From Halorussus aquaticus (GTDB lineage: Archaea > Halobacteriota > Halobacteria > Halobacteriales > Haladaptataceae): a stretch of 64,000 nucleotides of DNA. Shown one piece after another: positions 1 to 64,000 of the stretch (position 1 is the first letter of the stretch; the number at the start of each line of letters is the position of its first letter). Where the stretch lies: NCBI RefSeq assembly GCF_024218795.1, contig NZ_CP100400.1, positions 1,984,001 through 2,048,000 on the forward strand. The letters are read 5' to 3'. The position numbers and the translations under genes were made by a program. The notes beneath the pieces were generated by a model, which made no database searches, was not told the DNA's origin, and saw only the letters and a program-made list of their open reading frames with translations.

Positions 1-545
1 GCGGTTTCCAGCGTCTCGCGCTCGACGTCCGAGAGGTCGCGACAGCCCTCGATGAGCGTCATCGCCGCCCCCGCGTTCTGCACGAACCCCTGCAGGTCGG
101 GCAGTTCGGTGTTGTCTCGTTCGAGGACGTCGAACTCGTTGTCGCGTTCGAGTTCCGCCAGCGTCGTGTCCTCGCACTCGATGTCGTCGAACCCGACGTG
201 CCAGATTTCGCTCCCCTCCTCGATGTGGAACGGGCCGGTGATGTAGCCGCCGTTCTGGCGAATCGCGGCCATCGCGTCGGTCTCGCCGATGACCGTCCGG
301 ATGTGCGCGACGTTGTCCCGGCGGGTGAGCAGGGCGTAGTCGTGCATGTTCTCGTGGTCGCGCAGGGCACCGAGACCGGCGGTGAGTTCGGCGCGGTCCT
401 CGCCCTCGACCATCAGTCGCGTCTCCAGTTGGCGGTCCGCCCGGTCGAAGTCCCACTGGATGGCCGAGAACCCGACGCCGTGGTCGTCGGTGGTGTCGAT
501 AAACGGGCAGTCGTACTGCTCCACGTCCATCGTGATGTCTATCAT
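1..545 (-). CDS. HTH-10 (bacterio-opsin-activator-like) transcription regulator, 3' end cut by the window
   Basis: The minus-strand frame is open from about 572 to the left edge, so only the N-terminal ~181 residues are visible. The protein begins MIDITMDVEQYDCPFID and reads as the N-terminal domain of haloarchaeal DNA-binding proteins whose C-terminal HTH (HTH_10/Bat type) would lie beyond base 1. Two ATGs are possible, at 572 and 545. I chose 545 because a TATA-like TTTTAA lies at 585-590, which would put the transcript start near 562, downstream of the first ATG. The target genes cannot be told. Confidence 0.7.
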   Translation of the reverse strand, partial: MIDITMDVEQYDCPFIDTTDDHGVGFSAIQWDFDRADRQLETRLMVEGEDRAELTAGLGALRDHENMHDYALLTRRDNVAHIRTVIGETDAMAAIRQNGGYITGPFHIEEGSEIWHVGFDDIECEDTTLAELERDNEFDVLERDNTELPDLQGFVQNAGAAMTLIEGCRDLSDVERETLET

Positions 546-696
546 GGGCCTGCCCTTGCTATCAGACCACATACGGGGAGTGGGTTAAAAGGCTTTTCTT
601 CGCTTCCGGCAAGCTTCGCCGAGCGGCGGCGACCGTCCCACAGAGATTTCCGACGCCGAAACCACTTTCGGCGCGGTCGCACAACGTACAATCGTT

Positions 697-1530
697 ATGG
701 CTCAACGTGAAGAACACAGCGACGCGCAGTCACTCGACGGCATGCCGCGACTCGGACTGGGAACGTGGGAGAACACCGACGACGACACGTGCGCCGAGAG
801 CGTCCGACAGGCGCTCGAAATGGGGTACCGCCACATCGACACCGCGCAGGCCTACGACAACGAGGAGTACGTCGGACAGGGCATCGCCGACGCCGACGTA
901 GACCGCGACGACGTGTTCCTCGCGACGAAAATCTGGACGAGCAACCTCTCGTACGACGACGTGATTCACACCGCGAAGGAGAGCCTCGACGAGCTCGGCG
1001 TGGACTACGTGGACCTGCTGTACGTCCACTGGCCTGCCAACGAGTACGACCCCGAGGACACGCTCCCGGCGTTCGACCAACTCCACGACGACGGTCTCGT
1101 AGAGAACGTCGGCGTCTCGAACTTCGAACCGCGACATCTGGACGAGGCGCAGGAGATTCTGGACGCGCCGGTGTTCGCCAATCAGGTCGAGATGCATCCG
1201 CTGCTCCCGCAGGACGAACTGGTCGAGTACGGCCAAGAGAACGACGTGAACCTCGTGGCCTACTCGCCGCTGGCCCGCGGGAAGGTGTTCGACGTGCCCG
1301 AGATTCAGGACGTCGCCGAGAAGCACGACGCCTCCGCGGCGCAGGTCAGCCTCGCGTGGCTCCTCCAGCGCGACGGCGTGGCCGCGATTCCGAAGGCCTC
1401 CAGCGAGGACCACATCCGCGACAACTGGGGCGCGCTCGACCTCGAACTCGACGCCGAGGACGTCGAGAAGATAGAGAGCATCGAGGAGCGCGACCGGCGA
1501 GTGGACCCCGACTTCGGCCCGTGGAACTGA
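697..1530 (+). CDS. Aldo-keto reductase
   Basis: This 277-residue protein has the full TIM-barrel aldo-keto reductase length. The tetrad motifs are visible: Asp and Tyr in HIDTAQAYDNEEYVG, Lys in ATKIW, and His in YVHWPA. The C-terminal NADP-binding strand reads AAIPKASSEDHI, where family members have an IPKS/T-type segment. Members reduce aldehydes or ketones with NAD(P)H in the cytoplasm; the substrate here is unknown. The ATG fits the conserved start. It stands alone, with a different gene type on each side. Confidence 0.93.
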   Translation: MAQREEHSDAQSLDGMPRLGLGTWENTDDDTCAESVRQALEMGYRHIDTAQAYDNEEYVGQGIADADVDRDDVFLATKIWTSNLSYDDVIHTAKESLDELGVDYVDLLYVHWPANEYDPEDTLPAFDQLHDDGLVENVGVSNFEPRHLDEAQEILDAPVFANQVEMHPLLPQDELVEYGQENDVNLVAYSPLARGKVFDVPEIQDVAEKHDASAAQVSLAWLLQRDGVAAIPKASSEDHIRDNWGALDLELDAEDVEKIESIEERDRRVDPDFGPWN

Positions 1531-1615
1531 GTCGGTGACCGGCCGCCCGGTCGGGACTCTCGTTCTCGCTCGCCGAACAAAATTTTTTACTGATAGGTGT
1601 CCGAGTAGACGGACG

Positions 1616-2113
1616 ATGGACCAGTCCGCCGACACCTCCACCTTCCGCGCTCTCCACCGACTCGTCGAACACTACACGCCCGACGGTGCGCTCGGCCGAA
1701 CCCTGCTCGGCGGGACCGCCCTCTCCCTCGCTCCCTTCCTGTTCTTCGGCGGTATCGAGATGGTGGGCATCGGTGCCACGTTCGCCGCCTTCGTCGCAGG
1801 ACTGTTCGGAGTCGTCGTCAGCGTCCCCGCGCTCTTGGTCGGTGTTGTCTCCCTCTGGCCGGTGTACCTCTCGCTCATCGGAAACGTGGAGTCCGCGTCG
1901 GCGTACCCCGACGGTGCGACCGAGTCGTGGGCGGACGCCGACGCGCCCGAGGCGGTCCTGAAACGTCGCTACGCCGCCGGTGAACTCTCTCGCGAGGAGT
2001 TCGAACGCCGACTCGGCGACGTGATGGGAACCAACGGAGCGGACAGTCCAAACGCACGAAACGCCGAGGAGACGCGACGGAGGGACCGGTCCGAGCGCGC
2101 CCGGAATCGGTAG
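1616..2113 (+). CDS. Membrane protein with C-terminal SHOCT domain
   Basis: This is a 165-residue protein with two hydrophobic segments, near residues 31-55 and 60-85. A SHOCT-like tail (PEAVLKRRYAAGELSREEFERR) follows at about 113-140, then a charged end. SHOCT domains are short C-terminal oligomerisation modules of unknown specific role. The frame is open further upstream, but ATG 1616 lies about 30 bases after a T-rich element (1581-1590), fitting a leaderless transcript. Confidence 0.8.
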   Translation: MDQSADTSTFRALHRLVEHYTPDGALGRTLLGGTALSLAPFLFFGGIEMVGIGATFAAFVAGLFGVVVSVPALLVGVVSLWPVYLSLIGNVESASAYPDGATESWADADAPEAVLKRRYAAGELSREEFERRLGDVMGTNGADSPNARNAEETRRRDRSERARNR

Positions 2114-2352
2114 TCGGTGTCCGCTCCGGTGGGCGAACCGTCGCCGAGCAACCGGTATTTTGGGCGCTGAATCCGTGGTCTCGACGGACGAGTGTCCGCT
2201 GAGACGGATACCATCGTCGGCGAACTTCCGGACCTTCGGTTTTCTGATGCAATCCGATTCGAGACCGCGGTGAGCGGACAGAACCCAAACGTCAGGACGA
2301 CTTCACTCTTCGACTCGACCCCGAAGCTTCATATTAGCCGTAACGTATTAAA

Positions 2353-3102
2353 ATGCAGATGCACGGCGGAACACGAAGTACCGGTCTCCTCGGCGCGATT
2401 CGATACGACCTGCGACGACTCCACGAGAGTTGGATGGCGCTGTTCTTCCCGCGCCAGCGCGGGAACCAGAGCGGCGTCCTCGGCAAGTGGGAACCGACTT
2501 CCACCTCCGGGAAGGTCGCGTACCGAGCGTGGAGCGCGGTCGGGACGGCGGTCGTCGCGCTCCTCTACCCCCTCACTCTGTTCGGGTTCGCGGCCCGGTA
2601 CTACACTCGGAAGATAGACGGGACCGCGACCCGACTCGGCGTCGTCGGCGTGGTCCTGCTGTCGCTGCTGGTCTGGGGCGGCCTGACCGCGCTCGCCCGA
2701 CTGCGCTTCTCGACCGACGGCTTCCTCGCGGTCGGTGCCGCGGGCGGCGTGGCGACCGTCGCGGCGGCGTTCGCGTACGTCACGGGCACCCGCGGCGGCC
2801 GCTTCACCACGGTTCTGCTCGCCTACCCGTCCGCGATGACCGCCATCTTCCTGCCGCCGGTGGTCGCGGCGCTCTACTCGCCGACCCTCTCGGCGGTCAT
2901 CTTCCCGAAGAGCTACACGCTCGCGGTCTGGTTGCTGGACAACCCTCTCGACCTGTGGGGTATCAACACGTTCCTCCGCGAACAGTTCACGCTCGAAGGC
3001 GCGAACTACGTGGCGATGTGGTTCGGTCTCTCGGTGCCGACGGGGTGGGTCCTCGGCCTGCTGGTGACGCTGGCCGACGTGGTTCGTCCGAAAGGGGAGT
3101 AG
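2353..3102 (+). CDS. Haloarchaeal multi-spanning membrane protein, function unknown
   Basis: The 249-residue protein starts with a soluble basic segment (about 1-55) containing two Trp/Arg-rich stretches. Five or six hydrophobic spans follow, for example near 62-85, 95-112, 122-142, 152-175 and 225-243. No catalytic motif is visible. The ATG is about 20 bases after a CATATTA element at 2330-2336, and a second ATG follows two codons later. The next gene downstream is another small membrane protein on the same strand, only 37 bases away, so they may be co-transcribed. Confidence 0.75.
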   Translation: MQMHGGTRSTGLLGAIRYDLRRLHESWMALFFPRQRGNQSGVLGKWEPTSTSGKVAYRAWSAVGTAVVALLYPLTLFGFAARYYTRKIDGTATRLGVVGVVLLSLLVWGGLTALARLRFSTDGFLAVGAAGGVATVAAAFAYVTGTRGGRFTTVLLAYPSAMTAIFLPPVVAALYSPTLSAVIFPKSYTLAVWLLDNPLDLWGINTFLREQFTLEGANYVAMWFGLSVPTGWVLGLLVTLADVVRPKGE

Positions 3103-3139
3103 AGCAACGTTTTTCCTCCTCTCGTCCCGACGTTCGCGT

Positions 3140-3331
3140 ATGGAGTTTAATTTGCCCGTGACCGCCGCGATATTGCTGGGAATCGTCGCCGCCGGGACGG
3201 CCGCGCTCGTCGGAATGGGATTCATGGCCACGAGTACCGTGTTGATGATGGTGACGCCCTCGATGCTGGTGTTCGGCCTGATCGCGCTCCTCCTCGGCGT
3301 CAAGCACGGCGAGTACCGAGCGACGCGGTAG
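3140..3331 (+). CDS. Small two-span membrane protein (DUF7333-like)
   Basis: The 63-residue protein is almost wholly hydrophobic, with spans near 6-27 and 31-52, and ends in the basic tail KHGEYRATR. Compact proteins of this pattern are widespread in haloarchaea and I believe it matches DUF7333, but I cannot run the search. There is no enzymatic motif. It follows the preceding membrane protein by 37 bases. Confidence 0.7.
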   Translation: MEFNLPVTAAILLGIVAAGTAALVGMGFMATSTVLMMVTPSMLVFGLIALLLGVKHGEYRATR

Positions 3332-3569
3332 CTATCGGCGAGAAAAACAGCGGAGAAACGACGGCCCGACTCACTCCTGCGGTCGGCCATCCCTTACCCA
3401 GTCGCGTACCAGCGGACGACCGCGAGCGACGGGAGTGAGCAGACCGAAATCCCCCGAACTCACGCGACGGGCGTGCGTGAGTGAGGGCGTGGCGACAGTT
3501 TTGGACCGAGCGTTTACCGGCGAGGAAATTCGCCGGGAGCGAATTTCCGAGTGCAGTAAACGGCCGTTC

Positions 3570-4541
3570 CTACATGTAGCCGAGGTCGCGCAGGCGCTCC
3601 ATCAGGTCCTCCTTGTCCTGGGCGCGGCCCGCGCGCTCGGTCGTGTCTTCGAGGTCCTGCAGCCACGCAGGTTCTTCGTCGGACTTCTCGGTGCTGACCT
3701 CGCTGCCGAGCGAGCGGAACCCGGCGAAGTACTTGGGACTGACCGGGATGTCGTCCTGCGTGAGACCGTTCGGCAGGTCGTCGTCGGACTGCGGGACGTA
3801 GCCGTCGTCGGGGTACTCCTCGACGGTGTCCGGGACGACGAAGTGCCAGAATGCGTCCCAGACCGCGCGCTCGTCGAACTGGAGAATCGGCTGGACGCGG
3901 TCGTGGGGCGGGTAGATGTCGGGGTCGTGGCGCGGCGAGAAGAACGTCTCGTCGGCGCGGGCCTCCTGCTCGTCCCAGCGGACGCCGGAGATGATGCCGT
4001 CGATGTCGAGTTCCTCGATGGTCTCGTTGAGCGCGACGGTCTTCAGCAGGTGGTTGCCGACGTAGGTGTCGAGCAGGAACGGGAACGTGTCCTCCTCGTA
4101 CTCCAGAATCTCGCGGACGTGGTGCTGGTTGTGGTCGTTCAGGGCGTCGATGGGGATGTCGTCGCCCGGCGAGAGGTCGTTCTCCTCGGCGTAGTCGCCC
4201 ACGTCGTCGTTGCTCGCGTAGACGACGTCGAGGTCCCACTCGTCTTCCCACTTGGAGACGAAGTCGTGAATCTCGTCGAAGTGCTGGAAGTGGTCGATGA
4301 AGACCGCGGTCGGGGTGGGGAGGTCGTACTTCTCGGCGACCTCTTTGATGAAGTACAGCGTGAGCGTCGAGTCCTTCCCGCCGGTCCACATCACGGCGGG
4401 GTTCTCGTACTGTTCGAGTCCCTCGCGGGTCACTTCGATGGCCTTCTCTATCTTGTGCTCCATCGAGGCGTAGTCCTCGGGTTCCTCGCCTTCGCCGTCA
4501 CTGTAGTCTACGTCGACGTAGTCTGGGAAGTCTTCGGGCAT
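3570..4541 (-). CDS. Phosphoadenosine phosphosulfate reductase-family protein (PP-loop ATPase fold)
   Basis: The 323-residue protein carries a PP-loop-type motif, WTGGKDSTLTLYFI, at about residues 51-64. The core is otherwise similar to PAPS reductases and the ATP-sulfurylase small subunit (sulfate adenylyltransferase CysD type). The family activates or reduces sulfate, but many archaeal members have other AMP-forming roles, so sulfur assimilation is an inference. Later conserved stretches include ISGVRWDEQEAR and FFSPRHDPDIYPPHDRVQPIL. No sulfur genes adjoin it. Confidence 0.85.
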   Translation of the reverse strand: MPEDFPDYVDVDYSDGEGEEPEDYASMEHKIEKAIEVTREGLEQYENPAVMWTGGKDSTLTLYFIKEVAEKYDLPTPTAVFIDHFQHFDEIHDFVSKWEDEWDLDVVYASNDDVGDYAEENDLSPGDDIPIDALNDHNQHHVREILEYEEDTFPFLLDTYVGNHLLKTVALNETIEELDIDGIISGVRWDEQEARADETFFSPRHDPDIYPPHDRVQPILQFDERAVWDAFWHFVVPDTVEEYPDDGYVPQSDDDLPNGLTQDDIPVSPKYFAGFRSLGSEVSTEKSDEEPAWLQDLEDTTERAGRAQDKEDLMERLRDLGYM

Positions 4542-4811
4542 CGTTCGTAATTACATCTAATTACGTCCCTAAAGTGCTTTTCGGCTCTCCAATCGCACAG
4601 GTCGACCCCACTCGCTCGAAGGTCTCCGTTACCGCGATTTCAGACCGTCGTTGGTGAGACGGAGTCGCACGGTAAAACCACGCACGATGCGTCGCGCTCG
4701 GCCGAAATCTTCCGCCGACAGCGAACCGACTGCTCGCGCGCGCCGTGAGCAGAGAGCGGTGCCCCCAGTGAACGAAGCGAACGAGGACACCCGACGAAGA
4801 AAGCGGTCGGT

Positions 4812-5399
4812 TCAGATGAACTCGTTGTCGCGCCAATCGACTCCGCTGGACCCGGAGTTCGAGGAGTTCGGTCCCTCGACGACTTCGATGGACGCAGGTC
4901 GGTCCTCGCCGTCCACGATGCGGGTCGCCTGCAGTTCGCCGTCCACCTCGGTGATGGCCGTCAGCGTCCCTTTCTCGGCCAACCGAGCGATGTCACAGAG
5001 GACGAGGAACATCGGATACTGGACCGCCGTGTTCTGGAGGACGGTCTCGCGGTCGCCCTTGAACGCGGCCACCTCGATGAGTTCGCCCATCGGTTCGTCG
5101 TCCTCCTCCTCGTCCAGTTCCTCGGCGTCGTCGCCCCACCGCGGCCCCTCGCGTCGCTTCTGCTCTTCCTCGGTGTAGACGCGGGTCTCCGAGATGGAGG
5201 CCTTCAGTTGCGCGGTCGGCGTGTACTTGCTGATACTGTCGTCGTCGGCGACCGCGCTGATGATGAGCGTGTTCTTGCGCCGGGTGATATCGACGCTGGA
5301 GATTTTCGGGGGTAGGTCAGGGTCCTCCTCGAAGTAGTCGTAAACGTTCTCTAGCGGCAGTTCGAGCGTCGAATGAAGTCGATATACTTGCCCCGTCAT
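4812..5399 (-). CDS. Conserved haloarchaeal protein (DUF7110-like)
   Basis: The protein is 195 residues from ATG 5399. The open frame continues 14 codons upstream, but MTGQVYRLHSTLELPLE looks like the family start. The N-terminal half is ordered, with VDITRRKNTLIISAVADDDSISKYTPTA. An acidic linker sits near 100-117 and a second ordered block near 120-170 contains two cysteine-free helices. It resembles the family I know as DUF7110; no function is known. There are no membrane segments. Confidence 0.75.
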   Translation of the reverse strand: MTGQVYRLHSTLELPLENVYDYFEEDPDLPPKISSVDITRRKNTLIISAVADDDSISKYTPTAQLKASISETRVYTEEEQKRREGPRWGDDAEELDEEEDDEPMGELIEVAAFKGDRETVLQNTAVQYPMFLVLCDIARLAEKGTLTAITEVDGELQATRIVDGEDRPASIEVVEGPNSSNSGSSGVDWRDNEFI

Positions 5400-5511
5400 T
5401 TGTAATTTACATGCAGGTTCCCGGCTGACGACACGGTACACGGCAGTATAGGTGGTCCGAACATATATGGGCTACTCTTTTGGTCCTCGGTCTGTCCGTC
5501 GAAATAAGTAC

Positions 5512-5853
5512 TCAAGCCGACAACTCGTCGGCGAGTTCGCCGCGTTCGTCTAGTTCGGCCAGCACGTCGCTTCCGCCGACGAACTCGCCGTCCACGAACG
5601 TCTGCGGGATGGTCTCCCACCCGCTGTGGTCTTCCAGCGCGGCCCGGAACTCGGGGAGCGCGTCCAGCACGTCCACCGTCTCGTAGTCGTCGCGGTGCTG
5701 CTGGAGGAGTTCCAGCGCCTTCTGGGAGTAGCCACATTGGGGCATCAGTTCGTTTCCCTTCATGAACAGGACGACCTCGTTGTCGGCGATGGTCGAATCG
5801 ACGTGCTCTCGCACCTCTTCTTCGGTTAGGTCACTTTCCGGCTGAAAGGTCAT
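5512..5853 (-). CDS. Monothiol glutaredoxin
   Basis: The 113-residue protein shows the Grx4-type core: VVLFMKGNELMPQCGYSQKALELL with a CGYS active site (family norm CGFS) at residues 40-43. The TVP-type cis-proline motif is here ETIPQTFVDGEFVGGSD. CGFS-class glutaredoxins carry and transfer Fe-S clusters and bind glutathione; haloarchaea commonly use gamma-glutamylcysteine instead, so the ligand may differ. The start was set at ATG 5853, since the open frame upstream is shadow. It lies 37 bases downstream of gfcR on the same strand and may share its transcript. Confidence 0.9.
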   Translation of the reverse strand: MTFQPESDLTEEEVREHVDSTIADNEVVLFMKGNELMPQCGYSQKALELLQQHRDDYETVDVLDALPEFRAALEDHSGWETIPQTFVDGEFVGGSDVLAELDERGELADELSA

Positions 5854-5890
5854 ACCGTCCGATACGCCCCCCGTGCGCAAAGAAGTTGTG

Positions 5891-6532
5891 CTACTCGTCG
5901 TTGCCGACGCGGACCACGTTGATGAGCGAGTGGACCGGCACGCCCTGAATCTCCTCGACGCCCTGTTTGTCCACGAGGACGACGCAGGCGACCGGCGTGC
6001 CGCCCTCTTCGCGGATGGCCTCGACGGTCTCGCCCATCGTCGTCCCGCTGGTGATGGTGTCGTCCACGACGTAGCACTCGCGGTCCCGAATCTGGGCGAA
6101 GTTCCGGGAGAACGTCCCGCCGAGGTCCTCGATGTCGCCCTCCTCCCACTGGTGCTTGCTCGGGGCGTAGGTCCCGAGGTCGGTATCGAGTTCGCGCGCG
6201 ACCGACGTGGCCAGCGGCGCACCCGCCTTCTCGATGCCGATGGTGAGGTCCACTTCCTCGCCCTGCTTCGCCATGAGGTCGGCCATCGCGGCCCCGGCGT
6301 GGTGGAGGCGGTTGCTGTCACGGCCGAGCGCCGACCAGTCCACGTGGATGTCGTGGGGACCGCCCGAGGGTTCCGTCTGGGTCGCGGTGGTCGGCGCGCC
6401 CGTGCCGCTCCGTTCGACCAACCAGCTCGCAGTCTCGCGCGACACGTTGAGTTCGTCGGCGATTTCGCCCTTCGATAGTCCCTGCTCGGCGAGTTGTGCC
6501 GCGCTCTCGATGAGGTCGTCTACGTTCTTCAT
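5891..6532 (-). CDS. gfcR: GfcR-type transcription regulator (HTH plus phosphoribosyltransferase-like domain)
   Basis: The 213-residue protein has an N-terminal helix-turn-helix (LSKGEIADELNVSRETASWLVER, about 19-41) joined to an orotate-phosphoribosyltransferase-like fold. The PRPP-loop motif is VVDDTITSGTT. This architecture is that of GfcR, which in Haloferax volcanii regulates the semi-phosphorylative Entner-Doudoroff and lower glycolytic genes in response to sugar. Its start overlaps the stop of glucose dehydrogenase (ATGA), so the two are translationally coupled. That arrangement matches the neighbouring pair I recall from H. volcanii. Confidence 0.93.
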   Translation of the reverse strand: MKNVDDLIESAAQLAEQGLSKGEIADELNVSRETASWLVERSGTGAPTTATQTEPSGGPHDIHVDWSALGRDSNRLHHAGAAMADLMAKQGEEVDLTIGIEKAGAPLATSVARELDTDLGTYAPSKHQWEEGDIEDLGGTFSRNFAQIRDRECYVVDDTITSGTTMGETVEAIREEGGTPVACVVLVDKQGVEEIQGVPVHSLINVVRVGNDE

Positions 6533-7596
6533 ATCTGGCTAAATTGGAGCGCGGTCTTTATTGTCGTTTCGTCATCCGCAAATGCGGCCTCGTAGTCGTC
6601 GAGGTCGTGGACACCCGTCACGAGGTCGTCGAGGAACCACGCCGGGAGGTCCCCGAGCGTCCGGACCGCGGACTCGAAGTGCGAGACGTTCGAGTTGACG
6701 CTGCCGACCAGCGCCTTGTTGTTCATCACGAACTCCTTGTGGAGTCGCCCGCCGTCGATTTCGAACTCCCACGGTTCCGGCACGCCGAGCAACGCTCCGA
6801 CTCCGCCGGGCGCGAGCGCCTCGATGGCCTCGAAGGCGTGTTTCGCGTAGCCGGTGGCCTCGTAGACGAAGTCCATCGGTTCGTGGACCTCGGCGATCCG
6901 TGACACCGGCGTCTCGCGAGAATCGACGTATGTCCCGCCCAACTCCTCGATGATGTCGATAGTGGGGTCCGGTCGGTCGCGCCGACCGAGGCAGTACGTC
7001 CGCTCGTAGCCCTCCGCTTCCAGCATGGCGAGGGTGAGCAGACCGAGACTGCCGTTGCCGAGGACGAGATCCGCATCGGGGTCCCAGTCGAACGCCGACC
7101 GCGAGGCGGCGGCGTGTTCGATGGCCTTCTCGGAGATGCTGATGGGTTCCACCAGAAAGCCCCACTCCGCGAGGTCGTCGGGCACCGGAACGAGATTCTC
7201 GGCCGGACTCGTGAAGTACTCCGACATGAACCCGTGCGCGCCGTCGATGCCGCGCTCGACGCACGCTTCGGGCGGGGCCATGTCGGGTTCGCCGCGCTCG
7301 AAGTACTCGTTCGACCCCTCGGCGGGCGGTCGCCTGACGGTCGGAACGACTACGTCGCCCTCCTCGAAGACGGTGTCGTCGGCTTCTTCGACCACGCCGA
7401 CCGCCTCGTGGCCCATAATCAGGTGGTCCTCGCCGTCCGGAAACCCGCCGTGACTCCCCGCGATGACCTCTCGGTCGGTCCCGTCGACGCCGACCCGGAG
7501 CGTCCGGACCAGCACCTCGCCCGGTTCGGGGTCCGGTCGCGGTACGTCGGCGACTGTCGGCGAGTTCTCGCCCCGTCGGATGACAACTGCTTCCAT
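6529..7596 (-). CDS. gdh: Glucose 1-dehydrogenase (medium-chain Zn-dependent family)
   Basis: The protein is 355 residues from ATG 7596; the nine codons upstream have no ATG. The order is a GroES-like domain with the Zn-site stretch GVDGTDREV and GHEAVG, then a Rossmann domain (LVLGNGSLGLLTLAML, CLGRRDRPDPT). The Asp38-equivalent stretch DGTDREVIAGSHGGFP is characteristic of haloarchaeal glucose dehydrogenases. It oxidises glucose to gluconolactone with NAD(P)+, the first step of the semi-phosphorylative Entner-Doudoroff route. A TATA-like GAATAAAT lies 30-45 bases upstream. It is co-transcribed with gfcR. Confidence 0.93.
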   Translation of the reverse strand: MEAVVIRRGENSPTVADVPRPDPEPGEVLVRTLRVGVDGTDREVIAGSHGGFPDGEDHLIMGHEAVGVVEEADDTVFEEGDVVVPTVRRPPAEGSNEYFERGEPDMAPPEACVERGIDGAHGFMSEYFTSPAENLVPVPDDLAEWGFLVEPISISEKAIEHAAASRSAFDWDPDADLVLGNGSLGLLTLAMLEAEGYERTYCLGRRDRPDPTIDIIEELGGTYVDSRETPVSRIAEVHEPMDFVYEATGYAKHAFEAIEALAPGGVGALLGVPEPWEFEIDGGRLHKEFVMNNKALVGSVNSNVSHFESAVRTLGDLPAWFLDDLVTGVHDLDDYEAAFADDETTIKTALQFSQI

Positions 7597-7766
7597 AGCA
7601 GGGGGTAGTGGCGGGAGGGACAAAAGATTTATTCTATACCGAGTAAACCTCTGCGGAGAGATGTGGCGTGCGGACTCTCACTTCTCCCTTCACTCCGACT
7701 TTCCGCTTTTCCCAGAATATCCCCTCTCCCACACTCGCCCGACAGATAGGCCACCGCTCGTTCGCA

Positions 7767-8726
7767 CTACTCCCAGAGGTCGTAGAGGTCGTCGCGTATC
7801 GCCTCGCGGACGAGTTCGCCGTCGATGGCGACGCCGGGGTCGTCGGACTCGTCCACGACGCCGATTTCGCTGGCCGGGACGCCCTCGGCGTCGAGCGCCG
7901 CGAGGGCGTCGTCGCACTCGGCCGCCGGAACGGTGGCCAGCAGCGCGCCGGACCCGAATATCCGGAGCGGGTCGACGCCCATCGCCGCGCAGAGTTCGGT
8001 GGTCTCCTCGCGCACCGGGACCGCGCTCCGGTCGATGTCGAGGCGGACGCCCGAGGCGCTCGCCATCTCGACCATGCCGTTGACCAGTCCGCCCTCGGTG
8101 GGGTCGTGCATCGCGGTGGCCGACTCTCTGAGGACGCGGGCCTCCGGCACGACGCTTATCTCGTCGAAGAAGCCCTCTGCGCGTCCGAGCAGGTCAGCGG
8201 AGAAGTCGAGTTCGTCCCGGAAGTCGGTCGCCAGCACCGCGGTCCCCTCGATTCCCGCCCCTTTCGTGAGCAGGACGCGGTCGCCGGGTCGCGCGCCGCC
8301 GGTCGGGACGAACTCGTCGGCCAGTCCCATCGCGGTCATCGACGCCATCGGGCGCTCCAGTGCAGGGGTGTACTCGGAGTGGCCGCCGACGATGGCGACG
8401 CCCAACTCGCGGGCCTCGTCGTCCATCTGGGTCGTCAGCGCGTCCAGCGTGTCGGGGTCGTCGTCGGGCAGGAACAGCACGTTGGTCAACCACCGGGGGT
8501 CGGCCCCGGACGCGGCCACGTCGTTGCACGCCACGTGGACCGCGAGCGTGCCGAGGCGCTCCTCCGCCAGCGAGAGGGGGTCGGAACTGGCGACGAGCAG
8601 TCGGTCGCCGACCCGCATCGCCGCGGCGTCCTCGCCGTACTGTGGTCCCATCACTACCGAGTCGTCGCGTGCGCCCGTCCGCGAGAGGACGCGCGCGAGA
8701 ACTTCGGGGTCGAGTTTCCCGATCAT
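7767..8726 (-). CDS. AIR synthase-related protein (HypE/ThiL-like)
   Basis: The 319-residue protein has the PurM/HypE/SelD/ThiL ATP-binding fold. It shows an N-terminal acidic metal/ATP segment GPQYGEDAAAMRVGD, then ASSDPLSLAEERLG, the substrate loop ACNDVAASGADPRWL, and the C-terminal signature HDPTEGGLVNGMVEMA. The last motif is most like the hydrogenase maturation factor HypE family. No hydrogenase genes are near, so it is probably one of the stand-alone archaeal members whose substrate is not known. Its C-terminus lacks the Cys of true HypE. Confidence 0.85.
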   Translation of the reverse strand: MIGKLDPEVLARVLSRTGARDDSVVMGPQYGEDAAAMRVGDRLLVASSDPLSLAEERLGTLAVHVACNDVAASGADPRWLTNVLFLPDDDPDTLDALTTQMDDEARELGVAIVGGHSEYTPALERPMASMTAMGLADEFVPTGGARPGDRVLLTKGAGIEGTAVLATDFRDELDFSADLLGRAEGFFDEISVVPEARVLRESATAMHDPTEGGLVNGMVEMASASGVRLDIDRSAVPVREETTELCAAMGVDPLRIFGSGALLATVPAAECDDALAALDAEGVPASEIGVVDESDDPGVAIDGELVREAIRDDLYDLWE

Positions 8727-8914
8727 ACCCGTCTCTCGGTGGGCGGGGGACTAAGTTTCGGCGGATACCCCGTCGGGGACCAAACAACGCGGCGACTCGG
8801 TACTCGCCGACGGTTTCGTTTCGCGGTTCGACAGTTCGCTGGAGGTCGGACTGAATCGGCAGACGAGACGGCGACAGAAACGGTCTTTTATCCGAGTGGA
8901 TACTATCGTCGAGT

Positions 8915-9400
8915 ATGGATACCTACGAACTCGACGAGGTAGACAAGGGGATTCTCTACCATCTCCAACAGGACGCGCGCAACAGCACCAGCACCGAGAT
9001 GGCAGGGGAGTTGGACATCGCCGCCAGCACCGTGCGGAATCGACTGGCCCGCATGGAGGACGAGGGCGTCATCGAGCGCTACATCCCGAAACTCGACTAC
9101 GAGAAGGCCGGGTTCCAACTCCGCGTGCTGTTCACCTGCACGGCACCCGACGAACCGGAGAACTTCGGGCAGGACGTTCTCGAACAGGAAGGCGTCATCG
9201 CGGTGCGCGAACTGCTCGCCGGGACCGAGAACCTCCACGTCGAGGCGGTCGGAACTGACACCGACCAACTGACCGAAGTCGCGGACTCGCTCCGCGAGAT
9301 GGGACTGGAAATCGTGCGGTCGGACATCCTGAAAGCACAACTCCACCAACCCTTCAATCACTTCGGCGTCTCGGCGGTCACGGACGACGAAGGCGATTGA
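8915..9400 (+). CDS. Lrp/AsnC family transcription regulator
   Basis: The 161-residue protein has an N-terminal HTH (NSTSTEMAGELDIAASTVRNRLARMEDEGVI, about 24-54) followed by a ferredoxin-like RAM/AsnC domain. The effector region has VLEQEGVIAVRELLAG. A CTTTTATC element at 8884-8891 lies about 27 bases before ATG 8915, so the message is likely leaderless. Lrp proteins sense amino acids or act as global regulators. The effector and targets are unknown; no amino-acid gene adjoins it. Confidence 0.92.
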   Translation: MDTYELDEVDKGILYHLQQDARNSTSTEMAGELDIAASTVRNRLARMEDEGVIERYIPKLDYEKAGFQLRVLFTCTAPDEPENFGQDVLEQEGVIAVRELLAGTENLHVEAVGTDTDQLTEVADSLREMGLEIVRSDILKAQLHQPFNHFGVSAVTDDEGD

Positions 9401-9538
9401 CGAACCCTCGAGGGACCGTCACCACTGCTATTATCGCAGGCTTGGCGTTGTCAGTATCGCAGTTATGTTGCTCTCTCCGGACATAGTAGCACCTCATCAC
9501 CATTTTTATCCGTTTCTGTTCGACTATACACGAACTGT

Positions 9539-9796
9539 ATGTTCGGGAGCGAGGTTGACGCTATCAGCGAGCGACTGGTCGAGAAACTGGCCCGACGAGA
9601 GGGCACGACTCCCGCCGAACTGCATCCGCCGCTGTACGAGGTCGTCGACTTGGAAGCGTTAGACGCTGTATTCGCCTCTCTCCACGACGGGACGACACGC
9701 GACGCCGGTGGACGCGTCGAGTTCGAGTACGAAGGATATCGAGTTCAGGTCGGAGACGACGAGACCATCGTCGTCGACGAATTGGAGGAGTCCTGA
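9539..9796 (+). CDS. HalOD1 output domain protein
   Basis: The 85-residue protein is one HalOD1-like domain. The core is helical (ERLVEKLARREGTTPAELHPPLYEVVDLEALDAVFAS), followed by beta strands (VEFEYEGYRVQVGDDETIVV). HalOD1 is a haloarchaeal output domain predicted to act in signal transduction, often C-terminal to response-regulator receivers, and here it stands alone. Its stop codon overlaps the start of the next gene (TGATG), so the pair is co-translated. Confidence 0.9.
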   Translation: MFGSEVDAISERLVEKLARREGTTPAELHPPLYEVVDLEALDAVFASLHDGTTRDAGGRVEFEYEGYRVQVGDDETIVVDELEES

Positions 9797-10086
9797 TGGA
9801 CGAGTTCCGGTTCGACTGCGCGTTCTGCGACGTGACGGTCGACGCCGCGACCGCCGCCGTCGTGAAGGAGCAGGCGAAAGCGCACCTCGAATCCCACCAC
9901 GTCACCGACCTCCGAGAGGTCTTCGCCGTCGCGTTCGGCGGGAACGAGTGCGACAACGACTGCGGGTACGTGTTCCCGGACGGTATCGAGGACGGCGTCG
10001 AGTACGAGTGTCCGACGTGCGGGCACGACAACTTCCCGCCGTTTCTCGAACGGTACGTCTACTGGCGAATCGAGAAGGAGACCTGA
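9796..10086 (+). CDS. Small zinc-binding protein
   Basis: The 96-residue protein has Cys/His clusters at FDCAFCDVTV (residues 8-11), HLESHH (about 35-40), CDNDCGY and CPTCGH, which look like two metal sites. Other haloarchaeal zinc proteins share this shape, but no activity is known. It overlaps the HalOD1 gene by one base, which suggests a partner or accessory of that signalling protein. It ends in an aromatic stretch, ERYVYWRIEKET. Confidence 0.8.
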   Translation: MDEFRFDCAFCDVTVDAATAAVVKEQAKAHLESHHVTDLREVFAVAFGGNECDNDCGYVFPDGIEDGVEYECPTCGHDNFPPFLERYVYWRIEKET

Positions 10087-10179
10087 CCGCGAGTCGCCGC
10101 CCGCACTCGGTGAGCAGGAGACTCCGTTCGACCGGACGAACCGTTAACAAGGAGCGTATCGTTCGAGAAACACGATTCG

Positions 10180-10590
10180 ATGTCCAGTGTTTCTGAGTGG
10201 GACGCGTTCGCAGGGGCCGCTTCCGTCGCCTACGCCCTCGCACTCCTCCGATTACGCACCGATTTGAGCGACCCGGTTCACCTCTTGCTCTTCTCGTCGG
10301 TACTCGTCGCCGGACTCGTTCTCGTCGTCCAGTGGCTCTCGCCGCCCGACCTCGAGATTCGACTGCTCCGGTTCCGCCTCAGTCGAGCCGGGAAGGCCGT
10401 CGAGTTGGCTGCGGCGGTCGCGCTGACAGCGCTGACGTGGCTGGTTCTCGCGAGACCGGCGGTCGCCGTCGCCCTCGGTGTTGCCGTAGCCTACCTGTGG
10501 TTCCACCGGGAGAGCTACTACGACGACCTCCGGACCGAGGTGGAACGCCTCGCGGCGAGCGAATCGTCTGAGAGACCGAGAAACGCCTGA
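10180..10590 (+). CDS. Small membrane protein, unknown function
   Basis: The 136-residue protein has about four hydrophobic spans (roughly 10-25, 32-50, 72-90 and 92-108) and an acidic cytoplasmic tail. ATG 10180 is preceded by GGAGCG about 22 bases earlier, a weak Shine-Dalgarno candidate; the upstream region has no clear TATA. I do not recognise a family. Confidence 0.65.
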   Translation: MSSVSEWDAFAGAASVAYALALLRLRTDLSDPVHLLLFSSVLVAGLVLVVQWLSPPDLEIRLLRFRLSRAGKAVELAAAVALTALTWLVLARPAVAVALGVAVAYLWFHRESYYDDLRTEVERLAASESSERPRNA

Positions 10591-10661
10591 CAGCGAGTGG
10601 CTCGACCGCCAACGTTCGCCCCGACCCCGACCTTTATCCCAGAGAGCGACCCAGTTCCGGC

Positions 10662-11930
10662 ATGGAGCGGTACGACCAACTCTATCGACTCTACGACGAG
10701 TTCGACGCCGCGACGCTCCGGGCCTTACAGGACTTCGTGGACCTGTTTCCCCCCGTTGACTCGCGGGTCACTCTCGAACACTGGCAGGAAGTCGGCGACG
10801 ACCTCGCCGACCGCAAGGCCGAGATTCGGGCGGCGTTCCCCGCGGCTGGTGAGACGTTCTCGGAACTCGCCGCGCGCGCGTCCCGCGACCAGGCGTTCAC
10901 CGCGCTCGACCTCCACGCCAAGTACGACCGCGGCGTGAACGTCCTCGTCCTCGACGTGGACGAGACCCTGCGCTCGGCGGGCGGCACCGACAACGAGATT
11001 CCCCGCGAGACACTCCACCTCCTGACCGAGTTTCACGAGGCCGGGACGCCCATCGTGGTCTGCACGGGCCAGACGCTCGAGAACGTCAAGGGATTCCTGA
11101 TTCAGGGACTCGGCAACGAACTCGTCCATTCAGGCGACCTCTCCATCGTCTACGAGGCCGGGACGGGCGTGTTCACGCCGGGCCACGGCGCGGACACCAA
11201 GCGACTGCTCTACGACGACCTCGACGCGGACGTGCGGGCCATCTTCGACGCGGTTCGCTCGCGGGTCCTCTCGGACGCGCCCGAGGACCTGCGCCGGGGG
11301 TGTCACCTGCAGGGCAACGAGTTCAACGTCACGCTCAAGCCCAACTTCGAAACGGGGAGCGACGACGCCCGCGAGGTCATCGACCGCGCGCTGGTCTACG
11401 AACTCGACCTGCTCGGCGACGCCGTCGTGGAGGAGGTCGGCGGTGATTCCGAGGACGCGGACGAGAACGCCGAGCGAGCGAGCGACTGGGCGCGGGCCTA
11501 CTACGCCGAGCAGGACCCCGAAATCAGGGGCGTCCTCGAAAGCGAGGGCGCGACGCCAGACTGCAGTTCCGACGACGTTCCGGAGCCGATACGCGACACC
11601 TTCGAGCGCATCGACGTGGCCTACTACGAGGCCGACGCGGCCGAAATCGGGAGCCTCGAACTCAACAAGGTCGTGGGTGTCGAGACCGCCTTCGAGGTGC
11701 TGGGCATCGACGACCCCTTCGCGGCCGTCCTCGGCGACAGCAAGAGCGACCTCAGGGTGATGAAGTGGGTCGCCGAGAACGACGCGGGCATCGCGGCCGC
11801 CCCCGAACACGCCTCGCGCGACGTGCTGGACCACGTCATCCGGACCGACGAGTTGGTCTTCGACCGCGGGAAGGCCGGGGACGTGTTCCGGATCATCTTC
11901 GCGCTGAACCGACTGGCGAATCTGGGGTGA
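10662..11930 (+). CDS. HAD-superfamily hydrolase, haloarchaeal
   Basis: The 422-residue protein has HAD motif I, LVLDVDETL, at residues 96-104 (nucleophile Asp98, acid/base Asp100). Motif III/IV is VLGDSKSDLRVMKWV, near 355-369. The first 90 residues are a helical extension before the HAD core, and the cap insert includes an acidic stretch near 265-285. These are phosphatase-type sites, but the substrate is unknown. A CCTTTATCCC element about 30 bases before the ATG supports a leaderless start. Confidence 0.82.
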   Translation: MERYDQLYRLYDEFDAATLRALQDFVDLFPPVDSRVTLEHWQEVGDDLADRKAEIRAAFPAAGETFSELAARASRDQAFTALDLHAKYDRGVNVLVLDVDETLRSAGGTDNEIPRETLHLLTEFHEAGTPIVVCTGQTLENVKGFLIQGLGNELVHSGDLSIVYEAGTGVFTPGHGADTKRLLYDDLDADVRAIFDAVRSRVLSDAPEDLRRGCHLQGNEFNVTLKPNFETGSDDAREVIDRALVYELDLLGDAVVEEVGGDSEDADENAERASDWARAYYAEQDPEIRGVLESEGATPDCSSDDVPEPIRDTFERIDVAYYEADAAEIGSLELNKVVGVETAFEVLGIDDPFAAVLGDSKSDLRVMKWVAENDAGIAAAPEHASRDVLDHVIRTDELVFDRGKAGDVFRIIFALNRLANLG

Positions 11931-12132
11931 GTCGTCTCGCCGTCGCGTCTCCGTCTCGCGATATTTCGTCCGCTCTCTCGTCGGGACGTTCTACCGCTCG
12001 TCGGGCGAGCGTAACCGCTGGACGTAGCCGAGAGAACCGCAGACGTAGCCGGTGAGAAACGAAGCCGCGAACGTGTCAGCGAACCGCTCGTGTCTCGGAA
12101 GGATTATTCCGCGCGGCGTCGTCGGTGCCGAT

Positions 12133-12909
12133 ATGTCCGACTGGGAGACCATCAGCCTCGACTCCGACGGCGAAGTGACGACCCTGACGGTGGACCGTCC
12201 CGACCGACTCAACGCGCTCAACGTCGAGACGCTCGAAGCAATCGACGAGGCGCTCGACGTGGCCAAGAGCGAGGGCACGGGCGCGCTCGTCCTCACCGGC
12301 GCGGGCGACGACGCCTTCGTCGCGGGGGCGGACATCAGCTACATGCAGGACCTCTCGACGCCCGAGGCGCAGGCCTACGCCGAGTTGGGCCACCGGGTCG
12401 CCGACAAAATCGAGCGGTTCCCCGCGCCCGTCGTGGCGGCCATCAACGGCTACGCCTTCGGCGGCGGGTGCGAACTCGCGCTGGCCTGCGACCTCCGGGT
12501 CGCCAGCGAGGACGCGGTCATCGGCCAGACCGAAATCGACCTCGGAATCATCCCCGGGTGGGGCGGCACTCAGCGTCTCCCGCGCCTCGTCGGCGACGAA
12601 CTCGCGCGCCGCCTCGTCTTCTTCGGCGAGCGCATCGACGCGCAGGACGCCGACGAACACGGACTCGTCGGCGAAGTCGTCGCCGCCGACCAACTCGACG
12701 ACCACGTCGGCGAACTCGCGGCCGAACTGGCGGCCAAGCCGACCTACGCGCTAGCGGCCGCCAAGGAGGCGCTGAATCAGGCCCACGAGACCAGTCAGGA
12801 GGCGGGCCTGCGTTACGAACGCCGCCTCTGGAGCGGACTGTTCGGCACCCACGACCAGCGCGAGGGGATGGCGGCGTTCCTCGACGACCGGGACCCCGAC
12901 TTCGAGTAG
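12133..12909 (+). CDS. Enoyl-CoA hydratase/isomerase family protein
   Basis: The protein is 258 residues from ATG 12133; the frame is open upstream, but MSDWETISLDSDGE is the usual start. The oxyanion-hole motifs are visible: AGADISYM, and AFGGGCELALACDLRVA with a Glu, then the second catalytic Glu in QTEIDLGIIPGWGGTQRLPR. Both acids expected for hydration of trans-2-enoyl-CoA are present. It probably acts in fatty-acid or amino-acid beta-oxidation, but no other beta-oxidation genes are in the window. Confidence 0.93.
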   Translation: MSDWETISLDSDGEVTTLTVDRPDRLNALNVETLEAIDEALDVAKSEGTGALVLTGAGDDAFVAGADISYMQDLSTPEAQAYAELGHRVADKIERFPAPVVAAINGYAFGGGCELALACDLRVASEDAVIGQTEIDLGIIPGWGGTQRLPRLVGDELARRLVFFGERIDAQDADEHGLVGEVVAADQLDDHVGELAAELAAKPTYALAAAKEALNQAHETSQEAGLRYERRLWSGLFGTHDQREGMAAFLDDRDPDFE

Positions 12910-13323
12910 GTCCGGAGACGCGGCTCGTACTTTTGCCGACGAACGCCGTTCGACCCGGAGGTGTCCGACGCGCCGGAGCGTCTCCCGTGGCGGGTCGGTC
13001 CGGCCGACTCCCGTCCTGTCCTCCATCGCCGAGAGACTGCTTGGCGGCGTAACCGCCGCGGTGGCCGTCTCGGGGACCGAGGGGTCGCTTCCGGCCGGGG
13101 TACCCGGCGGTCCGGTGGTCTCGGGTTTCGCTGCGGTGTCCGTCCGACCGACCGCTGTCACGAGTTCAGGACCTTCGCGTGACTCATCGCACGTCCGAGA
13201 CCGTCACGCTACCGAGTGCTACACGCGGAAAATCAGGACGCTCGAACCGGACGACGCCACGCCTCGCCGGGCGTCGTGAAGTACGGCCGCACGAGCGCGA
13301 CGACGTTACGCCTCGTCGAAGGC
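12910..13323. other. Gene-free interval between enoyl-CoA hydratase and gluconate dehydratase
   Basis: About 410 bases hold no convincing gene. Every frame open here lacks acidic haloarchaeal composition or an ATG start with upstream signals. The interval contains GC-rich inverted stretches, and terminator-like hairpins lie just beyond its right end. I see no tRNA or known ncRNA. Confidence 0.55.
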
Positions 13324-13366
13324 CGTGAGGCAAAGCCTCACGAGTCCGACGAAGCTAGGCTTCGTC
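13324..13366 (-). terminator. Tandem hairpins at the 3' end of gluconate dehydratase
   Basis: Two perfect inverted repeats are present. At 13348-13366 the arms are GACGAAGC/GCTTCGTC with a 3-base loop, spanning the TAG stop of the dehydratase. At 13324-13342 the arms are CGTGAGGC/GCCTCACG with an AAA loop. Read on the minus strand they lie one after the other past the gene. No T-run follows, so they may be RNA-stabilising rather than terminating. Confidence 0.5.
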
Positions 13367-14593
13367 GAACAGCGTCTCGCCCTCGACCATGTTCTCCTCG
13401 ACGACGTCCATGTCGAGGGTCACGCCGAGACCGGGCTTCTCGGGAATCTCGATGTGGCCGTCCTCGATGACGTCCTCTTCCACGAGGTCCTCCCACCAGC
13501 CGAGCTGGTAGCTGTGGTACTCGACCGCCAGCGAGTTCGGGATGGCCGCGCCCACGTGCGCGGAGGCCATCGTCGCCACGGGCGAGGAGACGTTGTGCAT
13601 CGCGACCGGGATGTAGTAGGTGTCGGCCATGTCCGCTATCTTCCGGGTCTCGCGCATCCCGCCGGTCTTGGGCATGTCGGGCGCGATGAGGTCCACGGCC
13701 TGCTCCTCGATGAGGCGGCGCTGGCCGTGCTTGCGGTAGACGTTCTCGCCCGCCGCGATGGGCGTAGTCGTGGAGTGAGTGACGTTCTTCTGCACGTCGT
13801 GGTTCTCCGGCGGGACGGGGTCTTCGAGCCACCAGATGTCGTACTCTTCGAGCGCGCTGGCGAGGCGCTTGGCGCTGCCCGCCGAGAACGTCCAGTGGCA
13901 GTCGAACGCCACGTCGGCCCGGTCGCCGACGCGCTCGGTGACGGCCTCCACGATGTCCACCTTGTGCTGAATCTCGGGGTTCCGGAGGTGGCGGTTCGCG
14001 CGGTCCTTTTCGTGGCCCGAGGGCACGTCGAGGTCGAACTTCAGCGCGTCGTAGCCCAGTTCCTCGACCACGCGCTCGGCCTCGTCGGCGTTGCTCTCGG
14101 GGTCGGCCTCCTCGCCCGCGTGACAGTCACAGTAGACCCGTACCTCGTCGCGGTACTTGCCGCCGAGAAGCTGATACGCCGGTACGTTCAGAATCTTGCC
14201 CGCGAGGTCGTGGAGCGCGACTTCGATGCCCGAGATGGCGGTCACGGTCACGCCCTCGATGGACCCCTCGCCCGACATCTTCTGGATCAGATGCTCGTAG
14301 AGGCGGTCGATGTCGAGGGGGTTCTCGCCGACGACGAAGGGTTTCATCCGCTCGATGAGTTCCGGGACGCCCGCACCCCAGTAGGCCTCACCGGTCCCCA
14401 CGACGCCCGCGTCGGTGTAGATTCGGACGAGCGTCCACGGGAAGTTACCGTCTACCATCGTCGTCTGTACGTCCGTAATCTCTACGTCGCGACCCTCCCC
14501 ACGCGTTCCGTCGCACTCCATCGTCTCCGCCGAGAGGTCCCGCATCGTGTACTCGGCGTTCGGGTCGTGAAGCGACTCGTAGTTTCGTACCAT
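13355..14593 (-). CDS. gnaD: D-gluconate dehydratase (enolase superfamily)
   Basis: The 412-residue protein belongs to the mandelate-racemase/enolase superfamily. The metal-ligand motifs are ordered: VAFDCHWTF (Asp), WWLEDPVPPEN (Glu) and IAAGENVYRK (Glu), then HNVSSPVATMASAH with the catalytic His. Haloarchaeal relatives dehydrate gluconate to 2-keto-3-deoxygluconate. I infer that substrate because a KDG/KDPG-type aldolase is the next functional gene upstream, and glucose dehydrogenase and GfcR are also in the window. Other sugar acids remain possible. An AT-rich TTTACTATAG at 14609-14620 is its likely promoter. Confidence 0.85.
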   Translation of the reverse strand: MVRNYESLHDPNAEYTMRDLSAETMECDGTRGEGRDVEITDVQTTMVDGNFPWTLVRIYTDAGVVGTGEAYWGAGVPELIERMKPFVVGENPLDIDRLYEHLIQKMSGEGSIEGVTVTAISGIEVALHDLAGKILNVPAYQLLGGKYRDEVRVYCDCHAGEEADPESNADEAERVVEELGYDALKFDLDVPSGHEKDRANRHLRNPEIQHKVDIVEAVTERVGDRADVAFDCHWTFSAGSAKRLASALEEYDIWWLEDPVPPENHDVQKNVTHSTTTPIAAGENVYRKHGQRRLIEEQAVDLIAPDMPKTGGMRETRKIADMADTYYIPVAMHNVSSPVATMASAHVGAAIPNSLAVEYHSYQLGWWEDLVEEDVIEDGHIEIPEKPGLGVTLDMDVVEENMVEGETLFDEA

Positions 14594-14611
14594 GCGAAGC
14601 GATTACTCCCC

Positions 14612-14797
14612 CTATAGTAAAAATCTGGAGGGTCTGCCGTTGCGGACTGACGAGAGGGTCGGTTCGAAGACGAGGTACGCGCCCACGGCGACCATCAACA
14701 GGGCGAGCAGGACGACCTCGAGGGTCAACACCCCGAACGCGCAGAACTGTCCGCCGAGTACCGTCCGCTTGTTGAGGGCAGGTGTGGCGAGATTCAT
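14612..14797 (-). CDS. Possible small membrane protein
   Basis: The 61-codon frame begins with ATG 14797 and reads MNLATPALNKRTVLGGQFC, then one strong hydrophobic span (VLTLEVVLLALLMVAVGAYLVF, about 24-45). It sits between the dehydratase and the aldolase on the same strand. Its codons have high third-position GC, but no TATA or Shine-Dalgarno signal is evident. It could be chance coding. Confidence 0.35.
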   Translation of the reverse strand: MNLATPALNKRTVLGGQFCAFGVLTLEVVLLALLMVAVGAYLVFEPTLSSVRNGRPSRFLL

Positions 14798-15058
14798 GGC
14801 TGTGGAGGGGCGACAGTCGCGGCTGTCGGGGTCGGTGCGAGCAGTCCCACTCCCGACGCGGCGGCAGTCGCCGTGCCGCCCCGACGAGGACCGTCGTATG
14901 CCCTCGATTAGCGCGAGAGCGGCATTAAAACTTCCGACCGTTTACGGAGGACAGAACGGAACTGTCGGAACGGAGCGGGAACGAACGCGACCCAGCGAAA
15001 GAGAACGCGTCGAGCGACCGAGAAAAAACGGAAGCCGCGCGCGGAGCGACTCGACCGC

Positions 15059-16015
15059 TCAGAGCAGGCCCAGTTCCGAGAGGTCGCTCCGGAGCGCCTC
15101 GCGGTCCTCGTCGTCCATCGTCCGGAGCGGACTCCGGAGCGAACCGACGTCGAAGTCGAGGTCCCGCACGTCGAGTGCGGTCTTGACACCGGCCATGTAG
15201 GGACCGCGCTTGAGCGCCGAGCGCACGTCGTACACCTCGCTCTGCAACTCGCGGGCCCGTTCCTCGTCGCCGTCGTCGTAGGCCTCGTAGAGTTCGACGA
15301 CCAGTTCCGGGAAGGCGTTGGCGACGGCGCTCACCATGCCCGAACAGCCGACTTCCAGTCCGGGGAACAGCAGCGAGTCGGACCCGGCGAGGAACGTCAT
15401 CTCGGGGTGGGCGTCGATGGCCTGTCCGAGCCACGGCACGTCCTTGCTGGAGTCTTTGAGTCCGACCAGATTCTCGATATCTGCGAGCGCGTCGAGCGTG
15501 TCCAGCGACAGTGAGTTCCCGGTCTTGCTGGGGATGTGGTAGACGTACACCGGCAGGTCCACCGCCTCGGCGACCGCTCGGTAGTGAGAGACCGCGGCCT
15601 CGTGGTCAAGCGGATAGTAGTACGGCGTGACGACGACTACGCCGTCCGCGCCAACGCGCTCGGCGTGCTCGGCGTGGGCGACGGTCTGGCGGGTACTCGG
15701 CGCGCCGACTCCCGCGATGACCGGCGCGTCGTCGCCGATTTCCTCGACTACCGCTTCGACGACGCCGTCTCGTTCGTCGGGCGTCAACAGCGGGAACTCG
15801 CCGTTGGTCCCGAGCGGGAAGACGCCGTGCGCGCCGCGGTCCACGACGAATCGCGCGTGGGCGGCCGTCGCGTCGTAATCGACCGACTCGTCCGCGTCGA
15901 ACGCCGTGACGGTCGGCGGAACGACCCCGTGGATACCGAGGGGGTCGCTCGCGCCGGGACTGGGTGCGTTACCGTCGTCGGACGTCTCCGCGGAGTCGGA
16001 TGTGTGAGTCGCCAT
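15059..16015 (-). CDS. DapA-family aldolase, likely 2-keto-3-deoxy(phospho)gluconate aldolase
   Basis: The protein is 318 residues from ATG 16015. It has the dihydrodipicolinate-synthase/N-acetylneuraminate-lyase barrel: GVFPLGTNGEFPLLT, the catalytic-Tyr stretch PVYVYHIPSKTGNSLS and the Schiff-base Lys in LVGLKDSSKD. A low-complexity Ser/Asp N-terminus precedes the fold. The family also includes DapA. The location beside gluconate dehydratase favours cleavage of KDG or KDPG to pyruvate and glyceraldehyde (phosphate), but specificity is inferred. Confidence 0.82.
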   Translation of the reverse strand: MATHTSDSAETSDDGNAPSPGASDPLGIHGVVPPTVTAFDADESVDYDATAAHARFVVDRGAHGVFPLGTNGEFPLLTPDERDGVVEAVVEEIGDDAPVIAGVGAPSTRQTVAHAEHAERVGADGVVVVTPYYYPLDHEAAVSHYRAVAEAVDLPVYVYHIPSKTGNSLSLDTLDALADIENLVGLKDSSKDVPWLGQAIDAHPEMTFLAGSDSLLFPGLEVGCSGMVSAVANAFPELVVELYEAYDDGDEERARELQSEVYDVRSALKRGPYMAGVKTALDVRDLDFDVGSLRSPLRTMDDEDREALRSDLSELGLL

Positions 16016-16115
16016 ACGCGACACGTCGTGAGCGCCGTCCTTAAGCGGTGGCATCTCGGCACTACTTTTTCGCGTGTGAGTAAACTTTTAGTCGATGCGG
16101 TCCGCAGTAGGTGGT

Positions 16116-16388
16116 ATGAACGTCACTATCAAACTCACCGGTACCCTCGTCGCGCGCACCGGCACCCACGAGGCGCGCGTCGCGGTCCCGGACGACGCGA
16201 CGGTCGCCGACGTGGTGGACGAACTCGCGGAGCAGTACGGCCCGCAGGTCCGCGCCGGGGTCCTCGACGGTCAGCGCCTGCGCTCGGACACCGTGGTGGT
16301 CCGTGAGACGTTCGACTCGACCGAGACGCTTTCGACCGGCAGTTCGCTGGAGAACGGCGACACGGTGCGGTTCCAGTTGAACGTCTGA
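16116..16388 (+). CDS. MoaD/ThiS-like ubiquitin-fold protein without C-terminal Gly-Gly
   Basis: The 90-residue protein has the MoaD/ThiS/SAMP beta-grasp pattern: MNVTIKLTGTLVARTGTHEARV, then VADVVDELAEQYGPQVRAGVL, then SSLENGDTVRFQLNV. True sulfur carriers and SAMP modifiers end in Gly-Gly, where this protein ends in Asn-Val. It therefore cannot be activated at a C-terminal Gly as written. Start ATG 16116 matches the conserved first strand. Confidence 0.85.
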   Translation: MNVTIKLTGTLVARTGTHEARVAVPDDATVADVVDELAEQYGPQVRAGVLDGQRLRSDTVVVRETFDSTETLSTGSSLENGDTVRFQLNV

Positions 16389-16634
16389 ACTGGGTCGTTC
16401 CTGCGCTCGATTCGGTCTCTCGGGCCGCGCGAATCCTCCTGCGGTTTCGCGATGCTGTGGTTCTTCCTCGTAATCGCCGAACGCTGACACCAGCTATCGT
16501 AACGATTGTTCGCCCCAGTCGCTAGCTTTCGCTCCTGTTCGCTCTCCACGAAGTCGAGTCCAGTCACGAGCGACCACACCGACTCGTTCTCACTTCCGGA
16601 AAGCGGAAATATCACCCCGCCGTAGCGCCGACCG

Positions 16635-17135
16635 ATGACTCTCTCGGATGAGGCCCGCGAGCGACTCGCCGACCTCGTGGAGCTACAGCCGACCAAGAAC
16701 GCCGAACTGCAGGAGCGTTGGGGTCTCGAAAGCGGGAGCGAGGTCCACCAGTATCTCGAAAACGAACTCAAGGACTACTACTACCGCGACGACAACAGCC
16801 TCATCCGCGCCACCAACGAGGCCGCCGACCTCGTGGACGTGGAACCCGGCGTCGTGGACGACGAGGAGTCGGGCGCGCCGTCGGCCATCCGCGTGCCCGA
16901 ACTCCAACAGCAGGTGTTCTCGGTCGTCGCCGGGCCGGACGACGAGTCCGAGAGCGTGGTGTCGGTCCTCCAGAAACTGCGCGCGGAGTACGACGTGGAC
17001 CCCGAGGCCGAGGACGTACGGAGCGCACTGCAGGCGCTTCGGCGGAAAGGCGTCGTCGAAGTCGTCTACCGGACCGTGCCGACGTTCAAACTGTCCGTCG
17101 AGCGCGACGAGGTAGACGTGTCGGTCTCCGGGTAA
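16635..17135 (+). CDS. Haloarchaeal DUF5797-family protein
   Basis: The 166-residue protein begins with a winged-helix-like segment (DLVELQPTKNAELQERWGLESGSEVHQYLENELKDYYYRDDNSLIRAT), which resembles a DNA-binding or dimerisation fold. A second helical repeat contains SVLQKLRAEYDVDPEAEDVRSALQALRRKGVVEVV. I recognise it as DUF5797. The wH-like repeats suggest a transcription factor, but this is untested. The downstream gene is convergent. Confidence 0.8.
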   Translation: MTLSDEARERLADLVELQPTKNAELQERWGLESGSEVHQYLENELKDYYYRDDNSLIRATNEAADLVDVEPGVVDDEESGAPSAIRVPELQQQVFSVVAGPDDESESVVSVLQKLRAEYDVDPEAEDVRSALQALRRKGVVEVVYRTVPTFKLSVERDEVDVSVSG

Positions 17136-17154
17136 CTCTGTCGGCCCCAACCAG

Positions 17155-18450
17155 CTATTCTAGCGCGAACACTGTCCCGGCCTCCGTGCTGACGAACAAC
17201 GTCCCGCCCGCCAGTGCGAGGTGATACGCTGGCGACTCCAGTGTTCGTCGCCACTCCGTCGTCCCGGTTTCGACGTTTAGCGCGACCAGCGCGCTTCGCT
17301 CGTCCACGTCGTCGTGAAGCGGGACGTAGAGGCGGTGGCCGTCGGAGACGGGCGCGATCTGCCAGTCGCCGAAGCTCTCGACGGTGCGAGTCCAGCGAGC
17401 GGTTCCGTCGGCAGGATCGTGAGCCGTAATCCGGGCGTCCGAGTGGCTCTCGACGTACTCGCCCATGTCCTTCGTTTCGGTGTTCGTGCCGCACTTGTAG
17501 AAGACCGTTCCGTCGGCGACCACCGGGGAGGTGCCGAACGTCCCGCCGGACTCGGTCCAGCGACGCGACCCGTCGGGGTCGAACGCGGCGAGTTTCCCCG
17601 GTCCCTCGTCGCGATTGGGGTACCACTCCTCGGTCTCCGGGACGAACACCCGCCCTCGGTCGCCGACCGCCGGTGCGGGGTACGCCCGCTCGTCGGGGTC
17701 GTACCGCCACCGAACGCGGGGCGGTGTCTGGAGCGGAATCTCGTAGAAGGCGTTGCGGCGGTCGCGGGCGGCCAGTCCGTCCCACCCCTCCGCCGTGTAG
17801 AGCGCGTCGTCCGTCACTGCGGGGTGGCCGGTGGGACGTGAGCCAGTTTCCGCAGTCCAGCGTTCGGCCCCCGACGACCTGTCGAGCGCCACGAGACGGT
17901 CGTCTCCGGGCACGTAGACCGCTATTCCGGCGACCAGCGGCGTTTGAATCCGGTGCAATCCCGTCTTGCGCCACCGTCGCTCACCGGCCGACGTTACCGC
18001 GGTAACGCCCGACGTCTCCGGGTACTGTGTCGTCGCGAAGACGGTGTCGTCGGCGAACGCGGTACCGTGGAACGTTTCGCCGTCTCCGCCCTCGACCGAC
18101 CAGCGCTCGCGGCCGTCGCCGACTCGGAGCGCCGAGAGCGACCGGCCGCCGACGAAGACCGTATCGCCGGAAACGACCGGCGTCGGGAAGTTCAGATAGC
18201 CGCGGAACCGGCCTTCGGGGTCGAACCGTTCGACCCGCCAGCGAACGTCCGGGTCGCTCTCGGGGCCGGTCGCGTGGGGGTTGTAACCGGTGTTTCGCGT
18301 GTCGTGGTGGAGAAGGGGCCAACCCGGACTGCGCTCGCGGGTCGAAATCGAGTCGGGACCGCGTTTCCGCGCCGACAGTCCGAGCGTGGCGACCGCACCG
18401 ACCCCCGTCGCGCCGAGGAGAGCGCGTCTGGAGATGGAGGGCGTTTTCAT
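17155..18450 (-). CDS. Exported PQQ-like beta-propeller protein (Tat signal)
   Basis: The 431-residue protein has an N-terminal Tat signal (SISRRALLGATGVGAVATLGLSA, twin Arg at 8-9). A PQQ-type eight-bladed propeller follows, with repeated W-R/GTARWT-type blade ends such as DGRERWSVEGG, SGAERWTAETG and DGTARWTRTVES. No lipobox Cys follows the signal, so it is probably released or anchored by the signal itself. Such propellers act as BamB-like scaffolds or enzyme domains; here no cofactor-binding residues can be identified with confidence. Confidence 0.85.
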   Translation of the reverse strand: MKTPSISRRALLGATGVGAVATLGLSARKRGPDSISTRERSPGWPLLHHDTRNTGYNPHATGPESDPDVRWRVERFDPEGRFRGYLNFPTPVVSGDTVFVGGRSLSALRVGDGRERWSVEGGDGETFHGTAFADDTVFATTQYPETSGVTAVTSAGERRWRKTGLHRIQTPLVAGIAVYVPGDDRLVALDRSSGAERWTAETGSRPTGHPAVTDDALYTAEGWDGLAARDRRNAFYEIPLQTPPRVRWRYDPDERAYPAPAVGDRGRVFVPETEEWYPNRDEGPGKLAAFDPDGSRRWTESGGTFGTSPVVADGTVFYKCGTNTETKDMGEYVESHSDARITAHDPADGTARWTRTVESFGDWQIAPVSDGHRLYVPLHDDVDERSALVALNVETGTTEWRRTLESPAYHLALAGGTLFVSTEAGTVFALE

Positions 18451-18526
18451 GTTCGCCAGAACACAGGAGGGGAGAATAGTTCTCCCGGTTCAGCCCGAAC
18501 TTCGGTCCTCCTCGGTCCGTCCGCGG

Positions 18527-19618
18527 TCACCCCGACCGGTTGCGCTCTCGCCTGTCCTCCAGCAGGTTCCGAATCCCCTTGCCCGGCCCGCCTTCGATGG
18601 GCCACCCGCGCGTCCGCCACTGGGGCGGTTCAGGCGAGAACTCGGGGCACGACCCCGAACACTCCGAACTCGTCTGGTGGCACTCCTTGGCGGCGCAGTA
18701 CGGCAGGAGAGTCCGGCCCTCGCGGCGCAACTGGAAGTACCGGCAGTCCGGTCGCATCGTCTCGGCGTACGCCCGCCACCCCTTCTCGTAGGCGCGCTCG
18801 GCGATTTCGAGGCGCTTGTGGGCCTTCCACTCGGGGTCGGCGTACTCGAACTGCGAGGCGGTGCTCCCGTACTCGGTGACCTCGCCGCGTTCGAGGACGC
18901 GAGTGCCGGGCGCGTCCGGGTCGAGGCTCCGGGGGAACCACTCCACGTCGGCGGTCCGCGCCCCGCCGGTCGCCAGCGCGTCGGGGTCCAGCGTCAGGAT
19001 TCCGGCTTCCACCGGAACGCTCTCCAGCAGGGCGGGTTCGACCGACTCGCCGGTCGCACGGGTGGCCACCCACACCTCGTCGGCCAGCGAGAGCGCCACG
19101 TCGTACTCCAGTTGCGGGGCGAGGTGGCGGGCCGCGCTGGCGTCGAGGTCGGGCTTGTTCTCGATGGCGACGATGCGCTCGACCCAGTCGGGGTAGGCCC
19201 ACTTCCGGCGAATCTCGATGCGGTTGTTCCGCTTTCGCACGTCGAGGATGCCGCGGTCGGCGGCGCGGTGGATGGACTCGCGGACGTACCGCCACGGGTA
19301 ACCGGGGTCCGGGAGCGCGTCTCGGTACCACTCCCAGTCGGGCGGCGCGTGGGGAATCACGTCGAGCAGGTCCGAGTCCAGTCGGCGGGGGCCGAAGTTC
19401 GTGCGCTGGCGGAGGGCGGCGGGGTCCACCTCGACCACGATGGTGTCCCACCGCCTGCGCTTGGTGCCGAGTTGCCGCGCGACGATGGCGGGGCAGTCGT
19501 CGCCCGCGTCCTCCGCGTCCCCCTCACCCGCTTCGGGCGGCCACTCGCGCTCGGCCCACCGGCAGGTACGCAACTCGAAGACGAACTCGGGGTCGGCCTC
19601 GGCGTCCGCGTCGCTCAC
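18527..19618 (-). CDS. DUF5787-family protein, possible PD-(D/E)XK nuclease with Cys cluster
   Basis: The 363-residue protein starts at GTG 19618, as no ATG lies near the conserved N-terminus. A restriction-endonuclease-like core is visible: Asp144, then Glu153-Asn-Lys155 in RIVAIENKPDL, then QLEYDVALSLADEVWVAT. Cysteines occur at 19 and 42 near the N-terminus and at 292, 308, 313, 320 and 324 near the C-terminus. That layout recalls the Fe-S cluster of Cas4/AddB nucleases. DUF5787 has no proven function, so the nuclease reading is inference. Low-complexity residues 30-42 differ from the rest. Confidence 0.72.
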   Translation of the reverse strand: MSDADAEADPEFVFELRTCRWAEREWPPEAGEGDAEDAGDDCPAIVARQLGTKRRRWDTIVVEVDPAALRQRTNFGPRRLDSDLLDVIPHAPPDWEWYRDALPDPGYPWRYVRESIHRAADRGILDVRKRNNRIEIRRKWAYPDWVERIVAIENKPDLDASAARHLAPQLEYDVALSLADEVWVATRATGESVEPALLESVPVEAGILTLDPDALATGGARTADVEWFPRSLDPDAPGTRVLERGEVTEYGSTASQFEYADPEWKAHKRLEIAERAYEKGWRAYAETMRPDCRYFQLRREGRTLLPYCAAKECHQTSSECSGSCPEFSPEPPQWRTRGWPIEGGPGKGIRNLLEDRRERNRSG

Positions 19619-19770
19619 GGTCGGCGTTCGGAGCGGGTCGGCCTAAGTGGTTCGGAACCCGCCAGCGCAGTTCCGGCGGTGGCGAGTCCGACCTTCGGGG
19701 TCGCACTCACGACGGCCGCGATGCTAGACGCTCGTCGGTGGTGGGCGGACGCGGTGAAACGGAGGCGGCC

Positions 19771-20208
19771 CTACGTCTCGTCGTCCTCCTCCTTCTCGTT
19801 CAGGAACTCGTGGGCGTCTTCGAGGATTTCGCGCGGGCCGTCCTGCGTGATGGTGTTGATGGCCTGCTCGTAGTCGCGCCACTGGTGGTCCCGGTGTTCG
19901 TGAGAGAGTTCCGCGCTCGCCTCGTAGGACTTGGCCACGAACAGGTGGACCGTCTTGTGGATGGTGTTGCCGTTGGCCTCGAAGACGTAGTCGTAATCGT
20001 CGCGGAACCCGTCGAGGAGCCGGAAGTCCTTGATTCCGGACTCTTCTTTCACTTCGCGTATGGCCGTCTGCTGTAACTCTTCGTCCCCCTCCACGCCGCC
20101 TTTGGGGAACTCCCAGTCGCCCGGACGCGACTTGAGGAGGAGATATTCCCGGCGACCGCGGGTATCCCGGTAGAGGATCGCACCCGCGGACGTAGCTTCA
20201 ATCGTCAT
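19771..20208 (-). CDS. NUDIX hydrolase, diadenosine-polyphosphate type
   Basis: The 145-residue protein has a complete Nudix box, beginning GGVEGDEELQQTAIREV and continuing KEESGI, with the expected Gly, Glu and REVxEE spacing at about residues 37-59. The preceding EFPKGGVE and short length fit bis(5'-nucleosyl)-tetraphosphatase (asymmetrical) enzymes. These degrade Ap4A and related signal nucleotides. The acidic tail is typical of halophilic proteins. A TATA-like element (TATATACTCC) overlaps 20216-20225 on the minus strand. Confidence 0.88.
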   Translation of the reverse strand: MTIEATSAGAILYRDTRGRREYLLLKSRPGDWEFPKGGVEGDEELQQTAIREVKEESGIKDFRLLDGFRDDYDYVFEANGNTIHKTVHLFVAKSYEASAELSHEHRDHQWRDYEQAINTITQDGPREILEDAHEFLNEKEEDDET

Positions 20209-20408
20209 TTACTGGAGTATATACGGCGGTGCGTTAAGAGAATGTCGGAGGGAGGATTGCTCGAGACGACTCCGAACGCCGGTCGGCGTCGCGCGGCGCG
20301 ACGACGGGGCGCACGCTCGCCGCCGGTCAGTCGGCCGCCGGAGGGCCGCGGCGAGAACAGACGTTTTACGTACCTCGATACTGAAAGACATCGACACCGA
20401 ACCCAGCC

Positions 20409-20735
20409 ATGACCTTCGTAACTAGAATCCGACTGCAGAGCGGGAACCGCCCCGCGCTGGAGAACGTCGTAGACGAGATTCGCTCGACGGCCGAACGCAA
20501 GGGCGCGGAACTCCGCGGCCCCCACTCGGCACCGCCAGAGCGCCTCGACGTTCCCCAGTACAAATCGACCAGCGGAAACGAGACCCGGCAGTTCCGGTCG
20601 TGGGACTACACGGTGTACACCCGTCAAATGGAAATCGTCGGCCACAACGACCTCGCCCGGCAGGTCGCTGAGTTCGACTTCCCCGACGGCGTTCACGTCG
20701 AAGTGGAACTCGAACAGATCGAACAGATGGCCTAA
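20409..20735 (+). CDS. Ribosomal protein S10-like (uS10/mL48 family)
   Basis: The 108-residue protein has the S10 fold order: MTFVTRIRLQSGNRPALENVVDEIRSTAERKGAELRGPHSAPP, then RTWDYTVYTRQMEIVG-like (here RSWDYTVYTRQMEIVG), then a C-terminal EVELEQIEQMA. Ribosomal uS10 itself is normally encoded near EF-1A; this stand-alone copy lacks such neighbours. It may be a paralogue with a separate RNA-related role. The GAC-rich start context and the AT element TTTTACG upstream (20362-20368) support the ATG. Confidence 0.85.
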   Translation: MTFVTRIRLQSGNRPALENVVDEIRSTAERKGAELRGPHSAPPERLDVPQYKSTSGNETRQFRSWDYTVYTRQMEIVGHNDLARQVAEFDFPDGVHVEVELEQIEQMA

Positions 20736-20917
20736 CGGTCTTCTCAGCCTCTCTTCGTCCTCGCTCCTCGTCTTCTCGGTTCTGCTTCCGCTTCGCTCGT
20801 GCTTTCGGTTCCGCTCGCTCTTCGCCGCGCGTCCGATGGGACAAACCGCCGCGGGGATAGCCTCACACCCCGAGAGGAGAGGTAAACTGTTTTCCCGGCC
20901 CGCGAGAGAGTAGGGGT

Positions 20918-21967
20918 ATGTTCGACAAAACGACGTGGATTCGCCTGCCCCGCAACGTGCTGGTGGGTCACGGCGTCCTCGACCAGACCGTCGAGGCCGT
21001 CTCCGAACTCCACCTCCACGGGCGTCCGCTGGTCGTCACCAGTCCCACGCCCCGCGAAGTCGCGGCCGAGCGCGTGGCCGCGGACTTCGAGGCGGCGGGC
21101 GAGGACCCCGCGATAGTCGAAATCGGGGAGGCGAGTTTCGAGGCGGTCCAGCGCGTCATCGAAGTCGCCGAGGAGGTGGACGCGGGCTACCTCGTCGGCG
21201 TCGGGGGCGGGAAGGCAATCGACATCGCAAAGATGGCCAGCGACGACCTCGGCACCGGGTTCGTCTCGGTCCCCACGGCGGCGAGTCACGACGGCATCGT
21301 CTCGGGCCGCGGGTCGGTCCCGGAGGGCGACACCCGCCACAGCGTGGCCGCGGAACCGCCGCTCGCGGTCGTGGCCGACACCGAGATTCTCGCGGACGCG
21401 CCGTGGCGACTCACGACCGCCGGGTGCGCCGACATCATCAGCAACTACACCGCGGTCAAGGACTGGCGACTCGCCAACCGACTCCAGAACGTCCAGTACT
21501 CCGAGTACTCGGCCGCGCTGGCCGAGATGACCGCCGAGATGCTGGTCGGCAACGCCGACTCCATCAAACAGGGTCTCGAAGAGTCGGCGTGGGTGGTCGT
21601 CAAGGCGCTGGTCTCCTCGGGCGTCGCCATGTCCATCGCGGACTCCTCGCGGCCCGCCTCCGGCGCGGAACACCTCTTCTCCCACCAACTCGACCGCATG
21701 GTCCCCGACGCCGCGCTCCACGGCCACCAAGTCGGCGTCGGCACCATCGTCGCGGAGTACCTCCACGGCGGCGACTGGCAGGGCGTCCGGCGAGCGCTCG
21801 ACACCATCGGCGCGCCCACGACCGCCGCGGACCTCGGCATCGACGACGAGACGGTCGTCGCGGCGCTGACCGCGGCCCACGAGATTCGGGACCGGTACAC
21901 GATTCTGGGCAACGGGATGAATCAGGACGCCGCCATCGAGGCGGCCGAGACGACGGGCGTCATCTGA
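20918..21967 (+). CDS. egsA: NAD(P)-dependent glycerol-1-phosphate dehydrogenase
   Basis: The 349-residue protein has the iron-dependent-alcohol-dehydrogenase-like fold of archaeal G1P dehydrogenase. Visible are VGVGGGKAIDIAKM (nucleotide loop), SVPTAASHDGIVSGRGSV, and metal ligands in CADIISNYTAVKDW, HLFSHQLDRM and HGHQVGVGTIV. It reduces dihydroxyacetone phosphate to sn-glycerol-1-phosphate, the archaeal lipid backbone. Its length matches the family norm. Confidence 0.95.
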   Translation: MFDKTTWIRLPRNVLVGHGVLDQTVEAVSELHLHGRPLVVTSPTPREVAAERVAADFEAAGEDPAIVEIGEASFEAVQRVIEVAEEVDAGYLVGVGGGKAIDIAKMASDDLGTGFVSVPTAASHDGIVSGRGSVPEGDTRHSVAAEPPLAVVADTEILADAPWRLTTAGCADIISNYTAVKDWRLANRLQNVQYSEYSAALAEMTAEMLVGNADSIKQGLEESAWVVVKALVSSGVAMSIADSSRPASGAEHLFSHQLDRMVPDAALHGHQVGVGTIVAEYLHGGDWQGVRRALDTIGAPTTAADLGIDDETVVAALTAAHEIRDRYTILGNGMNQDAAIEAAETTGVI

Positions 21968-22014
21968 TCGCGACGGCACCCGACCGAGGACCGACACGCT
22001 CCTTCGCGCTCCGA

Positions 22015-22686
22015 CTACTCGCGGAGCGTCCCGCGCGAGGACCGCCAATCCGATTTCGACGTCCGCGAGGGCCGCCGGAGCGCGTGGCGGACCGCGAGCA
22101 GGTGTCGAGCGAACACCGCCCCGGTCAGGAGGGCCGCGCCGACCACCGCGTGCGGCGAGAACCCGGCGACCGGAATCGTGCCGACCCACGCGGGGAGCGT
22201 CACCGCGCGAGAGACGACGAGGAGCCACGCCGTCGCGCCCGCGGCCTCCAGCACCGCCAGTCCGACCGTCGGGCGCTGGACCAGCGAGGCGAGCGGCCGC
22301 CGACCCTGAATCGCGTTGTCCGTCGCGGTGTGACGCGGAATCAGCACGACCGCGAACGCGAGTCCGGCGACCACGACGCCGAGCAGTCCGTCGGTCCACC
22401 GGACCGCCCCGAACCACCCGACCCACAGCGCGGTCTCGGCCACCGCGAGGCCCGCCACCGCTCGCGCCGGTACCGGCCGACTCCACCCGTTGACGGTGAC
22501 GTGGGCCAGCAGCATCTCCACGAGCATCCCGGCGGAGAGTCCGGACACGCCGACCAGCGCTGGCGCGGAGAGCGGGTCGGCGTCCGCCACCAGTCCGAGC
22601 CAGACCGACAGCGCGGTGACTTCGACGGCCGTCAGGAGGACGACCCCGACGCCCCTGACCGTCGTCCGAATCGCCTCTCGAATCAT
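22015..22686 (-). CDS. Haloarchaeal multi-span membrane protein
   Basis: The protein is 223 residues from ATG 22686; the upstream frame has no ATG, only TTG. It has six or so hydrophobic spans and a basic C-terminal tail (AVRHALRRPSRTSKSDWRSSRG). There are no conserved catalytic residues, and I cannot assign a family. It lies convergent to egsA with 47 bases between stops. Confidence 0.7.
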   Translation of the reverse strand: MIREAIRTTVRGVGVVLLTAVEVTALSVWLGLVADADPLSAPALVGVSGLSAGMLVEMLLAHVTVNGWSRPVPARAVAGLAVAETALWVGWFGAVRWTDGLLGVVVAGLAFAVVLIPRHTATDNAIQGRRPLASLVQRPTVGLAVLEAAGATAWLLVVSRAVTLPAWVGTIPVAGFSPHAVVGAALLTGAVFARHLLAVRHALRRPSRTSKSDWRSSRGTLRE

Positions 22687-22987
22687 CGTCCCGGAGACGA
22701 GTAGCGGGTCGTTCGACGGCGACGACGATGCTGTGCCATGTACTGACAATGTCGTTACGGGGTGTTTGTTATCAGCCTCCTGAAGTCGGTAGCTCGGACC
22801 TGCGAACGGTCTCAGCCCGGGACTAACGCCGCAATCGGCCGATTCCGAAGTACGCGGTCCCGAAGCTGTAGTAACCCAGTTAGAAGTGGAGCGGAAGAGA
22901 ACGGACCGACCAGCGAGGAGTCGAGAGGCGGACCGAAGTCGGAGTCGGTGCGACGCCGCAGAGAGCGTCCGAGTCCAGTCCGACGCC
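22687..22987. other. Interval of about 300 bases without a convincing gene
   Basis: It lies between the membrane protein (which reads leftwards out of it) and the 3' end of the epimerase. It is mixed in composition with short AT pockets (GTTTGTTATC, 22761-22770) that could hold the promoter of the membrane protein. No coding frame looks haloarchaeal. Confidence 0.4.
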
Positions 22988-23977
22988 TCAGACCGTGTCC
23001 AGCACGTCCAGAACGCGCCGTTCGGCCTCGCGGCCCGGGTCGTACTCGCTGCCGTCGCGGTCGCTGTCGAGATGCTCTTCGACCGTGGTCTCCATCGCCT
23101 CCGCGAGCGGCGTCGAGTCCCACCCGAGCGCGGCGAGTTTGTCGGTGTCCAGCACGTGGGGGTAGTCGCGGTAGAGGACGAAGTCGTCTAACGAGAGGTC
23201 CGCGGCGGCGAGTTCGCGCTCGCCCGCGTGGACGATTTCGACCTCCGTGTCGAGGGCGTCCGCGACCAGTTCGACCATCTCGTCTATCGTCACGACGCGG
23301 CGGTCGCCGACGTTGTAGGACTCGCCGGGCGTCCCTTCTTCGGCGACGACGCGGAGCGCGCTCGCCACGTCCTCGACGTACGCGCGGTGCCAGACGTTGT
23401 CGCCGTCGCCGGGCACGACTAGACGGTCGTAGTTCGCTACCCGGTCTATCCAGTAGTCGAGGCGCTCGGTGTAGTCGTGGGGACCGTAGACGATGCAGGG
23501 CCGGACGCTGTAGGCGTTCACGCCGCGGTCCGCGGCCGCGACTATCGCTCGGTCGCCCTCCGCCTTCCGGTTGCCGTAGGTCTCGCCCGAGTCGTCGGTG
23601 GCCTGCTCCATCGTGCAGGGCCGGAGTTCGGTCTCGCCCTCGCGCTTGGGAATCTCCTCGTTGCCGTAGGCGTCGCCGCTGGAGATGTACACGTAGGCGT
23701 CCGCGTCGGAGAATATCTCGGTGGCGGCTCGGACCTCGCGGGGTTTGTACGCCACGCAGTCGAAGACGGCGTCGGGTTCGACTTCGCGTCTGGCCTGTTC
23801 GAGCGCCGTCTCGTTGGTCCGGTCGCCCTCGTAGTGAGCGACGGCGTCGTTCTCGGCGAACGGATTCTCGTGGGTCCCGCGGTTGAAGATGGTCACGTCG
23901 TAGTCGTGGTCGAGCAGTTCCGAGACGAGGTGGCGGCCGATGAACCGCGTGCCGCCGACGACGAGTGCAGTGTCCAT
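22988..23977 (-). CDS. NAD-dependent epimerase/dehydratase family protein
   Basis: The 329-residue protein is an extended SDR with the nucleotide-binding motif VVGGTRFIGRHL (residues 6-17). The substrate region has ISSGDAYGNEEIP. The normal YxxxK active site appears as Tyr-Gly-Asn-Arg-Lys in GETYGNRKAEGDR. The domain order suits an NAD-binding sugar-nucleotide or RNA-binding SDR such as the CSP41-like type. The substrate is unknown, and there are no glycosyltransferase neighbours to suggest a sugar pathway. Confidence 0.85.
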   Translation of the reverse strand: MDTALVVGGTRFIGRHLVSELLDHDYDVTIFNRGTHENPFAENDAVAHYEGDRTNETALEQARREVEPDAVFDCVAYKPREVRAATEIFSDADAYVYISSGDAYGNEEIPKREGETELRPCTMEQATDDSGETYGNRKAEGDRAIVAAADRGVNAYSVRPCIVYGPHDYTERLDYWIDRVANYDRLVVPGDGDNVWHRAYVEDVASALRVVAEEGTPGESYNVGDRRVVTIDEMVELVADALDTEVEIVHAGERELAAADLSLDDFVLYRDYPHVLDTDKLAALGWDSTPLAEAMETTVEEHLDSDRDGSEYDPGREAERRVLDVLDTV

Positions 23978-24280
23978 GCCGGGGGTTGGTCGCCAGATTT
24001 GAAAGACCTACTGGAGTCGGAAATCCGACGCTCGCGACCCCCGGCGGAGTCGGGCGTCTCGGTGGCGCGGTGTCGCGTCGCCGTCGGTAACCCCGGTTAG
24101 GCGCTACGGCGTCCCGTCGGGCCGCAGGATAGCAGTGAATACGACGAACGTACTGGAATATGTGGAGAATTGCCTGTTCGGTCGAAAATACCTGTTCACA
24201 GACACCGGACGTACGGTTTTCGTCTAATTTGTCTGATTCGGGTAGAACGTTTATCAGTGAAAACGTCGAATACGTGGGGC
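23978..24280. promoter_or_regulatory. Divergent intergenic region with promoter for the GNAT gene
   Basis: About 300 bases are open between the divergent epimerase and GNAT genes. The stretch near 24200-24260 is AT-rich; a CGTTTATC element at 24248-24255 lies 26-33 bases before the GNAT ATG at 24281, the spacing expected for a leaderless start. No other gene is visible. Confidence 0.5.
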
Positions 24281-25039
24281 ATGGGACAGAGAGAGGCCGA
24301 CTCCGACGGAATCGAAATCCGCGAAGCCGAATCGGGCGACGGCGACGGTATCCGAGACGTCGCGCTGGAGTCGCTCCACGCGTCGTACGGCGACATACTC
24401 GACGAGGACGTCATCGAGACGGCGACCGAGAACTGGTACGCCGACGAGATGATGGAGGCCGAACTGGAGGAGGAGGGGATGCTCTACCTCGTCGCGGTGG
24501 CGGGCGACGAGGTGGTCGGCTTCTCCCAGAACCTATTGGCGGAGGGCGACGCCACCATCCTCTGGCTACACGTGGACCCCGACAACCGCGACAAGAACGT
24601 CGGGACGACCCTGCTGAACCAGACGCTCGCCACGCTCTCGGAACGCGGCGTCGAGCGAATCGCCGCGGAAGTTCTCACGGAGAACGAGGCCGGATGCACC
24701 TTCTACGAGGCCAACGGCTTCGAGAAGGCCGGTGAGCGCGAGCGCGACATCGGCGACGAGACCCACGTCGAGAACCTCTACGTCCACGAGGGCCGCGCCA
24801 AGCTCGAGACCCGCGAGTTCGAGGGCCGCTCGCTCTACGTCAACTGGGCCGAGAGCAGGCGGGGGTCCCACGCCCCGTTCTACGAGGCGTACACCGACGA
24901 GGAGGGCGAGGACCTCTACGGCTGGTTCTGCTCGAACTGCCAGAGCTTCGACATCGCGATGGATTCGATGGAGCGACTGGAGTGCAACGACTGTGGCAAC
25001 CAGAAGAAGCCGACTCGGTGGGACGCGTCGTACCTCTGA
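24281..25039 (+). CDS. GNAT acetyltransferase fused to a zinc-ribbon domain (DUF5816-like)
   Basis: The 252-residue protein has a GNAT domain at about 10-155, including the acetyl-CoA loop region VDPDNRDKNVGTTLLNQTL and the strand IAAEVLTENEAGCTFYEANGF. A second domain at about 165-252 ends in a zinc ribbon: FCSNCQSFDIAMDS and LECNDCGNQKK, with four Cys at 228, 231, 245 and 248. The C-terminal part resembles DUF5816. Two-domain GNATs of this type are haloarchaeal; the acceptor is unknown. Confidence 0.85.
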   Translation: MGQREADSDGIEIREAESGDGDGIRDVALESLHASYGDILDEDVIETATENWYADEMMEAELEEEGMLYLVAVAGDEVVGFSQNLLAEGDATILWLHVDPDNRDKNVGTTLLNQTLATLSERGVERIAAEVLTENEAGCTFYEANGFEKAGERERDIGDETHVENLYVHEGRAKLETREFEGRSLYVNWAESRRGSHAPFYEAYTDEEGEDLYGWFCSNCQSFDIAMDSMERLECNDCGNQKKPTRWDASYL

Positions 25040-25067
25040 GCGGCGTCCGCTCGGTCCGACTCCGCTC

Positions 25068-28000
25068 TCAGTCCGCGCCGCTCTGGACCACTGCCTCGCA
25101 CCCGTCGTCTCGACTCCGCGCCGCTGGCGGGGGCGAGTTGCGCACGTCCTCGCGGCCCTCCTCGGTCACGGCGCGCTCGTAGGCCTCGGGCATCACCTTC
25201 ACGAACTGGTCCAGCACCGCGTCCCAGTCCGCCAGCAACTCCGCCGCGCGCTCGCTGTCGGTGTAGGCCGCGTGGTTCTCCACGAGTCGCCGGAGGACGC
25301 GCTCGTCGCGCTCCGAGAGGTCGGCGTCGAGTCGGACCATGCCCCGGTTCAGTCTATCCGAGAAGTCGCCGTTCTCGTCGAGGACGTACGCGACGCCCCC
25401 GCTCATCCCCGCGGCGAAGTTCTTGCCCGTCTCGCCGAGGATCGCCACGACGCCGCCGGTCATGTACTCACAGCCGTGGTCGCCGACGCCCTCCACGACC
25501 GCCTGCACGCCGGAGTTGCGGACCGCGAACCGCTCGCCAGCGACGCCGTTGACGTAGGCCTCGCCGTCGGTCGCGCCGTAGAGCGCGACGTTGCCGACCA
25601 CGACGTTCTCGGCCGGGTCGTAGGCCGCCGAGTCGGGCGTCCGGACCGCGACGCGGCCGCCCGACAGGCCCTTGCCGAGGTAGTCGTTGGCCGCGCCGGT
25701 GAGCCGGAAGTCCACGCCCGACTGGAGGAACGCCCCGAAACTCTGGCCCGCAGTGCCCCGGAACGAGCAGGCCAGCGTGTCGTCCGGGAGACCCGCCTCG
25801 CCGTGAAGTTCCGAGACGCGCCCCGAGAGCATCGCGCCGACCGCGCGGTCCTCGTTGCCGATTTCGGCGTCGAGTTCGACTGGGTCGGCGTCCTCGACCG
25901 CCCGTTCGGCCAGTTCGAGCAGGTCGCGGTCGAGGTGGTCGTCCACGTCGTGGGTCTGCTCGCGGGTCTTGGTCCGCTGGGAGTCGCCCGCGGCGTAGTC
26001 GTCGGGTTCCGCGACGACAGACGAGAGGTCCAGTCCGCTGGCCTTCGGGTGGTCGGTGTCGCGCTGTTCGAGGCACTCCACGCGCCCGACCATCTCCTCG
26101 ACCGTCTCGAAGCCCAACTCGGCCATGATTTCGCGGAGTTCCTGCGCGATGAACTGCATGTAGTTGACGACGTGGTCGGGTTGGCCGGGGAACCGCTTGC
26201 GGAGGTCCTCGTCCTGCGTGGCGACGCCGACCGGACAGGTGTTCTCGTGGCACTGCCGGGCCATCACGCACCCGGAGGTGACGAGGCTGGCGGTGCCGAA
26301 GACGTACTCCTCCGCGCCCAGCAGCGCGGCCACCGCCACGTCCCGGCCGGTCTTGAGACCGCCGTCCACGCTCACGCGAATCCGCGAGCGCAGGCCGGTC
26401 TCCCGGAGCATCTGGTTGGCCTCCGCGAGGCCCAGTTCCCACGGCAGGCCCGCGTGCTTGATGGAGGTCTTGGGACTCGCGCCCGTGCCGCCGGAGTGGC
26501 CCGAGACGTGGACCACGTCGGCGTTGGCCTTGGCGACCCCTGCAGCGATGGTGCCGATGCCGTCCTCCGAGACCAGTTTGACGTTCACGTCGGCGTCGGG
26601 GTTCGCGCACTTCAGGTCGTGAATCAGTTGCTTGAGGTCCTCGATGGAGTAGATGTCGTGCTGGGGCGGCGGCGAGATGAGACCGACGCCCGGCGTGGCG
26701 TATCGGACGTGCGCTATCATCTCGTTGACCTTCCGGCCCGGCAGGTGGCCGCCTTCGCCGGGCTTGCTCCCTTGGGCCATCTTTATCTGTATCTCCTCGG
26801 CGTTCGAGAGGTAGGCGCTCGTGACGCCGAACCGGCCGGAGGCGACCTGCTTGACGTTGCACTCGCGCTCGGTGCCGAACCGCTCGGGCGGTTCGCCGCC
26901 CTCGCCGGTGTTCGACTTGGCCCCCAGTCGGTTCATCGCGACGGCGTTGTTCTCGTGGGCCTCGGGCGAGAGCGACCCGAGACTCATCGCGGCGGTGGAG
27001 AACCGCTCGACGATGTCCGAGACGGGTTCGACCGCCTCGACGGGAATCGACTCTCTGCCCTCGTCGTCGAACGCCAGCAGGCCCCGGAGCGTCTGGAGGT
27101 TGCCGTTCTGGTCGTTGATGGCCTCGGCGAACTCGCCGTAGGCGTCGGCGTCGTCCTGCCGGACCGCGCGCTGGAGGGTGCCGACGGTCTCGGGGTTCCA
27201 CTGGTGGTGGCGGCCGTTCGACCGGTGCTCGAACTCGCCCTGTCTCGCGGGGTCGAGGTCGTCTCCGCCGCCGAACGCCTCCGCGTGGCGCTCTCGCAGG
27301 TCGTCCTCGACCCCGTCGATGCCGATGCCTTCCGTGCGCGCGGCGGTGCCCTCGAAGTACTCCTCCACGAAGTCCGAGTCGAGACCGACCGCCTCGAAGA
27401 TCTGCGCGCCCCGATAGCTCTCGACCGTCGAGATGCCCATCTTGGCCATCGTCTTCTGGAGACCGTCTTCGAGCGCGCCGACGTACGCCTCGACGGCCGC
27501 CGACTCGTCGGTGCCGTCGGGTCCGGCCACGAGGTCCGCGATGCTCTCGAAGGCGAGGGTCGGATTGACCGCGCCCGCGCCGTAGCCGACCAGACACGCG
27601 AGGTGGTGGACCGTCCGTGGGTCGCCCGACTCCACGACGAGTCCGGCGCGGTTCCGGAGACCGTTCCGGACGAGGTGGTGGTGGACCGCGCCGGTCGCCA
27701 GCAGACTCGGAATCGCCAGTCTGTCGGGTCCCACGTCGCGGTCCGAGAGAACGACAATCTCCGCCCCGTCCGTGACGGCCTCGCTGGCCGCCCGGCGGAC
27801 GCGCTCGACCGCGGTTTCGAGGTCCCCGTCCTCGGGGTAGGTCAGGTCCACCGTCTCGGTCGGAATCGAGCAGTCGCGCACGCCTTCCATCTCGGCGTCG
27901 GTCAGAACCGGCGAGTCCAACACGAGTTGGCGGGCGTGGTCCGGCGACTCGTCCAGCAGGTTGCGCTGGTTGCCCAACCGGCTTTCGAGGCTGGTCACGC

Positions 28001-29663
28001 AGTCCTCGCGGATGTAGTCGATGGGCGGGTTCGAAACCTGCGCGAACAGTTGCTTGAAGTACGAGAACAGCGGCCGGTTGAACTCCGAGAGGACCGACAG
28101 CGACGTGTCGTCGCCCATCGACCCGACGGGGTCCTTGCCCGCCTCCGCCATGGGTTCGAGCAGTTCGTCGAGTTCGTCGCGGGTGTACCCGAAGGCGGTC
28201 TGGCGTTCGCGGAGGTCGGCGTCGATGCGCGCGTCGGTGGCCGCCGACGCGCGGGGGTCGGCGTCGGCGGGTACGTCGAGTTCGACCTGTTCGTCTTCGA
28301 CCCACTCGCCGTACTTCTCGTCGGTCAGGTCGTCGAAGACCTCCGCGTCCGGAATCACGCGCCCCTCCTCGGGGTCGGCCAGAAAGAGTTGACCGGGTTC
28401 GAGGCGGCCGCGCTCGCGGATTTCGCTCTCGGGGGTGTCGAGCGCCCCGGCCTCGCTGGCCATCACGAGGCGGTCGTCGGTCGTCACGTCGTACCGGCAG
28501 GGACGGAGACCGTTCCGGTCCAGCACCGCGCCGATTCGGTCGCCGTCGGTCGCCGCGACCAGCGCGGGACCGTCCCACGGTTCGAGCAGGGAGGCGTGGA
28601 AGTCGTAGAACTCCTTGCGCTCGTCGGCCATGTGGTCGTCCTTCCGCCACGCCTCGGGGACCATCAGTCTGAGCGCGTGGGGGAGTTCGCGCCCGTCTCG
28701 GAGGAGGAGTTCGAGCGCGTTGTCCACCGCGGCGGTGTCGCTGCCCTCGGGGTCGGCGACGACCGGGGTCACGCGCTCGGTGTCGAACGCCTCGGCTTCG
28801 AGGTCGTTTTCCCGGGCGCGCATCCAGTTGACGTTCCCCCGGATGGTGTTGAACTCGCCGTTGTGGACGACGTTGCGGTACGGGTGCGCGAGGTGCCACG
28901 CGCCGAGCGTGTTGGTCGAGAACCGGGCGTGGACCATGGCGAAGGTAGTTTCGAGTCGGTCGTCGCGGAGGTCCGGGAAGTAGCCCGGCAGTTGCTCGCC
29001 CTTGAGAAGCCCCTTGTAGACGACGGTCTGGCGGTCGAGCGAGCAGACGTAGAAGCGGTCCGCGCCGGGCCGGTCGCTCGCTTCGACCGCCTGCTCCAGC
29101 GCGCGCCGAGCGACGTAGAGGGTGCTATCGAAGCTCTCGGCGTCGGTGTCGGCGGCCGCCGGGCGGACGAAACACTGCCAGATAGCGGGTTCGGAGTCGA
29201 GGGCGGTCCGTCCGAGGTCCGAGTTGTCGGTGGGGACCTCCCGCCAGTGGAACAGGTCGAGACCCTCGTCGGCGAGGACGGATTCGGCGAGACGTTGGAG
29301 TCGCTCGCGTGCCGCGGCGTCTTTCGGCAGAAAGAGGCTCCCGACCGCGTACTCGTCGGGGTCGGGGAACGACCCGGAGCGGTCGGCCCCCACTTCGTCG
29401 GCGAAGAAGTCGTGCGGTTTCTGTAGCAGGACGCCCGCGCCGTCGCCCGTGTTCTCCTCGGCACCGGTGGTGCCGCGGTGTTCGAGGTCCGCGAGCAAGT
29501 CGAGACCGTCCGCGAGCACGTCGTGTCCGCTCCCCCCGCCGAGGTCCATCACGACCCCGACCCCGCAGTTCGCGCGGTAGTCGTCTGGGTCGGCGAGGAG
29601 TTCTCGGTCCGCGGTGCCGTGGTGCGGTCGGTCTCCGGACTCAGAAGGTGGGTACTCGGCCAT
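25068..29663 (-). CDS. gltB: Glutamate synthase, large subunit
   Basis: The 1531-residue protein has the full GltB length and order. A glutamine amidotransferase domain begins with Cys33 ([11 protein letters not shown]), so a 32-residue propeptide would be removed to expose the nucleophile. A central domain follows, then the FMN barrel ([28 protein letters not shown]), and the 3Fe-4S motif [15 protein letters not shown]. The C-terminal GXGXG beta-helix runs from about 1240 to 1500. It makes glutamate from 2-oxoglutarate and glutamine. No small GltD subunit is nearby, as is common in haloarchaea that use ferredoxin. Confidence 0.96.
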   Translation of the reverse strand: [1531 protein letters not shown]

Positions 29664-29897
29664 GAATACATCAATCGGGAACCGCTACAAGAGGCTACCC
29701 CTGAATGACTAAAGGGGTGTTAATGCCAAATAAGGCTCCTTATATTCATATTCTCATGATATTATTCCCAGTTCTGTTGTCGTTCGCCGAGCGTCGCGCG
29801 AGTATATCTTCGGCTATATAGGGGACATAGCGGAACAGGAGACAGTATACTGAAAATATAAACGGATTAACTTTCGGTGTCCGCGTCTCCGACCGAG
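29664..29897. promoter_or_regulatory. AT-rich divergent promoter region, gltB and ABC importer
   Basis: The 234 bases between two divergent genes are markedly AT-rich (29715-29870) against the high-GC coding flanks. TATA-like elements include AAAATATAAA at 29853-29862, about 38 bases before the importer ATG. The imperfect palindrome AAGGCTCCTT at 29731-29740 may be an operator; I have no match to a known regulator. Confidence 0.55.
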
Positions 29898-31037
29898 ATG
29901 CGCAAAACGACTCGACGTCGATTCGTCCGGGCGACGACTGCGGCCGGGGCGGCCGGAATCGCCGGGTGCGCCGGAATGCTGGAGAGCAGCGACGGGACGA
30001 ACAGTTCGAGCGGGGAGACCTACGAGGTCGGTCACGGCGACTACCAGACGACGGTGGACGCCGGGAACTTCCCGGAGAGACTCTACGTCTACGCGGTCCA
30101 GTCCGGGTGGTCGAACTGGCCCGCCATCATGAAATCGTTCGAGGAGACGTACGGCGTCGCCCTGAACGACGACGACAGGTCGTCGGGCGAGGCGCTGAAG
30201 GACCTGCGCTCGCACGCCCAGAACCCGACTCACTCGGCGTACAACGGCGGGTACACCTACGGCATCCTCGCGATGCAGGACGACCTGACTCGGGCGTACA
30301 AGCCCGAGAACTGGGACACGGTGCCGGACAAACTCAAGTCGGATAACGGGCACATGACCGCGACTCGCCGGATGACCACCGCGGTCACCTATCGGAAGGA
30401 CATCTACGAGGAGCGGGGTCTCGACGAACCCGAGACGTGGGAGGACCTGCTCCACCCCGACGTCACGAAGGACCTCGCGCTCCAGACGCCGACCGCCGCG
30501 GTCGGTCTCGCGAGCGCCCTCTCCATCAACAACGCTCGCGGCGGGTCGATGGACGACGTGCAACCGGTGGTGGACTACTACGAGAAGATTCAGGAGGGCG
30601 GCGCGGAGTTCACCGACAACTTCCTCGCGCAGTTCACGAAGGGCGAGTACGCCACGTTCGTTCGCTACGACTACTCCGGCCTGAACCTCAAGTACAACAA
30701 CGCCGACATCGACGAGGAGAAGGTCGGCGTCACGCTCCTGAAGGGGAAGAACGGGAACAAGGGCGCGTTCAACCAGCCCTACGGGTTCGGCATGCTCAAG
30801 GGCGCGCCCAACCCCGGTGCCTGCAAACTGTTCATGGACTACGTCCTCTCGAAGGAGGGCCAGAAGCAGTTCCTCGACGCCTACGTCCGCCCGATTCGCG
30901 CCCCGGAACTGGAGATGCCCGACGAGTTCCCGTCCCAGAAGACCTACTCGAACGCCGAGTTCCAGGTGGACTACCAGCGACTCGTCGCCAAGCAGTCCGA
31001 CCTCATCGACGAGATAGAGAGCAAGGCGGGACTCTGA
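29898..31037 (+). CDS. ABC importer substrate-binding lipoprotein
   Basis: The protein is 379 residues from ATG 29898; the upstream codons start with GTG. The N-terminus is a Tat lipoprotein signal: TTRRRFVRATTAAGAAGIAGC, with twin Arg and a lipobox ending at Cys24 or so. A Ser-rich linker then leads into a periplasmic-binding fold of the spermidine/thiamine/Fe(III) class (SGWSNWPAIMKSFEETYGV, EQGQKQFLDAYVRPI-like). The ligand cannot be assigned by eye. It is followed by the transporter subunits at 1-4 base spacings. Confidence 0.88.
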   Translation: MRKTTRRRFVRATTAAGAAGIAGCAGMLESSDGTNSSSGETYEVGHGDYQTTVDAGNFPERLYVYAVQSGWSNWPAIMKSFEETYGVALNDDDRSSGEALKDLRSHAQNPTHSAYNGGYTYGILAMQDDLTRAYKPENWDTVPDKLKSDNGHMTATRRMTTAVTYRKDIYEERGLDEPETWEDLLHPDVTKDLALQTPTAAVGLASALSINNARGGSMDDVQPVVDYYEKIQEGGAEFTDNFLAQFTKGEYATFVRYDYSGLNLKYNNADIDEEKVGVTLLKGKNGNKGAFNQPYGFGMLKGAPNPGACKLFMDYVLSKEGQKQFLDAYVRPIRAPELEMPDEFPSQKTYSNAEFQVDYQRLVAKQSDLIDEIESKAGL

Positions 31038-31038
31038 G

Positions 31039-32025
31039 ATGGCGACCAACGACGCGAGTACCGGCGAGCGACTGGCGAGCGCGGCCCTGACCGTCGTCTC
31101 GCCGCGGACCGAGCGCGGCCGCGAGCGCCGCCGCATCGTCGCGCTCTGTCTGCCGTTCCTGACGCTGGCGTCGGTCGCCGGTCTCTACCCGCTCTGGGAG
31201 ATGCTCCGCATCAGCCTCTCGACCTCGAAGTACGTGACGACGTTCGACCCCCTCGGAATCGTCGCCGCCAGCCTCACGCAAGGGAAGTTGGCGCTGTCTG
31301 GCGTCTCGACCCGAACCTACGAACTCCTGCTGGAGGGCGGCACCCGCGGCGCGTTCCACGAGGCGGCGTTCAACACCCTCTGGTTCGGGGCCGTCACGAC
31401 GGCGGCGAGTCTCGGCGTCGCGGTGCCCGTCGCTCACGCGCTCGAAAAGTACGACCTGCCGGGCGAGCGCCACGTGCTGACCCTGCTGTCGTTCCCCATC
31501 AGCCTCCCCGGCATCGTCGCGGCGTTCATGATAATCGTGCTGTTCGGCAACAGCGGACTGCTCACGAAACTCGCCGCCGTCGCGTCCGGCCGGTCCGTGA
31601 CCTCGCTCGCGCTCTCGACCAGCGTCGTCGGCCTGTTTCTGGCCTACCTCTACTCGATGATTCCGCGGTCGCTGTTGCTGTTACGCGGTGCCTACTCCGA
31701 ACTCAACGCCGAGGCCGAGGAGGCCGCGCGGTCGCTCGGGGCCTCGCCAGCCCGGACCTTCTGGTACGTCACGCTCCCCCAGATAAAGCCGGGACTGGTC
31801 GGCGCGGCCATCCTGACGTTCCGGACCGCGCTCGCCATCTTCGGTACGCTGGTGATTCTGAGTCAGGCGCTCGTCGAGCAGCCGTGGACCTACCAGATAA
31901 ACGACGTGCTGAGTCCCGAGTTCGACATCCAGTTGGCGTCGGCGATGGCGGTGGTCTGGTTCGGGTTCGTCCTCGGGTTCACCGTGCTGGGCCTGCGGTA
32001 CACGAGTGCGGAGGTCGGCATATGA
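31039..32025 (+). CDS. ABC importer permease 1
   Basis: The 328-residue protein has about six spans and the EAA-type cytoplasmic loop EEAARSLGASPARTFWYVTLPQIKPGL. The length and loop fit spermidine/putrescine- or iron-type permeases. Its ATG lies one base after the binding-protein stop. The next permease start overlaps its stop (ATGA), so the two are translationally coupled. Confidence 0.9.
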   Translation: MATNDASTGERLASAALTVVSPRTERGRERRRIVALCLPFLTLASVAGLYPLWEMLRISLSTSKYVTTFDPLGIVAASLTQGKLALSGVSTRTYELLLEGGTRGAFHEAAFNTLWFGAVTTAASLGVAVPVAHALEKYDLPGERHVLTLLSFPISLPGIVAAFMIIVLFGNSGLLTKLAAVASGRSVTSLALSTSVVGLFLAYLYSMIPRSLLLLRGAYSELNAEAEEAARSLGASPARTFWYVTLPQIKPGLVGAAILTFRTALAIFGTLVILSQALVEQPWTYQINDVLSPEFDIQLASAMAVVWFGFVLGFTVLGLRYTSAEVGI

Positions 32026-32903
32026 GCGGGAACGCGAGTCTCTCCGCGAAGTACGGCCGGACGCTCGTCACGGGCGTCCTCGCGGTCACGGTGCTGTTCC
32101 TGCTCGTCCCGGTCGTGGTGACGTTCGTCGCGTCGTTCGCCCGTTCGTGGACCGGACCGCTGCCCTCGGGGTTCGTGACCCTCGAACACTGGCGGTACGT
32201 CCTCGGGTTCCAGCAGGTCTCGGACGCCGCCAACTACTCGCTGAACCTCGACGCCGTGATTCGGGCGTTCCCGAACGTCGGCGCGATGGTGCGGGCGAGT
32301 CCGCTGTTCGCCAGCCTCGTCCTCGCGCTGGGCGGCGTGGCGGTCAACCTCGTCGCTGGCGTGCCCATCGCCTACGCCGTCGCCCGATACGAGTTCCCCG
32401 GCCGGGAGTGGGTCAACGCCTTCGCGGTCCTCCCGCTCGCGCCGGGCATCGTCCTCGGGGTCGCGTTCCTGCGGGCGTACCCAGACCTCGCGGCGACCAA
32501 CCTCGGACTCGTCGTGGGCTACTCCCTGCTGAAAGCGCCCTACATGGTGATGGCGGTCCAGAGCAGTTTCGAGTCGATGGACCTCCGCCAGATGGAGGAG
32601 TCCGCCCGGTCGCTGGGCGCGTCGTGGCCCCGCACCTTCCTGACGGTCGTCGTGCCTAACGCCCGAACCGGTATCGTCTCGGGGTCCATCATCTGCTGGA
32701 CGCTGGCGGCGGCCGAGTTCAACTTCTCGTACGTCGTCGTCTCGGGCGGCAACCGACCCCTCTCGCTGTTCCTCAAGGCGAACATCTCGAACAGTTCGTT
32801 CCTGACGACCGCGGCCGCGGTGTCGGCGTTCTTCCTGCTCGTGGCGGGTATCACCGGTCTCCTGCAGGTCGTCGGCACCCGCGGGTTCTCCGCGCGGACC
32901 TGA
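32022..32903 (+). CDS. ABC importer permease 2
   Basis: The protein is 293 residues from ATG 32022. It has six spans and the EAA loop EESARSLGASWPRTFLTVVVPNARTGI. It overlaps permease 1 by four bases (ATGA). Together the two permeases form the usual heterodimer channel of a four-part importer. Confidence 0.9.
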   Translation: MSGNASLSAKYGRTLVTGVLAVTVLFLLVPVVVTFVASFARSWTGPLPSGFVTLEHWRYVLGFQQVSDAANYSLNLDAVIRAFPNVGAMVRASPLFASLVLALGGVAVNLVAGVPIAYAVARYEFPGREWVNAFAVLPLAPGIVLGVAFLRAYPDLAATNLGLVVGYSLLKAPYMVMAVQSSFESMDLRQMEESARSLGASWPRTFLTVVVPNARTGIVSGSIICWTLAAAEFNFSYVVVSGGNRPLSLFLKANISNSSFLTTAAAVSAFFLLVAGITGLLQVVGTRGFSART

Positions 32904-32924
32904 CCTCCCGACCGAACCACAACC

Positions 32925-33665
32925 ATGTCCGACATCACACTCGACGCCGTGACGAAACGCTTCGAAGACACGACCGCGGTCGATTCGGTCTCGCTGACCA
33001 TCGAGGACGGCGAGGTGCTGGGCGTCGTCGGTCCCTCGGGGTGCGGGAAGACCACGACGCTCCGGACGATCGCAGGCTTCGAGACGCCCGACGAGGGCCG
33101 GGTTTACTTCGGCGGCGAGGACGTGACTCACGTCCCGCCCGAGCGCCGGAACGCCGGACTCGTCTTCCAGTCGTACGCGCTGTTCGACAACATGACCGTC
33201 CGCGAGAACGTGGAGTTCGGCCCGAAGATGCAGGGCGTGCCCGCCGACGAGCGCCGCGAGCGCGCGACGGAACTGCTCGAACTCGTCGGCATCGCCGACC
33301 TCGCCGACCGCGACCCGCGGACGCTCTCGGGCGGCCAGCAACAGCGCGTCGGCGTGGCCCGCGCGCTCGCCATCGAACCGCGCGTCCTCCTGCTGGACGA
33401 ACCGATGACCGGACTTGACGCCCGACTCAAGCGCCGCCTACGCACCGAGATGGGCGACCTGCTCGACGACCTCGGCGTGACCGCGCTCTACGTCACCCAC
33501 GACCAGGCGGAGGCGATGGTGATGTGCGACCGCGTCGCCGTGATGAACGAGGGCGTCGTGGAGCAGGTCGGCACGCCCCGCGAAATCTACGAGTCGCCCG
33601 CGAACGAGTTCGTCGCCGACTTCGTCTCGCTCGACAGAATCGACCTCCCGTTCGTGACGCACTGA
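32925..33665 (+). CDS. ABC importer ATPase, short form without TOBE domain
   Basis: The 246-residue protein has all ATPase motifs: Walker A GPSGCGKTT, Q-loop (LVFQSYALF), signature LSGGQQQRV, Walker B VLLLDEPMTGLD and H-loop VTHDQAEA. The length ends soon after the H-loop region, so the C-terminal TOBE domain normal for polyamine, maltose or iron importers is missing. The partners are the two permeases and the Tat lipoprotein just upstream. Confidence 0.93.
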   Translation: MSDITLDAVTKRFEDTTAVDSVSLTIEDGEVLGVVGPSGCGKTTTLRTIAGFETPDEGRVYFGGEDVTHVPPERRNAGLVFQSYALFDNMTVRENVEFGPKMQGVPADERRERATELLELVGIADLADRDPRTLSGGQQQRVGVARALAIEPRVLLLDEPMTGLDARLKRRLRTEMGDLLDDLGVTALYVTHDQAEAMVMCDRVAVMNEGVVEQVGTPREIYESPANEFVADFVSLDRIDLPFVTH

Positions 33666-33780
33666 CCGGGCGTCGGGTCTCGTAGCCCTCGGACACCGAC
33701 CCGGGGTGCCGCCCGCCGGGTGTGCGACCGGGAAAGCGATGGCCCCGACCTTTATGCGGTCACTGGCGCAACTCCCCGTC

Positions 33781-34527
33781 ATGGCAACCATCACGATACG
33801 CGACGAGGACGTGTCTCTGGACCGACCGACGCTGGTCGAAGGACTCCCGGGCGTCGGACTGGTCGGCAAGCTAGCGACCGACCACCTCGTGGAGACGTTC
33901 GACATGACGTACTACGCCAGCATCGACTGCGACGGCCTGCCGCGGATTTCGGTCTACGAGGAGGGCAACCGGACTATCCGGCCCCCGGTTCGACTCTACG
34001 CCGACGAGTCTCGGGACCTCGTGGCGCTCCAGAGCGACGTGCCGGTGTCGGCCTCCGCGGCGTCGGACTTCGCGACCTGCGTCACGGAGTGGGTCGCCGA
34101 CCACGACGCCACGCCCATCTACATGAGCGGGCTTCCCGAGCAGAAGGAGGCCGACCAGATTCCGTCGCTCTACGGCGTCGCGACCGGCGACGCTGGCGGC
34201 CGACTCGACGACCACGACATCGGCCTGCCGCGCGACCGGGGCGCGGTCAGCGGTCCAACGGGCGCGCTCCTGTACGAGGCCGAGGCGCGCGGTCTCGACG
34301 CGCTCGGTCTCGTCGTACAGAGCGACCCGCAGTTCCCCGACCCGGAGGCCGCCCGCATCCTCATCGAACACGGCATCAACCCGCTGACGGGGACCGACGC
34401 CGACACCGACGACCTCGTCGAGCGCGCCGAGGAGATCAGCGACCAGAAGGAGCAACTGGCCCAGCGCATGCAGGAGGCCGACCCCGACGAGAGTTCGCAG
34501 GCCCAGTCGATTCGGATGTTCCAATGA
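33781..34527 (+). CDS. PAC2 family protein (proteasome assembly chaperone-like)
   Basis: The protein is 248 residues from ATG 33781. It has the PAC2 core: PTLVEGLPGVGLVGKLATDHL, YASIDCDGLPRISVYEEG, and ALLYEAEARGLDALGLVV. A CCTTTATGCG element lies about 30 bases before the ATG, suggesting a leaderless transcript. The archaeal PbaA/PbaB-type proteins bind proteasome assembly partners; the role of this one is inferred. A 64-base hairpin starts at its stop codon. Confidence 0.85.
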   Translation: MATITIRDEDVSLDRPTLVEGLPGVGLVGKLATDHLVETFDMTYYASIDCDGLPRISVYEEGNRTIRPPVRLYADESRDLVALQSDVPVSASAASDFATCVTEWVADHDATPIYMSGLPEQKEADQIPSLYGVATGDAGGRLDDHDIGLPRDRGAVSGPTGALLYEAEARGLDALGLVVQSDPQFPDPEAARILIEHGINPLTGTDADTDDLVERAEEISDQKEQLAQRMQEADPDESSQAQSIRMFQ

Positions 34528-34587
34528 AACTTTTGCTGCGCGAGAAGTCGCGGCGCTGCCGCGACTTCTCGCTAGCAAAACTTTCAT
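34524..34587 (+). terminator. Long hairpin overlapping the PAC2 stop
   Basis: The inner arms are GCGAGAAGTCGCGG at 34540-34553 and its exact complement at 34559-34572, with a 5-base loop. The outer arms (34524-34537 and 34574-34587) pair with one mismatch and a one- to two-base bulge. The structure begins on the ATG/TGA of the gene end, so it would end or stabilise the mRNA. Its near symmetry means it could act for both strands. Confidence 0.65.
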
Positions 34588-34610
34588 GAAAAACGCGGCG
34601 CCACCGCCTC

Positions 34611-34631
34611 AGAAGCGCCTCCGGCGCTTCT
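34611..34631. terminator. Second GC-rich hairpin
   Basis: The perfect 9-base arms AGAAGCGCC and GGCGCTTCT have a 3-base loop and lie 24 bases beyond the long hairpin. It lies in the gene-free gap between two genes and could be a terminator or a remnant of a repeat. Confidence 0.45.
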
Positions 34632-34752
34632 TCGACCCGCTCGCTCACTGCGTTCGCTCGCGGTAGAACTGCTGGCAAGGACGGCCCGCAAAATTACTGA
34701 CTCGGTCGCTCCCTGCGAAACGCGAACGTTGGAGTCGGCTACTCGGAGTCGG

Positions 34753-34905
34753 CTACTCCGAGTCGGCCGCTTCCCGTAGTTCCTCCACTTCAGTCTCGAT
34801 TCGGCTCAGTGCGGCGTCGGCGTCCATGTAGCCCTTGTCGTACTCGTCGTACACCGTGTTCGCCTCGCTCAGGAACTCCGAAACTGCGTCTTCGAGGTCA
34901 CTCAT
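34753..34905 (-). CDS. Small acidic helical protein, unknown function
   Basis: The 50-residue protein runs from ATG 34905 to TAG and is rich in Asp/Glu and predicted helical (MSDLEDAVSEFLSEANTVYD, then DADAALSRIETEVEELREAA). It follows geranylgeranyl reductase 64 bases downstream on the same strand. The haloarchaeal composition and strong helix make it a likely small gene. I see no motif. Confidence 0.6.
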   Translation of the reverse strand: MSDLEDAVSEFLSEANTVYDEYDKGYMDADAALSRIETEVEELREAADSE

Positions 34906-34969
34906 ACCGTACAGGAAGCGGGTCACCGAGAAAGGCTTGGTGAAATCGCGCCGCCGGAAGCGGTCGCGG

Positions 34970-36340
34970 TCAGTATTTGGGGTCCGCGCCGGTCGTCGCG
35001 TAGATGTCGTCCATGATGGAGTCGCGTTTCCGCTGCCACGGTTCGAGGTCCTGCGGGCGACTCGGGTACTTCTCGTAGTGGTCGATGAGGTCGTCCGCGA
35101 GGCTCTTGGTCTCGTAGAGTTCGTAGATGAGGTCCCAGTGGCCGAACGACTTGATGGCGGTCTGGACCTTGAGCCACCACCCGATGTTGGCGCTCCCGGA
35201 GTAGAGCGCCTCCGCGAGTTTGGTGGCGGGAAGCGCGCCAAGCAGACCCATCAGGTCGTCCACGTCCACCGCGGTCGAGAAGATGTTGTACACGTCGAGA
35301 CCCGCGTAGCGCGCGCCGAAGTGGTCCATCACGCGCTGGTTGTACTCCCAGAGGTTCGCCTCGCTCACGTCGCCGTCCTCCATGGCGTCGATGGCGGCCT
35401 CGGCGGCGTACTTGCCCGCGTAGGCCGCACCCGCGATGCCGCCGCCCGTCGTCGGGTTGACGTGGCCCGCGGCGTCGCCCACGGCGATGAACCCCGGCGC
35501 GGTCGCCGAGTCGTACGGTCGCCGGGTCGGGAGCGCCGCGCCGAGTTTGTCCTCGACCGTCGCCCCGTCGAACTCCGGCCGGTTGCGGAGGTCCCGCTTC
35601 AGGTCCTCGACCAGTTTCATCGACTCCTCGGTCATTTGGAAGCCGAGTCCCGCGTTGATTTCGGTGTCGGTCCGCGGGAAGTACCAGAGGTACCCCGCCG
35701 CGCGTTCGGTGGGTTTGAACACCAGCGCGTCGTCCCACGGTACCGGCTCCTCGACCTCCACGATTTCGCGGTACGCCGAACTGAACTGCGAGTAGGTGAC
35801 GTTGGTGTCGAAGGTGGCGTCCTCGAGGTTGGCCTTGTCCTGCAAGATGGACAGCGACCCCGCGGCGTCCACCACCACGTCGGCGTCGTACCGCTGGATG
35901 TCGCCCTTGCGCTTGCCCCGGACGCCGGTCACGTGGCCGTCCTCTCGCTGGGTCACGTCCTTGACCACGGTGTCGTAGTGGAACTCGACGCCCGCCCGGT
36001 CCGCGCCCTCGATGATGCGCCGACCGTACTCCCAGCGGTCGATGACCGCCAACTCGCCGGGGACGGGAATCTCCAGCACCGTGTTCTCCTGCGGTATCTC
36101 GAACCGGCCGTGGTCCACGCCGGTGTTGGTGAACGACGGTTCCAGTTGGGACTTCGGGATGGCCTCCGGGAAGGCGTCGGCACCTTTCAGGGCGTCGCCG
36201 CAGGCGATGTGGCCTGCCTCCTCCTCGTCCTTGCGCTCCACTATCACGACATCGTATCCTTCGCGCGCGGCGGTCGCGGCCGCGTAACAACCCGCGGTCC
36301 CCGCCCCGACGACGACGATGTCGCACTCGTGCGTAGCCAT
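34970..36340 (-). CDS. Geranylgeranyl reductase-family FAD enzyme
   Basis: The protein is 456 residues from ATG 36340. It has an FAD dinucleotide motif (VVVGAGTAGCYAAATAAREG), the GG-reductase motif GYLWYFPR near 218-225, and FIAVGDAAGHVNPTTGGGIAGAAYAG. Such enzymes hydrogenate the isoprenoid chains of archaeal lipids. A plant-type ferredoxin lies divergently beside it, the pairing expected for a ferredoxin-dependent reductase. A GCGTATAAAG element about 35 bases before the ATG is its likely promoter. Confidence 0.9.
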   Translation of the reverse strand: MATHECDIVVVGAGTAGCYAAATAAREGYDVVIVERKDEEEAGHIACGDALKGADAFPEAIPKSQLEPSFTNTGVDHGRFEIPQENTVLEIPVPGELAVIDRWEYGRRIIEGADRAGVEFHYDTVVKDVTQREDGHVTGVRGKRKGDIQRYDADVVVDAAGSLSILQDKANLEDATFDTNVTYSQFSSAYREIVEVEEPVPWDDALVFKPTERAAGYLWYFPRTDTEINAGLGFQMTEESMKLVEDLKRDLRNRPEFDGATVEDKLGAALPTRRPYDSATAPGFIAVGDAAGHVNPTTGGGIAGAAYAGKYAAEAAIDAMEDGDVSEANLWEYNQRVMDHFGARYAGLDVYNIFSTAVDVDDLMGLLGALPATKLAEALYSGSANIGWWLKVQTAIKSFGHWDLIYELYETKSLADDLIDHYEKYPSRPQDLEPWQRKRDSIMDDIYATTGADPKY

Positions 36341-36451
36341 GCATTCGGCTACGAGACGGAGGGGGGAAAACTCTTTATACGCAATCTGTCGCTTCGACCC
36401 CGACAGCCACGGCGATAAAGAGTAAAGTGCCGGAGTTTCGTAGCACGAGGC

Positions 36452-36784
36452 ATGAGCGAGTACACCGTCGAGTTCGTCGGCACGGGCGAGACCATCGAAG
36501 TCTCGGAGAAGGAGACAATCCTGAGCAAGTGCATCGAGGAGGGCATCGCTCAGGAGTACTCCTGTCGCGTCGGGATGTGTCTGGCCTGCTCGGCCGAAAT
36601 CGTGGCGGGCGACGTGACCCAACCCGCGGCCCGGGGTCTCACCGACGAGGAGGCCGAGGAGTACGCGCTGACCTGCATGGCTCGCCCGGCGAGCGACCTC
36701 AAGTTGGACCGCGGGAAGTACCCGCCGAGCATCGAGGACGAGACCGGAGCGATGGAGAACGAGGCCGCGGCCGCCGACGACTGA
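36452..36784 (+). CDS. Plant-type 2Fe-2S ferredoxin
   Basis: The 110-residue protein has the plant-type Cys pattern: CRVGMCLAC near 46-54 (Cys-x4-Cys-x2-Cys) and a fourth Cys in ALTCMARP. It carries an acidic tail. It probably donates electrons to the divergently encoded geranylgeranyl reductase 111 bases away; it could also serve other reductases. The ATG is preceded by GATAAAGAGTAAAG. Confidence 0.9.
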   Translation: MSEYTVEFVGTGETIEVSEKETILSKCIEEGIAQEYSCRVGMCLACSAEIVAGDVTQPAARGLTDEEAEEYALTCMARPASDLKLDRGKYPPSIEDETGAMENEAAAADD

Positions 36785-36804
36785 GCGGGTCCCGATTCGG
36801 CTAC

Positions 36805-37617
36805 CTACTCCCGACTCTCCTCGAACCACGTAGCGCCGTAGTCCACGACGTCCCGTTGAGAGACGAGTTTCGCGTCCGCGGGACCGACCGTTCCCTCCGT
36901 CACGGCTTCCGGGCGAGCAGCCTCGAAATCTCGGCCCGCGTCCGCGAAATCGTCGGCGTCGTACGAGAGGTGTTCTAGCGTAATCAGCTCCGGTTCACCG
37001 TCGTCGGCGACGACGGTCGTCTCGTGCGTCGAGATTTCTTGCTCGCGGTCGGCGCGATGCTCAGCGAGGTGGAACGAGGTGTTGGTGTCGTACTCGGTGC
37101 CGAGCATGAGAATCGTCCCGTCGCGGTCGTAGATTTCCGCGAGCGGTGATTTCTCGCCGAGTCCGTTTTCGTAGGGGTGGTCGGCGACGATGGCCTCGGC
37201 GTCGGCGCCCCACGCCGCGAACGAGTAGGTCGGGTGGCGACTCCGGTGGACCTCGGGATACGTCCGGAAGCACTCCGGAATCGCGCCGACGTTCCACGTC
37301 GGCGTCACCGCGGGCCGGTAGGGCGGACGCTCGCTCCGAATTACGTCCTCCCAGTCGTCGGGGACCGGCGGGTTCTCCCAGCCTTCGGGGTCGGAGTACT
37401 GGGTGGAGTGCGTCGGCATCACGAGCGTTCCCTCGGGCGTGACCGCCTCCGTCAGCGCGTTCACGACCGCGGGTTGACCGCCGGTGACCCACCCGAGCGA
37501 CGACAGCGACGAGTGGACCAGCAGTGTCTCGCCCGCCTCGACGCCGAGGTCGCGCAGGTCGGCGGCGATTCGCTCTGGCGTTATCGGTTCGTCGGTTCGT
37601 TCGATTCGTTCTTCCAT
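36805..37617 (-). CDS. AAC(3)-family N-acetyltransferase
   Basis: The protein is 270 residues from ATG 37617; upstream only TTG occurs in frame. It matches the aminoglycoside 3-N-acetyltransferase family, with LLVHSSLSSLGWVTGG near the N-terminus, VMPTHSTQYSDPEGWENPP, and LMLGTEYDTNTSFHLAEHRA. Many chromosomal members in archaea have other acceptors, so resistance should not be assumed. It is convergent to the ferredoxin, with 20 bases between stops. Confidence 0.85.
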   Translation of the reverse strand: MEERIERTDEPITPERIAADLRDLGVEAGETLLVHSSLSSLGWVTGGQPAVVNALTEAVTPEGTLVMPTHSTQYSDPEGWENPPVPDDWEDVIRSERPPYRPAVTPTWNVGAIPECFRTYPEVHRSRHPTYSFAAWGADAEAIVADHPYENGLGEKSPLAEIYDRDGTILMLGTEYDTNTSFHLAEHRADREQEISTHETTVVADDGEPELITLEHLSYDADDFADAGRDFEAARPEAVTEGTVGPADAKLVSQRDVVDYGATWFEESRE

Positions 37618-37798
37618 GTTCGAGGATGCTCCGTCGCAGTTCGATTCTCGGTCGTCGTCCAATTCCTTCAGGACGGACCTGCAAACCGGCGTTTCCGCCG
37701 TGAAAGCGTCCGTCGTCTACCTCAGGCAACCGCGCCCAATGATAAAACCGTTGCCACAGTTCGAGCTGCGATACCATGTCCCACGAGCCGGGCGCACG

Positions 37799-38392
37799 TC
37801 AGGGCGGTCGCTCCATCGAGAATCGGTCGTCCGTGGTCGCGTATAGGCTTCCCGACAGTCTCCCCACGGCGTCCAGTTTCTCCACGTCCATCTTCCCGTC
37901 GGTCGTCACCGCGTCGTCCAGATGGACCCACTCGACTTCGCCGAGGACCATCGAGGACCCGCCCACGTCCACCATCTCGTAGAGCGAACACTCGAAGGCG
38001 ACCGGCGACTCCGCGACGCGGGGCGGCGCGACGACCGTCGAGTCCGCCCGCGTGACCGCGGCGCGGTCGAACTCGCTCTCGCCCGCGGGGAGGGTCGCGG
38101 CCGTCTCGTTCATCGCCTCGGCGACCGACTCGGTGACGACGTTGACGACGAACTCTTCGCTCCGACGGACGTTCCGCGGCGTGTCCTTCAGGCCCTCGGG
38201 CGACCCCTCGTCGTCCACGGGCGCGAACATCACGACCGGCGGGTCCACCGCGACCACGTTGAAGAAACTGTACGGCGCGAGGTTGTCCGTGCCGTCGGGA
38301 CCGGTCGTGCTGACCCACGCGATGGGCCGGGGGACGACCGCGCCCGCGAGCGTTCGGTACATCGAGGGAACCTCGTCGGGGTCGATTTCCAT
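37799..38392 (-). CDS. Flavin reductase family protein (FMN-binding)
   Basis: The protein is 197 residues from ATG 38392. It begins MEIDPDEVPSMYRTLAGAVVPRPIAWVSTTGPDGTDNLAPYSFFN, the FMN-binding split-barrel core of flavin reductases and DIM6/NTAB-type proteins. Family members reduce flavins or act as NADH:FMN oxidoreductases. The substrate and a partner oxygenase are not evident here. Confidence 0.88.
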   Translation of the reverse strand: MEIDPDEVPSMYRTLAGAVVPRPIAWVSTTGPDGTDNLAPYSFFNVVAVDPPVVMFAPVDDEGSPEGLKDTPRNVRRSEEFVVNVVTESVAEAMNETAATLPAGESEFDRAAVTRADSTVVAPPRVAESPVAFECSLYEMVDVGGSSMVLGEVEWVHLDDAVTTDGKMDVEKLDAVGRLSGSLYATTDDRFSMERPP

Positions 38393-38501
38393 ACCGGAGC
38401 GACGGAGCACGGCGGGGAAGGGTTTGCGGTCCCGGCGAACGCCGACCCCGAATCGACGGAGGGCCAACAGGTCAAAGGCTGTCGCGGGCCGAGTTCCGGA
38501 C

Positions 38502-38726
38502 ATGGTAGACGAGGAAACCGCCGAAGGCGAGACCGACCGCCGCGAAGAGATGGCGGCCGAGCGAGACGAGGAGGTCGAGGAAGAACTGGAGCGCGTGGAC
38601 GAGGAGATGGACCCCGAGGAGACCGAGCAGTCCGACGCCGCGACCCTGCCCGACGACGAGGAGGGCGACCACAATCGGAAGGACGGCCGCCACGTCGAGA
38701 CGAACGAGTCGAACGACGCCAGCTAG
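38502..38726 (+). CDS. Small, very acidic protein
   Basis: The 74-residue protein is dominated by Glu/Asp and Arg (MVDEETAEGETDRREEMAA, EVEEELERVDEEMDPEE), with charged coiled helix in the first 50 residues. Its codons show high third-position GC, and the ATG follows the usual haloarchaeal context. The stop TAG shares the palindrome CTAG with the stop of the next gene, which converges, so the two coding regions overlap by four bases. Function is unknown. Confidence 0.6.
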   Translation: MVDEETAEGETDRREEMAAERDEEVEEELERVDEEMDPEETEQSDAATLPDDEEGDHNRKDGRHVETNESNDAS

Positions 38727-39907
38727 TCGCCCTCCGCCTCGACCGCGCAGTTGTTGGGTCCTAATTCTATCTCGAACGCGTCCCCGTCGTCGAGCGACTT
38801 CCGGCCGAGATTCGCCGCGACGATGTCCTCGTAGTTGGCCGGTCGCGGCGGGAACGAGTCCAGCACTCGCTCCACGAACGCGTCTCTCTCGCCGGGAATC
38901 CGGAGGCGGTCCCGAATCTCGCCGACTCTGGCGGCGTAGCAGTCGCCCTCGTCGGGGTTCGGGTCGGCGTCTGGCGTCCGGTGACCCGGTGCGACGAGGG
39001 TGTCGTCGGGGAGCGCGAGCAGACGCTCGGTCAGGGTCTCGTAGAGCGTACCGGCGAGGTCCCGCGCGCCCTCGTCGCCTCGCTCCAAGTCGGGCCTGCC
39101 GAAACTGTCCGCGAACAGCGCGTCGCCGGAGAACAGCAGGTCGCCGAGACGGAGCGCGGTCAGTTCGGTCGTGTGGCCCGGCGCGTGAAGCGCGGTCAGG
39201 GCGGCGTCGCCGACCCGAATCTCGTCGCCGTCTCCGAGCAGGGTCGCGTCGAACGTCAGTCCGCGCTCGGTCGCGCCCGCGGGCAGGACCGCCTCCGCGT
39301 CGGTCTCCGCGGCCAGCGCTCGGACGCCCGAGAGGTGGTCGGCGTGGACGTGGGTATCGACAGCCCACCGGAGGTCCGCGCCGCGCTCGGCGGCGTCGGC
39401 GACGTAGCGGTCGGCGAACGCTCTCAGGGGGTCAACGACGACCGCCTCGTCGCCCGAGACGACCAGATACGACAGGCAGCCGGTGGCCGGGCGGTCGTAC
39501 TGGAGGACGGTCGCGCCCTCGAATCCCTCCGAGTCGGTCGAAAGCTCCCGCGAGACGTACACACGCGCCCACCCCTGCATCCCCTCCGCGAGGTTCCGCG
39601 CGTCGATGCCCGTCTCGCGCAGGATGTCGGCGACGGTGGCGCTGGCCTCGCCGCGCGGACAGACCGCGACGACCGGTTCCCGGAGGTCGAGGTCCGCGAC
39701 GAACTCGGCCACCTCGTCCCGGGCCTTCGCGGCCACGAACTCGGCGTAAGGGACTTGGACGGTCTCGACGCCGTCCCCGGTGATGTGCCACGCTTCGAAC
39801 TCCTCGCGGTTGCGCACGTCGAGCAGGTTCACGCGCTCGCCGCGCCGGATGCGGTCGTGGACTTCGTCGGCCGAGAGCGAGTGGCCGTCGTCGTTCTCGT
39901 CGGTCAT
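38723..39907 (-). CDS. Rhodanese-metallo-beta-lactamase fusion (persulfide-dioxygenase-like)
   Basis: The protein is 394 residues from ATG 39907. The N-terminal rhodanese domain (about 10-120) has Cys83 in VCPRGEAS. The C-terminal MBL domain has the metal site DTHVHADHLSG (His186, His188, Asp190, His191) and LPAGATERG, typical of ETHE1-like persulfide dioxygenases. The fusion would oxidise persulfide or handle thiosulfate or sulfane sulfur; this is an inference. The rhodanese-first order is the reverse of the CstB-type fusion. Confidence 0.87.
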   Translation of the reverse strand: MTDENDDGHSLSADEVHDRIRRGERVNLLDVRNREEFEAWHITGDGVETVQVPYAEFVAAKARDEVAEFVADLDLREPVVAVCPRGEASATVADILRETGIDARNLAEGMQGWARVYVSRELSTDSEGFEGATVLQYDRPATGCLSYLVVSGDEAVVVDPLRAFADRYVADAAERGADLRWAVDTHVHADHLSGVRALAAETDAEAVLPAGATERGLTFDATLLGDGDEIRVGDAALTALHAPGHTTELTALRLGDLLFSGDALFADSFGRPDLERGDEGARDLAGTLYETLTERLLALPDDTLVAPGHRTPDADPNPDEGDCYAARVGEIRDRLRIPGERDAFVERVLDSFPPRPANYEDIVAANLGRKSLDDGDAFEIELGPNNCAVEAEGD

Positions 39908-40031
39908 ACGTGTGAGTACGGTCCTCGGGGTCAAAACGATGGGCGGCTCTCTCGGGTATCGGAGTGAGAACCACCGCGACGGGGACCGAGTCCTGCAAAC
40001 CTTCAAGCGCGCCGACACCATATCCTCGCTC

Positions 40032-40667
40032 ATGGACGCCGCCAGTTTCCCCGACGCGATCAGGGACGCGAAAGCGACCGAACTCGACCGCCTCGGCTCT
40101 CAGCAGGCGCTCGTCGCCCTGACCGACGCGGACCTCGACGCCGGGACCGTCCTGCGCGCCGCCGCCCGGAGCGAGTACACCGCCCGCGAGACGTTCGCCG
40201 AGTGGGCCGACACCGCGGCCGACGCCGACGCTCGGGAGACCTTCGACGCGCTGGCCGACGAGGAAGGCGACCACTACGACCGCATCGTCGCCGAGTCGGA
40301 CGGGGAGTTCGCTCCCGCCGACGCCGACGCGGACCGGATGCACGACTACTTGCGGAGTCTCGACGCCACCGTCGAGCGCGCGGCGGGACTCGTCGGGCGT
40401 TCGCTGGCGACCGACCGCACCCAATTGCAGGTCGTGAACTTCTTCGTCAACGAGGCCGACGAGCGCCGGGCCGACCTGTTCCGGGAGTTGCGCGCCGACA
40501 CGCAGGAGGGCGTCTCGACGGGCGCGGACCTGCTCGCCGCGCACTGCGACGGCGAAGACGACTGGGAACGCGCCCGCGAGACCGCCGAGGAAGTCGTCCA
40601 GACAGCGTACGACGTGTACGCCGAGACGCTGGAGGGGATGGGTCTCGACCCGAAGCCGATTTGTTAA
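40032..40667 (+). CDS. Rubrerythrin/ferritin-like protein
   Basis: The protein is 211 residues from ATG 40032. The four-helix ferritin-like pattern is suggested by EYTARETFAEWADTAADADARETFDALADEEGDHYDRIVAESDG, where ExxxxE-x-x-H spacing could make half a di-iron site. The remaining helices hold FFVNEADERRADLFRELRADTQ. It has no C-terminal rubredoxin Cys motif. It lies divergent from the rhodanese fusion. Confidence 0.7.
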   Translation: MDAASFPDAIRDAKATELDRLGSQQALVALTDADLDAGTVLRAAARSEYTARETFAEWADTAADADARETFDALADEEGDHYDRIVAESDGEFAPADADADRMHDYLRSLDATVERAAGLVGRSLATDRTQLQVVNFFVNEADERRADLFRELRADTQEGVSTGADLLAAHCDGEDDWERARETAEEVVQTAYDVYAETLEGMGLDPKPIC

Positions 40668-40766
40668 TTCTCAGTAAATTCCGCCCCTCTAGTTACTGTT
40701 CGACTACTTATGTACGGAATAACGAAAGTTTAACGAATCGATATTGTCTATCGTCCGATACCATAG

Positions 40767-42749
40767 ATGCATCGGAAATCCTCGTGCGTGGTTCTGGTCG
40801 GTCTCCTCGTCCTCTCGGTGGTCGCCGTCGGTGGCGTCGGCACCGCCGCGGCGGCGAACGCGTCGCTAGATTCGGGGAACGTACCGCTGGAGGACGGGTC
40901 GTGGTACTGGCAAGGGCAGTATCTGTACAACGACACCGTCGCCGACGCGGGCGAACGACTCGGTCTCTACAACGCGACCGCCGACGACCTCGTTCGCAAC
41001 GTCACGGCCGACGACTCTCGGGCGTTCGACATCGACACGTCGGACCTCGACGGCGACTACTATCTGCGAAACGAGTCGGGCGAGACTGTGGTCTCGTTCT
41101 CCGTAGAAGCGCAACGGTTGTCGTTCGACTCGAACACCGAGAACTACTACCTCGTGGCCAACGGGACGGCCGCGCACGTCAAGAAACTCGGACTCGACTC
41201 GAACCGGCACGAGTACGACCTCGTGGTCGAATCCTCGTCGCTCAATCTCACCGAGCGAATCGACGGGGCGCGCGAGGTGGACGGCCGAACGGTCGTCTTC
41301 GACGTGAGCGGCGACGTCGTCGTCGATACCCGCGGCCTCGAGGCGGGGACCTACCGAATCAACGCGAGCGTCCCCGACACGACCGCGGTGGCGAACTACT
41401 CGTTCAGACCGTCGAACGTCTCGGAGGTCCGCTGGGAACTCCACCGCGAGGAGACGGTGCTCGCGGACGGAGAGACGTACTGGCAGTCACGCTCGCTCAC
41501 GCGGGACTACGGGGTGGCGGACGCGAAACTGAAGGTGGTCCGTAGTCGTGACGGCGCTTTCGCGCAGGAGTTCTACACGAACGAGACCGGCGTCGGGACC
41601 ATCGACACCACGCATCTGGGGAACGGAACGTACGAGGTGCGGAACTCGGGCAACGACACGTTGTACGCCTCATTCTCGATCGTCGAACAGAACCTCTCGA
41701 CCTCGCTCGCCGACGACACGGTGACCGACGGAACGGGAACGACGAACCTCTCTGTCGCCTCGAACCGGACAGGTTACGACCTCCTCCTGTGGTCGGAGAC
41801 TGTCGAGAGAGCGAACCTGAGTCGGGCGGTTCCGGCGTCCACCGTGACGAGCGAGGGCGACCTCGCGGTTCGGAACCTCTCGTCCGACGCCTCGCTGACG
41901 GTCGACTACTCCGCGCTCTCGGCGGGGACGTACACGTTCCACGTCAGCGTCGCCGACACGAGAGCGAAGGCCAACGCGACCCTCGAAGTGACGGCCGAGT
42001 CGAGCGGGGGCGATGACGGAGAGGGTAGTGGTTCCGGCGGTGGCGGCGGTGGCGGAAACGTCCCGCCGCCGTCCGTCCGGACCGAAACGGTCGAAGCGGG
42101 CGAGGACTACCGCCGGTTCGAGATTTCGAGCGCCCGGTCCGACAGTCCCGCGACCGTCTCGCTGTCGGGTCTCGGAACCGACCGCGTATCGTTCGAGGAA
42201 CTCCGAATACGGCCGGAGAGCGACGACCCCGAGCCGCGGTTCTTCGTCAACGCGTCGAGCGTGGACGCGCCCGCGGTCCGAGCGCCGGCGGACGTGGACA
42301 CCCTCGGCTACCTACGGGTCGAACCGACGTACGTCCGGAACGCCGACCTCGGGTCGGTGACGGTCGAGTTCGCCGTCCCGACGGACGCGACCGACCCCGA
42401 GTCCGTCCGACTCTATCGCCACACGGACGGCGCGTGGCAGCCCCTTTCGACCGAATTCGTCGAGAAGACTGGCGGGAAGTACGTCTTCCGCGCCGAGGCG
42501 ACAGGCGTCTCGCTGTTCGCGGTCACGGCCGACGAGTCGATGGCGCTTGATAACGGGACCGACTCGTCGACTCGGACGGCGACGGTGACGGCGAGTGCGA
42601 CCGCTGAAACGACCGCCGAGACGACGGCGGACACGTCCGCGACGACGACCACCCGTTCCTCCGGGGGCGCGGGCCACGCCGCGACGAGCGTGCTCGCGCC
42701 GCTGGTCGCGCTCGCAATCGCAGTCGGCTACCGGACTCGGAACGACTGA
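40767..42749 (+). CDS. Surface glycoprotein with PGF-pre-PGF domain
   Basis: The 660-residue protein has a Sec signal peptide (VVLVGLLVLSVVAVGGVGTAAAA) and repeated surface blocks containing W-Y/F-QGQ or YWQSRSL-type patterns, as in haloarchaeal cell-surface beta-sandwich proteins. Many Asn-X-Thr/Ser sites are candidates for N-glycosylation. A Gly-rich linker sits near 418-432. A PGF-pre-PGF-type domain follows (EPRFFVNASSV, DGAWQPLSTEFVEKTGGKYVFRAEATGVSLFAV), then a Thr-rich stem and a C-terminal hydrophobic span. The PGF tripeptide itself is absent. Confidence 0.83.
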   Translation: MHRKSSCVVLVGLLVLSVVAVGGVGTAAAANASLDSGNVPLEDGSWYWQGQYLYNDTVADAGERLGLYNATADDLVRNVTADDSRAFDIDTSDLDGDYYLRNESGETVVSFSVEAQRLSFDSNTENYYLVANGTAAHVKKLGLDSNRHEYDLVVESSSLNLTERIDGAREVDGRTVVFDVSGDVVVDTRGLEAGTYRINASVPDTTAVANYSFRPSNVSEVRWELHREETVLADGETYWQSRSLTRDYGVADAKLKVVRSRDGAFAQEFYTNETGVGTIDTTHLGNGTYEVRNSGNDTLYASFSIVEQNLSTSLADDTVTDGTGTTNLSVASNRTGYDLLLWSETVERANLSRAVPASTVTSEGDLAVRNLSSDASLTVDYSALSAGTYTFHVSVADTRAKANATLEVTAESSGGDDGEGSGSGGGGGGGNVPPPSVRTETVEAGEDYRRFEISSARSDSPATVSLSGLGTDRVSFEELRIRPESDDPEPRFFVNASSVDAPAVRAPADVDTLGYLRVEPTYVRNADLGSVTVEFAVPTDATDPESVRLYRHTDGAWQPLSTEFVEKTGGKYVFRAEATGVSLFAVTADESMALDNGTDSSTRTATVTASATAETTAETTADTSATTTTRSSGGAGHAATSVLAPLVALAIAVGYRTRND

Positions 42750-42840
42750 CCCGCCACCGTCGGAGAGGAGCGACTTCCGACCCGCCGTTCGCTCGCCGCT
42801 TCCCGCAAACCTAACCGTCCGCGACCCGTAGGTTCGGCCA

Positions 42841-43392
42841 ATGACTCAGAACTCCGAAACCGAGACGGCCACCCTCGCAGGCGGGTGCTTCTGGTGTACC
42901 GAAGCGGCGTTCAAGGAACTCGACGGCGTCGAGTCGGTCACGTCCGGGTACGCGGGCGGCCACGTCGAGGACCCGACCTACGAAGCGGTCTGCACGGGCG
43001 ACACCGGCCACGCCGAGGTCGTACAGGTGGAGTACGACACCGACGAACTCAGCTACGAGGACGTGCTGAAGGTGTTCTTCACGGTCCACGACCCGACCCA
43101 ACTCAACCGGCAGGGACCGGACGTCGGCACCCAGTACCGTTCGGCGGTCTTCTACCACGACGACGAGCAGAAGCAGGTCGTGCAGCGCTTCCTCCGCGAG
43201 TTGGACGCCGAGGGGGCCTACGACGGCGACGAAATCGTCACCGAGGTCGAACCCCTCGACACCTTCTACGAGGCCGAGGAGCGCCATCAGGACTACTACG
43301 AGAAGAACCCGAACGACCAGTACTGCTCGATTCAGGCCGAACCCAAGGTCCAGAAGGTGCGCGAGAAGTTCGGGGAGAAGGCGGCGCAGTAG
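42841..43392 (+). CDS. msrA: Peptide methionine sulfoxide reductase A
   Basis: The 183-residue protein has the MsrA active site GGCFWCTEAAF with catalytic Cys at about residue 17, plus VTSGYAGGHVEDPTYEAVCTGDTGHAEVVQVEYD and FYEAEERHQDYY. It reduces the S-form of methionine sulfoxide in proteins. It sits convergent to the chemotaxis cluster. Confidence 0.95.
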   Translation: MTQNSETETATLAGGCFWCTEAAFKELDGVESVTSGYAGGHVEDPTYEAVCTGDTGHAEVVQVEYDTDELSYEDVLKVFFTVHDPTQLNRQGPDVGTQYRSAVFYHDDEQKQVVQRFLRELDAEGAYDGDEIVTEVEPLDTFYEAEERHQDYYEKNPNDQYCSIQAEPKVQKVREKFGEKAAQ

Positions 43393-43472
43393 CGTTACTC
43401 GGCGGCCGAACCTGATTTTCGTCGGTCACTCTCTATTCGGCGATTCCGGAGAATAGAACGCCGAGAACCCGG

Positions 43473-44021
43473 TCAGTTCTCGCTCTCTTCGTTCCCGCCC
43501 TCGCCTTCCCGGAGCAGAATCGGTTCGGGGTCGTAGGCGGTCACGACCGCGATTCGGCCGGTTCCGGTGTCGAACTCGACGGTCCGGCCGCGGCCGCCGC
43601 CCACGTCGCTGCCCTCGACCGGCACGTCGAGTTCCGCGAACGCCTCGCGGGCCGTGGCGACGTTGTCGTCGCTGACCTCCCGGGGCAGTTCGGTGAGGTC
43701 GAGCAGGTCGCTCCCGCCGACGACGTACCCCTCCAGCGCGGCGTAACTCGCGCCCGCCGACACCGCCTCGCGGAGCATCTGCTCGACGGCGGCGTCCACG
43801 TACTTGCCGTCGCTGGTGCCGTCGCCGTCCGACCGGCGGGGGAGCATCGCGTGGGCGAGTCCGCCGACCGCGTTCTCGGGGTCGTACACCGCCAGTCCGA
43901 CGCATGCGCCCAGTCCGTAGGCGACCAGCGTCGTGCCGTCGCCGACGACCTCGTACTCGGAGACGCCGACGAAGCGGCGCTCCCGCTCGGGCGTCTCGGG
44001 GTCGCTCTCGTAGGTCTTCAC
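43473..44021 (-). CDS. cheD: CheD chemoreceptor glutamine deamidase
   Basis: The 182-residue protein starts at GTG 44021. The GTG overlaps the stop of cheC (GTGA), which supports this start and translational coupling. CheD motifs include AYGLGACVGLAVYDPENAVGGLAHAMLP, with the catalytic Cys in GACVG, and EGYVVGGSDLLDL. CheD deamidates receptor glutamines and binds CheC. It is the last gene of the leftward transcript. Confidence 0.92.
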   Translation of the reverse strand: MKTYESDPETPERERRFVGVSEYEVVGDGTTLVAYGLGACVGLAVYDPENAVGGLAHAMLPRRSDGDGTSDGKYVDAAVEQMLREAVSAGASYAALEGYVVGGSDLLDLTELPREVSDDNVATAREAFAELDVPVEGSDVGGGRGRTVEFDTGTGRIAVVTAYDPEPILLREGEGGNEESEN

Positions 44022-44815
44022 GATATCACTCCGAGACCGACCTCGGAGATTTTGGTGACGAACTCCTCGTCGCCGGGGAACACGTAGATGGTCGCGTCCA
44101 CGTCGTGTCGCGGGATGCGGAGCCGCGACCGGATGAACAGGCCGACGCCGTACTGCTTGAAGATGCGCGCGACCAGCGTCCGCTCGGGGTCCTGCACCGG
44201 CACCGGCGACCCGGTGTCGATGGGCGTGTCGAACAGCGTGGCCCACTCGTCCACGAACCCGTTGGCCATCATGTTGCAGAGTTCGGTCAGCGCGTCCCGG
44301 CCCATCTCGGTCGAGACCGACGAGAGGTCCTCGACCGCCCGCTGGAGCATCAGCGCGGCGGCCTTGTTCGCGCTCTCCATCGGGAAGACGACCAGCACGT
44401 TCCCGACGAGGGGCTTGCTCAGCAGGACGCGCGCCCCGGCGCGCTCGCCCGCCCGGAACTGCGCGGGGACGGTCTCCTGCTCGGCGTAGCCGATTTTGAC
44501 CTGTTCGGTCGTCACCGTGAGGTCGTCGTCCAGCACGTCGTTGAGTCGGGACTCGACTCCGGTGACCCCCCGGTCGCCCAGCCAGTTGAGGACCGCCAGC
44601 GTCTTGAGCGGTATCGTCCGTTCGGCGTCGGCGGTCACCGAACTCTCCGCGCTCTCGCTCGCTTCCGTGGAGCCGTCGCGCTCGGCCGTCCCGTCGCCTT
44701 CGGTCGTCTCGTCCCCCTCGACCGTCTCGCCGCCTTCACCTCCACCGTCGCCTCCGGTCCGCTCCGGGTCTCGTTCGCGCCGCTCGCGCTCCGCCGCGTC
44801 GTTTTCGAGCGTCAT
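44018..44815 (-). CDS. cheC: CheC phosphatase-family protein
   Basis: The protein is 265 residues from ATG 44815. The first 65 residues are a Gly/Glu/Thr-rich linker. The CheC domain has a canonical catalytic pattern, EXXN, in DALTELCNMMANGFVDEWATLFD; the second motif is not clear. It removes phosphate from CheY-P and binds CheD. It overlaps cheW by four bases (ATGA) and cheD by four. Confidence 0.9.
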   Translation of the reverse strand: MTLENDAAERERRERDPERTGGDGGGEGGETVEGDETTEGDGTAERDGSTEASESAESSVTADAERTIPLKTLAVLNWLGDRGVTGVESRLNDVLDDDLTVTTEQVKIGYAEQETVPAQFRAGERAGARVLLSKPLVGNVLVVFPMESANKAAALMLQRAVEDLSSVSTEMGRDALTELCNMMANGFVDEWATLFDTPIDTGSPVPVQDPERTLVARIFKQYGVGLFIRSRLRIPRHDVDATIYVFPGDEEFVTKISEVGLGVIS

Positions 44816-45321
44816 GCCTGTGCCCTCGCTTTGGAGACGAGTACGTCCACGTCGAAGACGCCCATCGGTTCGTCGGTCCTGTCGGACTCGGCGACCACCG
44901 CTCGGAACCACCGCCGCCTGACTGACGGTTCCCAGTCGCCGTCTTCGGGCGTCTCGACGCTATCGACGTGGTGGGCGTCGATGCCCGCCACCTCGTCCAC
45001 GAGCAGGCCGGTCGGCCGGGCGTCGCCCCGGTCGAGCAACAGGAGCGTCGTCTCGGCGTCCGGCGCGCGCGTCGGGAGTTCGAGCAGCGCCCGACCGTCC
45101 ACGACGACCGGAATCTCGCTGCCGAGGTTGGTCACGCCCGCCACGGCCGGACCGGTCTGGGGGACCGGCGTCACGCTTGGGTCGTCGAGTATCTGCTCGA
45201 CGCGGCCGAGTTCGAGTCCGTAGTCGTCGCCGCCGAGACCGAAGCGAACGAACTCGACCCAGTCGCGTCTGTTCTCCTCGGTCTCGGGCGTCACCGCCCC
45301 GCCGGAGAGGTCACCGCTCAT
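44812..45321 (-). CDS. cheW: CheW coupling protein
   Basis: The 169-residue protein has the CheW SH3-like core: FVRFGLGGDDYGLELGRVEQIL, TPVPQTGPAVAGVTNLGSEIPVVVDGRALL and LLVDEVAGIDAHHV. It couples transducers to CheA. The N-terminal 20 residues are an acidic extension. It starts five bases after the transducer gene ends, in the same transcript. Confidence 0.92.
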   Translation of the reverse strand: MSGDLSGGAVTPETEENRRDWVEFVRFGLGGDDYGLELGRVEQILDDPSVTPVPQTGPAVAGVTNLGSEIPVVVDGRALLELPTRAPDAETTLLLLDRGDARPTGLLVDEVAGIDAHHVDSVETPEDGDWEPSVRRRWFRAVVAESDRTDEPMGVFDVDVLVSKARAQA

Positions 45322-45326
45322 CGGAG

Positions 45327-47153
45327 TTAGACCTCCTCGTCGCCGACGAGTTCGGTCGGTTCGCCGTCGTCGGCGTTCTCGGTGGGAGCGTCGATGTCGG
45401 TCGATTCACCGTCGGGCCGGGACTCGGTCGCCGCATCGCTGGCCAGCGGGTCGGCGTCGGGTTCGGCGTCCGGGTCGTCAGCGGTGGTCGAGACCGGGAC
45501 GGACTCGGTGTCGCGGTCGTCCGGGTGTCGGTCGTCCATCTCCGGGTCGTGAGCGTCGGCGTCTCCGGCGGTCGGTTCGGCGTCGTCGTCCGCTTCGACG
45601 CCGGTGTCCGGTTCGGCTTCGACATCCGTCTCGGTGTCGTCAGTACCCGTTTCGGTGGTGTCTACGTCGGTTTCGGTGTCGCCGAGTATCGCATCGTCGG
45701 TGTCGAACGAGTCCAGCGCGTTGCTGAGTTGGGTCGCCTGCCGGGCGAGGTCGCTCGCGCTGTCCGAGACCTGCGAGAGCGCCATCGTCTGGGACTCGGC
45801 CGACGCCGCCACGGTCTCGGCCTCGTCGGTGATACCCTCGCTGACCGCCGCGGCCTCCTCGACCATCTCCAGCGCCTCCTTCGTGGAGTCGGCCTGCTCT
45901 TGGGTCGCGTCGGATATCTCTTGGACGCCCGCGTTCGTCTCTTGGGCGTAGCCAGCGATGTCGGCCAGCGCCTCCGCGGCGTTCTCGACCGAGTCGGTCT
46001 GCTGGGAGATGCGGGCGCTCGTGTCCCGGACCTCGTCGACCGTCCGGTCGGTCTGGCGCTGAATCTGCGTGAGGCGCTGTTCGATGTCGCCCGCGGCCTC
46101 CTTCGTGCGCTCGGCGAGTTCCTTGATCTCGTTGGCGACCGCCGCGAAGCCAGCGCCCTGTTCACCGGCGCGCGAGGCCTCGATGTGGGCGTTCAGCGCG
46201 AGCATGTTGGTCTGCTCGGCGATTTCGGAGATGAAGTCGATGAGTTCGTCCACCTGCTGGACCTCGGATTCGAGGCTCTCGATGGCCTCGACGGTGTCCT
46301 CGGACTCGCTCTCGATGTCGTTCATCCCCTCGACCGCGTCGGTGGCGGCTTCTCGGCCCTCGCGGCCGGTCTCGGCGGTCCGCTCGGCGATGGACGCCAC
46401 CTCGTCGGTCGAGGCCGCGACCTCCTGCACCGCGGTCGAGAGCCGGTTCATCTGGTCGGCGGCCGCCTGCAGGTCGCCGGTCTGGGTCTCGGCGTCCACC
46501 GAGATGTCACGGAGCGAGTCCACGACGCGGGCGCTCCCGGAACTGACCTCCTCGGTGCTGAGCGTGACCTCTTGACTGTAGGTCGCCACCTCGTTGGCGA
46601 ACCGGGTGAGGTTCTCGACGGTGTCCTCGAACTCGGTTATCATCTCGTTGAACTCGGTGGCGACCCGGTTCATCGCGTCGCTCTCGGAACTGGGGTCCAT
46701 GCGCTCGTCGAGGTCGCCGTCGGCGCACCGGCGCATGACCTGCCCGTACGCCTCGGCGGTCTGTTCGACGTGGGCGTTCAGGTCCTCGGCCGCCAGACGC
46801 GCCCGGTGTTCCTCCAGCAGCGTCTCGTGCGTCTCGGCCATCGAGTCGGCGACCCGACCCACGCAGTCCACGCGGGCGGTGTCGAACGACGGGTCCTCGC
46901 CGTCGGCCCGGCGCTCCGCGCTCGCCACCAGTCTGTCGAGCGACCGACTGGCCCGCCACGAGACGGTCGTCCCGACGACTCCGGCGAGCAGTGCGCCGCC
47001 GAACGTCGCCGCGACGACAGTTCGGTCGAACTGCCCGGTCGCGTACACACCTCCTGCCGCGATTGCGCCGACCGCTACCATCGTCAGGCCGAACTTCAGC
47101 GAGTAGCGTCGCCTGACGAAGCCGGGGACGACTGCGCGAGCAAAGTTGGTCAT
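45327..47153 (-). CDS. Methyl-accepting transducer with no sensor domain
   Basis: The protein is 608 residues from ATG 47153. A second ATG at 47198 exists, but the TATA TTTATTA at 47178-47184 lies about 27 bases before 47153, fitting a leaderless start. Two spans lie at about 20-40 and 46-67 with only about six residues between them, so there is no extracellular or cytoplasmic ligand domain. A HAMP region and the signalling tip [20 protein letters not shown] follow. The tail after ~490 is low-complexity acidic. Input must come from a partner; H-NOX is encoded next door. Confidence 0.88.
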
Positions 47154-47177
47154 TGCGCGAACCCATTCGGTATAGCG

Positions 47178-47184
47178 TAATAAA
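47178..47184 (-). promoter_or_regulatory. TATA box deciding the transducer start
   Basis: Read on the minus strand as TTTATTA, about 27 bases before ATG 47153. A second, stronger ATTTTATAAC element at 47209-47219 would place its transcript start near 47187, also downstream of ATG 47198. Both favour the shorter protein. Confidence 0.5.
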
Positions 47185-47303
47185 TCTTCACGCAACATGA
47201 ACGATAGGTTATAAAATGTAGGAGAAAGGAAAAATCAACTGACGGCGCGTCCTTTTAGAATATCCACAGGACTCACGCCCGCGCCGTTACCGACAATCGG
47301 TGG

Positions 47304-47846
47304 TCACTGCCGGGTGACGAGGATTTCACACTGGTCGTCGCCGTCCAGCATGCACGTCCGCTCCTCGATTCGGTACTGCTCGTCGTAGTAGGACTCGATA
47401 CCGCGGAGCAGGCCCACGGCGAGGGCGCAGAGTTCCCGTTCGGAGGTGTAGGTCACCGCGACTCGGTCGTCGCCGACCCACTCCGCCGACAGCGCTGGCG
47501 GCGTGTACGTGGACAACTGCTTGGCGCGCAGGGCCTCGTGGATGTACGTCTCGACGTTGGCGACGAGTTCGAGACCGGTCCACTCCGTCTCGACGTGGAC
47601 GCCGTACGTCTCGACCAGCGGCGGGACGAGGAACCGACCGAACGCGTCGAGCAGGTCGGGCACGTCCTCGCCGGTGGCGTCTGCGGCCGCCTCCACCAGC
47701 GCGAGGACGTCGGCGTCCTCGTACTCGGTCACGGGGACGTACACCTTGCCTTCCAGTCCCGCGCCGTCCTGAATCGCGCGCCACGCCTCCCGGTCGTACT
47801 CGGCGGTCACGAAGTCCTTCAGCCCTTTCAGTACGATGCCATGCAC
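47304..47846 (-). CDS. H-NOX (haem NO-binding) domain protein
   Basis: The 180-residue protein starts at GTG 47846 and begins MHGIVLKGLKDFV, as H-NOX proteins do. His103 in ETYIHEALRAK is at the proximal haem-ligand position, Pro117 matches the haem-distorting Pro, and Tyr133/Ser135/Arg137 give the YxSxR haem-propionate motif. The residue five after Arg137 is Leu142, where O2-binding H-NOX proteins have Tyr, so NO or CO binding is predicted. It lies between the che genes and the sensorless transducer. A longer GTG start at 47966 would add a basic, atypical 40 residues. Confidence 0.93.
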   Translation of the reverse strand: MHGIVLKGLKDFVTAEYDREAWRAIQDGAGLEGKVYVPVTEYEDADVLALVEAAADATGEDVPDLLDAFGRFLVPPLVETYGVHVETEWTGLELVANVETYIHEALRAKQLSTYTPPALSAEWVGDDRVAVTYTSERELCALAVGLLRGIESYYDEQYRIEERTCMLDGDDQCEILVTRQ

Positions 47847-48114
47847 GGCTACTGCCCCCGTCCTTCGAAAGGTCGGTTCGCGGAGACGCGTGCAGGTCCG
47901 GTCCCGGCGACACCGCGTCGCGGGGGTCGGTTCGGGACTGTCCTTCGAACCCTCCGGGGATGACACATGATTTAATCGGATTCGGACACATCCTATAACT
48001 GTTCTGGCCGTTCGCGTGACGAATCGTCGATTCGAAGGTCGCAGTGGTGATAGTGATAGTAGTGGTCGTTGGAGATACCCAGCGACGCGGATTCCCGAAA
48101 CCCGAAATTCGACC
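47847..48114 (-). promoter_or_regulatory. Leader and promoter region of H-NOX
   Basis: About 268 bases lie between the H-NOX start and the double-CheC stop. A TATA-like AGTTATAGGA at 47991-48000 would put the transcript start near 47969, leaving about 120 bases of leader before GTG 47846. A purine-rich GAAGGACGGGGG lies about 12 bases before the GTG and may be a ribosome site. Within this span there is also a GTGATAGTGATAGT direct repeat (48046-48059, plus strand). Confidence 0.45.
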
Positions 48115-49410
48115 TCAGAGCGACTCCCAGTAGTCGAGGTCCACGTCCTGCTCGGAGAGGTCCGTGTCGGCCTCCGGGGTGGTGTCGGCGACCCGACCCA
48201 TGTCGAACTCGCCGAGCGCGGCCCGGAGGTCGGCCTCGTCCGGGATGACGTAGATGTCGAGGTCCACCTCCGTATCGACCGCCTCGATTCGGGTGTCGAA
48301 GACGAACGCGAACTCTTGGGACTCCCCGAGACCCACGACGAGGGGGTCCACCACCGCCGCGCCCATGTCGTGGGCGTAGGCGGGCGTCGAGTGGTCGATG
48401 GTGGTGTCGAGCAGGTTGGCCCACCCGTCGAGCATCCCGCTGGCCATGACGTTCGAGAGTTCCTGAATCGCGTCGCGTTCGAACTCCCCGAGACCCGCCG
48501 CGGTGTGGGTCTCGACGCTGCGACTCACGAGCGTCCGGGCCGACTCCTCGTCGAACAGGAACAGGAGGTAGCCGCTTGGCATCCCGGCGAAACTGAACGC
48601 CACTCCTATCATGCGCTCGGTCGAGACCTCGCTGGGAATCGCGTCGAGCGAGATGAAGTTGATTCGCCGGATGTCCACGTCCATCTCGATGTCGGTCATC
48701 TGGGTCAGGTTGTTCGCCACCTGCGTCGCGCCGCGCTGGGCGATGCGGTCGAACCCGACCAGTTTCTCGAACTCGATGGCGCGCTCCTCGCTCCGCGCCC
48801 TGAACAGGCGCTGGACCGTGTCGGTGTCGGGCACGAGGTAGTGCCTGAAGGTGAGTCGCTCGCCCACCGCTTCGAGGTTGTTGCGGAACAGCACCGCCAA
48901 CTCGTCGCTGGCACCGCCGACGGACCCCTCACCCGGCGACTCCTCGTCGCCGAGCGCGAGCGCCGAGTCCGCGAGGAACTCGTCGGGGGTGTCGGCCGAG
49001 ACGTACGTCGGCGCGGACACGTCGATGTTGGTGTCCAGCACGTTGGCCCACCCGTCCACGAACCCGTTGTTCATTATCTGGGCGATCTCGGTCACGGTGC
49101 TGTCGTGGAGGGTCCCGTCCTCGACCGTCGGGATGCCGTCGATGACCGCCGCCGCGATGGTCTCGGCGCTCTCCCGGTCGAACAGCAGGACCGAGGTGCC
49201 GCCGAACCCGTCGGAGAGGCGGACCCGGATGCCGACCCACTCGGTGTCGGTCAACTCGCGGGCGATGGAGGCGTCCCGCGTGAAGTTGAGGTGGGTCACG
49301 TCCACGCGCGCCGGGATGTCGGTCATCGAACTCAGCCGATTCGCCGCGAGTCCGGCCCCCTCCCGGGCCATCTCGTAGAACGTTCCGAGGGTGTCTACGT
49401 CGAGTTTCAT
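48115..49410 (-). CDS. Double CheC-domain protein
   Basis: The 431-residue protein has two CheC-like domains. In the first, the motif reads TEIAQIMNNGFVDGWANVLD, with Gln where the second catalytic Asn sits. In the second it reads QELSNVMASGMLDGWANLLD, the intact EXXN. Its start overlaps the cheA stop by four bases, so it is co-translated with CheA. It probably acts as a CheY-P phosphatase or adaptor; one half may be structural. Confidence 0.88.
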   Translation of the reverse strand: MKLDVDTLGTFYEMAREGAGLAANRLSSMTDIPARVDVTHLNFTRDASIARELTDTEWVGIRVRLSDGFGGTSVLLFDRESAETIAAAVIDGIPTVEDGTLHDSTVTEIAQIMNNGFVDGWANVLDTNIDVSAPTYVSADTPDEFLADSALALGDEESPGEGSVGGASDELAVLFRNNLEAVGERLTFRHYLVPDTDTVQRLFRARSEERAIEFEKLVGFDRIAQRGATQVANNLTQMTDIEMDVDIRRINFISLDAIPSEVSTERMIGVAFSFAGMPSGYLLFLFDEESARTLVSRSVETHTAAGLGEFERDAIQELSNVMASGMLDGWANLLDTTIDHSTPAYAHDMGAAVVDPLVVGLGESQEFAFVFDTRIEAVDTEVDLDIYVIPDEADLRAALGEFDMGRVADTTPEADTDLSEQDVDLDYWESL

Positions 49411-52400
49411 AGGGTTGCCACGTCCAGTACGTTGACCGCCTCGCCGTCGCCGAGCGTCGTCGCGCCGCTGACGCCGGGCACGTCCCGGAGCAGGTCGCCG
49501 TAGGGCCGGACCACGACCTCTTGGGACGCGACCACGCGGTCACACCGCACCGCGAGTCGCCCGGTCTCGCCCCGAATCCAGATTATCTGGCTGTCGTCGG
49601 TCGGCCGTTCGGCGTCTGTGTCGAGGTCCAGCGCCGACGCCAGTCGCACGAAGGGGTAGGCGTCGTCGGCCTCGACGCCCTCGGGCAGACCCCCCACGAG
49701 GTCGAGATTCGAGCGCCTGACGACCTCGCGGCCCTCGACCTCCTCGACCGGCGGCGCGGCGGTTATCTGTTCGACCGCGGCCATCGGGACGCCGAACGTC
49801 TGGTCGGCCGCCTCCACGAACAGCACCTCGGTCAGCGCGATGGAGACCGGGACCCGCAGTCGAACCGTCGTCCCGACGCCGGGGTCGCTCTCCACCGTCA
49901 CGCTCCCGTTGAGGTCGGCCACCGTCCGGTTCACCACGTCCATGCCCACGCCCCGCCCGCTCACGTCGGTGACCTCCTCGCTGGTGGTGAAGCCGGGTTC
50001 GAAGAGCAGGTCGTAGGTCTCGTCGTCGCTCAACTGCTCGGCCTCCGCGGGCGTGACGACGCCGTTCTCGACGGCCCGCTCCCGGACCGCTTGCGCGTTG
50101 ACGCCCCGGCCGTCGTCCGAGAGTTCGACGACCACCTCGTCGCCGACTCGCTCGGCCGAGATGGCGACGGTGCCCTCCGGGGCCTTGCCGACCGCCTCGC
50201 GCTCCTCGGGCGACTCGATGCCGTGGTCTACGGCGTTGCGCGCGAGGTGGACCAGCGGGTCGCGCAGGCGGTCCACGATGGAGCGGTCGAGTTCCACGTC
50301 GGCGTCGCTCACGACGAGTTCGACCTCCTTGCCCTGCGAGCGCGCCACGTCCCGGACGGTCCGGGGAATCGCGTCGATGGCGGTTTCGAGGGGCATCAGG
50401 CGCACGTCCATGACCGTCCGGCGGTAGTCGGTGACGACCCGCAGCAGGTTCGAGACCTCCTCGCGGATGGCCTCGTCGGTGTCGGGACCGACCGCCTCGT
50501 CGAGTCGGAGGTGCGACAGCGACAGTTCCTCGGCGACGTCGAGCAGTTTGTCGGCGGTGTCCACGTCCACGGTCATCGCCTGCAGGCGGTCGAACTCGCG
50601 GGCGTCGTCCGGTCGGTCGCCGCCCGCGGTCGGGAACTCGTCGGCGTCGAGTCTGCTCTCCTCGATGGTGGACACCGCCGACCGGAACACAGCGCCATCG
50701 TCGCCGTCGTCGTCGGTTCCCGGCCCGGTGCCGAGCAGGTCGCCGAACCGCGACTCGAACTCGGCCATCTCGTCGTCCACGGAGACGTCCATCTCGGTCC
50801 CGGCCGCGCCGTCGCCGCCGAGACCCCCGGACGCCTCGTCGCCGAGGTCCGCGTCGAAGTCGCCCGACAGGTCCACGCCGAGGTCGGTCTCGGGCATCGA
50901 GTCGGCGTCGGGGACCGACTCGGCGTCCGGAAGCGAATCCGCGTCCGGGAGTGAGTCGGATTCTGGGAGGGCGTCGGCGTCCGGAACGGAATCGGGGTCC
51001 GGAAGTGAATCGGCATCGGGCACCGAATCGGCGTCCGGAACGGATTCTGCGTCGGCATCCGAGTCGGGGTCCGGAAGTGAATCGACATCGGGTAGCGAAT
51101 CGGCGGCCGGGACCGAGTCGGGGTCGGGAACCGAATCTGCGTCCTCCGGTACCGCCGCAGAGTCGGGTGTATCAGCCGACCCCGGTACGCCCGCAGACTC
51201 CGGTGTGCCGGTGGTATCGGGCGCTTCCCCGTGTTTGGCCGATTCCACGGGTTCGGAGGATTCTGCGTCGCCCGGTTCGGCGGCGTCGGCGAGCGAGTCC
51301 GGACCCTCAGACGCGTCCGCTCGGTCGGGCGCGTCGGCGGAGGTGGGCCCGTTCGCGTCCACGGACTCGGGTGCGTCTGCGGGTTCGAGCGAACCGACCG
51401 AATCTACTTCGACCGGCGTATCGGTCGGTTCGTCGCCCGACGCGGGCGTCGAATCGAGTTCGGAATCCGTATCGGACAACGAAGCCGAGTCGGGTTCGAC
51501 GGCCGAGTCGGCGTCGTCTAGCGACTCGGCCTCTGTTCCGTCGTCCGCGGACTCCGCCCCGAAGACGAACGTGTTGGTCGCGCCGCTTTCGGGAGTCTCC
51601 GGCGACTCGTCGGTGTCGTCGCCTCCGGCGGACGCGTCGGCCGAACCGGTCGAGTCGTCCGGTGACAGGTCGGCGTCCGCGAGACCGAGGGGGTCGCCGA
51701 CCGAGTCCGCGGCGTCCGACGACTCGTCGGCAGTCGCCTCGTCGCTCTCGCCCGAGTCCGCAACTCCCGACCCGAGCAGGTCGGCCGGAACCTCCAGCGA
51801 ATCGTCGGCGTCCCCGACTGCCGGTTCGGCGGGCGCTCCGTCAGCGTCCGCCGTCTCGTCGGCGTTCGGGGCGGTGTCGGCGTCCACCGTCTCGTCGGTC
51901 TCAGTCGCTTCGAGCGATTCGACGCCCGCGTCCGGCGTCGGTGCCGCCGACTCGGGTCGGTCGTCCGCCGCCCCTTCGTCGGGGTCGAGGTCCATCAGTT
52001 CCTCGATGGTGTAACTGTCCTCGTCGTCGAACTCGCCGAACTCGACCGCGTCGATGTCCTCCTGCAGGGCGTCGATGTTCTCCTCGTCGTCTATCTGAGC
52101 TTTGGTCTCCTCGAAGAACGCGGACGGTTCGTCGGGCGTCTCGGCCTTCTTCGGTCGCCCGGAGGACCCGGCCGAGTCGGCAGGGCGGTCCGTCGCTGAC
52201 CTCGCATCGTTCGGGGAGTCTTCGATAGAGGAGGCGTCTTCGGCGACTGCTGCGCCGTCAGTCCCCGGCGAACCCGTGTCGGGGGCCGCGTCGGCGTCGC
52301 CTTCGTCGAGGAGTCCCCACCCGTCGAGTTCCTCGTCGCCGTCCGGGTCGTCCATCTCGTCGAGGAGCGCGTCGAGGTCGTCGAACTCGGTCGTGTCTTC

Positions 52401-52883
52401 GAGCGCCGCGACCACGTCGTCGCTCAGGTCGTCGTCCGCGGGATCCCACTCGCCGGGCGACGCGGACGCGGCGGACCCGAGCGTCGCGTCCGAGTCGTCG
52501 GTCTCGGCGCGCGCCTCGTCCAGCGCGGCCCGGAGCGATTCGAGCGTCGCCTCGGCGTCGCTCGGTCGCTCCTCGCCGACCGCGGCGGCGCGGACCGTCG
52601 CTTCGAGCAGGTCCACCGTCCCGAGCGCCTCGTCCACGAGGGTGGGCGTCGGGGCGACGTCGCCGCTCCGAATCGCGTCGAGAACGTCCTCGACGGCGTG
52701 GGCGAGTTCGCCCGCCTCGTCGAGTCCGTGGGTCCGACACGACCCCTTGAGCGAGTGAGCGACGCGGAACAGTTCGGCGACGGCCGCGTCACCGTCGTCG
52801 CCCTCGACGGCGAGCAGACCGTCGTTCAGCGCGCGAATCTGGGACTTGGCTTCCCGAAAGAAGGCGTCGTCAGTCGGGGCCAT
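49407..52883 (-). CDS. cheA: CheA histidine kinase with long acidic linker
   Basis: The 1158-residue protein has an N-terminal Hpt domain with His43 in FRVAHSLKGSCRTHGL. A linker of several hundred residues, very rich in Asp, Ser, Glu and Pro, follows, longer than in the family (CheA is normally about 650-750). Dimerisation, HATPase (HLARNAVDHGIESPEE, DDGRGV, FEPGFTTSEE, GRGVGMDVV) and CheW-like domains complete it. It phosphorylates CheY. The linker includes a tandem repeat (listed separately). Confidence 0.95.
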   Translation of the reverse strand: MAPTDDAFFREAKSQIRALNDGLLAVEGDDGDAAVAELFRVAHSLKGSCRTHGLDEAGELAHAVEDVLDAIRSGDVAPTPTLVDEALGTVDLLEATVRAAAVGEERPSDAEATLESLRAALDEARAETDDSDATLGSAASASPGEWDPADDDLSDDVVAALEDTTEFDDLDALLDEMDDPDGDEELDGWGLLDEGDADAAPDTGSPGTDGAAVAEDASSIEDSPNDARSATDRPADSAGSSGRPKKAETPDEPSAFFEETKAQIDDEENIDALQEDIDAVEFGEFDDEDSYTIEELMDLDPDEGAADDRPESAAPTPDAGVESLEATETDETVDADTAPNADETADADGAPAEPAVGDADDSLEVPADLLGSGVADSGESDEATADESSDAADSVGDPLGLADADLSPDDSTGSADASAGGDDTDESPETPESGATNTFVFGAESADDGTEAESLDDADSAVEPDSASLSDTDSELDSTPASGDEPTDTPVEVDSVGSLEPADAPESVDANGPTSADAPDRADASEGPDSLADAAEPGDAESSEPVESAKHGEAPDTTGTPESAGVPGSADTPDSAAVPEDADSVPDPDSVPAADSLPDVDSLPDPDSDADAESVPDADSVPDADSLPDPDSVPDADALPESDSLPDADSLPDAESVPDADSMPETDLGVDLSGDFDADLGDEASGGLGGDGAAGTEMDVSVDDEMAEFESRFGDLLGTGPGTDDDGDDGAVFRSAVSTIEESRLDADEFPTAGGDRPDDAREFDRLQAMTVDVDTADKLLDVAEELSLSHLRLDEAVGPDTDEAIREEVSNLLRVVTDYRRTVMDVRLMPLETAIDAIPRTVRDVARSQGKEVELVVSDADVELDRSIVDRLRDPLVHLARNAVDHGIESPEEREAVGKAPEGTVAISAERVGDEVVVELSDDGRGVNAQAVRERAVENGVVTPAEAEQLSDDETYDLLFEPGFTTSEEVTDVSGRGVGMDVVNRTVADLNGSVTVESDPGVGTTVRLRVPVSIALTEVLFVEAADQTFGVPMAAVEQITAAPPVEEVEGREVVRRSNLDLVGGLPEGVEADDAYPFVRLASALDLDTDAERPTDDSQIIWIRGETGRLAVRCDRVVASQEVVVRPYGDLLRDVPGVSGATTLGDGEAVNVLDVATL
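50887..51148 (-). repeat. Tandem hexapeptide-coding repeat in the CheA linker
   Basis: About fourteen units of an 18-base repeat encode variants of Asp-Ser-(Val/Leu/Met)-Pro-Asp-(Ala/Pro/Val). The unit is degenerate but in frame. It is part of the acidic linker of CheA and could vary in length between strains. Confidence 0.75.
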
Positions 52884-52949
52884 CCCTGCACCTCCGGGGG
52901 GTCCCGCGTCGAAGGCGCTGGTTCGGGCGTTCGGGCGTCTCAGCAGCCA

Positions 52950-53318
52950 TCAGACGACCACCCCGTCGATGGCGTCGGTGAGTTCCTCGTCCTCGAAGGG
53001 TTTCGTGATGTACGCGTCGGCACCGGCGCGCGCGGCCAACTGTATCTTCTGTCGCTGGCCCACGCTGGTACACATGACGACCCGAACGTCGTCGTCGAGT
53101 TTCTTGATGGCGGCCGTGGCCTTCAGGCCGTTGGCCTTCCGCATCACGATGTCCATCAAGATGAGGTCGATGTCCTCGGCGTTCTCCTTGTACTTCTGAA
53201 TCGCCCACGCGCCGTTCGGCGCCTCGGCGACGATTCGATACTCGTCGTCCGCGAGCGCGCTCTTCACTCGCTGTCGCATGAACTCCGAGTCGTCCACGAT
53301 GAGAATCCCGGTCTTCAT
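52950..53318 (-). CDS. cheY: CheY response regulator
   Basis: The 122-residue protein has a receiver domain with the acid pair in ILIVDDSEFMRQ, the phospho-acceptor Asp in LILMDIVMRKANG, Ser/Thr in CTSVGQRQ and the conserved Lys in YITKPFEDEEL. It would carry phosphate from CheA to the archaellum adaptor. It is the first gene of the leftward cluster, with cheA 66 bases after it. Confidence 0.95.
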   Translation of the reverse strand: MKTGILIVDDSEFMRQRVKSALADDEYRIVAEAPNGAWAIQKYKENAEDIDLILMDIVMRKANGLKATAAIKKLDDDVRVVMCTSVGQRQKIQLAARAGADAYITKPFEDEELTDAIDGVVV

Positions 53319-53497
53319 GGCGTGTTACCCATCATTCATGCGCTTCCGTGCGAAGTATAAAATACTATTCCCCGGAAGGATACCAAGAAATCCGATAGTT
53401 CGTTAGATTTGACGCTTTATCTAGTCATCCAGTTAGGTGAAATAGCGACTTTCGGCCAATAAATTTAATTGCCTTGAATATTTGTGTCCGGGTACAC
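53319..53497. promoter_or_regulatory. Shared promoter region of cheY and the truncated haemoglobin
   Basis: The 179-base AT-rich gap between divergent genes holds a minus-strand TTTTATAC at 53355-53362, about 40 bases before the cheY ATG. On the plus strand AAATTTAAT (53461-53469) lies about 30 bases before the globin ATG. Two genes so placed may be co-regulated; no operator is recognised. Confidence 0.55.
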
Positions 53498-53860
53498 ATG
53501 TCCGAGACACTCTACGAGCGCCTCGGTGGCCGGGACGCTATCTCGGCCGTCGTCGAGGAGTTCTACGACCGCGTCCTCGACGACCAGCGCGTCGAACACT
53601 TCTTCGACGATACCGACGTGTCGGCACTCCGCGCACACCAGACCCAGTTTCTCGCGTCGGTGACGGGCGGGCCGGTCGAGTACGACGGCGCGGACCTCTC
53701 GACGGCCCACGCTCACCTCGACATCGACGGGCGGGACTTCGAGATAATCGCCACCCACCTCGACGAGTCACTCGCGGCCTTCGACGTACCGGAGTCCGAG
53801 CGCAGGGAGGTGGTCGCCGCGGTGGCCGAACTCGAACCCGCCATCGTCTCGGCCGACTGA
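53498..53860 (+). CDS. Group I truncated haemoglobin
   Basis: The protein is 120 residues from ATG 53498. It has the trHbN order: LYERLGGRDAISAVVEEFYDRVLDD with Tyr23 at the B10 position, LRAHQTQFLASVTGG, and the proximal His71 in TAHAHLDIDGRDF. Group I truncated globins bind O2 and NO; several act as NO dioxygenases. It starts 179 bases from cheY in a chemotaxis locus that also encodes an H-NOX sensor. An NO-scavenging role is inferred. Confidence 0.93.
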   Translation: MSETLYERLGGRDAISAVVEEFYDRVLDDQRVEHFFDDTDVSALRAHQTQFLASVTGGPVEYDGADLSTAHAHLDIDGRDFEIIATHLDESLAAFDVPESERREVVAAVAELEPAIVSAD

Positions 53861-54157
53861 GGGTGTCGCTACTGCGACGGTGTCGGTGGAGAGAACGTTT
53901 CTGTAGAATCGTGGTTGTAGACGAGTGCAGTTCAAAGCATACTCCCCAGCAGTGCGTCACGGAACTTCCCACCGAAGAGTCCGCCTCGACAGCATCTCGC
54001 CGATGTTCCGGCGACCGTTCTCCGCGGTGATTCCGAATCAGAGCGACGACTCGGCCCGTCCGCGAGCTACCGTGGGTAAGCTTATCACACTCGGCGTCGT
54101 AACACCCGACGTTCTACACTCGCCGTGGGACCGACGCCGACGACAGGGGTACGAACG

Positions 54158-54286
54158 ATGACGAAGATAGAATGCCAGAACTGCGGGCGGAAAGTCACCG
54201 TCGATAGCGAGGAGCGCGCCTCGAACGCACCGATGCAGTACTGTCGGCGCTGTGGCGAGGAACTCCCGCCGCGCGAAGAGTGGTGA
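54158..54286 (+). CDS. Small zinc-ribbon protein, 42 residues
   Basis: ATG 54158 to TGA 54286 gives a protein with two knuckles, CQNCGR and CRRCGEE, separated by 20 residues. That is the Cys4 zinc pattern of haloarchaeal micro-proteins. It has no membrane span. The 297 bases before it hold no other gene. Confidence 0.8.
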   Translation: MTKIECQNCGRKVTVDSEERASNAPMQYCRRCGEELPPREEW

Positions 54287-54498
54287 ACGAGTCCTCTCCC
54301 GGACGACTGCGGCGCTCCCGGGTCGAGTAGCGTCCCCGCCGGAGGGACGGTCCGCGGCGGTTTCGGGTCCGCTTCGAAGGGCATCGGCTCTCGCTCGACG
54401 GACACCGAGACCATTTCTCGCGGGGTTCGTCTGTTACGAGAGTACCGCTCGGTTCGTGCGACCGAAACGATTTGTCTCCGCCGACCGAACCGGCGAGC

Positions 54499-55134
54499 AT
54501 GGAGCGAATCGCCATCGACGCGGTGGAGGCGAGCGCGTTCGGAGACGACGCCGAGCGCCGCGGGTTGACCGAACCGCTCGGCGCGACCGACGTGGCGGTC
54601 AATCGCTACCGAGTCGCCCCCGGAGACGGGTTCCCCGGCGGACTCCACGCCCACGCCGATCAGGAGGAGATTTTCCTCGTCCTCGACGGCGAAGCGACCT
54701 TCGAGACGCTGGGACCGGAGCGCGAGAACGCGGGCGAGGTCACGGTGGCGGAGGGCGAAGCCGTCAGGTTCGCGCCCGGGGAGTACCAGTCGGGCCGGAA
54801 CGCCGTCTCCGAGGCGGACGCTGACGGCGACGACCTCGTGGCTCTCGCTATCGGGGCACCGCGCGACGGCGAGGACGTGCGGGTTCCGCTCGCGTGTCCG
54901 GAGTGCGGCCGCGGCGACCTGCGACCGACGTGGGACGAGACCGGAACCAGTCTCCTCTGTCCGGACTGCGGTGCCGAGAACGTCCCCGATGGCTGTCCGG
55001 ACTGCGGCCGCGAGATGCGGGTCACGCTCGCGTCGTCCGACGGCGCGGAGTCGAACCCGCCGAACGCGAGCGCCGAGACGGCCGTGGTCTGTCCGGACTG
55101 CGGTGCCCGAGCGGCGACGCCGTTCGGCGAGTAG
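54499..55134 (+). CDS. Cupin protein with three zinc knuckles
   Basis: The protein is 211 residues from ATG 54499. Residues ~30-120 form a cupin barrel (GLHAHADQEEIFLVLDGEATFETLG, with the metal-binding His/His/Glu pattern) and end with RFAPGEYQSGRNAV. A Cys-rich tail of about 90 residues has CPECGRGDLRP, CPDCGAENV, CPDCGREM and CPDCGARA. Such a cupin/zinc-ribbon fusion could act in sugar or metal sensing; the role is unknown. Confidence 0.8.
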   Translation: MERIAIDAVEASAFGDDAERRGLTEPLGATDVAVNRYRVAPGDGFPGGLHAHADQEEIFLVLDGEATFETLGPERENAGEVTVAEGEAVRFAPGEYQSGRNAVSEADADGDDLVALAIGAPRDGEDVRVPLACPECGRGDLRPTWDETGTSLLCPDCGAENVPDGCPDCGREMRVTLASSDGAESNPPNASAETAVVCPDCGARAATPFGE

Positions 55135-55249
55135 CGTCGACGGACCGTTCGCTCGGCGGCGTGACAGACGCGACTATCCGACGCCCGGCGTCGGGACGGC
55201 CGAGACCGAAAGGAGTAGGGATTTGTCGCTCGACTCCGAACTGACGGAC

Positions 55250-56443
55250 ATGGAGACTACCGACGCGTTCGTCGGCCTGACGTGTGTCGATTGCGGCGAG
55301 ACGTTCGACGCCGAGGAGACCACCCACCGCTGTCCCGACTGCGACGGGATTCTGGACCCCGACTACGACTACGAGGCGATAGACCTGACGCGCGAGGACC
55401 TCGACTCCCGTTCGTTCGAGTCGATGTGGCGCTACGAGGAACTCCTGCCGTTCCCGCAGTCGGCCGCGGTGACGATGGACGAGGGCGCGACCCAACTCGT
55501 GGACTGCCCGACGCTCGCCGACGAACTGGGCGTCGGCCGCGTCCTCTTCAAGGACGAGGGACGCAACCCGACCGGGACGTTCAAGGACCGCGGCCAGACC
55601 GCCGCGGTTACGGCGGCCGTCCAGCACGGCGCGACCGACGTGGCACTCAACTCGGCGGGCAACGCCGGACAGGCCGCGTCGGCCTACGCCGCCCGCGCGG
55701 GGTTGGACTCCCACGTTTTCCTGCCCTCGCGGGCCGGGTTCACCAACAAGGCGATGGTCAACGTCCACGGCGGCGACATGACCATCGTGGAGGGGCGCAT
55801 CGGCGACGCCGCCGACGCCTACGCCGACGCGATGGCCGACCACGACGACTGGTACTCGGTGAAGACGTTCGAGACGCCCTACCGCCACGAGGGCAAGAAG
55901 ACGATGCTCTACGAAATCGTCGAGCAGAACGACTGGGAGGTCCCGGACGCCGTGGTCTACCCGACCGGGGGCGGCGTCGGTCTGGTCGGGATGCACAAGG
56001 GCGCGAAGGAACTCCGAGAGTTGGGCCTGACCGACGAGATTCCGGCGATGTACGCGGCCCAGTCGTCGGGATGCGCGCCCATCGTCGAGGCGTTCGACGA
56101 GGGCAAGGACGTCCACGACGTGTGGGAGACGCCCGACACCATCTGCGGCGGCATCGAGATTCCGGACCCCGGCGCGAGTCCCCTGATTCTCGACGCCCTG
56201 CGCGAGAGCGACGGGGGCGCGGTGGCCACGTCCGACGACGACATTCTGGACAGCGCCGTCACGGTGGCCCAGCACGAGGGTCTGGAGATGGGCGCGACCT
56301 GTGCCGCGGCCGCCAGCGGGGCGTGGGAACTCGCCCGGCGCGGGGAGTTCGACGAGGACGACACCGTCGTGCTGCTCAACACCGGCGCGGGCAACAAGGA
56401 CGACGACGTCCTCCGCAGTCACCTGATGAGCAAAGGCGTCTGA
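55250..56443 (+). CDS. thrC: Threonine synthase
   Basis: The protein is 397 residues from ATG 55250. It has an N-terminal zinc ribbon (CVDCGETFDAEETTHRCPDCDG), the PLP Lys motif NPTGTFKDRG, the phosphate-binding loop PTGGGVGLVG, and the usual helical order of the PLP fold. It converts O-phosphohomoserine to threonine. The length is the family norm. Confidence 0.94.
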   Translation: METTDAFVGLTCVDCGETFDAEETTHRCPDCDGILDPDYDYEAIDLTREDLDSRSFESMWRYEELLPFPQSAAVTMDEGATQLVDCPTLADELGVGRVLFKDEGRNPTGTFKDRGQTAAVTAAVQHGATDVALNSAGNAGQAASAYAARAGLDSHVFLPSRAGFTNKAMVNVHGGDMTIVEGRIGDAADAYADAMADHDDWYSVKTFETPYRHEGKKTMLYEIVEQNDWEVPDAVVYPTGGGVGLVGMHKGAKELRELGLTDEIPAMYAAQSSGCAPIVEAFDEGKDVHDVWETPDTICGGIEIPDPGASPLILDALRESDGGAVATSDDDILDSAVTVAQHEGLEMGATCAAAASGAWELARRGEFDEDDTVVLLNTGAGNKDDDVLRSHLMSKGV

Positions 56444-56473
56444 ACGGGAGCGTGCGAAGACGGTGGTCGGGGC

Positions 56474-57619
56474 TCAGTTCCCAGAGTCGTACTGCACGTC
56501 CGAGAAGAACGGGTACCTCGGCGTCGAGACCCGGTCGGTTATCTCGTGGGTCTCGGTGTCGATGACGACCAACTGGTCGCGCCCGGTGATGGTGACGTAG
56601 ACCTCGTTGCGGTAGGGCGAGACGAAACAGCCGTGCGGGCCGAGACCCGGCGGCACGAAGTCGCGCTCGGGGAGCGGGGGTCGTATCTCGTCCTGATCCT
56701 CGACCGTGACGATGTCGGCGACCCGGTACTCACCTTCGGCGGGGTCGTCGGGCGCGTGGTAGACCGTCACCGCGTCGGACTGGACTCCGGCGACGAATAT
56801 CTTCTCGCCGTCCTGCGTCGCGTGGATGTCGGCGTTCTGGTCGGTCAGCGGCCGCTTCTTCAGCAGTTCGCGCCGCTCCACGTCGATTATCCCAACGTCG
56901 TTCGAGAGCGCGTTGGCGGTGTAGACGACGTTGCGCTCCCGGTCCACGTGGAGATTGTGCGGCGCTTTGGCGACTGGAACCCGGTCCACCATCTCCAGCG
57001 ACTGGAGGTCGATGAACCCCAGACTGTTCCCTCCCTGATTCGTGACGTACGCGAACCCGGCCTCCGCGTCGAAGACGATGTTGTGCGGCGCTTTCCCGAC
57101 GTCGATGGTCTCGCGCACCTGCAGGTTCTCGCTGTCGATTACCGCGACCTGATTCGCGCCCGCCACCTCGACGAACGCGTCGTCGTTCTCCGGGTGGACG
57201 TTGACGCCGCGCGGCGCGGCGTCGAGCGGGATTCGCTTCACCTCCTCCTGCTGCTCGACGTTCACCACCGAGACGTCGGCGGACGCGGTGTTCGGAGCGT
57301 AGGCGAGTTCGCCGTCGGTCGAGACCGCACAGTACAGCGGTTCCTTCCCGACGGATATCTCGGCGAATATCTCCTTGGTCTCCTGATTCAGTAGCGCGAC
57401 GGAGTCGTCGAGGCGACAGGTGACGACCAGCGGCCGGTCGGTCGCCCGTCCGGTGGTCTCGGTCGTCGTCTGGTCGCCGCCCTCCGTCGTCCCTCCGCCG
57501 CCAGCAGTGGTCGTCCCGCCGTCTTGACCCGCGGCGACGCCGCCGACCAGCGCAGTTCCTCCGAGTCCGCCGACGGTTCGAAGCACGTCGCGTCGGTTCG
57601 CGTATTCCCCCAGATTCAC
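56474..57619 (-). CDS. Exported YVTN beta-propeller protein
   Basis: The 381-residue protein starts at GTG 57619 and has a Tat signal (NRRDVLRTVGGLGGTALVGGVAA). A Thr/Gly-rich spacer at about 34-57 leads to a beta-propeller with VINVEQQE-type blades and YVTN-like strands such as AGFAYVTNQGGNSLGFIDL. The family forms surface or periplasm-like structures. The ligand is not apparent. Confidence 0.83.
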   Translation of the reverse strand: MNLGEYANRRDVLRTVGGLGGTALVGGVAAGQDGGTTTAGGGGTTEGGDQTTTETTGRATDRPLVVTCRLDDSVALLNQETKEIFAEISVGKEPLYCAVSTDGELAYAPNTASADVSVVNVEQQEEVKRIPLDAAPRGVNVHPENDDAFVEVAGANQVAVIDSENLQVRETIDVGKAPHNIVFDAEAGFAYVTNQGGNSLGFIDLQSLEMVDRVPVAKAPHNLHVDRERNVVYTANALSNDVGIIDVERRELLKKRPLTDQNADIHATQDGEKIFVAGVQSDAVTVYHAPDDPAEGEYRVADIVTVEDQDEIRPPLPERDFVPPGLGPHGCFVSPYRNEVYVTITGRDQLVVIDTETHEITDRVSTPRYPFFSDVQYDSGN

Positions 57620-57747
57620 ACCGGTTCGAAGACGCTCGTTTCAATAGGTCTGCTGGCTCGCTATTGTGGTATCGAGTCTTGGCGTTCGATTGCCCGGGTC
57701 GGCGGCCGACTCGTCGGTGAGAACGCGCGGGCGGTTCGGCGATTTCG

Positions 57748-57873
57748 CTACCGTTCGACGCTGACCGGTTCTTCGGCGATTATCCACGCGTCGGGCGACT
57801 CCTTCGACCGGAGTTCGAGGTTCCCGTCGTGGAAGTGAGCGGTGATTCGTTCGCTCGTCTCGGTCTCTGACAT
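57748..57873 (-). CDS. Small acidic protein (DUF7331-like)
   Basis: The protein is 41 residues from ATG 57873, with SETSERITAHFHDGNLELRSKE and the C-terminal DAWIIAEEPVSVER, a pattern I associate with DUF7331 proteins. An upstream ATG at 57903 lies at the TATA-like GTATAGTA (57905-57912), so the shorter start is preferred. A 17-base element sits just upstream. Confidence 0.7.
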   Translation of the reverse strand: MSETETSERITAHFHDGNLELRSKESPDAWIIAEEPVSVER

Positions 57874-57906
57874 CCTGTCCGGCGCTACGCGGGACCCGGC
57901 CATTAC

Positions 57907-57923
57907 TATACGCCGTCTACCCG
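57907..57923 (-). promoter_or_regulatory. Shared 17-bp promoter element, copy 1
   Basis: Read on the minus strand as CGGGTAGACGGCGTATA, ending in a TATA-like segment 34 bases before ATG 57873. An identical copy stands before the next small gene at 58338-58354. Confidence 0.55.
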
Positions 57924-58136
57924 GGAGTACAGGCGGTTTACCCACCGATACGTCCGGATTACTCGTGCGTAATCGGGACCGAAGAGGGCGAGACCGTCGT
58001 GAATCGAATCGAGTCGTACCGAGTCCGACCGAGTGCCACTCGGTCGGACTGAACTGTTCTGAGAATGGCTACACTCCGTCGGGCAGGACCGGAGCGTGTC
58101 GAACGGAAGACCGACCCGAAAACGGCGACTCGGGGG

Positions 58137-58307
58137 TCAGTAGTAGTACACTTCGAACTCGTCGCCGCAGTTGCTACAGTCCACTGTCGTCCCCGTGAGT
58201 CGGTCGTCGTCTCGGAACGCCGGGTCGGGTTCGCCGCCGTCGGTGGCGACTTCGACGGCCCGCCCGTCGCAGTTCGGACACCCGATACTCGTCTCGATGT
58301 TCGACAT
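58137..58307 (-). CDS. Small zinc-ribbon protein, 56 residues
   Basis: ATG 58307 to TGA gives a protein with CPNCDGRAVEV near the start and CSNCGDEFEVYYY at the end, so a Cys4 zinc ribbon. It is separate from the neighbouring coding frames and has high third-position GC. The leader is short, about 4 bases, from a TATA-like element inside the shared 17-bp motif. Confidence 0.78.
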   Translation of the reverse strand: MSNIETSIGCPNCDGRAVEVATDGGEPDPAFRDDDRLTGTTVDCSNCGDEFEVYYY

Positions 58308-58337
58308 GTCCCCCAAAAACGCGTCCCGTCGGTTAGT

Positions 58338-58354
58338 TATACGCCGTCTACCCG
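58338..58354 (-). promoter_or_regulatory. Shared 17-bp promoter element, copy 2
   Basis: The exact same 17 bases as at 57907-57923, 31 bases before ATG 58307, with the TATA-like GTATA end facing the gene. The spacing matches copy 1 within a few bases, as expected for a common core promoter plus an upstream regulator site. Confidence 0.55.
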
Positions 58355-58450
58355 CGCCACCGGGACGGCGTTTTCGCGCGCTAACTCGACGTAGTCACGC
58401 CGTACCGGTGCCTCACTTGGAGCGTCGGCCGGGACGGGACAAATATAAGT

Positions 58451-58466
58451 TTTAGACGCGGCTAAA
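58451..58466. promoter_or_regulatory. Palindromic operator candidate before the DtxR-type regulator
   Basis: TTTAGACGCGGCTAAA pairs with itself at 14 of 16 bases. It lies between a TATA-like AAATATAAG (58441-58449) and ATG 58479, at the expected transcript start. DtxR/SirR/MntR family operators have this kind of TTAG-CTAA palindrome, so it fits autoregulation. Confidence 0.6.
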
Positions 58467-58478
58467 CCCGGACGGGAA

Positions 58479-59216
58479 ATGTTGAGCGACGTGATGGAAG
58501 ACTACCTGAAATCGATCTACGCCCTCCAGAAGGAGGACGGCGGGCCGGTCTCGACATCGGCCATCGCCGACTACCTCGACGTGACGCCGCCGACGGTCAC
58601 GAGCATGGTCGAGAAACTCGAAGACAGAGGGCTGGTCGAGCGCGAGAAGTACAAGGGGGTCGAACTCACCGCGGAGGGGGAGACGGTGGCGCTCGAAGTG
58701 CTCCGTCACCACCGCCTGCTGGAGTCGTACCTGACCGAACACCTCGACTACTCGTGGAGCGAGGTCCACGAGGAGGCCGACACCCTCGAACACCACATCA
58801 GCGAGGAGTTCGAACAGCGGGTCGCCGACGCGCTGGGCGACCCGGAGGTGGACCCCCACGGCGACCCCATCCCGAGCGCCGACCTCGCGCCGCTCGAAAC
58901 CGACGACGCCACGCCGCTCTCGGACCACGACGCGGGCGACCGACTCGTGGTCGCCCGGGTCAGCGACCGCGACGAGGAGGAACTGCGCTACCTCGCGGAC
59001 GCGGGCATCGCGCCCGGGACCGAACTCGACGTGCTGGACGTCGCGCCGTTCGGGATGGTGACGGTCCGAGTCGGGGACGACGACGAACGCGAACAGAGCC
59101 TCCCCGAGAACGTCGCGCGCTCCATCCGGGTGCGGCCCGCGGACGAGCGCGACGAAATCGACACCGACGACGCCGGGAACGAGTCGGGCGGGGACGCGCA
59201 GGGTCTCAAACCCTGA
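58479..59216 (+). CDS. DtxR/MntR-family metal-dependent regulator
   Basis: The 245-residue protein has an N-terminal winged HTH (DYLKSIYALQKEDGGPVSTSAIADYLDVTPPTVTSMVEKLEDRGLVERE). A metal-binding dimerisation domain follows (LRHHRLLESYL, EADTLEHHISEEFEQRV, with His/Glu ligands), and a FeoA-like SH3 domain near 150-222 (DHDAGDRLVVARVSDRD). It senses Mn or Fe and represses metal uptake genes; the metal is not determinable. The next gene is a LysE exporter. Confidence 0.92.
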   Translation: MLSDVMEDYLKSIYALQKEDGGPVSTSAIADYLDVTPPTVTSMVEKLEDRGLVEREKYKGVELTAEGETVALEVLRHHRLLESYLTEHLDYSWSEVHEEADTLEHHISEEFEQRVADALGDPEVDPHGDPIPSADLAPLETDDATPLSDHDAGDRLVVARVSDRDEEELRYLADAGIAPGTELDVLDVAPFGMVTVRVGDDDEREQSLPENVARSIRVRPADERDEIDTDDAGNESGGDAQGLKP

Positions 59217-59323
59217 GGAACGCGCGGTGAGGACTCGGCCCTACGGCGGTCCCCGGGAACGACTCCCTCGAGTTCTCCACGGAGAGACAGTTTTTTCTCG
59301 GCCGGGGTTCCTACCTTCGAGCG

Positions 59324-59995
59324 ATGTTCCAAGCAGTCGCGTCGGCGCTGGCCGGGGTCGCGCTCGGTCTCTCGCTCGCGGCCCCGCCCGGCCCGATGAA
59401 CGCCATCATCGCCGAGGAGAGCGTCCTCCGGGGATGGGGGTCGGGCTTCCGCGCCGGTCTCGGCGCGATGTCGGCCGACGCCTGCTTCTTCGTCCTCGCG
59501 CTGCTGGGGGTCGTCACGGTCGTGCGCGACGTTCCGGTGGTCCGGAGCGTGCTGTTCGGCGTCGGGGGACTGCTGATGCTGTACTTCGCGTACGGGACGG
59601 CCGCCGACGCCAGCGCGGCGTTCGGCGGCGACGCCGCCGTGGACGGCGGCACGGCGACCGGGGCCGACAGCAAGGGCTTCCGGAAGGCGTTCGTGCTGGC
59701 GCTGACCAACCCCTACCAGATTCTCTGGTGGCTCACGGCGGGCGTGGGCCTGCTCGACCCCGGCACGTTCGCGCTCGACGCGCTCGGCGGCCTGACGATA
59801 TCGACGGGAAGCCCGGTCATCGTGGTCGGGTTCTTCGGCGGCATCGCGCTCTGGATTACGGGGTTCCCGGCCGCGCTGGTGACGGTCGGGCGGCGGGTGG
59901 ACGCCTTCGCACCGGCCGTCGCCTACCTCAGCGCGGTGGTCCTCGCGCTCGCGGGCCTCTCGTTCCTCTCGAAGGCTGGCGGGATGCTGGCGTAG
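59324..59995 (+). CDS. LysE-family exporter
   Basis: The 223-residue protein has six hydrophobic spans in the LysE/RhtB order. It begins with GVALGLSLAAPPGPMNAIIAEESVLRG, where PPGPMN is the family loop, and has LTNPYQILWWLTAGVGLL in span four. Substrates in the family include amino acids and cations. It follows the DtxR regulator by 107 bases; metal export under that regulator is conceivable but not shown. Confidence 0.85.
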   Translation: MFQAVASALAGVALGLSLAAPPGPMNAIIAEESVLRGWGSGFRAGLGAMSADACFFVLALLGVVTVVRDVPVVRSVLFGVGGLLMLYFAYGTAADASAAFGGDAAVDGGTATGADSKGFRKAFVLALTNPYQILWWLTAGVGLLDPGTFALDALGGLTISTGSPVIVVGFFGGIALWITGFPAALVTVGRRVDAFAPAVAYLSAVVLALAGLSFLSKAGGMLA

Positions 59996-60076
59996 GTGAT
60001 TCCGGGCGGAACCACCGCACTACGCCCGTCTCGTCACCCACCGCGGTTTCCCGCTTCGCATACCATCACTCCTCCC

Positions 60077-60124
60077 CGTTTCGTGACTCTTTCCGTCCTC
60101 CGTTTCGTGACTCTTTCCGTCCTC
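60077..60124. repeat. Two tandem copies of a 24-bp unit
   Basis: The unit 60077-60100 is followed immediately by an identical copy at 60101-60124. The core is CGTTTCGTGACTCTTTCCG. It is not in a coding frame that I can support. Confidence 0.75.
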
Positions 60125-60163
60125 CGTTTTTGACTCCTCGCAGTCCACGGGACGCGCCGCTCG

Positions 60164-60197
60164 CTCGGCAGCGCCGTGTAGTGCGGGCGCTGCCGAG
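60164..60197. repeat. Perfect 12-bp inverted repeat (hairpin)
   Basis: CTCGGCAGCGCC at 60164-60175 is complementary to GGCGCTGCCGAG at 60186-60197, with a 10-base loop. It lies in the gene-free interval downstream of both flanking genes, which converge here, so a bidirectional terminator is the plain reading. Confidence 0.6.
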
Positions 60198-60420
60198 GGA
60201 GGAACGGGGCGCGGTGGCGGTGCCGTGTGGTCGCGGTGCCGGACTCCTCTGCTCAAGTAGTAGCCAGCTATGTCACTCAAGAGTAGTCTGTGTCGCAACG
60301 AGATGCGGAGAAGTCACGTTCGAAGTGCCAACACGGTAATCTCCTGTTCCACTCGCCGTGACGGAGGTCCCTGTTCACGCGGCAAAAAGCGGCTGATTTC
60401 GGGACCGAACGCGGGTCTCG

Positions 60421-61131
60421 TTACGGTCGCCGTTGCGTCCGGCGATCGGGCGACTCCTCGCAGTCCATCTCCGGCACCTCCTCTTCGAGCCACTCCCGGA
60501 ACCACTTGACGCGCTTCAGACGCCTGTGGGCGATTCCCTCGGCGGTCTCGGTCTGGACCCGCTTGGTGGCGTCCTTCCCGCGCTCCATCACCCTGTTGAC
60601 CATCTCCGCGGCGTCCATGTGGGTTCGGGCCTCGTAGCCCATCCGCAGGAGCATTAGCGCGGTGCCGTTCGCGCCCACCTTGTCGAGCAGGTCGGCCTCG
60701 ATGAGACACTGGGTCTCCTTCGGCAGGTCTGTCAGGTCGCCCTGATACGAGTGGTTCTCGACCGCTTTGCAGACCTCCTCGATGAACGACTCCGGGAAGT
60801 CGCCGTGCGTTTCGAGATACTTCCGGGCGATGCGCGCGCCCTCCTCGGCGTGAACGTCCTGGTCGGCGTCGAGTTTGGCGATGTCGTGGAACAGCGCCGC
60901 GACGCGCGCCACGTCCACGTTCGCGCCTTCCTTCTCGGCGATGGTGCCAGCGAGGTCCACGACGTTGAGGATGTGGTTGAACCGATACTCCGCGGAGTGC
61001 CACGGGTACCACCGCATCCGGCCGCCGCCGTCCTCGTTCTCGACGCTGGCGACGAGATACTCGTACACGAAGTCCTCCATCTCCTCGAACTCGCTGTCCG
61101 TGACGGGCGACTCCTTAATTTCGACGCCCAC
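60421..61131 (-). CDS. HD-domain phosphohydrolase
   Basis: The 236-residue protein starts at GTG 61131. It has an HD core: EYRFNHILNVVDLAGTIAEKEGANVDVARVAALFHDIAKLDADQDVHAEEGA, with the His-Asp pair in FHDIAKL. The rest is helical, including CKAVENHSYQGDLTDLPKETQCLIEADLLDKVGA. Its substrate is probably a nucleotide or phosphoester. The last codons carry the 16-base string also found in the gene-free interval. Confidence 0.85.
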   Translation of the reverse strand: MGVEIKESPVTDSEFEEMEDFVYEYLVASVENEDGGGRMRWYPWHSAEYRFNHILNVVDLAGTIAEKEGANVDVARVAALFHDIAKLDADQDVHAEEGARIARKYLETHGDFPESFIEEVCKAVENHSYQGDLTDLPKETQCLIEADLLDKVGANGTALMLLRMGYEARTHMDAAEMVNRVMERGKDATKRVQTETAEGIAHRRLKRVKWFREWLEEEVPEMDCEESPDRRTQRRP

Positions 61132-61335
61132 AGAACCACCTCGATTCGCAGATGTCCGTACTCATTCTTACTCGTATAAACGAATGATTGACTCTTTAGG
61201 CTTACGACGATGGGACTCCGAACCGAAGACGCGTTTTTTCGGGCGTCGTCCGGAGGCTCCGGCCGTTCGTGCGACCGGCCGTCGCCTCGTCGTCGTCCCC
61301 TTTCCGCGATACGTCGAGACGGGACTCGCGCCTCG

Positions 61336-62061
61336 CTACGCCGTCCGCAGTTCGAACTCGATGCGTTCGGTCTCCTCGCCCTTCGACTCCCGGTTCGTTA
61401 TCTCGACGCGGCCGAGGTCGCCGAGGCTATCGACGTGGGTGCCGCCGCAGGGACAGTAGTCGAAGTCCTCGATTTCGACCACTCGGAGCGGGTCCACGTG
61501 GTCGGGAATGAGGTCGAGCAGTGCCCGGCCCTCCTCCGTGCGCTCCTCGACCTCCTCGCGCGGGCGCTCGGCCTTGGTGACTTCGAGGTCCCGCTCGATG
61601 GCCTCGTTGGAGAGGCGCTCGATTCGCTCCACGTCCGCCGCGGAGAACTCCGCGGGTTCGAAGTCGATGCGCGAGCGGTCGGCGTGGACCTGATTCCCGG
61701 CGGTGGCCGCGCCGTACTCGTCGAGGACCACGCGCGAGACGACGTGCTGGGCGGTGTGCATCCGGCGGTGGGCCTCGCGGCGCTCGGCGTCGATTTCGCC
61801 CCGCACTGGGTCGCCCGGGTCGGGCAGGTCGCCTTCCACGTCCTCGACGTAGTGGCGAACGTCGCCGTGGTTCTTCCGCACCTTCGTCACCGCGGCGCTG
61901 CCGTCGTCCCACGACAGTTCACCGCGGTCGGCCGGTTGGCCGCCGCCCTCCGGGTAGAAGTACGTCCCGTCGAGGACGACGTAGTCGTCGGTCGCCTCGG
62001 TCGCGGTGGCCTCGAACTCGGTCACGTCGTCGGCGTCGGGGAGGTAGCGCTGTTCGGTCAC
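61336..62061 (-). CDS. AlaX-type alanyl-tRNA editing protein
   Basis: The 241-residue protein starts at GTG 62061. It has the editing-domain zinc site: MHTAQHVVS (HxxxH) near 102-107 and CPCGGTHVDSLGDLG near 202-216. It hydrolyses Ser- or Gly-mischarged tRNA-Ala. The N-terminal segment DGTYFYPEGGGQPADRGEL is also typical. Upstream in-frame codons include no ATG. Confidence 0.9.
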   Translation of the reverse strand: MTEQRYLPDADDVTEFEATATEATDDYVVLDGTYFYPEGGGQPADRGELSWDDGSAAVTKVRKNHGDVRHYVEDVEGDLPDPGDPVRGEIDAERREAHRRMHTAQHVVSRVVLDEYGAATAGNQVHADRSRIDFEPAEFSAADVERIERLSNEAIERDLEVTKAERPREEVEERTEEGRALLDLIPDHVDPLRVVEIEDFDYCPCGGTHVDSLGDLGRVEITNRESKGEETERIEFELRTA

Positions 62062-62156
62062 AGTCAGCCAAAGGCGGTCGAGACGCTTAATCGGTCCGCT
62101 GGCGGAAACGGACGCCCGTCGAGTCGTTCGTGTCGGATTCGAGCGGTATCCCCGGT

Positions 62157-62456
62157 TTAGTTGAGCCATCCGGCGACCCGCCGACGGAGTCGGACGAAGA
62201 GAGGCGTCCGTCGGTCGTCGTCGGACTGCGCTCGCTCGGTGCGGGTTCGTTCCGCGCGGTTCGCCGATTCGCCGACCGGCGACGCGACAGCCGGACCCTG
62301 TTCGCGCGACCGGAACAGGTCGCGCGTGGCGAGAGCGAACAGCGACGCGCCGAGTCGCGTCCAGCAGACGACCCGGGTTCGACGAGCGCGCCTGAGAAAC
62401 CCGTACCCGACGCTGACGAGGAGTATCGACGAGGCTACCAGCCACGTCAGTTCCAT
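62157..62456 (-). CDS. Small membrane-anchored basic protein
   Basis: The 99-residue protein has one N-terminal span (ELTWLVASSILLVSVGYGF) and a basic, disordered remainder (RTRTERAQSDDDRRTPLFVRLRRRVAG). A GGAG Shine-Dalgarno candidate lies just before ATG 62456. It is probably a haloarchaeal orphan; function is unknown. Confidence 0.55.
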   Translation of the reverse strand: MELTWLVASSILLVSVGYGFLRRARRTRVVCWTRLGASLFALATRDLFRSREQGPAVASPVGESANRAERTRTERAQSDDDRRTPLFVRLRRRVAGWLN

Positions 62457-62633
62457 CGTTCTCCGGTTGGCGGGCGGTCGGCGGCGCGATGCGGACGAGC
62501 GGGGACCATGCGTGCGAAACCACAGTGCGTAGTGGCTTTGTTATGTATCGCCTGACGACGTTTTATAATTTCTCCTTTGTATGAAAAGAATATAAATGGG
62601 GAGTAAAGAGTGTTTGTAGCGCGGTAGGCACCC

Positions 62634-62843
62634 TCATCCCACCGCGGCGACGACGGCTATCAGACCTGCGAGGATACAGACGAGTCCGACTCGCCGCTTG
62701 TGCCGGGCGAGCGACTCCTCCGGTTCGGGCGGGACGTTGAGGAGGTTCGATTGCGTGCGCAGGACGGTCTGTGGGAACAGGTAGTCTGCGAACCCCCACG
62801 CGAGCAGGACGACGCCGACGGCGAGTTCGACGGGGAGGGACAT
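62634..62843 (-). CDS. Small two-span membrane protein
   Basis: The 69-residue protein has a span at about 4-24 (VELAVGVVLLAWGFADYLF) and another at about 52-67. The middle PPEPEESLARHKRR is charged. It resembles other small haloarchaeal membrane proteins. No promoter motif is clear, but the codon bias supports coding. Confidence 0.6.
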   Translation of the reverse strand: MSLPVELAVGVVLLAWGFADYLFPQTVLRTQSNLLNVPPEPEESLARHKRRVGLVCILAGLIAVVAAVG

Positions 62844-63045
62844 AGGATGTCACTAGTCAACGTGGGACGTGAAATAGGTAACTGCAGTCGGTCGCCGACT
62901 AACCGAGCGTGTGAACGCTTCCCCCTCAGCCCCGGCCCCCGAGTTCCCGGAGAGCGTGATGGGAGTACGAGTTGGGTTCTATCGGCAACTCCGCCACACC
63001 GACAGTGGCAAACAATTATGGGAGTTTGCAGTGCGCGATACCGAC

Positions 63046-63744
63046 ATGGACTCCGAAGCAGTCACGACAGTGACCGTCGATTCGTACACCACACTCGTGG
63101 ACGTCGGTTCGCAGATAGCGGCCCTAGAGGAACACGTCGACGGGATGGACGACGCCGAGGCGGTGTCCCAGCGCTGGCGGTCACAGTACATCAGCTATTC
63201 GATGGTCGCGAACGACATCGACGAGTACCGGCCGTTCTGGGAACTCGTCGGGCAGGGACTCCGCTACGCCCTCGAAGCGAACGGGTACGACGTCTCCGCG
63301 GACGTCCGCGACCGGATTCGGAGTACCGTCTACGAGGACGAACTCACCGTCTTCGACGACGTGACAGACGGAATCGACCGTATCACGGATTCGGGATACG
63401 AGGTGTACGTCCTCTCGAACGGCAACCCGGAGATGCTCGACCACCTCGTCGAGACCGCAGACCTAGCGGGTACCGTCACCGACACGATAAGCGCCGACGA
63501 AGTCGAGGTGTACAAACCCGACTCGGCTATCTATCGCCACGCCGCCGACCGAGTCGGGACGCCTATCGACCGAATACTGCACGTCTCCGGCGGGAGCATG
63601 CGCGACGTTTGGGGAGCGAAACACGCCGGGATGCGCACGGCGTGGCTCTCACGTCCGGAAGAGGACAGCCCTCACGAGGAGTTAGGTCGGGACCCCGATC
63701 TCGTGGTCGAGGACTTCCACGACCTCGCGGACCGGTTGTCCTGA
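63046..63744 (+). CDS. HAD type II hydrolase (haloacid-dehalogenase-like)
   Basis: The protein is 232 residues from ATG 63046, which lies about 28 bases after the AT-rich CAATTATGG (63013-63021). Motif I is VTVDSYTTLVDV, with Asp11 as the nucleophile; motif II is VLSNGNPEMLD; the motif III Lys is in VEVYKPDSAIYRH; motif IV is SGGSMRDVWGAKHAGMRTAWL. It fits the 2-haloacid dehalogenase subgroup; the substrate is unknown. The frame is open further upstream but without TATA support. Confidence 0.87.
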   Translation: MDSEAVTTVTVDSYTTLVDVGSQIAALEEHVDGMDDAEAVSQRWRSQYISYSMVANDIDEYRPFWELVGQGLRYALEANGYDVSADVRDRIRSTVYEDELTVFDDVTDGIDRITDSGYEVYVLSNGNPEMLDHLVETADLAGTVTDTISADEVEVYKPDSAIYRHAADRVGTPIDRILHVSGGSMRDVWGAKHAGMRTAWLSRPEEDSPHEELGRDPDLVVEDFHDLADRLS

Positions 63745-63866
63745 CTCAGTCCCGACGAGTTGGTTCGATGGTGTCACTGATTGCCGGTTCGTCGTGAGAG
63801 TCGGATACGACGGTGTGGAGTGGTTGCGAGGAATACCTGTCGTTCACACGTTTGCTCGCAGTAGAA

Positions 63867-63970
63867 TAGTCCCGGGCGGATTCGAACCGCCGTCATGGGC
63901 TATCTTCCGTAGCGACTCGTAACTCACCACGTCCAAAGGCCCATATGATTGGCCACTACACCACGGGACT
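63867..63970 (-). tRNA. tRNA-Gln(UUG) with intron
   Basis: On the minus strand the 5' acceptor AGTCCCG (from 63970) pairs with CGGGACT, and the discriminator A is at 63867. The anticodon stem TGGGC pairs with GCCCA; the loop CUUUGG carries anticodon UUG. The T arm is GGCGG-TTCGAAT-CCGCC. The 31-base intron (63902-63932) lies after position 37, the usual archaeal site. Without it the tRNA is 73 bases. Some other haloarchaea carry an intron in this tRNA. Confidence 0.95.
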
Positions 63971-64000
63971 GCTATAGGGTGCATCAGGGGGTTGTTTTTC

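Follow-up and report, generated by a model that had tools for sequence, protein, structure and literature searches.

H-NOX proteins are haem-based gas sensors related to the animal nitric-oxide receptor. In haloarchaea, the sensory rhodopsin/Htr pairs exemplify a separate sensor protein driving a transducer in trans, MpcT and HtrI of Halobacterium sense through their membrane helices, and HemAT carries a globin-type domain within the same protein as its MCP part. Haem-based gas input to haloarchaeal chemosensing has been described for HemAT, the aerotaxis transducer of Halobacterium (PMC9680633). Among bacteria, the Caldanaerobacter-type fusions combine an H-NOX fold with an MCP signalling domain and bring gas input to a chemosensory array, the distal Tyr being needed for O2 binding by H-NOX (PMC8738867). 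The stand-alone H-NOX proteins of Shewanella, Vibrio and Caulobacter are soluble sensors with a three-Cys site that act in trans on a partner, namely the histidine kinase HnoK or cyclic-di-GMP enzymes (PMC12329717, PMC7108781). Finally, archaeal che2 regions devoid of CheF are reported from Methanosarcina genomes that keep fla genes, in an account whose relevant passages make no mention of H-NOX (PMC2666748).

The window analysed here, that is, the whole stretch under study, comprises 64,000 nt of Halorussus aquaticus (contig NZ_CP100400.1; positions are numbered within the window), from an assembly with an estimated contamination of 8.8%. A sequence-only reading had listed, between positions 43473 and 53860, genes for CheY, CheA, a double CheC, H-NOX, a transducer, CheW, CheC and CheD on one strand, with a divergent globin gene. 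Pfam profile searches and open reading frames recovered every one of these genes, which we refer to as the che2 locus:

43473..44021, minus strand: CheD, GTG start (PF03975, E 1.9e-18)
44018..44815, minus strand: CheC, 265 aa from its ATG (PF04509, E 1.8e-5; 25 bits, cut-off 22)
44812..45321, minus strand: CheW2 (PF01584, E 4.8e-19)
45327..47198, minus strand: transducer (MCP), two membrane helices and a very short loop (PF00015, E 3.7e-37)
47304..47846, minus strand: H-NOX, stand-alone sensor of 180 aa, GTG start (PF07700, E 1.2e-31)
48115..49410, minus strand: double CheC, phosphatase-like, 431 aa, two CheC matches in one frame (PF04509, E 5.2e-14)
49407..52883, minus strand: CheA2 kinase, 1158 aa (PF01627, PF02518, PF01584)
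52950..53318, minus strand: CheY2, single-domain response regulator (PF00072, E 1.8e-27)
53319..53497, no strand: intergenic stretch between globin and cheY2, from reading the sequence
53498..53860, plus strand: group I truncated haemoglobin, divergent from cheY2 (PF01152, E 5.4e-21)

Four starts were corrected (H-NOX, GTG at 47846; globin, ATG at 53498; cheC, ATG at 44815; cheD, GTG at 44021), and CheD scores below the respective cut-offs of all NCBIfam CheD profiles. The core of a Che system is complete: it comprises an MCP, a CheA bearing both its phospho-His and its kinase boxes, a CheW and a CheY. Conversely, neither Pfam nor NCBIfam profiles detected cheB, cheR or cheF among the che2 cluster genes of the window; this absence, the three Cys of the H-NOX and the status of che2 as a second Che system are points that go beyond the earlier reading. 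The intergenic stretch is likely to hold the promoters of both globin and cheY2. The globin has its closest solved relatives among the group 1 globins, including HbN and cyanoglobin.

The locus departs from each of the known systems. Unlike the Caldanaerobacter-type fusions, its H-NOX is a separate, archaeal protein with three conserved Cys, its own che genes and no distal Tyr. In contrast to the bacterial stand-alone proteins, its haloarchaeal neighbour is a chemoreceptor accompanied by CheA, CheW, CheY, CheC and CheD, and the fourth ligand position of the putative zinc site is mostly Glu rather than His or Gln (43/46). The sensor is soluble and of the haem type, with no rhodopsin gene adjoining the transducer, which sets it apart from the rhodopsin/Htr pairs, and it differs from HemAT in being an H-NOX that would act in trans. 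The earlier suggestion that no haloarchaeal case had been described agrees with the literature searched.

The H-NOX reaches 110.2 bits against PF07700 (curated cut-off 25.5), its best PDB sequence matches are the H-NOX entries of Shewanella oneidensis, and its AF2 model (pLDDT 91.7) matches the Shewanella H-NOX 4u9b in Foldseek with a TM of 0.90. The haem-site residues pointed out previously, His103, Pro117 and Tyr133/Ser135/Arg137, are indeed kept, with no variation in the proximal His, Pro117 or YxSxR across 45 aligned His-type proteins. The distal residue is also Leu as proposed (Leu142), in the alignment column that we take to be the distal-Tyr position of O2 binders. Tyr occupies this column in none of the 120 haloarchaeal HNOB sequences, 46 of which possess the proximal His (a few rows being fragments or doubtful frames). 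An O2 sensor of the Caldanaerobacter kind is disfavoured by this count and by the separate genes in place of an MCP fusion. The distal Leu, the linked group I globin and a nirK scoring over its cut-off in the genome make NO the likeliest ligand, one that the globin would probably remove.

Cys140, Cys165 and Cys173 of the window protein have counterparts in all 46 His-type proteins, and the Cys are kept in 40/40 Tyr-type paralogues even though these lack the proximal His. Zinc-site H-NOX proteins are defined by three Cys plus His/Gln (PMC7108781); the window protein has the three Cys, with Glu162 at the fourth position, which is Glu in 43 of the His-type proteins and His or Gln in the other three. 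Judging from these residues, zinc may be bound at Cys140/165/173.

In the window transducer, MCPsignal is the only Pfam match at 1e-5 (HAMP, with 20.7 bits, stays below its cut-off of 25), and no ligand-binding domain was found by Pfam or hydropathy. Hydropathy likewise revealed no external domain in any of 34 H-NOX-linked transducers (30 linked loci of the class, the window and L169, L170 and L174): 32 possess a hairpin, which in four appears as a single merged hydrophobic stretch, and two (L087, L089) have no membrane helix. Pfam searches of 28 of them at 1e-5 matched MCPsignal in all 28, and otherwise only DUF948 in three and Rv2743c in two. Lack of a long external loop is not unusual in the window genome, where it applies to five of the ten other MCPs (one hairpin, four helix-free). 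An orphan sensory-rhodopsin transducer was considered and rejected, the sole rhodopsin match of the genome (C1:421747) lying beside another MCP.

In two genomes (G375 and G156) the same cluster lacks an H-NOX gene; the MCPs encoded there, 796 and 836 aa long, possess a large external region between a matching helix 1 and helix 2/HAMP. No Pfam domain was found in this region, and AF2 reached a pLDDT of 44.3 on the two-sequence alignment. Other genomes also have two CheA matches, many of them in family f4. In the two loci compared here, the presence of an external region where H-NOX is absent supports the view that H-NOX acts in trans as the sensor missing from the transducer. The H-NOX-linked transducers would have lost this region, rather than the others having gained it. 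The MCP tree has poorly supported deep branches.

Linkage was surveyed in 391 genomes of the class, the relatives among which are not independent. By a strict count of MCP neighbours among the 45 other His-type H-NOX genes, 33 have a same-strand MCP gene downstream of them (L091 is a doubtful 34th), versus 3/74 non-His HNOB genes with a same-strand MCP within ~4 kb. The neighbour at L091 resembles an MCP without a signalling domain. The association with a transducer is not universal: no MCP was present in the fetched stretch for 12 of the 45 genes, among them L091, two contig ends (L073, L076) and a fragment (L162). The che2 neighbourhood recurs in three family groups (f1, f3 and f5), which speaks against chance, and the same gene set is found in two gene orders, with H-NOX in 11 and globin in 8 of 13 che2 loci. 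The H-NOX/che2 locus is a real, conserved module, and the proposed coupling of H-NOX to a sensorless transducer is supported by the 33 pairings, the two gene orders and the external region where H-NOX is missing. The fetched stretch yielded no che match in 23 of the 30 H-NOX/MCP loci; such pairs must use a CheA encoded elsewhere and probably feed another array, likely one for swimming. No output gene was found beside che2: across the 13 loci, whose neighbour listing includes many out-of-frame ORFs, no credible family beyond che, H-NOX and globin recurs across lineages. An msrA gene lies near che2 in the window and in LT46 and was matched in no other surveyed locus. A full che2 cluster is present in Haloferax marinum, a species from a genus that is routinely manipulated genetically.

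CheA2 consists of an Hpt part with His43, a 655-aa linker with 32% Asp+Glu, a kinase core and a CheW-like end; the dimerisation profile PF02895 was not matched in the genome profile search. Its score against NCBIfam CheA_Halo is 507.6 bits (cut-off 950), that of CheY2 against CheY_Halo 136.7 bits (cut-off 200), and the che2 CheA proteins form a separate clade (FastTree support 1.0; 14 sequences versus 25 others). The main haloarchaeal che operon (as at L049) encodes homologous CheY, CheA, CheC and CheD, and CheA2 and CheY2 are, by sequence, distinct from the main che operon of the window genome. CheY2 retains its phospho-acceptor site. All 13 che2 CheY proteins aligned have Arg in helix 1 (Arg17 in CheY2), compared with Leu in three CheY proteins encoded beside other CheAs, and helix 1 takes part in the CheF contact (PMC9126983).

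The window genome possesses archaellin-family genes, ArlCE/D-type genes and two CheF genes, which CheY2 could use. CheF is encoded elsewhere in the genome in seven of nine genomes with the cluster; in the remaining two, G277 and G183, neither CheF nor CheR was found, and a search at 1e-30 gave a single CheA match in either genome. G183 is Actinarchaeum halophilum, in which this sole match is the che2 CheA, and archaellum loss is reported for its clade of hyphae- and spore-forming haloarchaea (PMC10067837). Archaellum absence was judged in G277 from a partial search of arl-type genes (one weak ArlCE/D-type match, around which nothing matched the arl-like genes of the window genome, themselves named by reading alone) and in G183 from the same search together with PMC10067837. 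A decaying relic is rejected for these hyphal archaea: between Actinarchaeum and YIM A00013, frames are open and dN/dS is 0.06-0.28 over seven che2 genes (H-NOX 0.09, CheY2 0.06, MCP 0.07; CheA2 compared over 374 residues only), and the cluster is under purifying selection in Actinarchaeum. Its retention in an archaeon with reported archaellum loss suggests that the output may be other than swimming.

On balance, we lean towards che2 being a second, dedicated chemosensory pathway under the control of a soluble haem sensor, with phosphorylated CheY2 acting elsewhere than, or not solely on, the CheF/archaellum switch. NO would bind to H-NOX and change its shape, and NO-bound H-NOX would act in trans on the transducer devoid of an external sensor domain. 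By homology, the transducer and CheW2 would control CheA2, CheA2 would phosphorylate CheY2, and CheC, the double CheC and CheD would provide dephosphorylation and feedback, CheB and CheR being absent from the cluster. The divergent globin would probably remove NO, and the most likely destination of CheY2-P would be a target distinct from, or additional to, the switch. A more specific version is put forward only tentatively: an archaeal array driven by a soluble NO/redox haem sensor might serve a non-motility output, for example cell differentiation or some other developmental decision in hyphal haloarchaea, its transducer having lost the external domain when H-NOX took over. The gas-taxis unit originally proposed, if spelled out as NO-bound H-NOX signalling through the transducer to CheA2, with CheY2-P acting on the archaellum motor via CheF of the main system, appears rather unlikely to us. 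The archaellum and CheF genes of the window genome, the intact phospho-acceptor site and the 23 pairs probably feeding another, likely swimming, array are in its favour; however, the coupling of H-NOX, transducer and Che proteins is supported while the swimming output is weakened by the separate CheA clade, the sub-cut-off score of CheY2, the helix 1 Arg at a CheF-contacting helix (PMC9126983), the lack of CheF in the cluster and its persistence in Actinarchaeum without CheF and, as published, without an archaellum (PMC10067837).

The nature of the signal has a serious rival, which we would nevertheless bet against: the input may be oxidation of the zinc site at Cys140/165/173 rather than NO at the haem. 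Vibrio cholerae H-NOX is reported to be activated by oxidation of such a site without haem (PMC7108781), Caulobacter H-NOX by oxidation and not by NO (PMC12329717), and the universal Cys, kept even in paralogues that lack the His, would fit this, as would msrA near the cluster in two loci. Yet no msrA was detected in the remaining surveyed loci, zinc binding is itself predicted from residues, the invariant His, Pro117 and YxSxR argue for a working haem site, and the linked globin and nirK indicate NO. It is far less probable that the membrane helices of the transducer detect some other signal, in the manner of MpcT and HtrI, with H-NOX an independent neighbour. A second hairpin MCP in the window genome (L182) is compatible with this, but the 33 linked MCPs, the external region in both che2 loci without H-NOX and the placement of the only rhodopsin match next to another transducer all oppose it.

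If the pathway that we favour is correct, it would, judging by the literature searched, be the first archaeal H-NOX pathway, and one whose receptor has exchanged its own sensor domain for a separate soluble sensor, with two H-NOX-less loci available for comparison. The retention of che2 under selection in hyphal archaea with reported archaellum loss would, moreover, offer a test of non-swimming roles for archaeal chemosensory systems.

The second chemosensory cluster of Halorussus aquaticus (che2, window positions 43473-53860) belongs to a haloarchaeal genome of 4.74 Mb, where the window spans bases 1984001-2048000 on contig C1. This genome's main che operon sits elsewhere (locus L049). The minus strand of the window carries cheY2, cheA2, a double CheC gene (cheCC), an H-NOX gene, a transducer gene, cheW2, cheC and cheD, and a gene for a group I truncated haemoglobin is divergent from cheY2. 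With corrected starts, three gene pairs (cheA2/cheCC, cheW2/cheC and cheC/cheD) overlap by 4 bases, an arrangement as in an operon. Because 268 bases precede the H-NOX gene and 105 trail it, this gene may have a separate promoter. An msrA gene is found near che2 (42841-43392), as it is in genome LT46 (locus L169, near 17786), and msrA had no match in any other locus among the H-NOX/MCP pairs and named genomes read.

CheA2 and CheY2 both score below the NCBIfam haloarchaeal equivalog cut-offs, and in a FastTree phylogeny the 14 che2 CheAs form one clade (support 1.0) apart from 25 others. Position 17, in helix 1, is Arg in all 13 aligned che2 CheYs and Leu in three CheYs adjoining other CheAs (L049, L262 and L263). 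The contact with CheF includes CheY helix 1, according to the accessible text of PMC9126983; position 17 may itself touch CheF. In CheA2 (49407-52883), the Hpt domain is separated from the kinase core by a linker of 655 residues, 32% of them Asp+Glu, and family group f4 likewise has many CheAs whose open frames exceed 1,000 aa.

The window H-NOX matches PF07700 (HNOB) in a profile search (E 1.2e-31) and is the sole HNOB match in its genome. By sequence, the solved structures nearest to it are those of Shewanella oneidensis H-NOX, and its AF2 model (mean pLDDT 91.7) retrieves 4u9b as the top Foldseek match (TM 0.90). V4R matches the C-terminal part of the protein (47304-47846) with 29.6 bits, under the cut-off of 31, in agreement with the HNOB/V4R kinship noted in the accessible text of PMC5847659.

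Within the class, 86 of 391 genomes have an HNOB match at 1e-3, over the cut-off in 85 of them. Around these matches we retrieved 115 regions (L050-L164), each at most 20 kb long. An alignment of 119 ORFs from these regions plus the window sequence has 120 rows, among them a few fragments or doubtful frames (e.g. two from L163): 46 rows retain the proximal His, 40 carry Tyr instead, and 34 show a different residue or a gap. All 46 His-type sequences share three Cys, Pro117 and the YxSxR motif, and Tyr at the distal column occurs in none of the 120. The transducer gene is preceded by a tandem H-NOX pair in G384, G374, LT46 and Halocatena (L050, L051, L169 and L052); the single H-NOX of the window corresponds to the first copy, and the copies included in the family tree (L050-L052) fall in two parts of it. 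The non-His paralogue (74 sequences in 73 of the loci L086-L164; Tyr in 40, other in 34) retains all three Cys in 63/74, and, from a reading of the sequences, its neighbours include a phosphomannomutase-like enzyme (62/73 loci), a ribose-phosphate pyrophosphokinase (59/73) and an isoleucyl-tRNA synthetase (54/73). This haloarchaeal paralogue may be a haem-less zinc/thiol sensor.

Besides the window's, 33 of 45 His-type genes, in 30 loci, are followed downstream by a transducer (MCP) gene on the same strand. For non-His HNOB genes, a same-strand MCP lies within ~4 kb in 3/74, with one more 9 kb off on the other strand. No MCP was found near the remaining 12 of the 45, two of which are at contig ends. 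Six MCP-less His-type H-NOX genes (L074, L054, L092, L053, L075 and L081) neighbour genes for PNPOx-type oxidase, amine-oxidase-type flavoproteins, NifU or NUBPL/ParA-type ATPases, which are possible other partners of H-NOX. Three loci (L088, L103 and L115) combine a Tyr-type HNOB with an MCP of long external region lying a few kb off on the same strand.

A che cluster is present in 7 of the 30 H-NOX/MCP loci, and che genes had no match within the fetched stretch (up to 20 kb) in the other 23. Three named genomes, LT46, Salinigranum salinum and YIM A00013, were added to the loci read; the survey genomes themselves include Halocatena marina, Haloferax marinum, Haloferax profundi and Actinarchaeum halophilum. 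The cluster occurs in two orders, that of the window and H-NOX-MCP-cheW-cheY-cheA-cheC-cheD. The Haloferax profundi contig, only 4.3 kb long, carries H-NOX and globin.

Hydropathy profiles of the 34 non-duplicate transducers linked to H-NOX show two membrane helices side by side in 32 (one merged hydrophobic block in four of the 32) and none in the other two; of the window genome's 10 remaining MCPs, five have long external loops, four lack helices and one is a hairpin. A Pfam scan of 28 of the 34 linked transducers recovered the signalling domain in 28/28, DUF948 in 3 and Rv2743c in 2, and no sensor domain at 1e-5. Two further genomes (G375 and G156), with no HNOB match in the class survey, carry the same che cluster with an MCP whose large external region matches no Pfam family, and both flanks of this region (helix 1; helix 2 with the HAMP portion) align with the window transducer. 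The simplest reading is that the external region was lost when H-NOX took over. These two H-NOX-less loci, the only ones seen, were picked up by high CheA score and hence are no census, and in the MCP tree the groups holding these transducers have support of 0.29-0.60, with poorly supported deep branches.

NO, the ligand proposed in the sequence-only reading, is favoured by the group I globin, by a nitrite reductase that is over cut-off in the window genome and by the Leu at the distal position. The three conserved Cys, however, speak against NO as the sole signal: the accessible text of PMC7108781 and PMC12329717 describes oxidation-driven activation for H-NOX proteins with such a site. The fourth ligand position is Glu in 43 of the 46 haloarchaeal His-type sequences, whereas published zinc-site H-NOX proteins have His or Gln there. 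In the literature searched, with subscription papers mostly outside its scope, we found no report linking archaeal H-NOX/HNOB to a chemotaxis/CheF pathway; the accessible text of PMC5847659 names HNOB just for its kinship with another domain, and that of PMC9680633 brings up haem solely in connection with HemAT and with PAS-type or protoglobin receptors.

Swimming is a possible output in the window genome, since archaellin-family, ArlCE/D-type and CheF genes are present, and it would be a natural guess for the 23 loci with the H-NOX/MCP pair alone. CheF and CheR occur in seven of the nine cluster-bearing genomes; neither was found in Halocatena marina or Actinarchaeum halophilum YIM 93972, which have one CheA match each at 1e-30, against two or three in the other seven. 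Between YIM 93972 and YIM A00013, a second strain from the Actinarchaeum clade, seven cluster genes are open with dN/dS of 0.06-0.28 (0.09-0.39 for the window and LT46, 0.02-0.18 for a Haloferax pair); the short CheC query re-matched the double CheC gene and was left out of this count. Given these open frames and ratios, the cluster probably works in Actinarchaeum. The hyphae- and spore-forming Actinarchaeum clade is reported to have lost the archaellum as well as a type IV pilus system represented by PilB3 (PMC10067837); if the published archaellum loss is right, the cluster probably serves something other than swimming there.
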